A DNA stretch of 64,000 nt, taken from NCBI GenBank assembly GCA_019096065.1, contig JAGUCH010000005.1, forward strand, positions 3,410,001 through 3,474,000. The letters run 5' to 3'. Shown piece by piece: positions 1-64,000 of the stretch. How positions within the stretch are numbered: the first letter of the stretch is position 1; every line of letters starts with the position of its first letter. The notes under the pieces were generated by a model. That model did not search any database, was not told where the DNA came from, and saw nothing but the letters and a program-made list of their open reading frames with translations. The translations under genes were made by a program, and so were the position numbers. Origin of the DNA: Paracyclopina nana (taxonomy: Eukaryota > Arthropoda > Copepoda > Cyclopoida > Cyclopettidae).

Positions 1-379
1 ATTATGCTTGGATTTTTGAAAACAAGCATTAAAGTGTCACAATTTTTAGAAAGTGTTTTTTCAAAGAAGAATGTTATTCAACTACTTTCGAGGGAAAGAG
101 CGCATATTTCCCACGACAGGAAATATTTCCTTAATGCGTAGCAAGGGACTAAAAATTGCGAGGATAATTAAACATAATTACAACCGTAGTAGGTGATGCG
201 CAAATTCTTCGTAATTATGATAATGACATCCGTGAAAGCATAATCAGTTAACAATTATTAAAATAATCCCTGACCATGAAATTCCAGCTGCGCAAAACTA
301 GTTTTCTCCATTAAAACAATTGCGTGCCCTATTTGAACGTTAAAAAAGAACACCGTTCTAAAATTATCAAAAGCTCTAC
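1..379. other. AT-rich non-coding, probably TTI1 intron
   Basis: This stretch lies downstream of the last TTI1 exon visible in the window. It is AT-rich and I find no convincing reading frame. Because the preceding TTI1 exon lacks the C-terminal third of the family, this is best read as an intron leading to exons left of the window. Confidence 0.5.
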
Positions 380-3300
380 TTGCCTTTGATCAGGCTGGTT
401 ATTTTTCCTCTACGATCAGATGAGTCGGATGACACGGGTCTTTTTTGCTCTCGCGGCTTTTCGCAGTCTTGGAGGTTTCCCACGAAAATGGCAATGACAC
501 CCAAGATTTCAGTGGTGAGCGAAATATCCACATCCATCCATGAAATGTCTAGTTGCCGTAGCAGCGAATTGATTGCATCCCTCAGTGATTTCTCGTCAGA
601 TTGCTGGCGAGAAAGCCTCAAGACAACCCTTAATAAAGTTGGAAGGCCAGTTGGCCTTTTTTGTCGGCCATCATTGAAGCGTGTGAAATGTTTCCTCAAG
701 AGGATGGTCAGTTGCCGGCTCATATAATCTAAATGACTTGCGAGCATATCTTCGATCTTTGGATAACCGCAGGCCTGAAAAAATGGCAGTGTGAAGTTCG
801 CAAGAAATGCCGGTTTTTCTAGTATATACCAACCAACCTTTGACAACTGGGAGAGAGCATGAAAGAGTACATGAGCTTGATGGCTATGAGTGACATTGAC
901 ATGCTTGAGACAGTAGACCAGGCAGTTGCCAACGTTATCCCGATCAAAAGATCTGCAAAGAAATTAAATCTTATGAAGAATATGCTACCAAGAAATCATG
1001 CTATCTTATTGCGTAACGTTCATATCGGATTTCGCATATATGCCTAGAAAGAGCTTCAATTACGTTCTATGCGCGTGGAGAGCCAAACACTCAAAAAATA
1101 ATTGCATGCTTCAAGAAAATATTAACTTGTACAAAATAGCTTCCACGCTGTAATCTGTTGCTCGTAAAAAGTGGTAAACGCAAGTCATGTTCTACTTTTG
1201 GAGAGCTACACTGTATGTTCAATTTATAAAGCTACCTTATGGAGTTTTCCCCGATGGCAGCCAGATTTTTTGCCATGAAGCCAAATCCCTCCATTATCAG
1301 CAATCTTGAGCTCCACTCAATGTCCTCGTTGCTTTCCTCATTGTTGCCCTCTCTATTTCTCATAGGAATGCTGAGCTCATGATTTCCAGGTGGCTCGTAG
1401 CTCAAGTAGGATTCCACCAGGTCGAAAACGAGCGAGTCATTGTGAAAGCCATGCAGTATCATTAAGTTGAGCAAAATAATCGACTCTCGTTCGTGTTGGC
1501 TGCTGCTGCGCATTTTCACACTCAAGTGGTTGACGATGATGTCAGAGCGGCAGTAAGTAGCTAAAATCCCTGCAATCAATTCCATTCTCTCTTGTAGTTC
1601 AAGAGACCCTAGATGCCTGTATAGCTTTTCTGGGGCCCTCAAAGACGCAGAAGAGGAGGACTCGAAGAGAAAGTCGCAGTCTCTCAAATTAAGAAATGCA
1701 GCTTCGGTGACAAGGCTTTTCTTACGTAGTTGCACCAGCGCGAGCAGAGCATCCAAGAGCTGGCAAACGTAGGTGTCAGAGTAAAAGAAAAGGCTGAAAG
1801 AGATGAAGAAAAACGAATCATCATGGTTATCAATGCAAAGTCATGTGCAATCGTTATAAATTGATTTTAAAAAACGCTCGCACTGCAATATCATATAGTC
1901 CTCAATTATGACATACCATTTTCCACGAGTATTAGCTAAGAGCACTTTTTTCTTTGATATGGTTGATATACTTTTCATGAAGGAAATTGTTCACTAGCTG
2001 AGCATGACAAGCTGTACAGCCAAAGTCCAGATAAGTTTACACTATTGCATACGTATTTCTTGCTTGACACCCCGGACCAATTCATAGTTTTAAAATAGGC
2101 AAACTTTACTGAAGGCTTCATACGTAACTCAATATTTCATATGACGTCATCGGTTTAATCTCGAGGGAAATTCAAAGCACTACGAACTTGTTTCATATTT
2201 GATTTTTTTACACATAAATGCACTTCACGTTATGCTAAATTTAGAGCTGCTTCTCGGTCGTTTCCGCGAAACTGTGCAATTATAATAACCAGATGGGATG
2301 CCGGAAGCATGACTAGCCTAATATTGTAATTTACCTCGAAGTCTCGATTTGGTTGAGCAAAAGGAGGTAGCCATGGAGTGCAGACAAGTGCTTTTCGAGC
2401 ACTTTTTCCTCGTGAAACAGGTTCTCCGCATAATTCGAATTTGCCACGATTTGCGACACCTCAAAAATTTTTGCATGCGCCTGGTCAACCACCCAAGCAG
2501 GCACTTTGCATTCACGATCCTTTTCGTCTCGGGCCAAATGATCCAAAAGCTCAATTAGCGTTGTTTTGCTCCTGTCACGAACTGCCTGTTCGTGATCCAC
2601 ACTCAAAATGGTGAGGATGTCAACCTAAACAATTTTGGCAAGATCTATTAACACATAAATAATAATAATACGAATCTTGCTATACCATTATAGGCGTGGA
2701 ATTTCGCAAGCTTTTCCAGGAATGCCAATGTAATCCTGCGCACAATGTTTGCAAAGCTTTGCGGACGATGAAATGTGTGTGCACTGTCATTGTGGCGTAC
2801 ATTTGCATATGCTGAAACAGATGATCCTGAGCTTTGCCCACCCATTGAGGATCCCCAAGTTCGGCGCGAACACCAGGGATTTTATCACTTTCGTCATCGA
2901 CCGACAAAAAACCAACATTGTCATCGTTGAGAATAGTTGTCACGAGCCTCGTCCACAAAAGAATGCACTTGGCCTTAATTTTGTGAGCCTGGCTTTGAAA
3001 ATTGCGCCTTAACGTCTTCATCAATCTGGTCGTGGATCCAGGCAACATGGGCGCAAATCTGACCACATATTTGTCGTAGCATTCCTCATCGGGCTCGATT
3101 ATCAAGCTTTCCAACGCATCGAGAGCTGCCATGACGACAATGCGAGGGCTGTCATCACTTTCGGTCCATTCCAGCAGCTGAAAAACAATGTGACTGATTG
3201 GGAGCTTCATCTCTTCCTCGTACACAAACAGTTTGACATCCTGAGATGCACTTTTGATGAGGCATGTAATGAGATTAGCGAAAGACACTTTGAAATCCTC

Positions 3301-3624
3301 CGAAAGCTTGTCTTTGCCTATGCTTAGGGTGAGACAACTCGAGATCAAATCTTTGAAAACGAATGTGCTTGTCAGAGTGGATTTGCCGTAGAAAGTCGTG
3401 ACAAAATCGAGCACAGCCAAAGTGTAATTCTCTGGCATCGTCGGCGTTTTCATGTAGAGTTGCATTGGGAAAACGATGTATTCTTGCAGTCTTGCCAATC
3501 CCCCGGCATTAGGATAGTGAATCACTAGTTCTTTAAGTTTCTCTAGAATGGCCTTGGACGGCTTTGACGCCAAGGCCGAGCAATAAGGCCGGAAAGTGGT
3601 AAACAACTGCTCGTCCTCAGACAT
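380..3624 (-). CDS. Tti1: TELO2-interacting protein 1 (TTI1), 5' part, runs off the left edge
   Basis: TTI1 is the HEAT-repeat scaffold of the TTT complex (TELO2-TTI1-TTI2), which with R2TP/HSP90 matures PIK-related kinases such as mTOR, ATM and ATR. The exons I read are 3624-2686, 2624-2335, 1793-1236 and 952-380. Phases are 0, 2 and 2, and all agree across the junctions. They give about 786 residues; animal TTI1 is about 1,090, so roughly the last third is missing beyond the window. From memory of the family, the N-terminus (MSEDEQLFTTFRPYCSALAS) aligns with vertebrate TTI1, as do EYIVFPMQLYMKTP, MTVHTHFIVRKAL and HLDYMSRQLTILLRKH. The last donor (AA|GTAGAG at 379) is weak, so the end of exon 4 is uncertain. 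The start codon is fixed by the upstream neighbour: the Gemin2 stop codon ends 5 nt before this ATG, leaving no room for a promoter or a separate 5'UTR between the two genes. Confidence 0.85.
1794..2334 (-). other. TTI1 intron 2
   Basis: An AT-rich 541-bp intron lies between AG|GTAA (donor at 2334) and TTTCAG (acceptor at 1794). No conserved reading frame or repeat was noticed. The other TTI1 introns are 2625-2685 (61 nt) and 953-1235 (283 nt). Confidence 0.7.
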
Positions 3625-3629
3625 TTCTA

Positions 3630-4952
3630 CTATTGCTCTTCGTCAGCCAAATCCACTTGGCCAAAGTATTTTGCTACCAAGCAAATGATGAGGTTCAAGT
3701 GAGAGACAGTATTTTTGGCAGAGTTGACGTCAACGATTCGGCCTCGTTGCTTGCTGCAGACAATCAGGAATGACCTCAAGGAACTCTCCACGTCAGGATG
3801 AAGTGGCTTCTCAACGACGCTTAATAATGCATAAAACCAGAGAGCCTGGCTGGAATTGACCGCTTCTGTATCTTCCGCCCACTCGGAGTGAAACTCAATT
3901 AATCTCGTGATTGTGGACTGCTTCAGCTGGGAAATAAGGCTTATTAACGGAGGATGGCCTTCGCCAGTCTCTGAGGCAAAGCTCTTTTTATCTGGCTTCT
4001 GATCGTGGGCTTTTTTCTCCTCGTCATCCGACTCATTGGCTTTTCGGGCCTCAATGAGATTCCTCCAAAATTCGTCTCCCAGGCAGAACGAACACCAACC
4101 TGTTACAAAATGGCAGTAAGTAAACCAGCTCGTTAAGGATGTCAATTACTGATTCAGGCATTTAAGATTAAACGAGGAAAAAATGGCCTCTTCGACTTAA
4201 CTTATCTACACTACAAGAAAGTAGGCATGCCATACGAAGCAGTTACTTTCAAAATTTTTCACTTTCTGCTTTAAAATGTTTGTGAGCTCATTCTTTAAGC
4301 CGTAAAATAAATTTAATGTTGTGCACGATTGGTCCTAATGAGTAAATTAAACAGCATAAAATGAGGAACTCAAAAAAGCATATTTTTCTAGCCGTTGATT
4401 GGCCTAGATGGACATTAGTCAACATCAATTCACCATGATTACTTCAGTTCCTGGATACATTTTCTGATTCTAGTTATTTACCGTATTCGTTCTTTAGGGA
4501 TGGTTGCTTGAAGGGAGTTACCACAGTTTCACCGTTGGCTCTGAGAAGAGCCAAGTGCCTGGCCAATTTCAACCTGACAGACGTGAAATCAGCGACTTGT
4601 GCTAATTGCCACTCTTTTGAAGGCAAAAGGCCATCAACTTGCACATTGGCCTTGTTTCGATCCACGTGAGTTGGCTCTTTTGGAGGAACAGCTAGGAGCT
4701 CCTCAGCATTTGACGCTGAAACAAGAAATTAAGGCATCTTTTCCAGCTTAAATCTTGAAGGAGCACATTACCAATCACCACAGATTGGAGCTTTTTCGCC
4801 TCACGAATGACTTTTTTCAAGTACTCCTCTCCAGAAGTCGGCGGCTTTTCAGCATCTTCGTCGACGGCAAGGTCGTCCTCATCCACATAAAGGGCTCGAG
4901 CAAGAAGTTCTTCCTCTGTTTCGTCCTGCTCAAAAACCAGAGAGGAGGCCAT
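3630..4952 (-). CDS. Gemin2: Gemin2 (SMN-complex subunit, SIP1 family)
   Basis: Gemin2 binds SMN and the Sm pentamer during cytoplasmic assembly of spliceosomal snRNPs. There are three exons: 4952-4772, 4715-4482 and 4099-3630 (stop included). Phase is 1 at both junctions and the product is 294 residues, against about 280 in human. The first exon has an acidic segment followed by PPTSGEEYLKKVIREAKK, matching the family motif PRTPQEYLRRV. Exon 2 carries SKEWQLAQVADFTSVR, equivalent to the family WQ..QVA.FS.VR. Exon 3 carries GWCSFCLGDEFW, HPPLISLISQLKQSTI, LWFYALLSVVEKPLHP and the near-invariant C-terminus LNLIICLVAKYFGQVDLADE. The ATG at 4952 is the first in frame; the codon reading MCSV upstream begins with GTG. 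TTI1 follows on the same strand after 5 nt. I see no AATAAA between the two genes. Confidence 0.93.
4100..4481 (-). other. Gemin2 intron 2
   Basis: A 382-bp AT-rich intron lies between G|GTAAAT and GTAACAG. No repeat or coding potential was seen. If TTI1 has its own transcription start, this intron or the last Gemin2 exon is where a promoter would have to lie. Confidence 0.7.
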
Positions 4953-6291
4953 GACCGAGCACACTTCCCATTTGGTCCGAAAATTGCAGAAAGAGTGTTC
5001 TGGAGTAACGACTTCTTCTTGTTTTCATCGAATTCCCCATGCACGCACGTGGGTAGCTCAGTCCACGTGCCGGTACGGCAAAAACAATAACATTGCGCGA
5101 CGGGTCTTAGAAAGCTCACTTTTCGAAATAGCTTTTTAAAAATAATTTCATCATATAAACTCTAATTAAAATCAGCCAAAATGCCATTTTATATTTATTT
5201 TAGTCATAATTAAACTTATTATTAATTTAATGTTAAGCTACTTTGGCAGCAATTTCCAGATATATTTTATGCTTACTATAAGGCCCTTTTGGCCTTGTAT
5301 GTGATTGGCTCAGCAATTCTCGTCTGCTTCCAAGGGCTGTGCAGCACGGATTTCGCCCGTCACGAACTAATATGGCTGCCAGATTGGCTTCTAGCGGAAT
5401 CTAGCAACTGTTTCCTTGAAAAAAATATTTTGGGAACGCAAGTTATTTCCTCCCTTTTTAGTCCTTAGTAGGAAAGTAAACAGTAAAAATGATTTAAAAG
5501 TTGGTAGCAGTTTTTCGCCAAATTGGCTGGCGTCGAAAATGGCGTTTATCGACTCGACATTGAAAGCTTTTTCTGGTAACTTCAGACTTTGTGTGCACTG
5601 CGCTTGTGCGTTTTTCTTTGCCTTCCTGTCAAAAGATCTCCTGCAAAGCGTAAAGCATTTTGACATTTACCGAGCTGCAAAATTTGGGGCAAACTTCAAT
5701 TCATCTCTCTGGTAATTTTACATAAGATATTCATAATGTTTTATTCCAAATTTGAGCATTAGAAAGATTGCAGAGAATATTTGAGCATTTGCTACTTGTT
5801 CAATTGGCAAAAAACCTCATACTCCTTTCAAAAATCGTTCAACTAAATGCTGTGCGTTCTAGCGTTGTTGCATCACCGCCGTTCGTAATTACTGGACCCC
5901 GAGCGTCACCGAAAGAGCAATTATTGGCAACTTTGCTGAGGTCGCAACGTCCTCAGGTAGGCCTTGATCACGTTAATTATGGGCTCATTTTAAAGCCCCT
6001 GCTCCGCCCTCTCAGCCGAGTCCACTTTTGCGATTGCTGCTACCAGCGAAAAGTGGGAAAAATCGAGCGAGAAAAAGTACTGCGCGTTCACCTCCTCTAG
6101 CTATTGGCTATGGAAGAGTCACCCTGTATTTTTGCTAAGAGCAGAAGTTAGTTTCTTATGTGTGAAAGTTGATCTCTTAATGTGAGCTTCTCAAATTCAG
6201 GTGTGATGTCAATAGCATGTTCATTGGTGGTGAGGTCCGGTCCCGTGTACAGATCAAAGCTTGAGCAGTGATAACACAAAGAAGCAGCAAC
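4953..6291. other. Divergent intergenic region between Gemin2-TTI1 and FBXO28
   Basis: This 1.3 kb holds the 5' ends of a minus-strand (Gemin2) and a plus-strand (FBXO28) transcription unit. It contains short open frames on both strands, such as one with ATGGCG at about 5538, but none resembles a protein I know. CCTCAG|GTAGGC near 5960 and AAATTCAG near 6199 could bound a 5'UTR intron of FBXO28. That is only a splice-site reading. Confidence 0.4.
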
Positions 6292-8665
6292 ATGATAAGA
6301 ATGAGGCCACACACTCGGACGCAATGCCAAGATGGCAACCAATGTCCAGAGTGTAGAGAAACCCCAGCAGCAACTCCGGCCACTCCCGCAGCCTCCGCAG
6401 CTGCAGTGACAGCCTCGACGTCCTCGGGGGGCGTTGACCACTTTGTCGCCCCCGTGAGCACTGTTTCAAGGAGGCCTCAACAGCAAAGTCACTCGCAAAT
6501 TTTAAAAGTGCAACAACCTCAGGCAGATGATGCGCCTAAACGAGCCCTTCTTGTGGTCGAGCTGCCCGCCGAGATCCTGTTCAAGATCTTGAGCTATATG
6601 TCTTTCAAAGAAATAAGTCATCTTAGGATGGTACGTGCTCTTTTATTAAGCAACTTTAAGGTCTTAATTCCCCGCGAGGTGGCGCTATTCATTCTGCCAT
6701 TTCGGCCCCCTGCCATGCAGCCTGCTTTAACAGGCACCAGCGCCACCTAGCGGAACAATCTACGCCGATTATCAGTGTATGCCTGAGGCAATATATGATG
6801 ACTAATGAGTTTTTTTCTCACAGGTATCCAGACGCTTCAATGAAATTTGTGCCTCAATGCTCAACAGCACTTTTCATCGTCTCCAGAGCCAAATGTTGTC
6901 AAGATTCCAGGAGATCAAGACGCAAATGCCTCGCAGAGAATCTGCCAGGAGGTAATGGCGATAATCAGGCTATATCCGTGTGATTTATGCATGCATTATG
7001 TGTATGTTTATTACAGGAACCACCCCCTGGCTCAGGAATGTGACGTAGTTGAGACGCTACATATGAGACTGAGTCTACTGCAAATGACATTTGGAAAGCA
7101 CATTGAGCGAAAGCATGTGTGCTTTTTTGCTGGAGAGGTTCGTTGTTTGGATTTTTTTCTCCCCCAGGAACGTCACCGCTGATTAATCGCCTTTTCCCCG
7201 TAGATTTTGGACGAAGTCCAGCGCATTATGAGGTACATCCGTCACACGCCAAACCAGCATCCTAAAAGGGGTGCTTACATCTTCATGGAGGACGAGCTCT
7301 TTGACCTCACCACCATGGCCATGGAGTATTTTAAGGAGCATATTGAGCCAACCCTTCCGGAGATCACCTACTTTGGTGCTGACTTCCTTGACTTTACGTC
7401 GTTTGCAAGTGAGTACAGGTTTTTCAACAGGTCACTAACCTTTATGTATGCGCTTGCCGAATCAGGAGATATCTAGCACGCTTTATTAGCTGTCAACAGC
7501 TTTGCTGCAGTTAAAAATATTGCGATGTGCAAACATTTTTTGTTAAATCAACATTGCGCACCTTCGAGATCATAAGTTATGGGATATGAAGTAGCTAGTA
7601 ACCTTTTTTCTCTTAGCTCCTACAAAAAAGCGTTCAGTTAGCGGAAGTACAAGCATCTTGGGCAATGGCCTGGACTCACCATGTTCATCAAGGGCATCGG
7701 TGGCTGGATCCTGCGTATCCGAGCCTTGGTCCACGACCTCGACTGCGGCCACTGGTGAGGTGATGGACATTGAGCCTCCTCCACCTCAGCCACCCCAGTC
7801 CAACATGGTATTGCGGAAACGAATCCGTCGCATTCGGCAAGGCATGAAAAGATACAATGACCAGCTGGTTGAGGTCAAGAAGGAGTTGAAGACATGTAAA
7901 ACCAAAATGGAGACCCAGTCAAAGACGGTTCAGGAGTATTCCCAACGCCTTGAGGACTACGACAAAAAGTTCGAGGAAAGCTCAAGGAAGTTCCAAACTT
8001 TGCTAACTGTAAGTAAAGGCCCACCCATTTTTGTGCATTTTTCAAATGGCCTGCAGTACGACATATATGTTGAAACCTGCGACATACTCGGCCTTTCTTC
8101 CTTTATGGTCTGGCATTCACTACATGACCCTTTTTTTGTGCATATGCTGCAGGAGCTGAACAAGTGCAAGACAGAACTGCAGTATTGGAGGTCAAAGTCC
8201 ACCACTTTGTTGTCGTTGCCGTCGACTTGTGCTTCGTGCTCGGCACCGTTGTTGCCTAATCAGTCCGCAGAAGAGACGGAGGCCGAAATCAAGGCCTTGG
8301 CCAACCAGGGTATCTTCCTCACTACTGAGGATCTCATGGTGGATGGACAAGTACAAAAGCTCGAGGACTCTTGCCAGGCCACAACCTCGTCTTTGGCTGA
8401 GCCGTCGTCCCCTACGACTCAGACTAGAGCCGGATCAGGGTCAGCTGCTTGCAAAAGCGGCCCTCCTTCCCCAGTCTCTGTTGTGGGCCGGAAACGGCGG
8501 TCTCGCGATGACATTGCCTTGGAGGAGGTCGCTGCGGCCACCGCTGGAGCCTCTACGCCCGACCTCAGCGTGGAGACCAAGAGGAAAAGTAGCCTTAGAG
8601 GCAACTCGGCCTCTGCGGCCAAAAGCACTCGATTCAAACGACCCAAGATCGCCTCCGTGAATTAG
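6292..8665 (+). CDS. Fbxo28: F-box only protein 28 (FBXO28) homologue
   Basis: F-box proteins supply substrate specificity to SCF (Skp1-Cullin1) ubiquitin ligases; vertebrate FBXO28 is nuclear. There are six exons: 6292-6630, 6824-6951, 7017-7137, 7204-7408, 7617-8008 and 8153-8665. Phases agree (0, 2, 0, 1, 0) and the product is 565 residues. The F-box is at about residues 86-126 (VELPAEILFKILSYMSFKEI, then HLRMVSRRFNEICASML). Family-specific stretches follow: QMPRRESARR, ETLHMRLSLLQMTFGKHIE, CFFAGEILDEVQRIMRYI and MAMEYFKEHIEP. A coiled coil runs from about 329 to 412, and Lys/Arg-rich C-terminal patches (GRKRRSRDD, RFKRPKI) look like nuclear signals. Human FBXO28 is about 368 residues, so this one has a longer low-complexity N-terminus and Ser/Ala-rich C-terminus. 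An in-frame TGA at 6262 and the lack of an earlier ATG support the start at 6292. Intron 5 (8009-8152) is 144 nt and free of stop codons. Confidence 0.9.
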
Positions 8666-9793
8666 CCGCCATTTTAATCCAGGGGAAAAAAGCTAGCTGA
8701 ATTACTAAGATCGCGCGAGTAGTCCATATGTAACGTGTGTGCGTGTGCAAGATTAGATGGGTGGCTTTTTCATCAAATTACCGCCGTGAGGAAATTAGAA
8801 AGTTTTGCCTGCTGCTGCTGCCACCACTCAAATGAGTGAGTGGGGAATCACCGACAATCCTTTTCTCCGTGAAGTAACTTCATTCTAAGCTTTTTTCGCT
8901 TGATTTCGATCCTCTTATCATCATTAGCTATAATAGTACTATGATCGAGACTGATTTGTTCCAATTATTGTTGGGGTTTGATTTAGTATGCTACAAGTCC
9001 AGAATTCTTAAAAAAATAGTAGAAAGTAATGTTTATTTAGAACCTTTCACCAAGGTCCCCTGCACCTCCACCACCAATTCTACTTCTAAATCTGCATCAA
9101 CTACTAATACGTCACTGTATGACCCTCCAACTTTAAAAAGGGAACCACTTTTTCTCTATTCTAATATAATTATGATTGCTCCTCCCTCAGCAACAGCAAC
9201 AAAAACAAAAAAACACATTAAAATTGTACAGTATTAGAAGTTGTCCTATTCTCTGCTGCTCCCTTTTTTTCATTTACTGCTCTCACAGTTTCTGCTCGAA
9301 AATGAGCTTGCCTGATAACATCCAAAACTTAGTGGCATTGCGGGAGACCCAATGAAATTCCCCATTGCCTATATAGCTTGGTGGTAATTTAAGAAAATTA
9401 AGTTTTTTGTAGACGACGCAGCAAATCTCCTTCATTGGTTAATAATTACAATTATTATATCGTTGTTATGCACAAAAATCCCTGATACTATTATTCTGTG
9501 TGAGCACCTTCGTCAATGAACTCTTATATTCTACCGCTCTAGTTTTCCTTGATTTTTTGATGTTTCGCGACATATTGGAATTTGCTGCGCGCGATTCTCT
9601 TTCCATTCCTCCCTTCAAATGTAGTGAGTTGGATTGTACAAGATTTAAAACAAAGCAAGATAAGCCACTATTGAAAAATAAAGGTATTGACTACACAACG
9701 ATGCATTGGAATGCGCAGGTTTTTTATTGTAAACAAACGATAATTTTGGAGTCTTTGGCGAAATATCGAGTCTAGCTGTTGCTTTTCCGGAGG
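8666..9793. other. Convergent 3' region of FBXO28 and the cytochrome b5 gene
   Basis: This AT-rich region contains the FBXO28 3'UTR and the 3'UTR of the minus-strand cytochrome b5 gene. Short open frames near 8941-9237 and 9500-9775 have no recognisable protein features. I regard the region as untranslated or intergenic. Confidence 0.5.
9724..9729 (-). other. Polyadenylation signal AATAAA of the cytochrome b5 gene
   Basis: TTTATT on the plus strand reads AATAAA on the minus strand, about 65 nt beyond the stop codon at 9794-9796. This is a normal position for a cleavage signal. Confidence 0.55.
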
Positions 9794-10477
9794 TCACCAC
9801 CGAAGTTTGTTGTCATAGAGTCTCTCGTTGGAGGGCAGAACGCCAATGAGGTATCGGTCGAGCATTGGAAGAGCATCCGTGGAGTGTCCAACGGATCTAA
9901 ATGCGGTTGTGGCATCATGCCCGAGGTAGTCTTCCATCACGAAGTTGCCTCCGGGATGCTGCAAATAAACCCCAAAATCATTGGAAAGTCCCCTTAATTG
10001 TAAATTGTGCGTGAATCCTACCAAATCTAGGAAGTTGGTGACATCATAGACTTTATCGTAGAGGACCATCCACCCATCGTTTGGCATGAAATGGTCTCTC
10101 ACCTCTGCCATTGAGATGACAGGCATATTATTGGAGTTGGGCCTGTCAGATTCTGAGTTGGTGGTGACCATCGAAGAAGCCGCTGAGGAAGTGGCCAAGG
10201 TATCCAATGACATTGCCGAGAATGCCAAAGAAGTTGGATCGATCTTGGCACCGGCATTGGGGATTGTCAGAGGATCCGATTTGGACACTTGCTGACATTC
10301 TTCTCCCTCAAGAGCTACCTCAACTTCATCCTCGAGGGCCTCTGAGGTCTTGAAGATTGCCGAAGTGGCGAGCCTGAGAGTGTGAGAGGCAAGCGCGACC
10401 ATCTGCAATCAAGAGTGAAAATTAAGGCTTTAGCATGAATTGCTCATCTTTACCAGGCTCAACCTTTTCGGTTCCAT
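9794..10477 (-). CDS. Soluble cytochrome b5 haem-binding domain protein
   Basis: This is a small electron-transfer protein of the cytochrome b5 superfamily. There are three exons: 10477-10454 (only 8 codons), 10402-10022 and 9958-9794. The introns are 51 and 63 nt and the product is 189 residues. The b5 domain occupies about residues 101-180 (MAEVRDHFMPNDGWMVLYDK, VYDVTNFLDLHPGG, GHDATTAF). The two axial haem ligands are His136 in HPGG and His160 in VGHS. Intron 2 falls exactly before HPGG, lacks stop codons and is a multiple of three, so unspliced reading inserts 21 extra residues into the haem loop. There is no C-terminal membrane anchor; the tail is LPSNERLYDNKLRW. The roughly 100-residue N-terminal extension is acidic and Ser-rich and I do not recognise it. 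The start chosen joins MEPKRLSL in phase 0 to MVALASHTL. An upstream ATG (ATGGCCGCC) opens an 18-codon frame overlapping this start. The exact subfamily is not identified. Confidence 0.8.
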
Positions 10478-11212
10478 GTCTTTGAGAAGACAGCAAAAAG
10501 AAAAGAAAGGCGGCCATTTTGAAGGCCTTGGCTAGACCTACTTTCACCTCAACTGCTCTCGCCAGACTAATTTCAAGTTTCGAATCATGGCTGTCATCAT
10601 CAGCAGCAAAGAAGCTTTTTTAGTGGCGCTGTACGAGCTACTAAAAAAAACTAGTTGTGTCACTAATTGCATTACATGCAGGCTCCGTGGGAAAACTGGA
10701 ACCAAAACCTGATTGTAGCTATGCGAGCTTTTTTACCACTTCTAGTACAACTTTATTGTGTGTGTTATGTAAACTTTCCTTTTCAAAGCGGAGTGGCATG
10801 ATAACACGTGCGTGCAAAATGTGGTGGTATATGTTTGTGAGTATCACGTGGATGAACATGATTTTTTATATTGTACCTGCTCACTGAATGACAACTGGCC
10901 ACTGCTCAGTATTTCAAGTTCTTCGTTCAGATCTGACCCCATTTTGAGGTTTTCCTCGTATGATGATAACTGCTTCGCCATTATTACTTAATTGATCCTG
11001 TAATGAAAGGTAGCTCAGTTACATAAAACAAATTGGGGCGTTAAAATAATAGGGCTTTCCGTACATTCATCGTTATGCATTATATAACATAATTACTTTA
11101 TATTACGTAATGATCGAGATGTCTATATTTTTTTTATTTCAAGCTTCGATTTCTCGTATCAATGCGTGCAAAGTATTAGATCAACGTGTATATGTGTAAT
11201 GTAGTCAAGGCC

Positions 11213-11266
11213 AGACGGCCAACTTCCATTGCGAAGCGTCTTCAAAAGCAATTTTGAAGGCCGTCT
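11213..11266. repeat. Short inverted repeat AGACGGCC / GGCCGTCT
   Basis: Perfect 8-bp arms lie at 11213-11220 and 11259-11266, with further partial pairing inside (CATTGC opposite GCAATTTT). The repeat sits 40 bp from the larger hairpin at 11309 and may belong to the same structured element. Confidence 0.4.
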
Positions 11267-11308
11267 TTCAAACGTTGCACAAAGATCGAAAAACTCCATG
11301 CGGGGCGC

Positions 11309-11372
11309 GGAAAATTTCCAACCCCTTGAGCAGCGTTCCGAAATTTCCGTCTCGAGGGGCTGAAAATTTTCC
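11309..11372. repeat. Inverted repeat, 22-bp arms, 20-nt loop (pre-miRNA-sized hairpin)
   Basis: The left arm is 11309-11330 and the right arm is 11351-11372. Nineteen of 22 positions are complementary and all three differences are transitions, so G-U wobbles can form on one strand or the other. The surrounding 250 bp is richer in GC than its flanks. It could be a foldback repeat, a structured RNA or a small-RNA precursor; the sequence alone does not say. Confidence 0.6.
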
Positions 11373-11911
11373 GTACATTTTGCTGAGGTAATTGCCTAGT
11401 GAAATGGGCGCAACTTTTGTCCGCGAGTCACATTGAGCCGGCTTTTCTGACAGCAAATCGAGCTAGCTATAACTATTGTTCCCAACTTAGAGTATCTTTT
11501 GGTAACAGTGCGGTTTGCAGAATTATTGTTATTTACAATTTTCATCACTACTTCGAGCTGTAGACATCAATCATGAATGACACACAGAAATTGTCGTTCC
11601 TAGTTTTCAATTATCAAAACTATGGCTAAATGTTTATCATAGTTGGCTGCATTCTCACTAAATACCAAAAATCATTGTTCAACCCAATGGTTCCTTCTTA
11701 ATTGAAATCATTATTTAGACTTATGAGAATTAAGAGTGGGAGTTCATGAACGAATCAATTTTGAGCAATTCTGAAGGAAATGCTCTTACCATCTTTGTGC
11801 AATTTTCTGATTTTTTATCGGAATAATTCTTTGCCCCAAGTACACCTAAAAGCCCAGTTCAAAAGCTAGCGTATACTTGTGTTCAATATTCCACTCAAAT
11901 TAATTATCCTA

Positions 11912-12080
11912 GAGGGCGTTCTCATATCGCATTTTAGTTTAACCAAAACTGATACTGGTTAGACCAAACTGACTTTTGTCCGGACATAAGTCAGCATTTT
12001 GTAGCGTTTAGTTTAACCAGAATCAGTGTGGTTTAACTAAAATCAGTTTTGGTTAGACCAAGCAATATGAGAACGCCCTC
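11912..12080. mobile_element. 169-bp MITE, TA target-site duplication (Tc1/mariner-like)
   Basis: The terminal inverted repeats are 19 bp, at 11912-11930 and 12062-12080. They match at 18 of 19 positions (GAGGGCGTTCTCATAT then C or T, then GC). A TA dinucleotide flanks each end (11910-11911 and 12081-12082), as expected for Tc1/mariner-superfamily insertion. The interior has no coding capacity but repeats GGTTAGACCA and TTTAACCA units in both halves. It is therefore a non-autonomous element that would depend on a transposase encoded elsewhere. Superfamily assignment rests only on the TA duplication and small size. Confidence 0.75.
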
Positions 12081-13168
12081 TAGTCTGCGAATCCCCCTTC
12101 TACGTAATGTTAAAACTTACTATGCTTTCCTATATGGCTGATGATGAAGATATTTATCATTCACCACTAACGAGCCGTGTTATGGTGCGTTTGTCTAGAG
12201 ATGTGAATTGGCGCTGGGCAAAAGTAAGAATGCTGGATTGTGGCGCGATCAGCGACTCATTTATCTGTCTTGAGCCGCTCGGCCCAGCGTTGAAAACAAA
12301 ATTCAAGTTTCTATTCATCATTTCTATCGGCAATGCAATGGGCATGTCTTTTTTCAGTGACCTACAATACGACATAAAAATGACGCATGCATGGGGAAAA
12401 AAGTACGCACTTGACTTATTAGTGATATCCAGAATTTCCTTGAAGATCGTGAAAACTCTCCAACGCAATTTGCGATGACAGAATCATCACGATGCCCATT
12501 TACTTTTTGGCCATATTTCCTAGATATTGTGTATATAATGGTAAAAAAGAGCTTTCTTTTAAGCTTTATCTTAAAAAATATGTAGTCAGAAAAATTAGTT
12601 TCAAGAGGCTATGATATGACTACAAAGTTCAAAAGTTTCTAGCTCGAGGTGTAATTATGTGAGCAACCCCTTCTCCCCTCCCAAACTACAATCTGGTGTA
12701 TTCCAGTCAATCCATCAAGAGCAATGGTCAATTTTCCTTGAGTTAGTGGCTGATGAAATGTTTGACCGACATTTCAAATTTAACCTGCTATGAACCCTAG
12801 ACAACGACCATGCCATCCACACGGTGGAAAGTGGAATAGGTATATACAATTATGACATTTGCCGGGGACAAACATTATTTCTTCGCAAACGTGCGTTGTA
12901 AAATGAAGCATAAAACAAGGACATTCAAAAACTTGTTTTTTAATGTGTTTTGCCAGCCTGTGCTCAAAAATACAATATGCGTAGAACTGGTTTGAGGAAG
13001 TGCCATAAGGTCAAAAAACTGGGTTTAGGATTTCATCAGCCGATTTTCTCACAGTGCATTCTTTTATCATATTATAGATGCCTGAATATTAATCTTAATT
13101 CCTGAGTACATTGATAAGATTATCGCAATGAAGCTAAAAGTTGAACATTTGTTGAGTATCAGAAGAAA

Positions 13169-14394
13169 ATGAAGGTTATATTAGGCTTGCTTTGCTTAGC
13201 CGTCTTTTCCCTCCAAGCTTTTGCTTGGCCAGGAGGCTGCGAAAAGTCCTCAGTTTCTTCCAAACAGTGGACTCTCTCTACAAAGCCCCTTGATTTGTCT
13301 CATTTGACTTTCCCGAATAACAAATTGACCACGAAGCCGCCTCAAAAAGTTGAATTTCTTAGAAATGTGCTGCGCACTTCCAGAGATACCGAAAAAGTCA
13401 TTGATATCACCCAAGGTGCTTCCACACTTAATATCAGCCCATTAAATAATCCATAGATTTTCGAGATGATTTCAGATGAGGATTGCGGGCAAGAAAATCG
13501 AGATAATGGAAGAATTGTCGGTGGAGTTGAAGCTCAACCCCATCAATTTCCATGGATGGTGGCCACAGAAATAGACGGCTTCATCTTTTGCGGAGCTTCT
13601 CTGATAAGTAAATAACCCCCGAAAAAATCAATTTACAGGAAGCGGAAATGTAAACAAAGCCACATGGCACGCGCGCGGCACATTGATAACAACAAAAAAT
13701 AACCGCATAGTTTTTATCAGGTCCCAAGTGGGTGTTAACCGCTGCTCACTGCTCTGAAAATGCAATTTATGTCAACCTCTATTTGGGAGCTCATCGGGTC
13801 TTTTCTGGATCAAACGAACAAGGAAGACTGGAAATTTGCGCCGAGAACACGATCACTCACCCCGAATTTGACTTCCCTAACTATGACATTACTCTCGTTG
13901 AGGTGCCTGTGTCTGTGACGTTTAGCCAGACAATCAGCCCAGTGTGCTTGCCACCTCTCCAAGATGTAGGAATCGAATACGAAGGACAGGAAATGACTGC
14001 CATTGGATGGGGCTACAAGAGCCTGAGTTCTCCCTTTCCAGAGGATGCTTTGAGGATGGTGGATCAATTGCCTGTGCTCACTGACGATTTTTGCAGATCA
14101 GTCTACTCTGCTGACCTGGGAGAAACTTTCCTTTGCGTTGATTCTGTTTTCAATGGAAATCCAGGACATGGCACATGCAATGTAATTTTTCCGTATCCTC
14201 AAGTCTTTTAAATTCTGAGTCCAATATTTGTTTCTCAGGGTGACTCTGGGGGACCTTTGGTGCGCAAAAATGCCAATGACAAGTGGGAGCAAGTTGGAAT
14301 CGTGTCTTTTGGATCGACGAATTGCGAAGAAGGAGCTCCTGATGGATTTACTCAAGTTAACCAGCTTCTTGAATGGATCGCCGATAACCAATAA
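13169..14394 (+). CDS. Secreted chymotrypsin-fold serine protease, brachyurin-like
   Basis: This is an S1A family serine endopeptidase, made as a secreted zymogen. There are four exons: 13169-13415, 13476-13607, 13721-14181 and 14239-14394. Phases agree (1, 1, 0) and the product is 331 residues. Residues 1-19 ([19 protein letters not shown]) are a signal peptide. A propeptide of about 75 residues, without a recognisable clip domain, ends at Arg95, and the mature enzyme begins IVGG at 96. The triad is His136 (LTAAHC), Asp182 (YDITLVE) and Ser283 (GDSGGP). The S1-pocket base, chymotrypsin position 189, is Gly277 in GTCNGDSGG. This argues against trypsin specificity and resembles arthropod brachyurins and chymotrypsins. 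Cys86 in the propeptide can pair with Cys in SPVCLPP, keeping the pro-region tethered after activation. The stop codon at 13454 is inside a 60-nt intron, so the gene is intact. The substrate is unknown; digestion or immunity are both possible. Confidence 0.9.
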
Positions 14395-14405
14395 CATGTG
14401 ATGGA

Positions 14406-14411
14406 CAATAA
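14406..14411 (+). other. Polyadenylation signal AATAAA of the serine protease gene
   Basis: AATAAA lies 12 nt after the protease stop codon, implying an unusually short 3'UTR. Confidence 0.6.
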
Positions 14412-17400
14412 ACCCGTTTGCAATGTTTTCTAAAGGCCCCATATCACGAAAACATTTTCTTTCATAGTATTTGAGGGCCAAGTTCAGTTTCAATGTTCTT
14501 GTTATCACTCTATGGTGAAGCATGGTACAACACTTTCAGGTTTTTCCAGTTTTGCAATTGTAGTACTACACTATTGATTTTAAAAAATCTCGTTTGCTGA
14601 GCTAGGTTAAAAAACAAGCGTTTACTTCAAGCGTATTGCGACATCGTCAATTTTCAACATTCATTCCAACTTGAAAGTTGTGTTTCACTCATGCATCAAG
14701 TAAAACTGTTAAAACTATTGGTATAAACTTGTTATTTAGACCAACTTAATGACACTCTAACAAGCTGACAAATAATTTAAAAACTGCTTCACAGCTCTCC
14801 ATTAGCTAGGCCTATTAAAGTGAAGTCTAGTCGGTGGAATCGAATAACTAACCTTTTCAAACTACTTTTTTGCAAAACCTTCAATATTCTCTTTTTGAGA
14901 AGGCCATATTATATCGACGTTTGAAACTTACTTTAAGATTTTGGTGAGACCTAGAATATTTGGCGTTAACTTTGCATTCTATAGCACGTTTCTCTGAGAT
15001 CTTTCTGGAAGCAGAACATGCTGAAGAGAAATGGGTCAATAAACTGAGTTCCAAGGAAGAAGAAAAGTTCAGCAGCTCCGGGAAAATTCCATTCTGGACG
15101 TTTTCCGGCGGAAAATTACAACAATTGTAGACACGGCATGTTTTCTTCAAAGCTATAAATAGAATGCAACTTGGATACAAGGCCATCTCAAAGAAAACTG
15201 CATTAGCTCTTGCATATGAAAGAAAAGCTAATTTGCTTATTGAGCGCAACGAAAGTTTGCAAACTCGCAACCTTTGAGCAATCTCAATTGTTTGATATTT
15301 CTGTCAAAAATGCCATATATTAAAGGCACCCATTATTGAAGGAAAATGCCAGAGTAACTTCTGCGAAATTAGGCTCAAATCGTCCCATCAAAAGTTGTTG
15401 CAGCCATTACCATTTTGTGCCTCAAATCGAGCATAAAAGTTTTAACATGGAAATTTGGGCCAAAAAAAACGGGACAATATAATGATAAAATTGGCTTGCG
15501 ACGCGGCTCAATGAACTTCCCCATAAATAATCTTAGTGTCATTTGACACAATTTGCCACTTTTAGGGAAAAACTAGCTTGTATAGTTCAGCCATCTGCCT
15601 CCTATTGTTATCGTTGAGTGAGATCTCATTCTGGCATAGCATATAAAGCTTGAATGGTTTTTTAGCACAATTCTCTTGAATCGTAGCAATTTATCACAAA
15701 TCGACACGTGACACAGTCCATAAAATTAAAGTGGAACGTGATTATTCGGCTGTTCAAGTGCCATTAGCTATCCAAACAAGACTGAAATTTTGTTCCTTTT
15801 TCCCTTGGGAGCTCACGGTTTTCCCAGCATGAACACTTTTGCACTATACAAACTTTTCTCCTCAGGACGCAACTTCTACTATGCTACTTAATTTAGATGA
15901 AGCCGTCGCACACTCGCATTTGTCACAAATGAGCACACAAAAGTGTTTTAATTCCCGACAAGATAGACATCTCTTCTGCAGCTGCGAAAAAATTAAGTCA
16001 TATCCTCTTTTCTGGTGTTGACTGCCAAGCTTTGAAATTCGTTGATTCCAAATTATGTGACAGTCTTTCAATGTGAGAACAACATTGTTGGGGCAAACTG
16101 TCAAAGTTCACACTTTGCTTACTATAAAAAAATCACAGCCTCAATGGCATCGCAATAAAGTTGGCAAAAAAAAGGTAAAAAACAAACGTTTGCCACATCA
16201 CCACGATCAGATAAGAATCTGTAATTGCTGCTGATCATTATGACTTTTCCGGCCGCCATGCGTACATGTACAGCTTAATTAGCAGGAATTTTTCAGCAAA
16301 TGCTTCAGTTGCTTTGGGCCAAAGGCAAATAGTATGACTAGTTATACGCAGTTGAATTTGACGTTATTCCGAGTGCAGTAAATCTTAGCTTAGTTGGCTG
16401 TCAATTGGCGACAAACAATCATCATCATCTTAATCCGGAAAACAAAGCCACGATAAGCTCAACTTTCCCATTCAAAACTTGACAATTTGACATGTCGTAT
16501 TTACTGCATATATATAGCATGCATTCCTGCCCGATTTTCGGCTCTTTCCACGAATTCATCATAATTGAGGTGCAATGAGTCAAGTCGACCTGGATTTGGA
16601 CTTGAGTGAGAAATCCGGGGATCATAAAATGAATATAATGTCCTAATGGTGTGAATTTCACACTAACTCGCGGGCAGCAATTTAAGCAATTTTTTGCTGC
16701 TGCTATAAGGGCTCCAAATTGCGCCTATTGATTTTGTGAATCATCATGTTATATGGCCGCGTGATGAGGATGCTAAAATGTTTGGTTGGGTTGATGATTG
16801 TTTGCTCAAGACTAGGAAGGCCAATAAGTGGATTTGTCACACATGTTGGACTTTTTTCCTCCTATAGCATATACTATATACAGCTTTCTTCTCATGGCGT
16901 CCGTGCTTGGGGCGAAATGGCTAATTTTTTGTGGATTGTCGATACCTCATCATCTTCATCATCAGCGTGTGTAAATAGCATCATTTGTGTGCAGGCTCTA
17001 TTGGATTTGGGCGATGCTCTGCTGTACCTTTCCGACTCTCATTATTGGCTCGTGTTCCGCCGTCTGTGTCCCAAGGACCATCATAAAAATTATGGGACTT
17101 CGCTAATTAATCCATTTCCAATTTCCGACAGCTCTTTTTTAAAAAACAGATTTTGCTTTGAGGTTTCGAGACGATAAAATTGCATATTCCGCGACTTTCG
17201 CGCTTGTAGTTGTTATGCTCAGAATTCTTCGTAGGTGTGATGATTTGCTGAAGCATTTTTAAGGCGAAAAATTGCACAAGATTTAGCAGCGTTTATGGCC
17301 GGGCTTGTCGTAAATCTAGGGATAATGATTTTAAAGTCTTCCTCGGATTCTGCGGACCTAAAGGCATCGTTTGATTGCTTGTTGGTGAGCAAACATCAAA

Positions 17401-18160
17401 GGAGAGCTGGAGGGCCAATCATGATTGGACCAATATGGCTGCTCTTTACGTATTTACCTCCGCATTACTGCTCCTCATCTCTCTCCTCTGTGCTTCATAT
17501 TGTCATCTTAGAAAAACAATTCCCCAATGCGGGCATTTTGTGCAATCATCCGGAGCAACAAACATCAAGGCCTTCCACATCATGTCCTTTTACGGGCGAA
17601 GGAGGAATAACCATGGCTCATCTTCGAAATCAAGCTTTGCTTTGCTTTTTCAAGAATCAAGCTTTTCTATTACCCAATCACTGTAAAAATATCTGAATTG
17701 CATATGCTACAGCTGTAATTTATTTATGAGACACTATGAAGGCTTACGCGTATCGTGACCTCATAGCTAAGTGTGTTCCCTGATAATTAATGCAAAAAAT
17801 AGACGTAAGCCTTTTATCGAAAAAATGAACGAGAAGTCGATCCAGATTATTAGGCAAAGTGCCTTGCGCATTTTCTACAACATTCGTCTCACAATAAACT
17901 TTTAAGAGAGTTGTGTGCGTGTATTGCAGCAGTACCGCAAGAAAAAGTGTAAGTAGCATACATATAAGCTAGTAGAAGCTTTCCTCAAATAGATAGAAAG
18001 TCACATCATCCCAAATTACGAGCAGCAGAGAAGGAGGAGCTCCATGCCAACTTCCCGCCTCGCTGTTTTGTCTTCGAGCCGCGATTCGCGGCGCGGTTCG
18101 CGGTTAGGTTCAAAAAGTGCGAGCTTTCGCCCGATTCCGCGGCCGCCAAGTTCGTCGCGT

Positions 18161-18168
18161 GTCACACT
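18161..18168 (+). promoter_or_regulatory. Core-promoter-like GTCACACT motif upstream of exex
   Basis: GTCACACT inside a GC-rich stretch 150 bp upstream of the exex ATG resembles the insect core-promoter 'motif 1' (GGTCACACT type). It is a short match, so it is only suggestive of a transcription start nearby. Confidence 0.25.
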
Positions 18169-18317
18169 GAGCTACTACGACTGTGTAATGTTGAAGAGGA
18201 CTCTAATGTGATAGCTAAGAATTGTAATGACGTGTTATGGGGCGCTGATGTGGCCGCAATTCTTAGATCACGAGCATTGTAAAACGACGACAATCATCTC
18301 ACAGTCGACACAAAGTC

Positions 18318-20562
18318 ATGGCCTCGCAAACAAGTCCGCCGCCTTCGCCACCAAGCTCGGCCTCTTCGGCCTCACCACCAACGACAACCCCAATAAAGGC
18401 CACTATGCAGCACCAGCCTCAGTCATTTTGCATTGATGCCCTGCTGAGGCCGTCGGCCTCGCCTGGGGACGGGTCGGGTTCGAGCCCGCCCTCTAGCCCG
18501 GCCTCCAGCCCTAATTATGGAATGAGGACATCCTCGCTTTTGCCAGCCTCCGCTTTGTTTCCCGGAAATGCCGGGGGTGGCAGTTTGTATCCCTACCCTG
18601 GCTCGCTACTCAATGTGGCGGCCTCGGCGGGACCTCCGACCTCGTCGTCTGCAGCCTCGTCTCTGGAGAACGTCCTGAAAAATGGGATGAATATGCAAAC
18701 AGTCCAATTGGAGTGGTTGGCTCGAACTGGCATGCTGTACCACCGTTTTCCAGAGTTGGCAGGTAATTTGTCACTGTTTTTCTCTCGCTGAATTTCGCTC
18801 CCGAAAATTACATATATGATATAGATTCGTCAGTTGGCAGACAGTTACTGTATTTTTATCTGTCATTCATAAATTGAGCGGGATTAGCTCGTGTTTTTCT
18901 AATCGTTGCTTGATATGTAAGTGACATTGCTAGTAGTATTTATTCGCGGACATTGCGGCCTAATAAACATATTGTGAGTGTTTTTTCCGTTTTGAGCAAC
19001 GCGCGGCCAGATGTGCGGACAGCCGTGTAATTCACTTGTTCCGCATATCAAAAGCCATCTATAGATTTACTAATCCCTTCCATTGCTTTTGATTTTTCGT
19101 TTATGCTATTTCGTGGCTTTGCCCTTTTAACATAACAAAGGGATGCTGTTAAACGGTCGCAGCATGAGGTCTCAAGCTGCAGGGCCAAGTTTTCAATTTA
19201 TGTGCTTTCACTTCGGCTGCTGCGTCTGACAATTAATTATCCAAACAGTAGCTTATTTAATCATTTCTGCACTTATGAATATAGAGAAAGCTGCATTGGC
19301 TGTCTCTGCTCTCGCATGGCATTATGTATGGCAGCAATTTAGGGATTATTTGTCATCCTATATGAGAATTTGGAAAGTCCACGACGTACTATTTATGCGT
19401 GCGGGACCCCCCGCTGCCGCTAAAGGCGTCACCCACTTAATTGGATTTAATAGGATTCAATATGTCAGCCATGGAAAAAAGTCTGTTTTGATTTTTCTGC
19501 TCAGTGAACTTTTGAAAATTGCCATTAGAGCGCAGAGCCAAGCTGTCTGCGACTGCTTGCAGCTTTTTTTTATGACATTCATCGTTTTCAAAAGATTAAG
19601 ATTAGAACAACATGTGTTGATATTAGCCACTAGTGCTAGGTACCTTGCTCATCGATTTGCTTAAACAAACTGTGGGGATCAGCTCTGCAGAAAGGGGGAT
19701 TTGCTAATAAGAGTGACTGAAGGGCCATAAATGGATCACATCTGTAAGTCCACCTCAGCTATGCGCGATCATGTAATGCACTGCGTTATATTGTATAGCT
19801 ATTAGCAAAAGCCATATATAAACTAACTGAGAATTAATGAATTTACAGGTGGGCCTCAGCACACTTTGCTCGGCAAGACGCGGCGGCCTCGCACAGCTTT
19901 TACGAGTCAGCAGCTTTTGGAGCTGGAAAAACAATTCAAGGAAAACAAATACTTGTCCAGACCCAAAAGGTTCGAAGTTGCGACCGGCCTCTGCCTCACC
20001 GAAACACAGGTAGAATTGATTCAAATAACACTTGGAAATATGGCCATGATCAATATAATTGCGTTAGGTGAAAATCTGGTTCCAAAATCGGAGGATGAAG
20101 TGGAAGCGCAGTAAAAAGGCTCAACAAGAGGCCAAAGCAAAGGCCGCGGCCGACAGAGTGGCCAAGCAGAATGGCATTACGCTGCCACCAACGCCCAAGC
20201 AGGAAAACAAGTCGAAACGAATCACTGAGGAGGACGAGGCCATGAGTAGCGATCCGGAAGACGACGACGAAATTGACGTGGGTGAAGATTCGGATCCTAT
20301 GCCAAATTCCCCTCCCTCCTCAACCCCAAACTTGATAGCCCCCACCCCGATTTTGGGCCTTCCGCATCCTCCTGCCCTGCAACTGAGGCCACTCCTCCAC
20401 CCGCACCACCAATTGGTGCGGCCTCCAACCTCTAGCTTGGCCTCGGATCTGGACCCCTCGGTGACTAGTCTCAATTCCCTCCTGCCCGCCCATTTGGCCC
20501 AGTTGAGCCAAGCCGCAAACTCCTCGAATGGAAGCCGCCTCTACAGACCCTTCGTGGCCTAA
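18318..20562 (+). CDS. exex: Extra-extra / MNX1 (HB9) homeodomain transcription factor
   Basis: The MNX/HB9 factor specifies motor neurons, and gut or pancreas cells in other animals. There are three exons: 18318-18762, 19849-20009 and 20068-20562, with phases 1 and 0; the product is 366 residues. Near the N-terminus FCIDALL (residues 37-43) is the MNX signature, set in a Ser/Pro/Ala-rich region. [19 protein letters not shown] ends exon 1. The homeodomain spans residues 159-218 ([53 protein letters not shown]), with Gln50 and Asn51. Intron 2 (58 nt) splits it between positions 44 and 45, a classical homeobox site. An acidic segment ([15 protein letters not shown]) and a Pro-rich C-terminus follow. 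Helix 2-3 residues read GLCLTETQ where MNX proteins usually have SLMLTETQ. The start is the first ATG of the frame. Confidence 0.95.
18763..19848 (+). other. exex intron 1
   Basis: A 1.09-kb intron lies between GCAG|GTAATT and TTTACAG. An open frame at 19275-19664 has no recognisable features. It is the only long intron of exex and is a candidate place for enhancers. Confidence 0.7.
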
Positions 20563-20678
20563 AAATCCGTAGTCACACGAACGAAAATTATCGCAATACT
20601 TAACATAACGTAAGCCCCATATGCAACCACCGACATCATTGTATTACTGAAAATATGATTTGTGTGTCCCATCCTCTC

Positions 20679-20684
20679 AATAAA
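20679..20684 (+). other. Polyadenylation signal AATAAA of exex
   Basis: AATAAA lies 117 nt beyond the exex stop codon, a plausible cleavage signal for a short 3'UTR. Confidence 0.55.
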
Positions 20685-21502
20685 ATTCCACGCAGTAATT
20701 AATATTCATGGTCAAAGCATTTTGTCACCATATCCTGGTGGAGGTGCCATATGTCCGGAATTAGCCATCTGTGTTTACACATTTGGCAATCATCATCATC
20801 ACCCTCATCACCTCGTGAAAAATAATCCCCATAAAGAATAATGGGACGCGCGCTAAAGCTGCTCTTCCATAGTAAACTATATCAATAGGGCTCCTCTCGC
20901 TTCCCTAATGGGAGTAAAAAAGCACTCCTCATTGTGGGCAATTGACACGCCCCTATCTCTGCTGCTGCATCCATTTCATGATCGAAGGCCACGCCCCGCA
21001 GTGATTCAGTGTTGCGCAAGCGAACGTTTTTGGTATATCCGCTCATCAAGAATTCCAGTTGAGGTCTGCTTGGTCATCACTCCATCATGAAGTTCGTTAT
21101 TGATGTCCTCAACTGCAACCTAAATTCGCTTAGATGTGATGTTTGCCCACTGCTGCTCCTTTCGCTATCTCAGAGAAAAAATGGGGGAGAAGAAAAAGTT
21201 TCAGCCTCGTTATTCGACTTGTGACTTTTTCCATCCTCCAAAGAGACTCCGGCGGATCAGACTATTGGAGAATTGCCCTACGAAAATCCACTCGCTTTGC
21301 TTTGCAATTTGCGCGATTTTAACTTGGCATTATGAGCATTAAGCAGGGATCAGGCTGCTGCAACTTTTTGCTCCATTCGCAAAACACACACTCGCACTTA
21401 ATTCTTACATGAAGGGAAATTGATTTTGCTTAATAAAGGATTTTCAAATGAATGTGTAATTGCAGCTCGGAATATAAACGATTATATGTAAAGGGGATTT
21501 GT

Positions 21503-21515
21503 GCGCGCGCGCGCG
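21503..21515. repeat. Alternating GC run
   Basis: An alternating GC dinucleotide run is followed at once by GGATTA, a K50-homeodomain-type site. The run is a potential Z-DNA-forming sequence and stands out in an AT-rich context. Confidence 0.6.
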
Positions 21516-23112
21516 GATTAAACCAACCCGGAAATTGATCCTGGAGGCTGGATTAATAATACTCTGACTTTTTATATTATTTTCCACACTAGGAGGAACG
21601 ATTTCCGATGCTGCCAACCTTGCTTTGAATTCGTGCTTGTCTTATACCTAATTATGATTTTAGCCCTTTGGTTGATACTTTTGCTGGGACTCTTTAACCG
21701 AATTCCCACTGTGGCTGGTGCACAGTGGATTGTAAAATCGCCATATGTCGCAAATATCGACTGAGTGAGATGAATCTTGCTGAGGGAGGCACAATCCTTT
21801 TGATGACAAGTTGTTTTGGTCAACAAACATTGGACCGAATCAATCTTGGCTGACCAATGCAATGAAAATCTATTACCATTGCTATGATAAAAGTGGATAT
21901 TCTCTCCTTATGAAGTCAATTGGAGATGGCTAATTTTGCCGAATCCTGGTGGATTGATGATGATGGCATTTTTGATGTTGACAGTCGGATTAATCCAATT
22001 TTTCGGCCTCGCGGAAAGGCCAGATTAAGGCCAGAATTAGTCTTATCACTAGCCAGGATGAAAAAGAAACCCGAAGTTGTGAAATGTTATCTTAGCATTT
22101 GCTGCTTACCTGGCATATTTGCATAGAATTGAAATAAGTTTGCGATTGGCCACTTTATGTCACTTCATTCAGAAATGCCTCTCTAGAAATCTGGACATGC
22201 ATGCACTCACGAACAATGAGTCAATCGTGGAGTCAAGATGACGCATTCAGCCAACAAGAACGCCATATTAATAGCATAAACAAATTGAACATATGCTTAT
22301 ATGTTCTTTGGTGCTTGAGAGCTGCATAATTTAATTTGTTTAAGATTACCAAGTGAGGTTTTTTTCCTGCTCTGTCAATAATTACTTGCTTTGCAGTTCC
22401 CTTGATTAGAATTAGTGGCCTCTTCTAATTGGCCGCCTCAAAAAAAGGTTCACTAGTTGAGCTGCCCATGAGCAAATGTTGAACTTAAAATGTTGAAAAA
22501 CTTCGCTTGCTGGCCAAATTGTTCAGATGGCAAAATGGGGATTTTCTGCTTGAACTAACTAGACTTCGTGGCGCCATATCATCCTCATCAGCTAGCTGCC
22601 ACAGTGGGAAAATGTGTACCCGCAAACAAAAAATGGTTTCAATAATGAGCCTTGGAATAAATGCGCTGAAGAATCAAGCCATGTGCGGGATGAACCAGTT
22701 AAGTGCACTGCACAAGTTTCCCCAGTATGAAGAGTTTGAAGTTCAATTTCAGAATGTGGGGGACTGACTAGCGGGGTATCTAGCAAATAAAATAAAGTGG
22801 AAAACACAACAAAAAGTCTGGTAGTAAGAAAGGGGCATTTGTTGTGTCAATAGTGTTCATGGCAAATCTTGTTATGGTGAGCCAATCCCAAGATCTTTGG
22901 CCACCTTGGAGATGTAGAAGTTGGTAGGTAGTAAGTCACTGATTTTCTTTATGCAAACTTCATGAGCTTCAGATTTGTTGACTTTGCTGGTTGGCAGTCC
23001 ATGGAAATGTGAGCCCTCTACAGATCCTCAAACTATTTGGTACATACTCTGGCAATAATGCCAGCTGTGTTGACAACCATCTATAAGCCACAATTTTCAA
23101 GATTGCTGGCAA

Positions 23113-23133
23113 AAGAAGAAGAAGAAGAAGAAG
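23113..23133. repeat. (GAA)n microsatellite
   Basis: About seven GAA/AAG units are followed by two GCAAGAA-type variant units. It is a simple purine repeat in non-coding DNA. Confidence 0.7.
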
Positions 23134-26100
23134 CAAGAAGCAAGGGGGAAATTACAGCTCCGATTTCGATCTCATTGGAATTTTAGATGAGATCCTTAGC
23201 TAACCGAAGCGCGGGGGAAAGCAGACTATTCTTGCAAGTAAACCACCATCATGAATTCGATTAGAGATAGTGGGTTTTTAACAAATTGAATCTTCCATTT
23301 CTATCACTCTGTAAAGTATGGAAGCTGTTTAAAAAAATGAGCTTCAAATTAATGAATAGTTAATTGTAATTGAATTATAAAGTTTGAATAAATCATGATC
23401 ATTTTAAAGGTGTGCAGTTGTCATTTTGCCTCAATTTGCTCATGTCCGAGGAGGAGAAAAGCCTAATATGGCAAGTAGCTAGATATATGCGGAGGCGGAG
23501 CTTGGATTCTTGGCATTGGCCAAAGGAGCACATTTGGAGTAATTACGCTCGCTGATGTGGTAAACCCAATCCTTTATGGGCTTTGTTGACTCGTGAGGAT
23601 GCAAGCTCTCTCCAGATCGAAGGAGAAAACCAAGTCTCTCCAGTCGTTAACTGTAACGATCTATAGCAGTATCTAGTACTCTATAGTGTTGCTTTCTGAT
23701 GCTTTGTCTTCTACCCGCTGTCCTGCCAACTTGAGCCGCTCGCTACTGCATCTCCCATGATGCTCTTCGATTCCTCGGACACTCGGTATGCGGAGAAAGG
23801 CGCACACAAATCCATTACCAGAAATTAGATCCTTTTTCTGGGCCGGCTCAGGGATTGCTCTTCACATTATCTGTGATGTGGCCGATTATCATTACCCGCG
23901 CCTTGATGCGCGCGCGGCCACAAAACACGGACTTTTAAGCCTTTTATCTGATTACATCTATGCATTGCCTTAATGCTATGAAGCAGATTTATTTTTCAAG
24001 GCAGTTATTGCGGTTGCTACATCAGCTAGCATAACTTGTGCAGGTGGTCAATTGTCTGTTTAATTAGTGGTGCCATTTGTGGCTTGATGTTGGCCATTTG
24101 TGCAAATAGTATCATGATGTGGGCGTGGCAGGAAGAGCTTCAGCATCGAGCTTTCTTTGCTGCATCAAGAAGGAGAAGAAGAAAGCAGAAAAGCGCATCA
24201 TATTAGCCCAAATTAGAGGGAGTCCCGCGAACTGCTCGCGCTTTCGTGGTGCCGCAATGTTTGCTCTTGTATTTTTCTCCTCCTCGCGCGGATCTTGGCA
24301 ATTTGGCAGCGTAATGGCTTTTGGCTCTCGTTGCTCAAATTAGGGTCATGATGGCTTTTGAGCCGCTGCCGCTGTGCCAATTTCTACGTACGCACGGCTT
24401 GAAATGTAGTGGCCTCGGAGGAGTCGTAAAACACGCGGAAAGTGGATTGAATCTGATGATTTTCTGGCCGATCGGATGTGATGACAGCACGGAGGATCAG
24501 CTCGCTATTTATGACCGGAGAGCATTAAATTGCCCAACGATGTAGTACAAAAGACCCATTGTCAGATGATTTCCAGTTATGGATTTCCAGTTGAAAATAG
24601 CTGCGCAGGGCACAACAAAATGCGGAGCGATTTCAGCTATGGGCTTGGTTTTTTCCATGCAGCGCAACACCGCAAAATACGCGGCTAATATGCGCTCAAG
24701 CGCGATATTGGTAATGGCTTTTGCATAATACTCAGCAGTGTGCTCTGTCGAAAATCTATAAATCATGGCTGAAAACGAGCATCGTCACATTAGAGCAGAT
24801 TTCGTGAGCAAAGTGCGATATCCCACTGAGCCTTAACGACATTAATGACTACCACACGTTTCACAAAAGCCCACTACTGTATTCCACTACAGCCAGTACG
24901 TGTGCACACTGGGCGGATTTGCGTGCAAAACGCACAGCTCGTAAGCGCATGAGCTTGGCAGCATTTTTTCGCGCTGCAGCAATAACAATAACAGCTCCTC
25001 CGTTTCATCACTGGGATGGAATCCATTGCGGCTCCTCACTGTGCATGGTGGTGATGTTGCTCATCTAAGTGATGTGTGGTGTCATCAATAGGAAATGTGG
25101 CTAGGTCCGAATCACGAGCTACCGGATCGACCTCCATTATCCGAGGCCATCTGTGTGTAATTCCCTCTTTTGTTGGGCATCACCACAACTCCAACAAGAT
25201 GAATGTGTTTATTCACTAAAAGTCGAGCCCAATATTTCCGACAGATTAATTTTTCACGCTGTATTTAATCCTCCAGGAGCAGAAGCTGGCGCGTTTTGTC
25301 CCAAAATCATATAATACCCCATGAAATTTATTTATACGCGACACATATTATTCCCAACAGACCCATAGGAGCTGGTAGCGCAGTGGTGCAAAAAAGTGGG
25401 CAGTCAAGTCCTTATCAACTAAGTGATGGGAAAGTTTTAATCAAGCTTCCCATTAGGAGGGTCATTACGGGATCCGCAGTGGAGGAGGCCGCGTGGCGCA
25501 ACTTTGCAGCCTTCAGGCCACATTGTACTGTTGTGCCACCCTGTAGGTTTTGTCTGCTTCTGATTGGCCCTGATCTAATTTGGCCGGGCGCTGTTCAGCC
25601 TTTTTTGTCCCAATAGGTCCCTAATGAATGGTTAATAATCATCAGCCAGCTCGTGGGTGCCAATTAGCACCAAACTTCATCCCTTTTCTTCTCGTCCCCT
25701 CTCCCATCTTTATAAGCTGACGACTAATTGCTGCTCTGATGGGACAACTCTTTATGAACAACATATGCTCATCTCCCCTTTGTTGCGACTTCCGCTTCCC
25801 TCTCATTTATCCTGTACGCGCGCGTTATATATATGAAAATGACGATAAGGTGAATTGGGTAGCGCATCAAAACTTTTTGGAAGCGAGTGATTTATGCCTG
25901 GATCAAGGAGCGATACGTAGCAGTTTCCTCCCCTCTCAATAAGATGCATTTCAATTTGGATAGAGCACCAAACTTGTTCGCACAACCAAGAAAGCTTTGC
26001 TAGAAAGTTGAAGCTTTAATCCGATTGGTGAAGTTTAGATGCATGATTGACTTAAACCGGTGCTGCCGAATCATGTCAGTAAAGATAATTTGAAAAGAAG

Positions 26101-26494
26101 AAAACTGCCTTCAAATTGAAAGGACTCTTTTTAAAATATTAGCTGCATTATTTCATGTATAATGATTTTTTAAAATTTGTTCGTAACAGTATTACATTTA
26201 ATCATAGATAGGTATGTATTATCCTTAACAAAAGAGGCAACTTTGATTTCATGTGCTCGAACCTTTCCCCCTCTCTGAAAACTGGCTCATTCAATTTCAC
26301 TCGCATCTGCGTTGAGCGCATTTTTTAGAAAGAGAGGTTGCGTCAACGAGGGCTGAAATGTTCCTGAAATTGCGGAAATTCCGCGATCCCACTTAATTTT
26401 TTGCTTGCATAACAGGACCAACCCAGTGTCCTATAATTTTCCGAATTTCTGCTGAATAATCAAATTCAATATTTATGTGTCTGTTTATGCAAAA

Positions 26495-26547
26495 AACAGG
26501 CTGCATTGAGTAATCTTAAATTTAACAGGCTGTATTGAGTAATCTTA
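26495..26547. repeat. Tandem 24-bp direct repeat upstream of Indy
   Basis: The copies at 26495-26518 and 26524-26547 differ at one position (GGCTGCATT versus GGCTGTATT) and repeat with a period of 29 bp. They lie about 460 bp upstream of the Indy start codon. Confidence 0.8.
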
Positions 26548-27008
26548 CTTGCTAATGCTGCCAAGCTACTGATAAAAGATCAAAGCACCATTACAACTCA
26601 TTTTCAATGCGATTCATGCATATAATCTAGTCAAAAAAAGGCCTCGCCCAAACATTTTACATTTTAAATGTGGTGTGCAAAATCAATGAATTTGCAGCTG
26701 GATTTGTCCAGTACAATTAACATGTACTGAAGAGTATAAAATCCAGGGCATCAGGTAAAGGGGGAATAGCAATCAAATGTCTGTTTCGTTTCGCATTGTT
26801 AATGTCAATGCATTCATTATGGCAGTCTTGTTGAAACACCCTGCTTAAGGTGATGTTGAGCGTGTGCGTATCGTGATAAAACTGAGCCTACGAGTATAGC
26901 TACTTCTTTATAAACAGCAGGTAAAACTAGGCATACAACAAAAATATAGCATCACTCCGGTTCATTTCATCTTTTTGGCTAGCCGAAAGCTGCCACAAGT
27001 GAAACAAA

Positions 27009-28979
27009 ATGGCTGGAACACTGAAGCAATATCTTGGCCATTTCTGGAGGACCTGGGTGATTTTCTTGGCACCAGCCTTTTTATGCTGGATACTATGGAT
27101 CGATTTGGAGAACCAACGAGCCATGAAATGCTTGTACATTTTGGTAATTATGGCAGTTTACTGGATGACCACAGCTCTGCCATTGCCCATCACATCCTTG
27201 ATCCCCATTGTGGCATTTCCTCTATCCGGAATAATGAGCACCAGTGCAGTGTGTGCAACCTATTTCAACTCCACCATGTTCATGTTCATAGGCGGCCTTG
27301 TCATGGCCTTGGGCATCGAGGAGTCCGGCCTGCACAAGAGAGCAGCTCTCAAGATACTCATGCTGAAATTCCTTCGGACTCGCAACTGGGGAATTATGCT
27401 TGGGTTCATGTCTGTCACTGCTTTCCTCTCCATGTGGGTATCCAACACAGCCACAGTGGCCATGATGATTCCAATCGTGGATGCTGTATGCGAATCCCTC
27501 TACAGAGATGGTATGGATCACAGGACCAGAAATATGCTCCTCTTGTCTGTGGCCTACTCAGCTAATATTGGTGGCACTGGAGTCATCACTGGGTCACCCC
27601 CAAATTTGATTGTGTTGCCTCAGCTGAAGGACTCTCCGGTTACGTACGGCTCTTGGATGGCCTTTTGCATCCCTTTGATGCTCTTCAATTTGATCGTGGC
27701 TTTCTTGTGGCTTCAACTAATGAACTATCTCATATCAAAGTTCAACCTGTTCGAGCCAGATCCTGAACGAGTTCGCTTATATGATGAGATGGTGCAGAAG
27801 AGAGCAAAGATTGAGGAGATTGTGCATGAAATAGATGGCGACAAAACAGTTGATGAGGAAAAACTGGAGGATTCGTTGAATACAAGCCATATGTCTTCGG
27901 CTTCAGAGGACACTCTGGAAACGAGCCTTGAGATGGGAAAAGTCGACGCTGATCCAGCCGCAAAAGCAAATAAGGAAAGTCCCACAGGCGCAGCACAGAA
28001 GGGACACGATAAGATTTTTGAGGTTCTTATGGAGGAACGAGAAAAGTTGGGCTCGTTCAATATTCAAGAGGCTTTGATGCTCGCAAGTTTTTGCACCCTC
28101 ATCGTTTTATGGTTTCTGCTCGACCCAAAGTTCATAGATGGATGGGGAAAGTGAGATGAACGCGCGGACCATTTCTTATAGCTGTAACCATCATTTATTT
28201 GTTACTATAGGTATTTCACCTCTACGTTGGAAGACGGTACAAAAATCACAATGAGTGGGGCCACACCAGCCATGGCTATGATTCTTGTGATATTCGTTTT
28301 GCCCAAAAAAGGCCAATTTTGGCCATTTCTGAAGAAAGGCAGGGAACCTCGAAGCTCCGAGGGTTTATTAACGTGGTACAAAATCGAGAAAAATCTGCCT
28401 TGGGGAGTTTTGCTTTTGCTCGGGGGAGGATTTGCCCTGTCACAAGGCTGCACTACATCCGGATTGTCCGACTGGATTGCGGACTTATTGAAGGCTATCA
28501 GTGGATTGTCTCCGTGGGTCCTAAACTTGATTGTGAGCGTTGTGGCAGCTACAATCACTGAGTTCGTCTCAAACACAGCCACAGCCAATATCTTGGTGCC
28601 AATTCTCCGACAACTGGCATTGTCATTATGCCAAAATCCGATTTACCTAGGTGACTTGAATTTCCACTTCATGTTGTATAGCAACAAGATAATCAAACTC
28701 GTGTTTTTTGCAGTCATGACTACGGTGATTTCGTGTTCGTACGCGTTCATGCTGCCAGTGGCCACTGCTCCAAATGCTTTGGTTTACGACGCCAGTACCT
28801 TCAAGACAAGTTTCATGAGCTCCGTTGGGTTCTTCATGAATGTGATTTGCGTGGTCAACACGAATGTGGCCATCAACTTGTACGGCGAAGCAGTTTTTGG
28901 CAGTTTTGACGGAATCCCAGTCTGGGCAGAGAAATTCGGGTCACAAGAAGTGATTAGTAATTGCTCACGGATTCTCTGA
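27009..28979 (+). CDS. Indy: Indy-type SLC13 sodium-coupled di/tricarboxylate transporter
   Basis: This is a plasma-membrane carrier of the SLC13 (DASS) family; relatives import citrate and succinate, and fly Indy affects metabolism and lifespan. There are three exons: 27009-28150, 28211-28650 and 28714-28979. Introns are 60 and 63 nt, phases are 2 and 1, and the product is 615 residues. Two SNT motifs that form the substrate and sodium sites are present: SNTATV at 145-150 and SNTATA at about 501-506. GGTGVITGSPPNL lies near 190-200, and SCSYAFMLPVATAPNA in exon 3 is the family C-terminal signature. Many hydrophobic helices alternate with a charged, acidic loop of about 80 residues (about 270-350), longer than the membrane core requires. 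Intron 2 is a multiple of three without stop codons. Ion coupling cannot be decided from sequence, since fly Indy itself is reported as an exchanger. Confidence 0.93.
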
Positions 28980-29344
28980 TTTAACTCATTTATTTATAGA
29001 CACGATCATCCAATATAGTAGCGTAGTTGTAGCAGATAGATAATGGATATACAAACATCATGACTTAGTTTTATTTATCTTCTGAATGAATTTGTTGCAA
29101 TACATAAGTTACACATCTCTCGTATATCGTAGCTAGTCATATAATGTAGAAAACGAGTTTGGCATTTATCATCAATTCTTAGTCGTGTTTTTCGTTCTAC
29201 TATGGTTGTATAAAAGCCAAAAAGTGTACAAATGCTTCTTGTACTAGAATGCTGGTAACAAGTTGGAGACTGTGATGATGATAGAGATCTATCCGTATGT
29301 GTAGTAATGTGAAAATGAGAAGTAGTCTTGCATTGAATATCTGA
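28980..29344. other. Convergent 3' region between Indy and frazzled
   Basis: 365 bp separate the stop codons of two genes transcribed towards each other. The frazzled poly(A) signal at 29070-29075 (minus) means the frazzled 3'UTR covers most of it. I see no plus-strand AATAAA for Indy here, so the Indy transcript may end inside or beyond the frazzled 3'UTR. Confidence 0.5.
29070..29075 (-). other. Polyadenylation signal AATAAA of frazzled
   Basis: TTTATT on the plus strand reads AATAAA on the minus strand, 270 nt beyond the frazzled stop codon. Confidence 0.5.
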
Positions 29345-32300
29345 CTAACAGTTGGTGTTGTAGCTTGGGTTCGTTTTGGTAACAACAGGTGAAATAGAGT
29401 TCAAGTCTTTCATCAAGCCTTCAAGGTTCTTCATTTCTGCATTGAGTTCTTCTGCACTGAGAGAATGCTAAAAGCAAAAAGCGAAAAAATGATGCCATTG
29501 TACGAAAACTAAAAACTATTTTACTCACCCTCATCGGATGGCTCAGACAATCACAGGGCCCATCTTGAGGATGGAGAACATCTGGACTCCGGACGTCAGC
29601 AATGGTTGGCAAATGCCCGGATTGGAATGGACTGTCAGTCACACTTGGAGGCCTCTCCGAAGTTTGTCTGCCCCCTGAAGAGGATGAGGTGGTCGCCATG
29701 CTGCTTCCACTATCACTGCCGTTGCTGCTGAATCCGAAGACGGAAATATGATGGTTCAAGTTGCCACCCACCAAGGACGGTTTCTTGAACGGACTAGTTG
29801 GTGCTGCTGGATTTAGGTCTACAATAAAAGAAAATTCTCAGTCCACTTCCTGTCTATATATGTAGGAATAAAAATCTTACTCTTTGGTTGACTATTTGAA
29901 GTTGAAAAGCTTCGCAAGTGCGAAGTTGACGCGTGAGATCCGGATGACTGCCTACGGAAATGAGAATTTCCATTGTGGCTATTGGTGGTGTTTGAAGATG
30001 AGTCTCCACTTGAGGTCGACATTGCCGAACTGAGGTAGGTTGCGGGCACTTGGGGAGGCTGAGCTGGAATCGAGCCCGAAGCCGAAATCCCAAGAACGCT
30101 GCCATTCACAGAATGAATGGCATCCGGATCGCCAATTGTCGACGGGGGTCCATCCGAGGGAGCTGTGCAAGTGAGAGAGGGATCATAGCCTGGCAAGGGT
30201 GGAAGATCGTCTGGTGAGGTTAAAGAGAGATCCATCAGTCGATCGGAAAACATGGAAGTGTTGGCCATGTTCAAGGGAGGAGGATTTATATTGTATTGAG
30301 ATCGGATATAAGTGCTAGAGCTGGCAGAGCTTCCATTAATAATCGAAGATGCGACGGCTGAAAAGAGAGATTAGTTGAGTGATCATATAACATATACATA
30401 TTATCACTCACAAAAACATTTATATATCTATCTTATATGTTCAAAACTGTAAACTGAGCTGTAACTGTAGATTCATTAAAAGTTTTTTAGAATTCCATTG
30501 GATATGTGAATTTTTAAGTTGTTTGTGTCTGTTTTAAAAAAGTGTGTAATGGGGTAAAAAATAAAAGAGTAAAAATCATGTTAGCGATGGTTTGATGCAT
30601 AAATGAGACTAAAGGGGAACAACCAAATGTAAAAGCACTCACATTCCCGACTTAGGTATCTCTGCACTCGAGGTTTTCCACTAATGGCCGCAATTTTGAC
30701 TGGTTTATGACCAGTGGGGCTAACAATGAGCCTAGCGCCACTGCAGAGGCCACCGTTGCTGCTACGAGGATTTTGGCCTCCACGGAGGCCGTTCAAGAGC
30801 GAAAATGAAACTTCCGAGTCTGTGCCTGTGTTTGACATAAGCAAAAAGAAAAAATAGGGAATCAAGCAAAACTCATCAAGCAAACAAATTAGGCAAAAAA
30901 ATGCAGGGTACGTAATGCTGTATTAAGATGTACAAATTTGTAGTGTGTAGAAAAATGTGGAACTGAAATAAGAAAGCTCACCTGAATATTGGCCATTTTG
31001 GATGTAGTTCCGAGTTCGCTCCATTGTTGCTCGATAATCTGGGGTCGACCTGGTGAGAGTAGTTTCGCCAGTCTCGTCACAAATGGCACTAGCAGCCTCG
31101 TCAGAGATATCTTTCAACTCAAGCTGATCATGGCCAATCCACAAGTCTGGAGGAGGCGGATTCAACTTTTCGCGAGTGCCAGTTCCCATGGATTCGGCGT
31201 TGTGGTAGGTCTTATTATTTCTTCCCTCGTTGTCCGGAACAGCTTGGCATTTGTATCGAATGAGGACCACTGCACCAATGACAAGTACGAGTATGATGCC
31301 AGCTCCCACTCCGAACACAGCATACAGGACAATGGGACTGATTTCATCATTGCTGGTCGTAACCACGGCCAAATTTGAAGAATCAATCAAATTGGTTCTG
31401 GCCGAGTTGAAATCCGAAATGAGATTGGGGGCTGTGGTGAAGTGGACAATCTGGCCTGGAGGTCCATATCCCTTGTTGTTGCGAGCACTCATTTTGAAAT
31501 AGTATTTGGTATCTGGCAAAAGGTTCCTGATGGTCGCCATGGTTCCGTCACCAACGACGGCCTCCACAAACCAATCGCGGTCATCTGCTCGCCGGTCAGT
31601 CGTGTACTGAATCACATAGCCATTAATATGGCCGTTCGTGTGCTTCGGCGGCCTCCAAGACAAATGGACGCTATTAGGGCCAGCTTGACGGATCAAAATG
31701 TCCTTTGGCGCAGAAGTCGGGGCAGCCTCGCGGGTTCTGTTGGTCGCCACAAGGCTCCAGCCGCTTTGCCTACGGCCCTTGACAATCTTAACTGCGAATT
31801 CGTACTCGGTGGCTGGCCTCAAGTCGTCAATCATGACATTGAGGTCGGTCGAGTTTCGATAGGAGAAGTGCCTTTCGGCCTCTATTAAATTGCCCTCTGA
31901 AACGGGGCCGTATTGCACGATGTAGTAGCGAGCATCCGGAATGACTTGGTTCCTGGGTAGCGTGGAGTCCATCCAAGTGAGGACCACTGTGGAAGAGGAG
32001 AGCACGATGGGGTGCAGGCCCACTGGGGGCAGTAGAGGCGTAGCGGGCTCCGGATCATACGACTTCTCCTTGGTTCGCACAGTCTCGTAAATTGGCCTTC
32101 CATCGCCAATATTGTTGTACGCCCTCAGGCTGATGACATACTCCGAGTTGGGCTTCAAGTCTGGAATCACAAATTCCCGATGCTTCCCGTCCACGATTTG
32201 AGTGTACTCATCCGGAATCCCCTTGCCCCAGCCAATTGTGTAGCCACGCACCATGATCCGGTTAATTCGCGGAGGCTGCCAGTGAATGGTAATGTCAGCA

Positions 32301-35300
32301 TCTGTCGAAGTGGCAATTAGCCCATTAGGAGGGTCGGGCACCACTGACTCGTCCAAGTCTGCTAGAAGAGTCTTTGATGTCATCCAAGATGTTGCAGGAC
32401 CGGTGCCATTCACAGTCATGGCAGCCATTTTGACCTGATACTCTTTGTCCTTGGACAGGCCAGTGATAACAAAAAGCCTGCGACTGCCATCGGTCGTCAC
32501 AATTTCAGTCTGGCCTTTTCCTTTGAGCCTCCACCTTATCTTGTATCCTGTGATGATCCCATTTTGAGACTCTTTGGGGGGAGGCTCCCATCGCACCGTC
32601 AAAGAGGTCGAGCTGATGGCCTCGAGGCTTACATTTTGGGGAGGGTCAGCAGGGAGATCAGAAAATGTCATGCAGGTGATTTCCTCGGATAAGGCTCCTT
32701 CCCCGTTGCCGTTAGAGGCCGAGATCCAGAAGACGTATTCAGTGAACTCCCGCAACTCGGTGACGTGATATTGCAAAGAGTCTGACTCCACAATCACGTT
32801 TTTCGTGGGCGTTGAAAAATCTCCCTGGAAAGCATAAAGAGCAAATCATTGCACAAAATGTGCCAAGAAAAACAGATTTAGGTGCACACGAAAAGAGTGT
32901 TAACGGGGTAATATTTCTGGAGACGTGTGCCATGTTGTTGCTGCAATTAGTCAGTTCGAAAAATAACAAAGGGTGCAGATAGAGGCGTATATTCACTACT
33001 GCTATAAAAGCAGGCAGTCTAAAGTACTACACGTAGAATAACATTTCCCAGCGGACTTGAGAGGCAGCACTAGGATTATCTTGGAAAAAGTTGGGGCACT
33101 TTTTTCCAAGGCCAAAAAAGTAACTCATGTAGATCAAAAAGCGCCACAGCAGAAACTTTACCCATGTACTACCACATAGTATGCGTGTAATGTTGGATGC
33201 TTTCTTTTTTACCTGTCTGTAGTAGAGGTTGTACTTGGAGATGACACCACTCGTGTGGGCTGGAGGAGACCATGATACGAGAATGCTGAACGAGGTCGTG
33301 GGTTTGGCCTCCAGTCTCAGCACAGGGCCCGGAAGGTCGATTTCAGCCTCGGTGAAAACTTTCAGAGGATCTGAGGATTCACCAGTTCCATGCTGGTTTC
33401 TAGCCACAATCCTGAATAAATAACTTGTTCCGGGGCTGAGGCCGTTGATATTGACCTCCTCGAGGTTGCCTCGTGTAGAATTTAAAACTCGCTCGCGATT
33501 CGAGCCTTCTTGCTTGTAAAATATGGAATAGCCATTGATGGGCTCCTTGCTGATCATTGGAGGTGACCATGAGAGCGTGACGAACCTCGAGGCCACGATG
33601 GCAGCCTTCAGGTCCATTGGGGCCGAGGGTGTGTCCCGAGTCACGAACGGACCTACTCACATACAATGCGGTTATTAAATTTCCCAAGGGCTACGAAAGT
33701 GAAAACTAAAGGCCATACTTGGATCGTCGGATCTTGGCAGGATAGCTTGATCGGCAGGCAGAATATTGGCAGACTTCATGCTCATAACTTCAGCCTCAAC
33801 TGAACGATTGTAGAAGAGTGAAGGGGAAAAAAAGGAAAAACATAATTAGCTAAGCTAAAAACAGTATAATATTGCAAGCATATATACGTATATAATAGAA
33901 AGTGAAACAAAAACGATTACAGATGCCGATCGGAAATACGCTTGGATTTCCGATCAGGAACTGCACGCTGCATTGTAGCAAGCTAAATACAAGTTTGTAT
34001 CCGTATTGAGCAACTTACTGAGCTTCTTGGTCACTTTCAGCTCGGCTGAAGATTGGATATTTCCCACCACGTTCGCGGCCACGCACTGGTAAATCCCTGA
34101 GTCGAGGCCGACCAGTCCGAGGATCTTGAGGCTGCTCCCACCAACAATTTGAAAGTATTCACTTTCAATAATGAGGTCGCCGTTCTTATACCACTGCACA
34201 GTGGGCTGAGGCTCTCCGGCAACCTCGCACTCCAGCTTGATGTCTCCCTTCTCAAGGGCCACTGTGTTTTGCGGCCTCTTAGTGAAAGTTGGTGGCCTCG
34301 CGACTTGCAACTCAGCCGCAGCGTCAATTGAATCTTCGGAATTTTCAGCCCTGCACTGGTAAGTTCCAGCGTCCTCCGGCCTCAAATCTTTGATGTGGAG
34401 GCTGCCTGATCCAACTCGATGGAATCTAGAGTCCAAATGATTGAGGTCAAGACTCGCTCCGTCTTTGAGCCACATAATCTCGGGTTTGGGGTTTCCTGAG
34501 GCCGCACACTCCATGGTAACTTCCGATCCGAGGCCGTAAGCTTTTGTGTTCTTTGGCCTCGCCAAAAAAACAGGAGGAGAATGGAGCAATCCTAAATGAA
34601 TTAAATTAGTGAGAAGCAGCAATTTTTACAATCCGAATTTTCGCGAATAATTCACTTTTGTTGGCGAAAAAACATTCAATTCTTAGAAAATAGCTTTTCT
34701 CTCGAAGAGGTCATTCAAGCTTCTTAGCTTGAATCTCGAATCGAAATAGGAAAAAACGCACCTAAAACAAATAGTGCAGAAGTATATATAGTATATTTTT
34801 ACTACGAGTGTAGAGAACTATCTTGAGTAATCCATCTCAAGTGATGAGCAAGAAAGGGCTACACCCGAGATTCTTCTAGCACAGCGGGGATTATTTTGTA
34901 AAAAAAAGTTTGGGCTTCATATTATGTAGCAGAGGAAATGGTTTGAATAAAAGCATCAAATCCTATAAAATAATTTTGAGGATCTGAGCGTCCAACATTT
35001 TTTTGTTGTATTACAAATCCGAGCCAATTTTCCGGAGCTTGAAAGGTCTCGGTTTTTTGGCTGATTTTGATTGATGGAGAAAGGAAGAGCTATCATTCAT
35101 ACTGGCAGCGTTGGAGTCCGTACCATTTTTTGGCTGGATAATTAGGAAATTTGGATCTAGAGTGTGGAGAGACCGTTGTCTGCTCCAATAAAAATGACGA
35201 TGCAACAAAGCTGCTTAGATCATGGATTATTATTGTTCCATACACGAGTTTTCGATTTTCATTAACGTATATTTTTAGCCTGCATCATCTTATGCGCGTC

Positions 35301-38300
35301 TCCTGCTGCACGGATGCACTCAGGGGCGAAACCGCTGAAAAAACCATATTTTTCTCAAAAATACTTTCATGCTTGGTTGCCTTGATGAAACGAGAGGCAT
35401 AATTAAAAGTTCTTCTTTTGACAGGCAAACTTTAATTTACCCTCCTCCTTGCCTCACTTTTTAGATCGCGAGAATGTCCAATTTTCTGAAGAAGATTGAA
35501 AAGAGGCTTTGGAAATATGCTCTTGATAATAAGCATGCTGTGAACGATGAAAAACGACGATCGTTGCATAATAGTGTATGAAAAGGCCCATTTTTATGAC
35601 ACTAATTGCTTGGAAAGTCTCAAGAGCCCACTAACTAGCTTTAATTAGCCTATGTAAAAAATGGACTAAATGGCTCCAAATTAGGCCTCATATGGACTTG
35701 TAACAGCTCTCATAAAAAATGTTGCTAAGGCAACTTGAAAGAAATATGATCTTTTATAAGCCACAAAATATGAAACTACTGCCTTCAAGCTAGTGCAGTA
35801 GGAGAAGTTCGTTGTTAATTCAAAATTCGGCTAATTTCAGGCGTACAAATCCCACAGTTCTTCACCATAAAGGTAAAATTTGTTCCAGCCTCAAAATAGG
35901 TGATTAAGAAGAGCCCTCTTTGTGCTGTAGTCAGTTGTAACTTTTTAGCTCATCATTTTGTTCTTCCACTCACTGTGGGAAAAGTAACGCGGCAACATTG
36001 CAACGTCCTATATTTATAAGTCATCAAGTCATGGCTTTGATTTATTGCCCATCATTTTTTCATCTTTTTTCTAGTGTGCTCCTTCTTCTTCTGCTATTTT
36101 TACGCCTTATGGATCTGAGCTACTGCTATATATGGGAAACGAGAATAATTGCTAATGCGGTTTTCTCAAAGAAAGTATAGACAAGAGAACACTGGGGGTG
36201 AAATAATGTGAAAAAAAGAACCGCACGTCCAGATTTTCTTCACATGAAGCTTGAGATTTTCGTGATAGGACCAAATTAAGGTATATATGCTGTAGTTGAA
36301 CTTTGGAGCCTAATTTCCCCATTGTGAATAAAGGAGCAACCAAAGTTTGGTGATGCAATTTAACGCTCCGACAACTTCCATTACTTCATCTTTATACAAA
36401 AGAATGCTCCATAATAAATGAACTTTTGAAGCGAATGCGACACACACTCAGCGAAGCAGTTCATGCATAATTTGACTGATTTTTATCCACCATACCTGAA
36501 TGGTTTTTCAAAATTCCAGGCCATTAACAAAATTAGAAACACTTGATTTGATCTGGTTAAAACTAAAATTGCTCGCTTTTCCAATTATTTCCACACTTAT
36601 GAAATAATGGACACTACCAATATTGAAATTTGGCACTTTCAATAGAATGTCAAAAATACTGTTTCCTCATCACTCACCTCCATCAAAATTCAATTTTAGG
36701 CTGGCAGGTTTGCTTAATTGGCTCTCACTTCCTTCAGGTGTTGTCACATTGCACCTGTATTCACCCCTGTCGGCCACCTTGACATCCCCTATTTCGAGCA
36801 GTCCGTTGAAAATGTTCATTCTGTGGTCCGTAAGGAGAGGCTGGTCATCCTTGAGCCATTTTATTTGGAAGAAATTCCTTTCTATCCGAGGCTGGTCGAC
36901 TCTGCACTGAAACACTGCCGTTTGTCCAGGGATAACGTCGACTTCAGGGGGCTCCGTGTCCAAAAGTGGAATGTCTGCAATGTAATGTAATGACAGTGTC
37001 ATTTTTCTCTCAGTGATGACAACCTTCCCGCGGCACAACTCAAATAAAAAGACATCTACGGAGGAAGGGGTGGTGGTGACTTGCGACAGTTCAATTTTGG
37101 GAAAAATCACATCTTCGTGTTTTGTGTATTTCTATTGTCATCACTCTTCAGCTTTCATCCCCTTCCACAGCAGTAGAAAGAGCAAAAGCTCTCCTCCCCA
37201 ATTTAGTAAAAGCTCACAGGCAAGTAGCATGGGATTTATGTCCAATTATGAAGTTTCCGGGTGCTTGGATTTCCTATTTATCTGCAATTGCCTTTAGTTG
37301 CCACGCTATGCCATGCCATAAACTTGCTTCCATAGCTACTAAGACGAAAGCCAAAGGAGATAAGCGAAATTAACTACAGCAAAGCAATTGCTTTTTCTTC
37401 TTCTTCTCCAAGAAGAGAGCGCTACAGAGATATAGAGGCAGGGTGGAAAAGGAAAGCCTCCTATTGTCTCTAGAAATGTGGCTAATACGACTTCCTTTCA
37501 AGCCGAATAGGAGCATCCCCCATCAAAAAGTACTTGAACAAAATGAGGGGAGTAAATTCAAGGCACAACATGACAGAAACTATATCCAGGCAACAACGCT
37601 CTTGTCATATTAGACTACTTGTATAGTATGCTGCATCTCAAATCTGCATATAAAGGAGTGTTGTTGAAGGCAAAACTACCATGTACCCATTTGAATAATT
37701 CAAGTAGCAAAGACAAGTTAATAAAATAGCTTTAACAGGATGCATCTCCCTATTTTGAGCGTCATTTGACACCTTGTTTATTTGTAGCGGAAATGGAAAT
37801 GACCGCCACGTGGTCGGTCAGTCAGGAAGGACAACAACAAAACAATCCCTTAACAAAGTCCGGCGGAGAAGCCAGTTAAGGCGGATAACTACTTAACAAG
37901 ATATCAGGACAGCCCCTTCTTTGCTGCAGACAACGACTACTGACCCTTTTGGGAACCTTTTGTTTTCTGCAGTGAGCATTGTACTGTGGGGATGAGCAAG
38001 AAAAGGGGGAAAGAAATGCAGCTAAGTAAGCTTGGCCTGTCTGCGATTTCTGCTGGCATCCACTTTGTGAGATTGAGGGTGTGAGAAGTGGCACGGATAT
38101 GGAAGTAAGTCATGTGTTCAGTGCACAGTGGGATAATTATGGGCAAAATTTTCCTTTCCATGACGAGCTTCCTAGAAGGGTGAATTTAATTCTGATTGGG
38201 GGATGCAATAAAATGGAGCAGTATAGTTAGCCCAGTAATTTGTACCCTAGGTGAAAACCTCCCCTAGCTCATCTTCGTGATGATGGCTTTCTAGAATTGT

Positions 38301-41300
38301 GAAATGACTACTTCTATGGCCTGGTTATGACTGCTATTCTCAGGAAAGGGCGAAAACTTTACAATGAAAGGGGGAAATTTTTCTATTCGTGCGCTCTATT
38401 GACAGAGCATCACCGAAGTTCATTCATCTTTTGAGGTACGTGAATAAAGCATCTATTCTTAAAGCAATGAGAAATTGGGATTTCTTCAGCTGCACCTCAG
38501 ATGAAAGCAATTTGACATAAATAGTGTAAAGGTGAAGCTGCCCCCTGGCACAAGAGCTATAAGTATTTTCCAAAGAACAACAACTGGATTTTCTGATTTT
38601 CTGCAAGTAAGCTAAGAATGACATGAGGAAAAAAATCAGCCCCATTTCCAGCTGCAAAAAAGGGAGAATAAGTCAAGAGGAGAGTGAGAAAACAATTTTG
38701 AAGAAGTAATGGCCACCTGGGAAACCGATAACACGGAGCTTCTTTTAAGGGGAAAGTTCCAGACAAAAACATCCCTCCTCACTTCACCCTCCCTTTTTAG
38801 ATTATCAAGATGATATGGACTTGAGGTGATGCTACTGCTCACAATAGAAAGCACAGGTCTTTCCCAGCAGCAGCAGCAGCAGCAGTATATAAATGCATTG
38901 AAAATGCAAATTCATCCTCGTTTCCAGCAAGATGATGGCCCTGCTATAAGAGGAGGAAGTTTGCTTCTTTTTATTCGCTCGCTGCTTTCAATTGTTTCCC
39001 AAATCCTTGCACAGTAGATTCTTACAAGTGTCCACAGCGGGGGCGAACTTGGTATTCAAGCCTTTGGCAAATGAAAAAAAGGAGTTTCTCCCACTATTTG
39101 GGAAATGGAGTTGAAAGTTCCAATGTCATATGGTTAGAGGCTATCCAATTTCAACTTTGTTCAGCCACGTGATGCTCGTTACAACCTGAACTACTGCCTT
39201 TCTCAGGAAGATACATTAATAGCTCTTGGTTATGCAACCGCACAACTTCCTTAACCTTATCTAAGTTACTAACAAAAAAAGAAAGAAAGGCCAGTGTTTT
39301 GGACGCGTTCATGGTCCCTCAGTGCATTGGAATTATGCAAATTTGCCAACATATTCAATGGCCATGAGATAATAATGCCCCTGGCAAGATAATAAACCCC
39401 ATTGTTGCATATTCTCCTATGAAGAAGCTTCGTCTTGTGTTCTTTGCTGCGTCTGACATGATGAAATGTTGTGTGCGACGGGGAGAAAGTTCTCCAAATC
39501 ATAAGTAAGTTGTCGATTTGGCTAACAACAGCCCCCAATATTTTAGGGGGTGTTTTACGCCCTTCACTTTGCGAAAAATAGTCCAAAAACCCATATAAGT
39601 CTACACTTTTTTGAGAGTAAGCAAGATGGACTTTTGTAGCCGGGTCTCAGTGTGCAAAGGTGGGTGGGTTGCATTCTATTGACAAATGTCACCCCTTATG
39701 TAGTTAGAGCTTGTAAGCACATAAAAGTGCTTGCTTTCTTACAGGAGCAGTAATTACTCTTGAGGAGTGCGAAGTCTGCTTTGACAGCAATTTGTAAGCT
39801 CCCCCCTAGGGGGCCATCAAATTCCGATAAGGCCACAACAACAAAGACCACATGACGATTGATGAGGTCATTTTGGCAAAGTCACCACCACGTGCATTGA
39901 TATATGCATTATTCTGCTTGCTATGCAGATTGAAAGTTGGCAAAGTAGATTTATATTCCGTATATAGACCGTCCCAAGGGCGATCTGAAAGCACATCCAA
40001 GCTGCTGGGAAAAAATACTAGTAGGGGAGGACAGGCAAGAAGAAACACTTTGTTAGGCATATAGTAGAGGGTGGGCAGCAGCAATCCGGACACTGAGGGG
40101 GAAAACGGCTATTAAAAGGTGCCATAGATATTGACTCGTCTTGCCTGAAAAAAGCCCAATATTCCAATAAGTGCACTAGCTCGCATTCGATTACTACAAA
40201 GAGTAGCACCATACAACTCGTCAAGCATGGCAGAATTCGTGACTTTATGGCTGCTAATGGCAGGTGCTACTTGTCAGATTCGTTCGTTACTCCGAAGCCA
40301 AATTTTGCAAATAGTCCCATACAGTGGTTCAATAAATGTGGGCAGTTTATGGCCAACTACTGACATAATAAAAAGAAGACGAAGGCTGCTGTTGCTGTTA
40401 CATCAAATAAGGTCATTGCCATAGTAGTTGTTGGTCCCAAGGGAAGCATCTGGCAATGGCTTGTATGAAAAATCTGAAAAGCTAGAGATAAATCTGCTCT
40501 TCCGCGAGGCAAACCACTCAAGATTTTACTTCCTACTCCCCCTGCACAGTCCTTTTAGATGACCATGAGAATAATGGAGACCCATGCTATCTAAGGGTAT
40601 TTTACAAGAGAGTCGACCTCATTGTTTTCCCCTTGTCACTGTTCATTTGCAGCTGCTTTGGGACTTGGGGTGGCTTTTGGTTCATGACAGGTACTAGACC
40701 AATTACAAATGGTTTTTCATACAAACAATCAAGTATATACCACTGCTGAGCATTCTAGGTTCATTGCCCTGAATATCAAGTGCCATATATGACATCTTTT
40801 ATGCCTGCCCAGCTTGCTGAGGAGAATCTTTTTCCCTCCTCCGTGGCGAAAACGAGGCCGGACTGAGTCCCATAATTCACACGCTTATCCTCATATGCAG
40901 TATTATGACCACAGCTTAAAAAAGTACTAGGGCGACAAAAGCTCAAGACTCCCCCCGAGGTACGAGGGATTTTAATTTCTGAGCTGTAAAAGAGCTGGAG
41001 GAAATTCTTGTCCTACTTTCGTAGGTCATTATCATGCAGAGTGCCCGAATAATGTCTAGTACTGCTACGATGCTGCTCTTTTTTGCTATTTAGGCCAAGC
41101 CAGCGCTTTTTATAGTACAGTGTCAAAATAGCCATGGAAAAAGATGACCAACGCCAAAGTGGCATATCGTCCACATTGGGGAAATTCTACCTAAAAAATC
41201 CAGATTGATTGAAAATTCGCGACTCGGCCCACAGATCATTTCCAACCTTAAAATCCATGTTGTTATTTATGAGGCTCTTTGACATGCAAAAGCTTTCGAG

Positions 41301-44300
41301 CCATCATGCGCAAATATTAAGCATAAAAGAAGCCGACAAGTTAGTGCACGGCAATAAAGATCCTAGCCTGCTGAATTTTTTACTTTCGAGTCCGATGGGA
41401 AATATCCAAGTCATGACCCGGTTGACCAGTGGAGCAAAAGAGAGCCCCACTACGACGCAGCAGTGATTAAGTAATTGGCTCCTACGTGCCCTGAATCATG
41501 ATGATAATGACGTATTTTATACCATTGTGTACACTCAGCTTTAAGTGCTGGTTTTTGGTTCCCGCGAAAGCCAATATCCTTGAAGAAGCTCTCGAGTAGG
41601 AGGAAAAGTTGCCCAATGCATGCTTCAGTGGAGTAATAATCAATATCTCTCATGGTCATGTGGTTTGACGCCAAAAAATGGTGGTCTCTTTGCTAATCGA
41701 CATGAGTCATAGCATACCAATTGTATTATTTTTTAAGGGCCTTTTTTGCTTACTAAGCACTCAAGGGTCTTCGATAGGAAAATTGTGGGTGTGAAGCCTT
41801 CCATCATGCTCACTAACGAGGCTGTGACCTCAAAAAGACCTCAATTGTACTGACGTGATCGATGAGGCCATTGAACAATTTGGATCTTTGGACACGACAA
41901 GACTAGTCTGGAACTGCAAACGAAGTCTCGCCCTATAATTAATATGGACAAAACAAACTACGAGCGCACTTTTTGTGTGCTTTTCCTTCCGTGTCAAACT
42001 CCAATTAGAGCCTAGTTTTCAAAGGTATGCAAAAAAAACACCAACGTACCAAATTGAGGTTCTATTGTTCTCCGCAAGGGCGTGTGACAAAATTACAGTC
42101 CGGCCAAGGAAAAAAAGGCCTCAGAAAATTTTCAGCTCAGGGAATTAATGCATTATTGAGCGCAGAGCCATTTTTTGCCCATAGAAACTTTTCGTAATTT
42201 TGTGAGGCTTCTATCAGCACGGCAGAAGAGAAAATGAAGCTCATTGTACATGGTGCCAAAATGTAGAGACTGTCTTCCCACAGTGGCCTTAAGTACATGT
42301 GGATTTATGGGGCTGAGGATAGCAGTGGATTTGCAAAAATAAGAAGATCTACAGCGAGTACGTGATATACTGAAAAAAGGAAAGAAAGAAAAAGTGAGAT
42401 GTGTTTACCTGCAACAAGAAACTTGGCCGTTTTTGATACCATGGTTCCGAGGCCGGACACCGAGGCCACACACTGGTACATGCCCTCGTCGAGTTGATTT
42501 GACCTCGAGATGAGCATGGAGCCATTTGAAAGCAGGCGTCTGTAAAAAATAGACCAAAAGGGAATTAGTGTTTGGAGGCAGCGTGCCAAAACTTGCCAAA
42601 GCAATCTACTTGATCGAGAAAAAAGTAAATCAGAGTGTGTGCAATATTTATATGACTTTTGGCACCCAAATACGAACGGAAAGAACCCATGAATCAGTAA
42701 ATTACCTGTCTTCCTATGCGATGGGGGCGTTTTGTTTATGTTTTGAGACGGGAAACAAAGACTGAGAACGTTCAGACGTAAATCATGCAAAAGCTCCGAA
42801 AAAACGCCAAATATGCCAATTTTCAACGGCGGACACCTCTACCGATAAATTGTTTCACTGCACAGGACAGAGGAATAGTTCTGAACAAAACCTGGTCCCA
42901 GGCACCAACAGGAAACTGGCATAATCATAAAAAACGTAGCCACTCTCACAGGAAAGAAGTGTGTCACACATTCCCTAGAGGAATTTTCGTGAGTTTGCTT
43001 TCACAACAAGGATTGAATTAGGCTTCACAACAGAGTGAAAGTAGCAGCTAGTGTGTGGTGAGAAAGCTTAAAAGCAAATTCAGAACCATGACGTCTTGAT
43101 TCATGGCCTTTCTTCTCAAATAAAAAGTAGAGAAGAGCTGTAGTACCTTTTAGAGTCATCGGTTACCCATTCTTGTCGTCTTTGGTTTGAAAGGCTTGCA
43201 ATTCGAAGAGAAAAAAAGAGCTTTGGAATCGTGACGATGATAGAGAGGATTTACGTGACTTCTTAAGACGTCACAAAAGCATCACAGAAAGCTAAATAAA
43301 GTCTGCTTTCATTCATTTTCGCAGTTTGGGGTTAATGCACGCGCGCGAGCTATGGCTGCGAGTTGATGACGATTAACGACTGATTGTGTGTGCTTACCTT
43401 TTGTCGTTAAAATCCGGAAATTGCAGGAATTGCCCGTCTCGTTTCCACCGTATAGTTGGATGCCCAAAATCTCCGGCCTCGGCCTCACAATGGAGGATGG
43501 CTGGTTGGTTCCTAACAACAAGCACATCCGAGGGCTCAGCCAGAAAGCGGAATTCAGTAAAGCCGCTCCAACCTGCAAGAAATAATGAGAAAAGAAAGTA
43601 AATACCACGCAGTAATAAATTGAATCAACCAAGGTTTTCATCAAAAAACATTTCTTCGCCTGCTTTTGGGGGGAAGCTACAAAAAGGTAGGAGATCCCCT
43701 CCTTTTACTTCTTCTTCTTCTTCTGAGGAGAAACTTTTTCCCTTTTATTTTATAAGGGTTGTTTCACGAAAAGTTTGGCTGCCATCATTTTTCAAATGCT
43801 CTCGCAGTAGTTGTGGCAAACTTTAGCATGTCTGAGAATTTCATTCAGGCCATGTTACAACTTTATCACAGCATTCTTTGGCAGTTTACGAGCCATTTTA
43901 CTAATTTCTGAAAGTTTGCAGAAATAGTGGGAGTCTGTATAGTTTCAAGGCAGCTCTGGATATGGTTGAATGGCATCATTATACAATGCCTGCTTGCTTG
44001 TGAGCAGATATGGGATACTATTCAAATAAGCCTAGTAGTATGCAGCCTTGTCATCACTCAGGAAGAACAAAAAATATGAGAGAGATTTTTCCACATCACT
44101 GCTTATTTGGGGCTTTCCAAATATATATCGGATGACAATTCACGAATCGCAGGATGAATCCACATGATCGAACAGCCAAACATTTGGGCTCCTAGTAATG
44201 AAAATCGATCAATCATCCTACGCGGTTGGCTTCCCAACACTTTACAGGCAACTGTACCTACTCATTTGATGAAACACAAGAGCTACTTTTTCTCATCTAA

Positions 44301-47300
44301 AGATGTGAAATAGAATAAAAAGGATCGTGTGTTTGATCGAGCAAATGCATCATCCATGAAAATCTCTCCAGAAATACTCAAGCGGTTAGATTAGTTCCAT
44401 TTCCCACGAACAACGACAACTCGAGTGGCGTCCTTAGCTATGCATTCTATTTTTGCTATTATACGGCTAATACTCACTCCATGTGGAGGATAGTATCCAC
44501 CAAGAGCACTGTAGCCCCTAGTAAAAAAATCATTTATACATGCATAAAACTGTCGGGGTATTTTGTTACAATTGCTGTCGTCACGTCTGGACATTTTGGG
44601 TCTAGCCCCTAATTGGATTTTTATGACGCTCTTTTTTAAGGCCAATTGCTCCAGTGTGAGTTGTATGGAAACAACCCCCCAACAGACTAGACTGAACAAT
44701 ATTTTTAGGTGTTGGAAGGGACACGTGTCCTTCCAGCATTACTAGACATCAAGCTCAGAGATCAAAGCTAGCTGGGGTGATAAATGGACGCTTTCATGCT
44801 GCTCGTCCTTTTATTATATACTATATAGTGCTATACAGTATGATTCCCTCAGCAGCAGCAGTGGGCCAATATCTGCATAATAATATATAGAATTTTTTCC
44901 AAGAGTCGACAAATGAGCAGAGCTGAGTGATTTATGGAGCATGCGTTGCAAGAGAAAATCAATGCACTATTTCGGCTACAAAATTGGCTGGATGCTGAGT
45001 TTTAAAAAAATCGATTAATTTCACATACAGGAAACTGCAGCTTTTGAGAGAGAGAGACGCTGCTAAACGCAGATCGGCATACTACACATAGTGAATAGAG
45101 GCAAGGCAATAAAAACCACATCAGGGCCATTGACCCTTCGTGTTTTGACTTTTATAGGGCACCAGCAAAAGTCGATCATCATCATTCCTGTCCTAAAGGA
45201 CTTGCAGCCAACAAAACTTGCCACAGTGTGCAACGACAGCGTACAAAAAGTTGGACAATGTAGGAGTGCGTTTGACAGCTCAATGTCATAATTCCGTTTG
45301 ACCCTTTGAGCCACTTCGTATGCTGCTGTGCTGTGGGAAACGAAAGTAATCGATTTCCGACACGTTTTGAGCAAGCTTGCCACGCCGTGCTGCAATAAGG
45401 GTCTAGACGTTCACAAACAAAGTATGGAAACCCTGGGGACTGAAGGTACAGGGGAAAAAGGCGGCTTTCATCGCCAAAGGGCTATTTGATGATCTTGGAA
45501 GTCGGAACAAAGGCATTTTCGAGCACAGGAACTTGTTGCCACTCCATTGGATGTGCAAAGAGCCAAAGTTATCAAGAGCTCGAGCCTGGCCTCTGATTTC
45601 TTCTACTATTTTGGACCACATGCTAAAAGTGTCACCGAGCAGTCAGATTTCTCACGTATCGTTAAGTTTGGAGTCAAAACAAGGGGTTAGCTGCAGCACA
45701 GTTGGTAATACGAGAGGAAAAGATAGATTAGGTAACCATATGCAGCAGCTGGAGAAACAAATTTTCCCGAGAGAAAAAACACGGCTACTTACGATTTTCG
45801 AATGTTGTCGAAGACGAGCTCCGCAATGCATTTCTGGGTAAACATTTCCCTTTATATTACCCCCTCGGCCATTCACTATGCAAACTAGCGGTGACAAAAT
45901 GGCCTTTAAAGTCAGCACAGCGATTTACTGCGGCTATGCTGCTTCTTTCATTATAGGCCCTTTCAGAGTACTCGCAGACCACTTTACACTCTAATGGCTG
46001 TTTGCTCAGAGCTCGTCAAAGCCAAAGCAAGAAAGATAAGTGCTAACAAACTTGTAATGCATATAATAAGAGCAAAGTAATCTTTGTAATTTCCCTTTTA
46101 GGACCCTTGCGCGAGGAGTGATGCAAAGATGTCATTTATTGAGGCTCGCTGCTGTGATGATGATTAGCTTGGATTTGCAACAACTTCCTCCCTACCAAAT
46201 GCAATTATTCACGCTCATTGAGTGCAATTTCTTCTACGTCTGGTCGGGCACTTTCCTTTAGGAGGCGCTGCATTGGCAATCAGTAGGTCATGGCTATCCA
46301 TCCAATAGAGACAAATCGAAGCTCATAAAACAGAAAGTGATCGAGATAAGACGAAACAAGGCCAAAGTCAGCTCTTCTTCCCCTAGCTGCATGGCTCTGT
46401 ACTAATGGTGATTTATGGCCTTGCCTAGGAACGAACGTGCGTCTTTTTAGCAACAACTCAAAATTTGTCCCCTTCAAACAACGTCATTGATTAGCATCAG
46501 CAAACGGCCATAAATTCTCTCTAAATACTTCATAGATTGTGTGCTATTTTTTCTCCAGGACAAATGCAGTGTATAGAAGGATGCATTATAAACTATTTGC
46601 TGCTCAAAAATTATGCAAAATTGCAAAATGGGGAGTGACACCCCGAAAAAAAGTTGCATATTCTAAAGTTACTAAAAATATGTACATTATGCATCACAGA
46701 CCGTAAAGCAGGTATTCTACGTGTTGTGTGCGTTAGTGTAGCATGGAGATAATCTCTGATATGTTACTTCGCGAGCAAGGCCGTCCTTCTTTTTTTGCAG
46801 ATTATGTAGAATTTTGCTCGGTTAGCAAAACGAAGATTATGCTTTTAATCCTGAAATCTACACAGCAATATGTCGGCTAGTAAAGCAGAGTTTGCAAATT
46901 ATGTCATCAGTGTGAGTTATTATGCGTTAAAAAAGTAATTAGCATAAATCACTGGTTGGCGTGGGTATATATGCTACGCGGATTTGGCAAGCAGCTCCTC
47001 TATTGTTCTTACTTTGGTCGATTTCTGTTTTTACCCGTGAACAGACCCTATAATTTTGTCATTTATCATATAAGCCATATCAAAATGATTTTTTGCTATA
47101 TGTGGCTAACAGTCGAAAAAGGTTGTTTGTGGCCAAAAGTTGTAATGAATTCGGTGGTAGAGTAACTTTTCTGATTTCTAATTACAGCCAACCGCAAAAC
47201 ATGCCTTTTGCACCGAAAATAGTCATGCATCGACAGCGCAAAGTTTTTGCGTGGAAAAAAAATCATCTTCGTCAACGCAAATTAGATTGGCTTCAAACAC

Positions 47301-50300
47301 ACATTATTGAAGCGTACATGATATACACACAACTTTGTCAAATGCCTGACAGTCTGCAAAGTCCAGCTTTTGCACTTTTTACACCGCACACACAGATCAA
47401 AGTGCAATGTGAACGTGTATTTTAAGCGTGCATGATTTGCAAAGACTGCTTTTTATCGCTCTCTTCCAAAAAAACAGGTGCCTTGAACTCTAAATAAAAC
47501 TCGAATAAACACCGAGAAAAGCATGCTAGCTGCTGACTTTTTCAATTTATAAATTCTCATCATGATTGAGGTACAGGCTTCTTCATTCAAAGGATTGCAT
47601 GTTTCTCGGGACTTTTGACTTGTCAATATGGCGGCTTCTTCAAGTCAATAATTTAGACTTTGGCACCTGACACTGTAAAAAGGAAGTTGATCATCATCAC
47701 CATTACAGAACAACATTTTTACCAGCTTCAACTTCCAAATAACTAACCACAAAAAAGATGATGATGGCGCTTACAGCTTTTCTCCTGTGGGCAATTTTTC
47801 ATTCAATTTACCACAAGGGAATCATTTCATGAACAAGATATTGCATGTGCACCTATTAAAAGCAGAATATCTTCAATCCAAAAGGCAGGCACAAAAATAG
47901 CAGCTAATGCTAGCGCAAATCCTTTATGGCGGAACAAATTCATTTTTATAGCTCGTTTTTCCAACTAGCCCATGCTAAACGAATCCATCTCGCACCTGCC
48001 AATTGAGTGCATGAAGTAACGCATAATTTTTCTTTGTTCCACGTTGGGCGGCGAGCAAGCCTGCAAGAAGCAGCGCAGTCTTTTTTGTACAAAATGATCC
48101 ATTGTGTGATGAATAAGCTATTTTTGCGTCAGCAGCATTATAAAGTGTGCGGTTTCACAAAATAGAAAAAGCTACTCTAGCGAAGAAAATCGATGATGAT
48201 ACGCGGAGGACAAGTGTTGTTGCAGCTTCTATATATGGCAGTCCTTCTGGAAAAACAATCATATTCTGTAGTATACGTCTAACGTTTCCTTGATTTCCGA
48301 GATCGACATCTGCCGCCGCCGCCGAGCATGTATTGAAGCGGATCTAATAATTACTGACAGCAGCCTGAAAAAGTGTAGCACATTCGGTTATCTGTCATAT
48401 ATATTGGTGGCCACTTCGGGCCACTCCATACTAATCCTATACATTAAGGGTGTGTCCAAAATCACTCCTTTGGGGGTAGCCAAAATTACTGATCGCATTA
48501 GCAAACTTTTGTGCAAGTTGTCCATCTTGGTAAATAATATACAAGCTGCTGGCTCAACCCCAACATTTTCAAGGTAAATTGGCAGTTTTGCATTTATCTT
48601 TCCTCGATCAATTCCACTTAGTTTGAAGAAATGAACCAAGGCTAGTTTATCTTGATACAAGTGTCAGCCAGCAAGAGTGGTTTTGTCGTCGTGATGGGTT
48701 GGAGTCGAGCCCAATGTATAATATACACAGCTGGGTGCATATTCAATACAGCTCATTTGTGGCGACTGCACCTTATTAGAATTAGCCCAAGAAAACTTGT
48801 TTGCACTCTCGGGGTGTTGCCAGTGATCCAATTAGATCTACACAAGCACCGATCTAGTATCCTCCTCCCCCTTTGCTTACTTTTTGTTTTGTCATACCAT
48901 ATGGTATATTCAGCTAGCAGCCATTATTTCCAATAGCAAATGTAATTTTCTTGCGTAAACACCGCTCGATCTAACTGCATCAAGTGCTCGAGATCAAACG
49001 ACCAAAAGAGTGGAAGTGAGCGCGAGGGTGACTCATTTTTTTCAAATGCTCGAGAAAATAATGTCAGAGTGGATCTTGTCATCACATGGAGCATATCTCA
49101 TCAGCAGTTTTATCATGATGATGGATCATGTGTGTGTTTCAAATGCTACATAATTTTTTGAGGAGAGACATATGCTAACCCTAAATTTTACTATACACAT
49201 GATGATGGCCACAATAGAGCATGAGTATATGTATAAATTAATCATTAAGACGCGCGTCTGTCTGCTCGAATTCGAAGCTTGAAATTCAGCACCAAAGTTT
49301 GGTTGAGGGCGTGGCGCAACACATGTTTTTCACACTCGAACTGCTTTCAAGAATTCCCCCAGATGAGGCTGGCAGCCTCTAGGGATCTCCAGGATGACGT
49401 CATTCTCAGACCAAGTAATCACAACGTCATCATCCGTCTTGCTACCAATCATTTCACTGGGTAGCCTATCCCTCGGTGCAGTCGTGTGAAGATGTCCCGG
49501 TGTTGCAGTTTGGAAAGCAATTATTCACTTTGCCACAGCATGAAAATGATGGCTAATGTAGGATGCTATGGAAGTTCACAGCAATGGTATAAATTATGAG
49601 AGCACGTGGACGCTAAAGCTGATGGCGGAGAAAGACGACGAAACGGATCGATAGGCTCTCGGATCGATTTTCCTTGCCATGTTGCATGCTAGACATCCAT
49701 TTTTCTCGATCCATTTTATGTGAAGGAGGAGGGGACATTAGACAGCGATAACGCTCGGAGATCCTTTGATTACCAGGAGTGGTTTCTCTTTTTTAACCAA
49801 AAAAGGGATTAGCTTGCGCGAGAAAGCAGAATGTATACTGACAGCTTCATTGACCTTAAAAACGAGCTGAGGGGGGAAAATGCGCAGGAAAAAATCAATC
49901 CCATCTAGCATAGTAGCTGTGTATAAAAGGAAATGGAGCTATTACGGCGCACAAAATGAAAAGTAACCAATTTGAGTGGAATGTTGATGACTGGTGACAC
50001 GAATGCAATTCGATACAGTCCCTTTGTGGATAAAAAATCCCTTGCTTTTACATAGTGAACGGAAGAGCTCCATCAAATTCTTTTTACACAGCTTTGACAT
50101 GAGCATGTAGCAATATGTCAACGAAAGTGAAAGCCACCAATGGAGTTTTTTGTGCACCACCACTAAAAATGCAAAAGGGGGAGGGATTTTCCGGATTGAT
50201 AGCTTGTCATCGCAGCATACCCCTATACTGGTTCACTGTATGGGAGATATCGGGCCACGATGTAATCATGACCAAGAAAAGGATCATTCCTCCGCAAATG

Positions 50301-53300
50301 GAGCAAAATGGTAATCCTCCTATGAGTCAGGTCTTCAAGAAGAATGTCATCCCTGTTGCTTTCTCGTCACAAGAAGGGGAAATTAAAGAGGGTGAGTCAT
50401 TCCTTAAGAGAATCCCTGCTAGGATGAAAGGGACTTCCTTACACGCCTGCATGTTCGGCCAATCTGCATTTGGTCTCTCTCCCCTGCAGATGGAAATCTC
50501 GCCAAAAAAGACACGAGTCACTTTAGCCAAATTACTTTGCACCATGCAACGACGGCGAGTGAAGCTAGAGCAAAAAGAAAGAAATACACCCTAACTTCTA
50601 TAGGTAAATTCAGGCTCTCGTAATCAGGTTGCGAGCATAACGATCAGGAATTATACTGCCATTATTCATAAGACGTTTACGACTTGAAGCACGTGATAAT
50701 TTACCCCTTTTATTACGCGGGCCAATAAAACCCAGGACCTATACATAGCATAATATCGTAGAGGGTTGTTGGATCTGTTTCGCACACATACGTAGAATAT
50801 ACTATACACGCATAGAAGTAGTATCGACTAATGAATCCCTGTGCTTTTACAAATGTTTGACGACGAGCACGGTGGGAAAAAGTGCAAGGCAAAAACTCCC
50901 CCACGAGAAAGAACGAAAAAAATGGGGAAAAGATTGCAAAAGATGCAGCCCAAGTTTGTTGTCGTCGCTCAAGAATGACTGGCAAACAGTGCGCGAGTCC
51001 CAATTGCAACAATATTCTGTTTGCAAAAGTGCAACTTGACTCTGTTAGAGCCATCAATCTTTTTCCCTTCCTGTCGTCCTCTTCATTAGCTTCCAATGCC
51101 TTTTTGCAGGTTTTTCGCTAGCAAGTGCCAGCCTGAGGCAATTTTTTTGCAAGAACGAACTTTTGACAAAAAGAGGGAAAGCTGCAAAGTTCACATTACT
51201 ACGACTACTGTATTGATTTCCTCACTGAATCCGAGTCACATTTTGGTGATTTATTTGAGCCTACTTATATTGTATTACACACTCTTCATAAAAAGTAGTA
51301 GCGACGTAAAATGTGACACCGTTAAGTACAACTTGCTAATTTCGGAGTTATACAGTTACAGCTGCCAATTTTCTCTCTGCTGACAAAAACCAATTTGAAG
51401 ATCACATTACCTCGTTAATTTCAGTTCGTTAATGGGGTTTTCTCAAAAAAAAAAAAAAAGATTGATCACATGCCATATCCACTTTTTATGGCTACAAGGC
51501 TTTCTTATAATAGATAATGTGTCGTCCGCTGCTGGTCTTTGCCATACGTGAATTAATTGCCCATGGAGATGGCAAATAGCTCGCTTTTTGAGTGGCGTTG
51601 GTGGCCAATGCTACAAAAAAGAATTAGGCCATGCCAGAAGGATAGTAGATCTCAATTATTGTCTTTGCTGGACAAAAAACCCTATCAAAACAAGCCTTGC
51701 ACTGCAAGAAAACAACAAATTAAGAAGTCACGCGTTTGTCTCGTTTTTTCCTCTTCAGTTGGAGCTCCAATTTCTTCCAGAACCAAAAGTTGCTTTGAAG
51801 TGTCACTTTTGACTCGCTTCTTGGTGGTCTGAAGCCTGACTGAAAAATGACCCACCTGAGGTGCAAAAAATCTCTCTCAACTTTTTTCCCCTTCAACCCC
51901 AAATACTACAAGTTGGAGACAAATCTGCTGAGCCCCTAATGAATTTTGTGAGTTGTCACAGCAGCACCAGACATCTGGAACAACTTATTGAAGCCCAAAC
52001 CGTCAAAGAAATTATGTTGATAGTTTCCGCTGATGGAAAATTCACTCGCGGAGTGATGACAGACAAAGGAGTATAGCTTCCAGTTTTTGTGACTGCGTTC
52101 AGTCTGACTTCCCATAATTTCCTCAATTTAAACTAATTTTCCACATTTGGAAATAATGCTAGCACTTCCCCCCAAATAGAGTAGTTGAGATTGATCGATT
52201 TTCAGATCGATCTCAATTACTGCTTTTTTAGGCTTTCAAATGAGCTTTCATGGAAGACCTCTTTTATGTCCCACTTGAACAAGTTGAAGTACTGTCATCA
52301 TTGGTGAAGTCTTACCTAGAAGGAGAATTAATAATAATGAGAGCCTGGAGAAATTAGGTCACAGTTAGACTATCTTCAACATCCCCTATACTTGAATTCA
52401 CATTATTACAACTACACAAATTAAGAACCACAAATGAGCTTTTGCCGCATAGACAATTTGCACGCGCGCGGAAAATGTAAACGTTTATGAAATCTGAACT
52501 TTGTAACGAGGAGGTGACATTCACCAGCCCTTATGTACGTAAGAGTGAACAGTGTAGCAACAACAAATTACTATGTCTAGAAATAACAAAATGGCAGATG
52601 AGACTGGATTGGAGCTGGTGGAGAGGATCAGTGGTGGCCATCTTTACAACCTCAGGTCATTTCCACTACTACTAAGAATTGATGGTGACAGAAATCCTTC
52701 CAACAAAAGGTGAGGAATTCTCAGCTCAACATTTTTTTCCCAACTGAATTTTACTAATGGCTGCCAGCAGCATATATTTGCTGTCGCAGTAAATGAAGCT
52801 TACATAAAAATCTTGGCTTCAGTCTAATGAAGACACATAGCGAGCACAAAATGGGCCTCAGTCAGCAAAAAAAATCCATTTTCAGTGTGACTTTCTTCAA
52901 CTTTCGTTACTTTTCAATTCTTATACGAATATTTTTGACCCAACCAGGTAGACTAGCAGTTGTAGTTCTCCAGCAATTTGGACACAACTGGAGCAATTTA
53001 CTGACAACAGCACAGTGGCCAGTCTGACCTCAAAAAGTCCTAACATTAGTAATCGAATTCACTCACAGCTTTGAGTTTTTAATAAATAGTATTTGGTTTG
53101 GATATTGTTTTGCGAGGTGAAAAATTATTTTAACTTGAGCGACACAGTGGTGGCAACACTAAACAGGAGCGGCAAAATCCAAAGGTTCGAGACAAAACCG
53201 AAATTGTGTCGGCTGCGGGTGCAACTCTTCGCACTCAGTTACTCAACAACTAATTCACCTTTTTTAGAACCGCCAAACTGCACACATAAGAGATTAGTTG

Positions 53301-56300
53301 TGAAATTCCTCGGTTGATGGAAATGGAATATTTTTTAACAATAGCACTGAAATTCGCACATTCTTCCAGGGTCTTTGTCAAACGCGATTTAAAAAGCCTG
53401 CTCATGCTATAGAGAGACAAATTCAAATTCATGAGATTATCCATCTAAAGCCAGAGGGGGAGACAAGGTTCCACGAGCATTAGGAGAAGTCGCTTGATTT
53501 ATGAAGATATGGGAGGGCCCAATGACTTTTAGATTGAATCCTAAAGAATAGGAACTGCTATTTGGGAGGTCCACAGCAGATGCTGAGAAAAACCACACTG
53601 AATAGTTATGCAGCATGGCAGTGACAAAAGGATAATTGATGTTGATTCTGGAATCAATTTTTCTCTCCATAATTTGGTACTTTTTGTAGCTGAGTCATTA
53701 ATAAAAGGTGATTTCTCTTATATGGGTAGACTCATTCTTTGTTGTGAGCCCAAGATGAGAAATGAATCTAGTCAGGTTATTTGACCTGCCCGCCATCTGT
53801 TGGTGATTACTCGCATTATTCTTGGCTTGGTTGAATAAATCAAGCATTCAGATCACGGCTCGCGTAATGGCTCTCACGCTGCGCGCATCCCCTTTTTTCG
53901 TATAGAAGCTCAAGAGAAGCTGATTTTTTCAACACACAGCCAATCAAGCTATAATATGGACAATTTTTAAAATGGCACATATTTCATTTTCAATTGGTTG
54001 GCGCGTCTTGGATATGTTGCCAAAATGACTTATTATATGGCTTCTTTCACGCCTTTGTACGACACCTAGTTCTAGTTTATGGCCAGTTATACATGTATAG
54101 AGTCAGTCGCCATAAAAGTCCCTTTACAAAACTTTTTGCAAGTTCGCACAGTGGGACACTTAGAGCTAAAAATGCTATATAATAAGCAGTTTAAAGGGAC
54201 TATGCTCCCCCCAGTGAAGCACACTTATTGTTGCGCACTTTCACAGCTGCTGCTTTTGAGTTTTGCTTGCAATCAGCAAAAAGCAGTATATAGCATAGAC
54301 GAGCTCGTAACCACAACTTTTCTGTCTATACATATAAAAAGGGCTTCATCATAACGGCTAACGAACCTTACTCAAAGTAATAACACAGTGGTATATCATT
54401 GTTGGTGACATTATCATTAATTTCCAAAATAGAAGCCAAAGTTTACACTCGTACCAACAAGCACACTGGGCAAATGAGCAAGAAGTGGAACGGAAACTGG
54501 AAAATTATGTGGAACAAAGCAAAAGTAGCTGAGTCACTCTTGCACTTCATTGAGAGCCGAAGAGATTTTTGGGTCACCATTTTGTGGTTGAAATATTCAA
54601 ACCGAATTCTATTTCAACGGCAACAAGGCAAGTGACAAGTCTTACAATGTCCACAATGTGGTCTCGTGGTAGCATAAAAAAGGACCTTTTTTGTCACATA
54701 CGCAATGACTGAAAGTTTGTCAACATTTTTGATTGAAAAAGTCCATTCCACACTCGCCTGAAGCAGAAACTTTGAAAGCTCACACAAAAGAAAGCCTTCT
54801 GAGAATATAGCTGGAAAAGTTTCTCACAAGAAAGGAAGAGCAAGTGCGAAGCTGAGTAACGAGTTGCTTGAGAAGAGAGAGAGAGCATTAAAAGCTCTTC
54901 AAATTGGACCAAGAATATTATGGCAGCTTGAATTTTCCCGCTACTCCACAGCTGGCAAGTTGGAAAAAAGCAAACCAAAAGATGCTTTCAAGCGGATAAA
55001 CACTTTTTTTCATGGCTCTGAATACACTGCGAGCATGAAAGTAGGTTAGCACAAATTATTTCCTCTCAAGCCTTAGGAAATATTGCAAAGAAGCAAAGCA
55101 AGCGCAAAAAGTGCGACAGCTAAGGCTTTAAATCACTCCACAATAAAGGGACTCAATCTCCTTTGAAATTCATAAAAAAACACAAGGAGAGTTTAGCAGA
55201 AGGAATCAACCACGAGAAGAATATGCATTGTTTGCGAACGTAAATGACTTGTTATTTTGGCTGGTAAGCCGTTTGCAACCAAAGCGAAGTTCGGAGGGGG
55301 TCTGACAATAATAATGGCAAAAGGAAAAGTCTGATGCATCATGGTGACACCCAAACATGCATGTGATGACTGACAATTGTAGAAGTAAATATGTGTGCAC
55401 TAGTACCAAAGGAAGCAGCTCACAGTGGGACGTTCTAAGGTATAGTATATGCAAAAAGAAAATAGCGTCTCCATGGTAAATTACATCACCGCAGTAATAA
55501 AGCTTATCAAACTTGGAATTGCTGCAAAATTGCTGGAAAAAAAGCAAGGCCTACTACCATGTTGTGGCATAGTGTGTGTCAAAAAGGTTACTACTACTTG
55601 GGAAGCCATCTTAAAAGACATGCAAACATGGTTGTTGCAACAACAATCCATAATGGATCATCATGCATTGTGCCACATTTTCCCCTGAACAAATGTGCAG
55701 CTTGGCACGAATATAGAAGCAGTGGATTGAGCAAAAACTCCGCATTGCGGAAGAGATTATTATGGCTAATAATGATAACAGATTTTCATTTCAGAGTTCA
55801 TCTTCCAGCCACGAATAGCATATACTATGCAGCAGAATTCCTTTCGCTTTTTTCCCTCCGCATTCTCTCATGAGCTTAATTAAAAGGAGATGTTTTTAGG
55901 GCAATTTCCTCTGCTCGACTCCAATCTGGACACTGTGGGAGAGGTCAGCAGCAGATCCACGTCAAATATCGAATTTCTCTCTCCTCTCGAGAAGTCGAGT
56001 ACTGGGCCAAATGGTCAAGATGTGCACTTTTTGCTATCGTTAATGGATCTCTCGCTATAAAAAAGCTAGACAAACGCAATACCTAATTGACCCGTCTGCA
56101 GCTAGGGATTTATTTGGGTCAACAAGTGATGAAGCTGTCCAAAGTTTACAAATCATGCAAACTTTCACCCCTTCGTCTCTTGAGTAAACACGCTATTTTC
56201 AGCATCATTTGGAGAGTATACACACTCTCATGTAGGATAAATAGGAGGTGTACGAGATATGCTAAGCTCGTGTTTTTCGCCTTAATTCTCTTTTTTGTCA

Positions 56301-59300
56301 ACTCGATCGTTGTGCTGCAGCTGCAATTCCGCGTTTCCTGTTACTAATTAAAAGTTGCACCACAACTGTGAAAAAGGCCAATTCTAATTAACACCTTCGC
56401 TTATTATTTGGGAAGAAGATACCTTCTGTTTATCCAAATTTGCTGCTGTACTATGTATGTTAGCACTAAATAATCAGTACAAGCGTGAGAACTGATGGGA
56501 GGCAAATTTACATAGAAGTAAATTTTCGCAATGTTCTGAAATGTTAAGTCAACATATATACAACACATTATTTTTAGCCATGAAATGTGAATCTTTGGCA
56601 CCATGCTGCGACAAAAAGAGAGTGGCAAATAAAAGTCAGACCTGGTGGCACCCATTTTTATTTGGACAGTACAAATGGCCAGCTAAGCTTCTGTTTACTG
56701 CCCAAAGGTTTGGCCAACAGATAGCAGTAGCAGTAAAACTGAAATCGAATACAACAAGCTTTTAATCTAGAGTGAACGACGAACCATTTCCCAAAAAGTT
56801 GAATGCATATCCGCGACTGCAGCAATATATTTTGACAGCAGCTTGTCACACAAAATCACAAATACAAATTCAATTTCTTGGCATTGGTATTTGCTGCTAA
56901 AAAGCAAACAGAGCAACTCCACCCTGGCTAAAAGTGGCGAGCCACCTTTGAAAATGCTAACGTTCACTATATAGTACATTGCTCTGTATAATTGTAGGTT
57001 TGAGGCTCGCTGCTTGGAGGATCTGTACTAGATACTGTAATGTAGCATACTACTAATTATGAGCAGCGCGGAGCTTTTGGCCAAAGGCTAAAAAAGTTAG
57101 TTAAAATGGACAATATGATGACGACTGCTGACGGAGCAGCATCATCATTTTTGAGAAAAATGTCTCTAGCTAGGGGCGACAATTCATGAGCCACAAAGAA
57201 GACTTGGACACAATGGGTGGCTTCCACACTAAAAGGTACAAAAAATCGTGATGTCCATCAATAGAGTCACGCCAACATGGCATAAAAATTGGACAACCCT
57301 AACTACTGCATGTATTTCTTTTCGGTAAAGGCTCCAGCTGGCTTGATTTGAAATTGCATTTTCTTCGCTCATCAAACGCTCGTCTATTGCTTGCAAATTT
57401 GACTGGATTTATGATGAGCCTTCAGGCACTTCAAGGAAAGGCTCCAGCTTTTTGCACATAATGGGCGAAAAAAGTGGTTCACACAAGGTCTGCATCAAGC
57501 CAAATGATGGAAGATACCAATTAAAATATGCAACGCGAGTTCAGAGTTGTGTTGCCATCAAATGGTACAGCAAGATTGTAAAAGGTTTCTGACCGCGTCG
57601 CACCAGATATTATCAACTCATTAAGTGGACCTGTTGTAATCCCACAATTAATCACAAAACAGATGAAGACAAGAAGAAAATTGGTTGGAAGCCCAACATT
57701 GCACAGTGTACTCCTTAGCAGCCGAAAATTCGCATTTGAGTTTTTTTGTCAAACGGGCTAGGCCTAAAAAATAGGCCTCAGAAATCATGAAATTTCATTA
57801 AACTAATTTGGTTCTGATCAATCTTTAGATGTTTTTTCGGTAAGTTGAGAGTCTAAAATTCAGCTTTTTTTACATCATTGGTGAGCTTCATCAAGCTCAA
57901 AAACCCAAAAAGAAGGCCTAAAATTCAGATATTTTCACACCCTTGCTTTGCTTCCCCGGATCAATTCGGTTTGACAATTTCGGTGAAATTAGTCAGAAAT
58001 CAGGCTAATGGATCCTTCAAAATTGGTTTTAAGTGCTACTTTTTGCTACTTGGCTGGGAAAAGTTGTTACAAGTCAGAGGTTGAGTAGCTATTTTTATTT
58101 ACGAATTTTCCGTCAAATCGAGTCAGCTGATTTGATTCGCCGACGCCGAGGTCTTACTCTCTCATCCAAAATAAAAAAAAAGCTCAAAAGCATTATAAAA
58201 GTCTCTCAAATTCCACATTTTGCTTATTTCCGATTGACATTTAGCTAATAGATGCAGAATTAACGTATTTTTCTCGCTTGTCTAAAAATGCGAATTTTCG
58301 GCTAGCATCTGCCCCACTGTGCATTGACCTGATTCCATTCAAAATCGATTTCCCTGGTTATCTGATGCCAAAGATGATTTGCATGTGCTCTATATCACTC
58401 TCTATATCATATATATCCAATATGTATCAATTCTCGAATGTGCGAAAATGCTAAAAGCACAAAAAGTTGCTGACGTAGAGAACGCCAACTGAAAAACTGC
58501 TGATAGACGAGAAACTCGAATCATTATGTAGCACGAATAATTTGTTGTAGCTTTTTACGATCGATCTTAAATCGACCATGATTAGATGTCAACCAAATCC
58601 CCGACTACAGCAGAGAGGATCAAATGGCAGGTGATATTTTAGAATATTGCCACAAAAAGAAGGGGGGAGAGAAAATGTTAGATAAAGTATGTACATAGCG
58701 TGCTTTTGAATGCACAACAAGCCGACTTGGTACAACAAGGTATTATATATGGCTGCACTTTGGGATAATTAGTCAGCTTTAAAATAATTAATGTGAATGT
58801 GGACTTACTCCAAGTCAACACAAAATGGAAAGAAAAGTTGGTGCTTTAATGGTCGAGCGTTTTTTACGCAAAGCTTTTCCCAGTGTGGCCTCGAATGTGG
58901 CGACGTCGCCATCCTTTTTCTGGCTCCCAATTTTGAGGGCTGTAATTTTCAAAGTCGCTCAATTTGAGATGCAACCAACATCATTTTCTTTTGGCGAGCT
59001 GACTTGACACTTTGACAGACAGACAGGGCACAAAGAATGCTTTTCGGGTGCAAGGAGCCTAAAAAGCAACCACAGATATCTGCTCCACAATCAGAGATGG
59101 ACTTTGAAGTATCGGAATTCAATAAATCCTGACAGTTGAGGGAAGGATTTCAAAACTCAAAAGCCACGAAATGCACAGAGACTGACACACTCACATTTTT
59201 GCTGTGTGCGGCGGTGATCACATTAGACAAATTTCAGAGGCTCCCAGCTGAGAGGTAGGGATTTTAAGTGCTGTTTTGACCTGCTCAACAACTACAACAA

Positions 59301-59977
59301 CAACAACAACGGCTTGAAAGAGGGCAGTAGTTGAAAGTATCAGTCACAATGGGAGTCACATTCCTTAAAAATTCCTTAAACTGCACTCTCATCAAGAAAT
59401 GGCTGCCATCTTTTAAAACAACAATTTTTTTGCATGAATGTCCTATATATAAATATTATGGCAATAGTATACCTATTTTTAGCTAATAGGAATAAGTGCA
59501 ATGGGGTAGAATTATTTGGCAATCAAATTCTATTTTCATAGCTACAATTATGATGACCAGTGTGGTGGTCTTCTCTCGCGCTGGAGAGAAGTGTGACAGG
59601 TAGTTTTGAAAGAGGTGAGAGATAACAACACTTTTCTACTTAGTTTTCGAAATGAAATGGAATTTCCTCACACAAAGCCCAGCTCAATCAAGATTGGAAT
59701 TTGTGCTCAGCTTTTGAGCAAACAAGCATTAATTTTTCTCAAAGACTCAACAGGCCTTAAGGCTCGTCGACGACCTCATTCCTGCTTAACATTATTACTA
59801 AGTGGAATGTGCGACAACGATGCTTAAACATTGGTCATTCCCAGACTCACTTGGCCTAATTATTGCAAAAATTTCTAGGGAAAAAAACTAGGTCTTACCT
59901 GAGGCTCGAGCAGAGGAAGTCGGAATATCTGCGAATAATAGCAGCAAAAGCCACCAAATCATTTTCTTCTTGGTCAT
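29345..59977 (-). CDS. fra: Frazzled / DCC-neogenin netrin receptor
   Basis: This is a single-pass axon guidance receptor for netrin. There are twelve coding exons: 59977-59899, 43572-43398, 42539-42409, 36974-36678, 34591-34019, 33799-33719, 33652-33213, 32824-30982, 30825-30643, 30357-29881, 29818-29529 and 29467-29345. All phases agree and the product is 1563 residues. Exon 1 is a signal peptide. Exons 2-3 encode Ig1 (FRFLAEPSDVLVV, DEGMYQCVAS), exon 4 Ig2, exon 5 Ig3 and Ig4. Exons 7-8 encode six fibronectin III domains, including the PPNGL and APTSAPKDI borders. The membrane segment is at about 1088-1113 (VLYAVFGVGAGIILVLVIGA). The cytoplasmic tail of about 450 residues has a P1-like motif (PPPDLWIGHDQLELKDI), a Pro/Ser-rich middle and a C-terminal P3 motif (EELNAEMKNLEGLMKDLNSI). 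Domain order and P3 separate it from roundabout and sidekick families. It is convergent with Indy. Alternative splicing around the small exons 6 and 9 is possible but not shown. Confidence 0.95.
34592..36677 (-). other. Frazzled intron 4
   Basis: A 2.1-kb intron lies between the Ig2 exon and the Ig3-Ig4 exon. It contains CACTGTGGGA at 35971, followed by AAAA, which also fits a Su(H)-type TGTGGGAA site. No coding potential was seen. Confidence 0.7.
36975..42408 (-). other. Frazzled intron 3
   Basis: A 5.4-kb intron lies between the Ig1 and Ig2 exons. It carries CACAGTGGGA at 38124, a (CAG)n run at about 38864-38885 followed directly by TATATAAATG, and a reverse-strand CACTGTGGGA near 42276. 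Open frames within it are short and unrelated to known proteins. Confidence 0.7.
38864..38885. repeat. (CAG)n microsatellite
   Basis: Seven CAG units lie in frazzled intron 3. They are directly followed by a TATA-like string and an octamer-like ATGCAAAT. The glutamine-coding frame across it has no other protein-like features. Confidence 0.7.
42540..43397 (-). other. Frazzled intron 2
   Basis: An 858-bp intron splits the Ig1 domain between exons 2 and 3 in phase 2. Nothing else was recognised in it. Confidence 0.7.
43573..59898 (-). other. Frazzled intron 1 (16.3 kb)
   Basis: This single intron is a quarter of the window. I find no gene inside; open frames up to 159 codons (for example 50115-50594) carry no recognisable domain. 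It contains CAC(A/T)GTGGGA motifs at 54147, 55421 and 55931, a hairpin at 52181-52220, a 15-nt poly(A) run near 51447 and an (AAC)n run near 59291. Such long first introns in guidance-receptor genes commonly hold neural enhancers; here that is inference. Confidence 0.6.
52181..52220. repeat. Hairpin with 16-bp arms and 8-nt loop
   Basis: The arms are 52181-52196 and 52205-52220, complementary at 14 of 16 positions. The two exceptions are G-U wobbles if the plus strand is transcribed. It lies in frazzled intron 1, antisense to that gene's transcript. Confidence 0.55.
59899..59977 (-). CDS. fra: Frazzled signal-peptide exon, 16.3 kb from the next exon
   Basis: A 26-codon exon starts ATGACCAAG. 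It encodes a basic n-region (MTKKKM), a hydrophobic core (IWWLLLLLFA) and a small-residue cleavage region (SSARAS), then a clean donor G|GTAAGA in phase 1. It joins in frame to exon 2 at 43572 (acceptor CTTGCAG), giving ARAS-GWSGFTEF. The exon is too short to be found by open-frame length. I assign it by the signal-peptide pattern, strand and phase match; no closer minus-strand candidate was noticed. Confidence 0.75.
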
Positions 59978-62900
59978 TTCTCTTGTTTCTTGCTTGGTTC
60001 ACTTTATACACATTTTTGTGTAGCGATCACTTTTTGCTGCTGCTGCTGCCAAAAAGCACTAAACACTTTCAGTTGTTGCTGATGGAAAACCTCTATTTTG
60101 TCCCCGGCTTGGTTTCCATAACGACCAGACCTGGAACAGAGAATAGGAGCAAATAAGCCTCAAAATCATCGACAACGCTGATAAGGAATTTGCCCGCGTA
60201 AATCTTTGTTTTCATGCTTCAGTTTCTGCATGAGCTGCACGGAAAAGATAACTTCTTCAATGGGCAACTCTACCAGTTTATGCTTACGTTTGGCACCAAA
60301 AATAATTGCACGAGTTTGATTGAGTCTTGAGCTACTTTTTAGAAACAATTCAGCAACTCATCCACAGGGGAGAATCATTTGTTCCTACGAATCTTCACAA
60401 AAGTCCATTAATCCTCAGAAGCAAAAGCAGCTCCCCTTTTTAAGCAACTTTGCTACTGCTGCTGCTACCGCGAGTCACTGCGGGCAAAAACAAGAAAAAC
60501 ACGCCCTGAGCTGTCAAAAATGGCCTACATCTAACAAAGAAAACTACCACTTTTGGTCGGCCACCCCAGTGTGCCTTTTTCCGGACAAATATTCCCAGTG
60601 TGTTTTTGCAGGGGAGGGAATGAGTAGCTTTGGAAAAGTTTGTCGTTATCTTCATTAATAATTAGTCAGAAAGTGACTTGCATCTTCCCTGAAAACTGGG
60701 TTATTTCAGCGGAATAACCGTTACACCTCACTACATATTCTTATCTGAGTCAACGATCCATTTCGATGCTAACTTAAATCTTGCAAAAAGGGAATTGTGC
60801 GCCAAATCGGATTTGAGCCTTATTTCGAGCTGAGGCGCGACAACAAAAGGAAGCCCTAGGCACTTACTAATTGCTTCTCATAAAACTTTTTGAAGACTTG
60901 AAAGGAAATGCAGGCAATTTAATGCCTCAAAATAAGACATAATGGCGGAAAAAAGTTGATACCCGCATAACACAAATGCAGGGAAAAAGATGAGAAGTCT
61001 ATCAAGTAGTCTAGTTTCTATAGAGCCTCAATAAAATTCAGTAAACTACCATTTTGCCAAATTGAGTCATTTGGTTCACGAGAACCACAGTGGGTGAGTT
61101 ACTCAGAAAATGGCTACCATTTCTCATAGTGAAAGACTTTAGCACAAACAAGCCTACGTCTTTTGAATAGTGAACATTGAATGATACTAAAGAAGAGGGG
61201 TGGTTATTTTTTTTCATTAGCACAGTGTGCTTCAGAAAATTGGCAGTGGTGAATTTTCCAGAGGAATTGAGCCACGAAGCTAGCAATTTGTGAGCATGCA
61301 AATCGCAAGTAGATTCTGCCTACACATTATACAATATAGTGAACTACTGCCACTTGGATCAGGTGGTGATTTGCACTGCCAGAGAGAAGTGAAAAAGTGC
61401 AACAAATGGGCGAAAAGAGGGCTCAATAAAACGATAATATGGAGTTTCCATCCATCCTCCTCCAATAATACACAGTGTGGATTAAGTTGGCTCAAAAGGG
61501 CCTCCTCCTATAGCTACATTTGCTCTCCACAAGAAGCGTGGAATGTATCGAATAAGTGATTATGAATAAATTTCCCATATCAATGAAAGGCACATTTTTC
61601 AGCCCGGAGAAGAAAAAATCCATATAAGGAGTGGCCACCGCCCAGCAAGAGATAAATTTCAATTTTTGCATTTTTTCTCCAGAGTGCAAAGTCATGCTGA
61701 GAGAACTTGTCCAGATTGATGGATTTTTTCACCATAGTGGGTCAATGGATCTTCTCCCTGATTCTGGCCTGAATTGTTATTCAATAAAGTGTAAAGCTAA
61801 AGTAGGCTCTCTTTTGGCCTTGAATCTTGATAAACAAGTTGAACAATTAACACAAAGCTACTCAGCAATCCATTATGGGAAGAAACACACAAAAACAAGA
61901 TCTTGGCAAGTTGGCATTGATCCCATCATCGTCATCATTCTCAATAGGAGAATAGCGTTTTTACCACCTTCCTTGGACAATGATCCCTATGTTGCTCAGC
62001 TCGCATTGATAGCTCACAAGTTCACTAAGGGGCAAACAGACTCAAAAGCGCAAATTCCTTTCAAGACAGATGCAGCAAGAAATCCACTTGCTTTTCAATT
62101 TCCTTGATGGTTTCAATAGCATTTACATTTCTCTTCACTCTGTGCCCCCCTACTTTTTTAAGATTACTCCTTTTGTAGCAAGCCTATAAGGAGTGAGTGA
62201 TAGACGCGTAAAAACACGACGAATAAGTGTGCTGACGACAGATCCGCCTTTTTACTTCTCGAAAGTCTGTTTTTTACTAGGGATCTATAGACAGCAGCAT
62301 CATAACAAAGACACTCCATCTACCGAGTTTTTTGAAGAAACACTTGTGAGCCGAGTTCAAAATCACATTTTGTATGCATTAGTCGAGCCACTTTATTTAG
62401 GGCAAATAGCTATAGTAAATGGTTACTTTGTTTTTACAAATGCATAGCTTCAGGACTCTAACGTCTTGATGTTTTAAGTTTTTTGGGTACAATAGATTTA
62501 AAACCATTTTATTTTACCGTCATAAAGTAATCCTTCACAAAAATTGATAACTCTTATGTGCTTGGGTCTTTATTTCGAACTACTTTACGAGTCGCAAAAA
62601 CGCGCTAACTCAGTTTTTTTGCTCGAGCAGTGTCAGCTGAAAATCACAAATGTTGCCCATAAAGGCCGCTGGGATCGCCCTACATCAATGTTATTGTTAT
62701 GATACTTATGTGAATTACTTCTTCAAACAAGCCTGCATCAATTGCACGTTGTCCTATCTGAAAACGTTTTTTCGAAAGCTACGAGCGGAAAACTGACTTA
62801 CGTTGTCCCAAAACAGTCTGAAATCAGTGCCAAGGCCCAGTTCGTTTAAACAAGTATCTTCCCTGTGGCAACATGGGGAGAAGAAGCTTATGCAGAAGAG

Positions 62901-64000
62901 CAGCTATTTTGTGTGTGCATGTTTTCCCATGCAAATGACCGCAAAGATTTGGTTAATTTCAGATAAGCTACTGCCAAAAATGCACCGAACTGAAAATCCA
63001 GAAAGGGCAACTTACCCAAAGATTTGGAGACAAGTGTGGGTGCAAATGGTCTTCTGAAGCACTATAAGAAGTATATAGAATTATGCTATATATGTAGAAT
63101 TGTAGCATGGAGAGAAGCGCTGACAATCGCTGTGCCGGCTTCTCGTCTCTTCGCAACACTGAATGTCCGTCGGCTACAGCCAAACCTTGGAGACGGCGAG
63201 CTCCAGCTCGCGATCGGGCTGGCTCGTTCGCTATTATAAACGCTACTATGAACAGCGCGCTCTCCACAGCGACTACGACGGCCGTATGCTCTGCTACGTC
63301 TTCTTCTTCTTCAGTCTTCCTCGTCTCAGGTCTCGGTTTTCGGTCACTTTTTCTCATTTCCCATGTCACTCTCTTTCGTCTTAGTGAAGCTGATTCAGGC
63401 GTGACAACTCCTCCAGTGACGCAAAATCGACCCTTTTCTGCCCATTCATTACCTCATTATGGTCTTTTGGCGGAAGTTCTCCTCTTTGGTTTCGACGAGC
63501 GGCGGCTGATTTGAATTCAGAACTTTGATTGACGGCTACGGACGAGTTCAGTCCACGCGTGGTTTGTGTTATTGTTTTGAAAGCGGATCGTGAAATTAGC
63601 CCGAGGCGAAAAACTGCATGGTGCCTAGTTGAGATAAAAAAGTGGACCTTGGTGAAAAATGAGGGCGTTTTGGAACTTTATGGCTACTCCTGCCAAAAAA
63701 TTCGAGACTCTGGGTGTGAAAAGTTTTTTGTTTGACTTCTTTTTTCCTTTGAACTTGGCCACGCGGCCCCAAAAAAAGATGCACGCGGCGTTGCATTGTT
63801 GTCTATAAAGTGTTCTAAATTGCACATTTTTTATGGCGGAGCTTATGAGTGACAGAAACATCTGCACACTTCAAAATCGTTTTATTCATGACTGAATGGA
63901 AAAAGAAGAAGCTTCTTGTCAAATTTTGCATGAGAGATGGCGTTCTCTCACTAGAAGTAGACAAACTAAACACATTCTGCTCTTAATGAACCTATTTGTT
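59978..64000. other. Region upstream of the frazzled start codon
   Basis: No protein-coding gene was recognised. The segment 63.1-63.4 kb is more GC-rich than the rest and ends, on the minus strand, at a good donor site. This suggests a 5'UTR exon or promoter of frazzled. The open frame at 63107-63514 on the plus strand looks like random translation of this GC-rich stretch. AATAAA on the minus strand near 63880 could mark the end of another gene further right. Confidence 0.4.
63016..63400 (-). promoter_or_regulatory. fra: Candidate 5'UTR exon / promoter of frazzled
   Basis: On the minus strand TTTGG|GTAAGT places a strong donor at 63015, and the upstream sequence is GC-rich. A matching acceptor (CTTTTTGGCAG) occurs near 60050, about 75 nt before the frazzled ATG. 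Together they would make a 3-kb 5'UTR intron. The upstream boundary given here is approximate, and no core-promoter motif decides it. Confidence 0.3.

Follow-up and report, generated by a model that had tools for sequence, protein, structure and literature searches.

Gemin2 and TTI1 five bases apart on one strand of a copepod genome: a candidate dicistronic unit

Two complete genes separated by five bases

The window analysed here, a stretch of 64,000 nucleotides from the copepod Paracyclopina nana, carries on its minus strand the genes Gemin2 and TTI1, the second of which continues beyond the window (negative coordinates; adjoining locus L003). Their parts are as follows, each with the evidence on which it was assigned.

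4772..4952, minus: Gemin2 exon 1, coding from ATG 4952 (translation, splice sites, PF04938 on the spliced protein)
4482..4715, minus: Gemin2 exon 2 (translation, PF04938 on the spliced protein)
3630..4099, minus: Gemin2 exon 3, ending with TAG 3632-3630 (translation, alignment to human Gemin2)
3625..3629, minus: intercistronic TAGAA, its TAG being a second in-frame Gemin2 stop (sequence read)
2686..3624, minus: TTI1 exon 1, from ATG 3624 in the context GAAATGT, with G at -3 and T at +4 (translation, family match)
2335..2624, minus: TTI1 exon 2 (translation)
1236..1793, minus: TTI1 exon 3 (translation)
838..952, minus: TTI1 exon 4 (translation)
384..774, minus: TTI1 exon 5 (translation)
L003 9709-9424, 8913-8721 and 8101-7817, minus: TTI1 exons 6-8, beyond the window (translation)

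The three Gemin2 exons, separated by two GT...AG introns (56 and 382 nt), encode a product of 294 amino acids that matches the Gemin2/SIP1 family over positions 1-214 of 215 (PF04938, E = 5.9e-50) and human Gemin2 (3.8e-35). As the human alignment extends to residue 292 of 294, the stop codon at 3632-3630 represents the real C-terminus. TTI1 comprises eight exons and 1018 amino acids without an inner stop (coding sequence of 3057 nt), and terminates at window coordinate -2183 (L003 7817). Its first 764 residues, the portion submitted to the family search, matched PF24173 (5.3e-47), PF24176 and PF21547 above cut-off, and human TTI1 was recovered at 2.2e-4, with residue 4 of the copepod protein paired with human residue 13, which identifies ATG 3624 as the real N-terminus. 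The first-pass annotation had assigned both frames to these families and had aligned the TTI1 start with that of vertebrates, and the domain matches and human alignments bear it out on each count. The donor of TTI1 intron 5 is of the GC-AG type (AAG/GCAAGT, window 383-378).

Read on the minus strand, the junction is ...GAA GAG CAA TAG TAG AA ATG TCT GAG..., where the Gemin2 stop (3632-3630) is directly followed by a second in-frame TAG (3629-3627) and, after a total gap of 5 nt, by the TTI1 start on the same strand. Rereading the sequence confirmed the first description of this junction to the base, as well as its remark that the gap leaves no space for a poly(A) site or a promoter. The TTI1 frame is offset by 2 relative to that of Gemin2 and holds a TGA seven codons above its ATG. 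A fusion protein made by stop-codon readthrough of the contiguous sequence is therefore excluded by the frame offset, the double TAG and the upstream in-frame TGA.

Both genes appear to be single-copy. The SIP1 family had two matches in the genome, both of them exons of this Gemin2 locus, the TTI1-N family had one, at the junction locus, and an 800-base query spanning the junction matched only its own locus in the whole assembly; no further copy of either gene was detected by these family and junction searches. The same junction query showed no retrocopied dicistronic mRNA at any other locus, and that idea was rejected.

Other frames of the window include a citrate/sodium-sulfate transporter (27003-28151, plus strand; PF03600, PF00939) and fibronectin-III frames (30926-33656, minus strand; PF00041) accompanied by a Neogenin_C match below cut-off.

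Transcription of the pair

From this layout we infer, tentatively and at just short of even confidence, that Gemin2 and TTI1 belong to a single transcription unit with a dicistronic mRNA, from which TTI1 would be translated after Gemin2. RNA polymerase II would start upstream of Gemin2, at about 4955-5100. Its products would include at least one spliced mRNA in which Gemin2 is the first cistron and TTI1 the second, with the 3' end beyond the TTI1 stop. Two CACGTG boxes precede the Gemin2 ATG by about 95-115 bp, and GC content is 0.50 in 4801-5100; they define a probable shared promoter region for the two genes.

5046..5069, strand unassigned: predicted shared promoter region, with CACGTG boxes at 5046 and 5064 (inference)

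A third CACGTG box is found at 4663, in Gemin2 exon 2, which makes three within about 400 bp, of 12 in the whole 64 kb window. On the plus strand, an F-box frame (6265-6747; PF00646, 21.5 bits, cut-off 20.5) points away from Gemin2, and a divergent promoter may occupy the stretch that separates the two starts. At the other end, a receptor-like gene (L003 about 4700-7300, plus strand), of seven-helix type by eye, converges on the 3' end of TTI1.

Neither AATAAA nor ATTAAA occurs in the stretch running from the Gemin2 stop through TTI1 intron 1 (3629-2625), where two weak poly(A) variants are present (3482 and 2886). The absence of canonical hexamers was dropped as proof of co-transcription and counts as weak evidence, since 43% of base shuffles of the stretch lack them likewise, as does the entire TTI1 coding sequence. 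Canonical hexamers are found in later TTI1 introns (ATTAAA at 2159 in intron 2, AATAAA at -147 and -1571), at which a Gemin2 mRNA could possibly end inside TTI1. Beyond the TTI1 stop, the nearest is AATAAA at -3048, at a distance of 865 nt.

The strongest alternative, which we regard as quite possible though short of likely, is that TTI1 has a promoter of its own inside Gemin2, in intron 2 or exon 3. The TTI1 mRNA would then be monocistronic, with the 3' coding sequence of Gemin2 as its 5'UTR, and Gemin2 mRNAs would either traverse TTI1 or end inside it, for which the ATTAAA at 2159 offers a site. Such an origin would give Gemin2 coding sequence a double role as promoter and 5'UTR, and it fits the experience of FlyBase, where a downstream gene with monocistronic transcripts usually owes them to an alternative promoter located downstream (PMC4528330). 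Transcripts starting within the following stretch would have ATG 3624 as their first AUG.

3625..3829, minus: ATG-free stretch before the TTI1 start, formed by the end of Gemin2 exon 3 and the spacer

The last Gemin2 ATG lies at 3832, and the 205 nt from 3829 to 3625 suit such an internal start site and a dicistronic mRNA equally; however, an ATG-free tail of this kind is not significant under synonymous shuffling (P = 0.066). Nor does the CpG observed/expected ratio mark a promoter: it is 0.75 at 3601-3900 and 0.96 at 3301-3600, with no step at 3624, but the measure is uninformative here, as values reach 1.21 elsewhere in the gene.

The first-pass annotation had offered three options (a single transcript, an internal TTI1 start, or trans-splicing), which together cover most of the possibilities. 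It had passed over Gemin2 mRNAs that end inside TTI1 at ATTAAA 2159, and also alternative cis-splicing, in which a shared promoter and 5' exon are joined either to Gemin2 or to an acceptor in Gemin2 exon 3. We consider this last scheme improbable. The best of the 42 AGs scored in exon 3, at 3819, reaches 7.19, inside the range of nine real acceptors (1.0-12.6), and is situated just past the last Gemin2 ATG; yet of 205 AGs scored in the remaining coding exons 2 are equally good, and by our estimate one site of this grade among 42 would be expected by chance in about a third of cases.

Spliced-leader trans-splicing of a polycistronic precursor, in the manner of nematode operons, is very unlikely. 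Spliced leaders are reported for copepods and amphipods in the excerpts of PMC7986045 and PMC4664967, but operons in either group are unreported according to the excerpt of the former. Allowing up to three mismatches, we found no match to parts of the calanoid leader or of the siphonostomatoid leaders like1a and 1b, a search that left out the other three leader-like sequences of the same table and would miss an unrelated leader. Nematode-type SL1 gave no match either, although the same search was also silent in every control genome. The eight best acceptor-like sites of exon 3 (lowest score 0.6) include no AG in 3672-3625. Least credible of all is an assembly error that deleted true intergenic sequence, as the deletion would need to have hit precisely the space between two undamaged gene ends, and a single clean copy was found.

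Translation of the second frame

On a dicistronic mRNA, ribosomes would have to reach ATG 3624 past the whole of Gemin2. Leaky scanning is disfavoured, because the Gemin2 start stands in a strong context (GGTCATGG, with G at -3 and G at +4) and is followed by nine further AUGs. These nine ATGs all lie in one frame, where they open frames of only 3-30 codons, and none of the ten Gemin2 ATGs is in the frame of TTI1. Under shuffling, neither their number (10 against 13.2 expected, P = 0.078) nor the absence of frame-2 ATGs, seen in 20% of shuffles (P = 0.20), is significant.

The five-base spacing, together with the probably modest need of the cell for TTI1, leads us to favour low-level reinitiation, weakly, as the translation step. 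Ribosomes finishing Gemin2 would meet ATG 3624 five bases past the first of the two stops and yield a low level of TTI1. A minor route may be open to ribosomes that miss the Gemin2 start and translate just the short frame-1 ORFs (3-30 codons), which would have about 196 nt for recharging ahead of the TTI1 start. Reinitiation after a long cellular ORF is known but normally poor, with about 82-fold less downstream protein in one case described in the excerpt of PMC5972666. The motif UGGGA, given in the same excerpt as that of TURBS-type termination-reinitiation, is absent from 3760-3625. Three stretches at the junction folded no better than their shuffles (z = 0.33, -0.65 and -0.19), and an IRES-like structure there was rejected on these values.

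A stricter version, in which coupled termination-reinitiation, five bases past a cellular frame of 294 codons and without a viral-type signal, is the obligate source of TTI1, seems to us unlikely. If true, it would link the output of TTT (PIKK assembly) to the SMN complex (snRNP assembly) by translational coupling, in an animal. More generally, if one mRNA yields both proteins, the locus would be a dicistron whose products are two long, conserved housekeeping proteins and whose cistrons almost abut, and it would offer a clean natural example of how animal ribosomes get to a second long frame. Automated annotation may join pairs of this kind into one gene or cut them short.

Tight pairs in this genome and known dicistronic systems

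The first-pass annotation had considered a functional link between the two genes plausible, a suggestion that the distribution of their partners leaves unsupported. R2TP does touch both pathways: in the excerpt of a 2022 review, R2TP-TTT is described and a paper on binding of R2TP to the SMN complex is cited (PMC9406135). Family searches of the contigs placed Gemin2-TTI1 on C5, TTI2 on C4 and TELO2 on C8, and recovered three SMN-Tudor matches, of which two lie together on C2 and the third lies at 4.68 Mb on C5, some 1.27 Mb from Gemin2-TTI1. The SMN and TTT pathways are therefore not clustered, with no SMN-like gene close to the pair, and no tight pair was recognised among the neighbouring frames of the TTI2, TELO2 and SMN-like loci in frame listings. 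That the two genes adjoin does not by itself speak for a functional operon. Of the four contig starts read, those of C2 and C5 carry CCTAA repeats, which are suggestive of an arthropod.

A scan for tight pairs by a coding-score method covered 284 kb, namely the window and 22 further loci, each of 10 kb; the nine loci excluded were four contig ends (L005-L008) and five small loci derived from searches (L001, L002, L029-L031). At a cut-off of 0.15 it returned four pairs and missed Gemin2-TTI1; it was then relaxed to 0.05, over 180 bases, with at least 60 codons on each side. The relaxed scan gave seven tight stop-ATG pairs, Gemin2-TTI1 included, among 145 coding-like frame ends, a proportion that is no unbiased rate, because the cut-offs were lowered after the miss and the window had been picked for this very pair; the method also misses genes with short terminal exons. 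Judged by eye from the translations, Gemin2-TTI1 is the sole convincing pair of separate genes among the seven, with one other doubtful. The pairs at L014, L018 and L028 each resemble an intron inside a single gene, and two at L021 are retroelement-like. The doubtful one, a second possible tight pair, is seen on the minus strand of L021 (stop at 982), where the gap is -4 and the downstream frame starts like a signal peptide.

As a positive control, MOCS2A and MOCS2B were located in the same genome, on contig C4 (L034, 8758501-8761500), where 6 nt separate them.

L034 1538-1810: MOCS2A (ThiS, PF02597, E = 5.4e-14)
L034 1817-2785, same strand: MOCS2B (MoaE, PF02391, E = 1.6e-33)

The two share a frame, and that of MOCS2B (322 aa) extends far beyond the MoaE match with which it begins. 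MOCS2, which is CG10238 in Drosophila, is a dicistron conserved among animals (excerpt of PMC2276209, also named in PMC4528330), so this layout almost devoid of a spacer has a known precedent in the genome. The MOCS2 and Gemin2-TTI1 pairs are alike in their gaps (6 and 5 nt) and in lying on one strand each. They differ in the first cistron, as MOCS2A has 90 aa and three further ATGs whereas Gemin2 has 294 aa and nine, and in the relationship of the products: MOCS2A and MOCS2B are subunits of one enzyme, whereas Gemin2 is not known to bind TTI1.

Two further systems resemble the pair in part. Nematode-type spliced-leader operons likewise consist of tight head-to-tail genes, but here limited searches produced no leader RNA, and no good acceptor lies beside the TTI1 start. 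Green-algal bicistronic loci, in the excerpt of PMC11291117, also have short gaps and often differing frames; they are translated by leaky scanning, their first start tending to be weak and ATGs between the starts being few, whereas the start of Gemin2 is strong.

Searches of the genome_contigs collection with Gemin2 exon 3 and of the viral_contigs collection with TTI1 exon 1 gave no relative; the two collections hold bacteria, archaea and viruses. Among the matches listed from the open-licence literature, a search to which the supplementary pair list of FlyBase did not belong, no paper on a Gemin2-TTI1 pairing was found; both gene names co-occur in one gastric cancer study.

The closest comparison is with Drosophila, for which 159 dicistronic pairs have been annotated, 45 of them expressed only dicistronically, and where the loci with polycistronic transcripts only have gaps of -34 to 319 nt (PMC4528330). 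Gemin2-TTI1 shares with these pairs two full and conserved frames on one strand, and its gap (5 nt) lies inside that range. A dicistron in the sense of FlyBase also has a processed mRNA with both frames, while conservation of the pair across species would be supportive rather than defining. It would thus be a new candidate case of an arrangement that is rare but known in animals.
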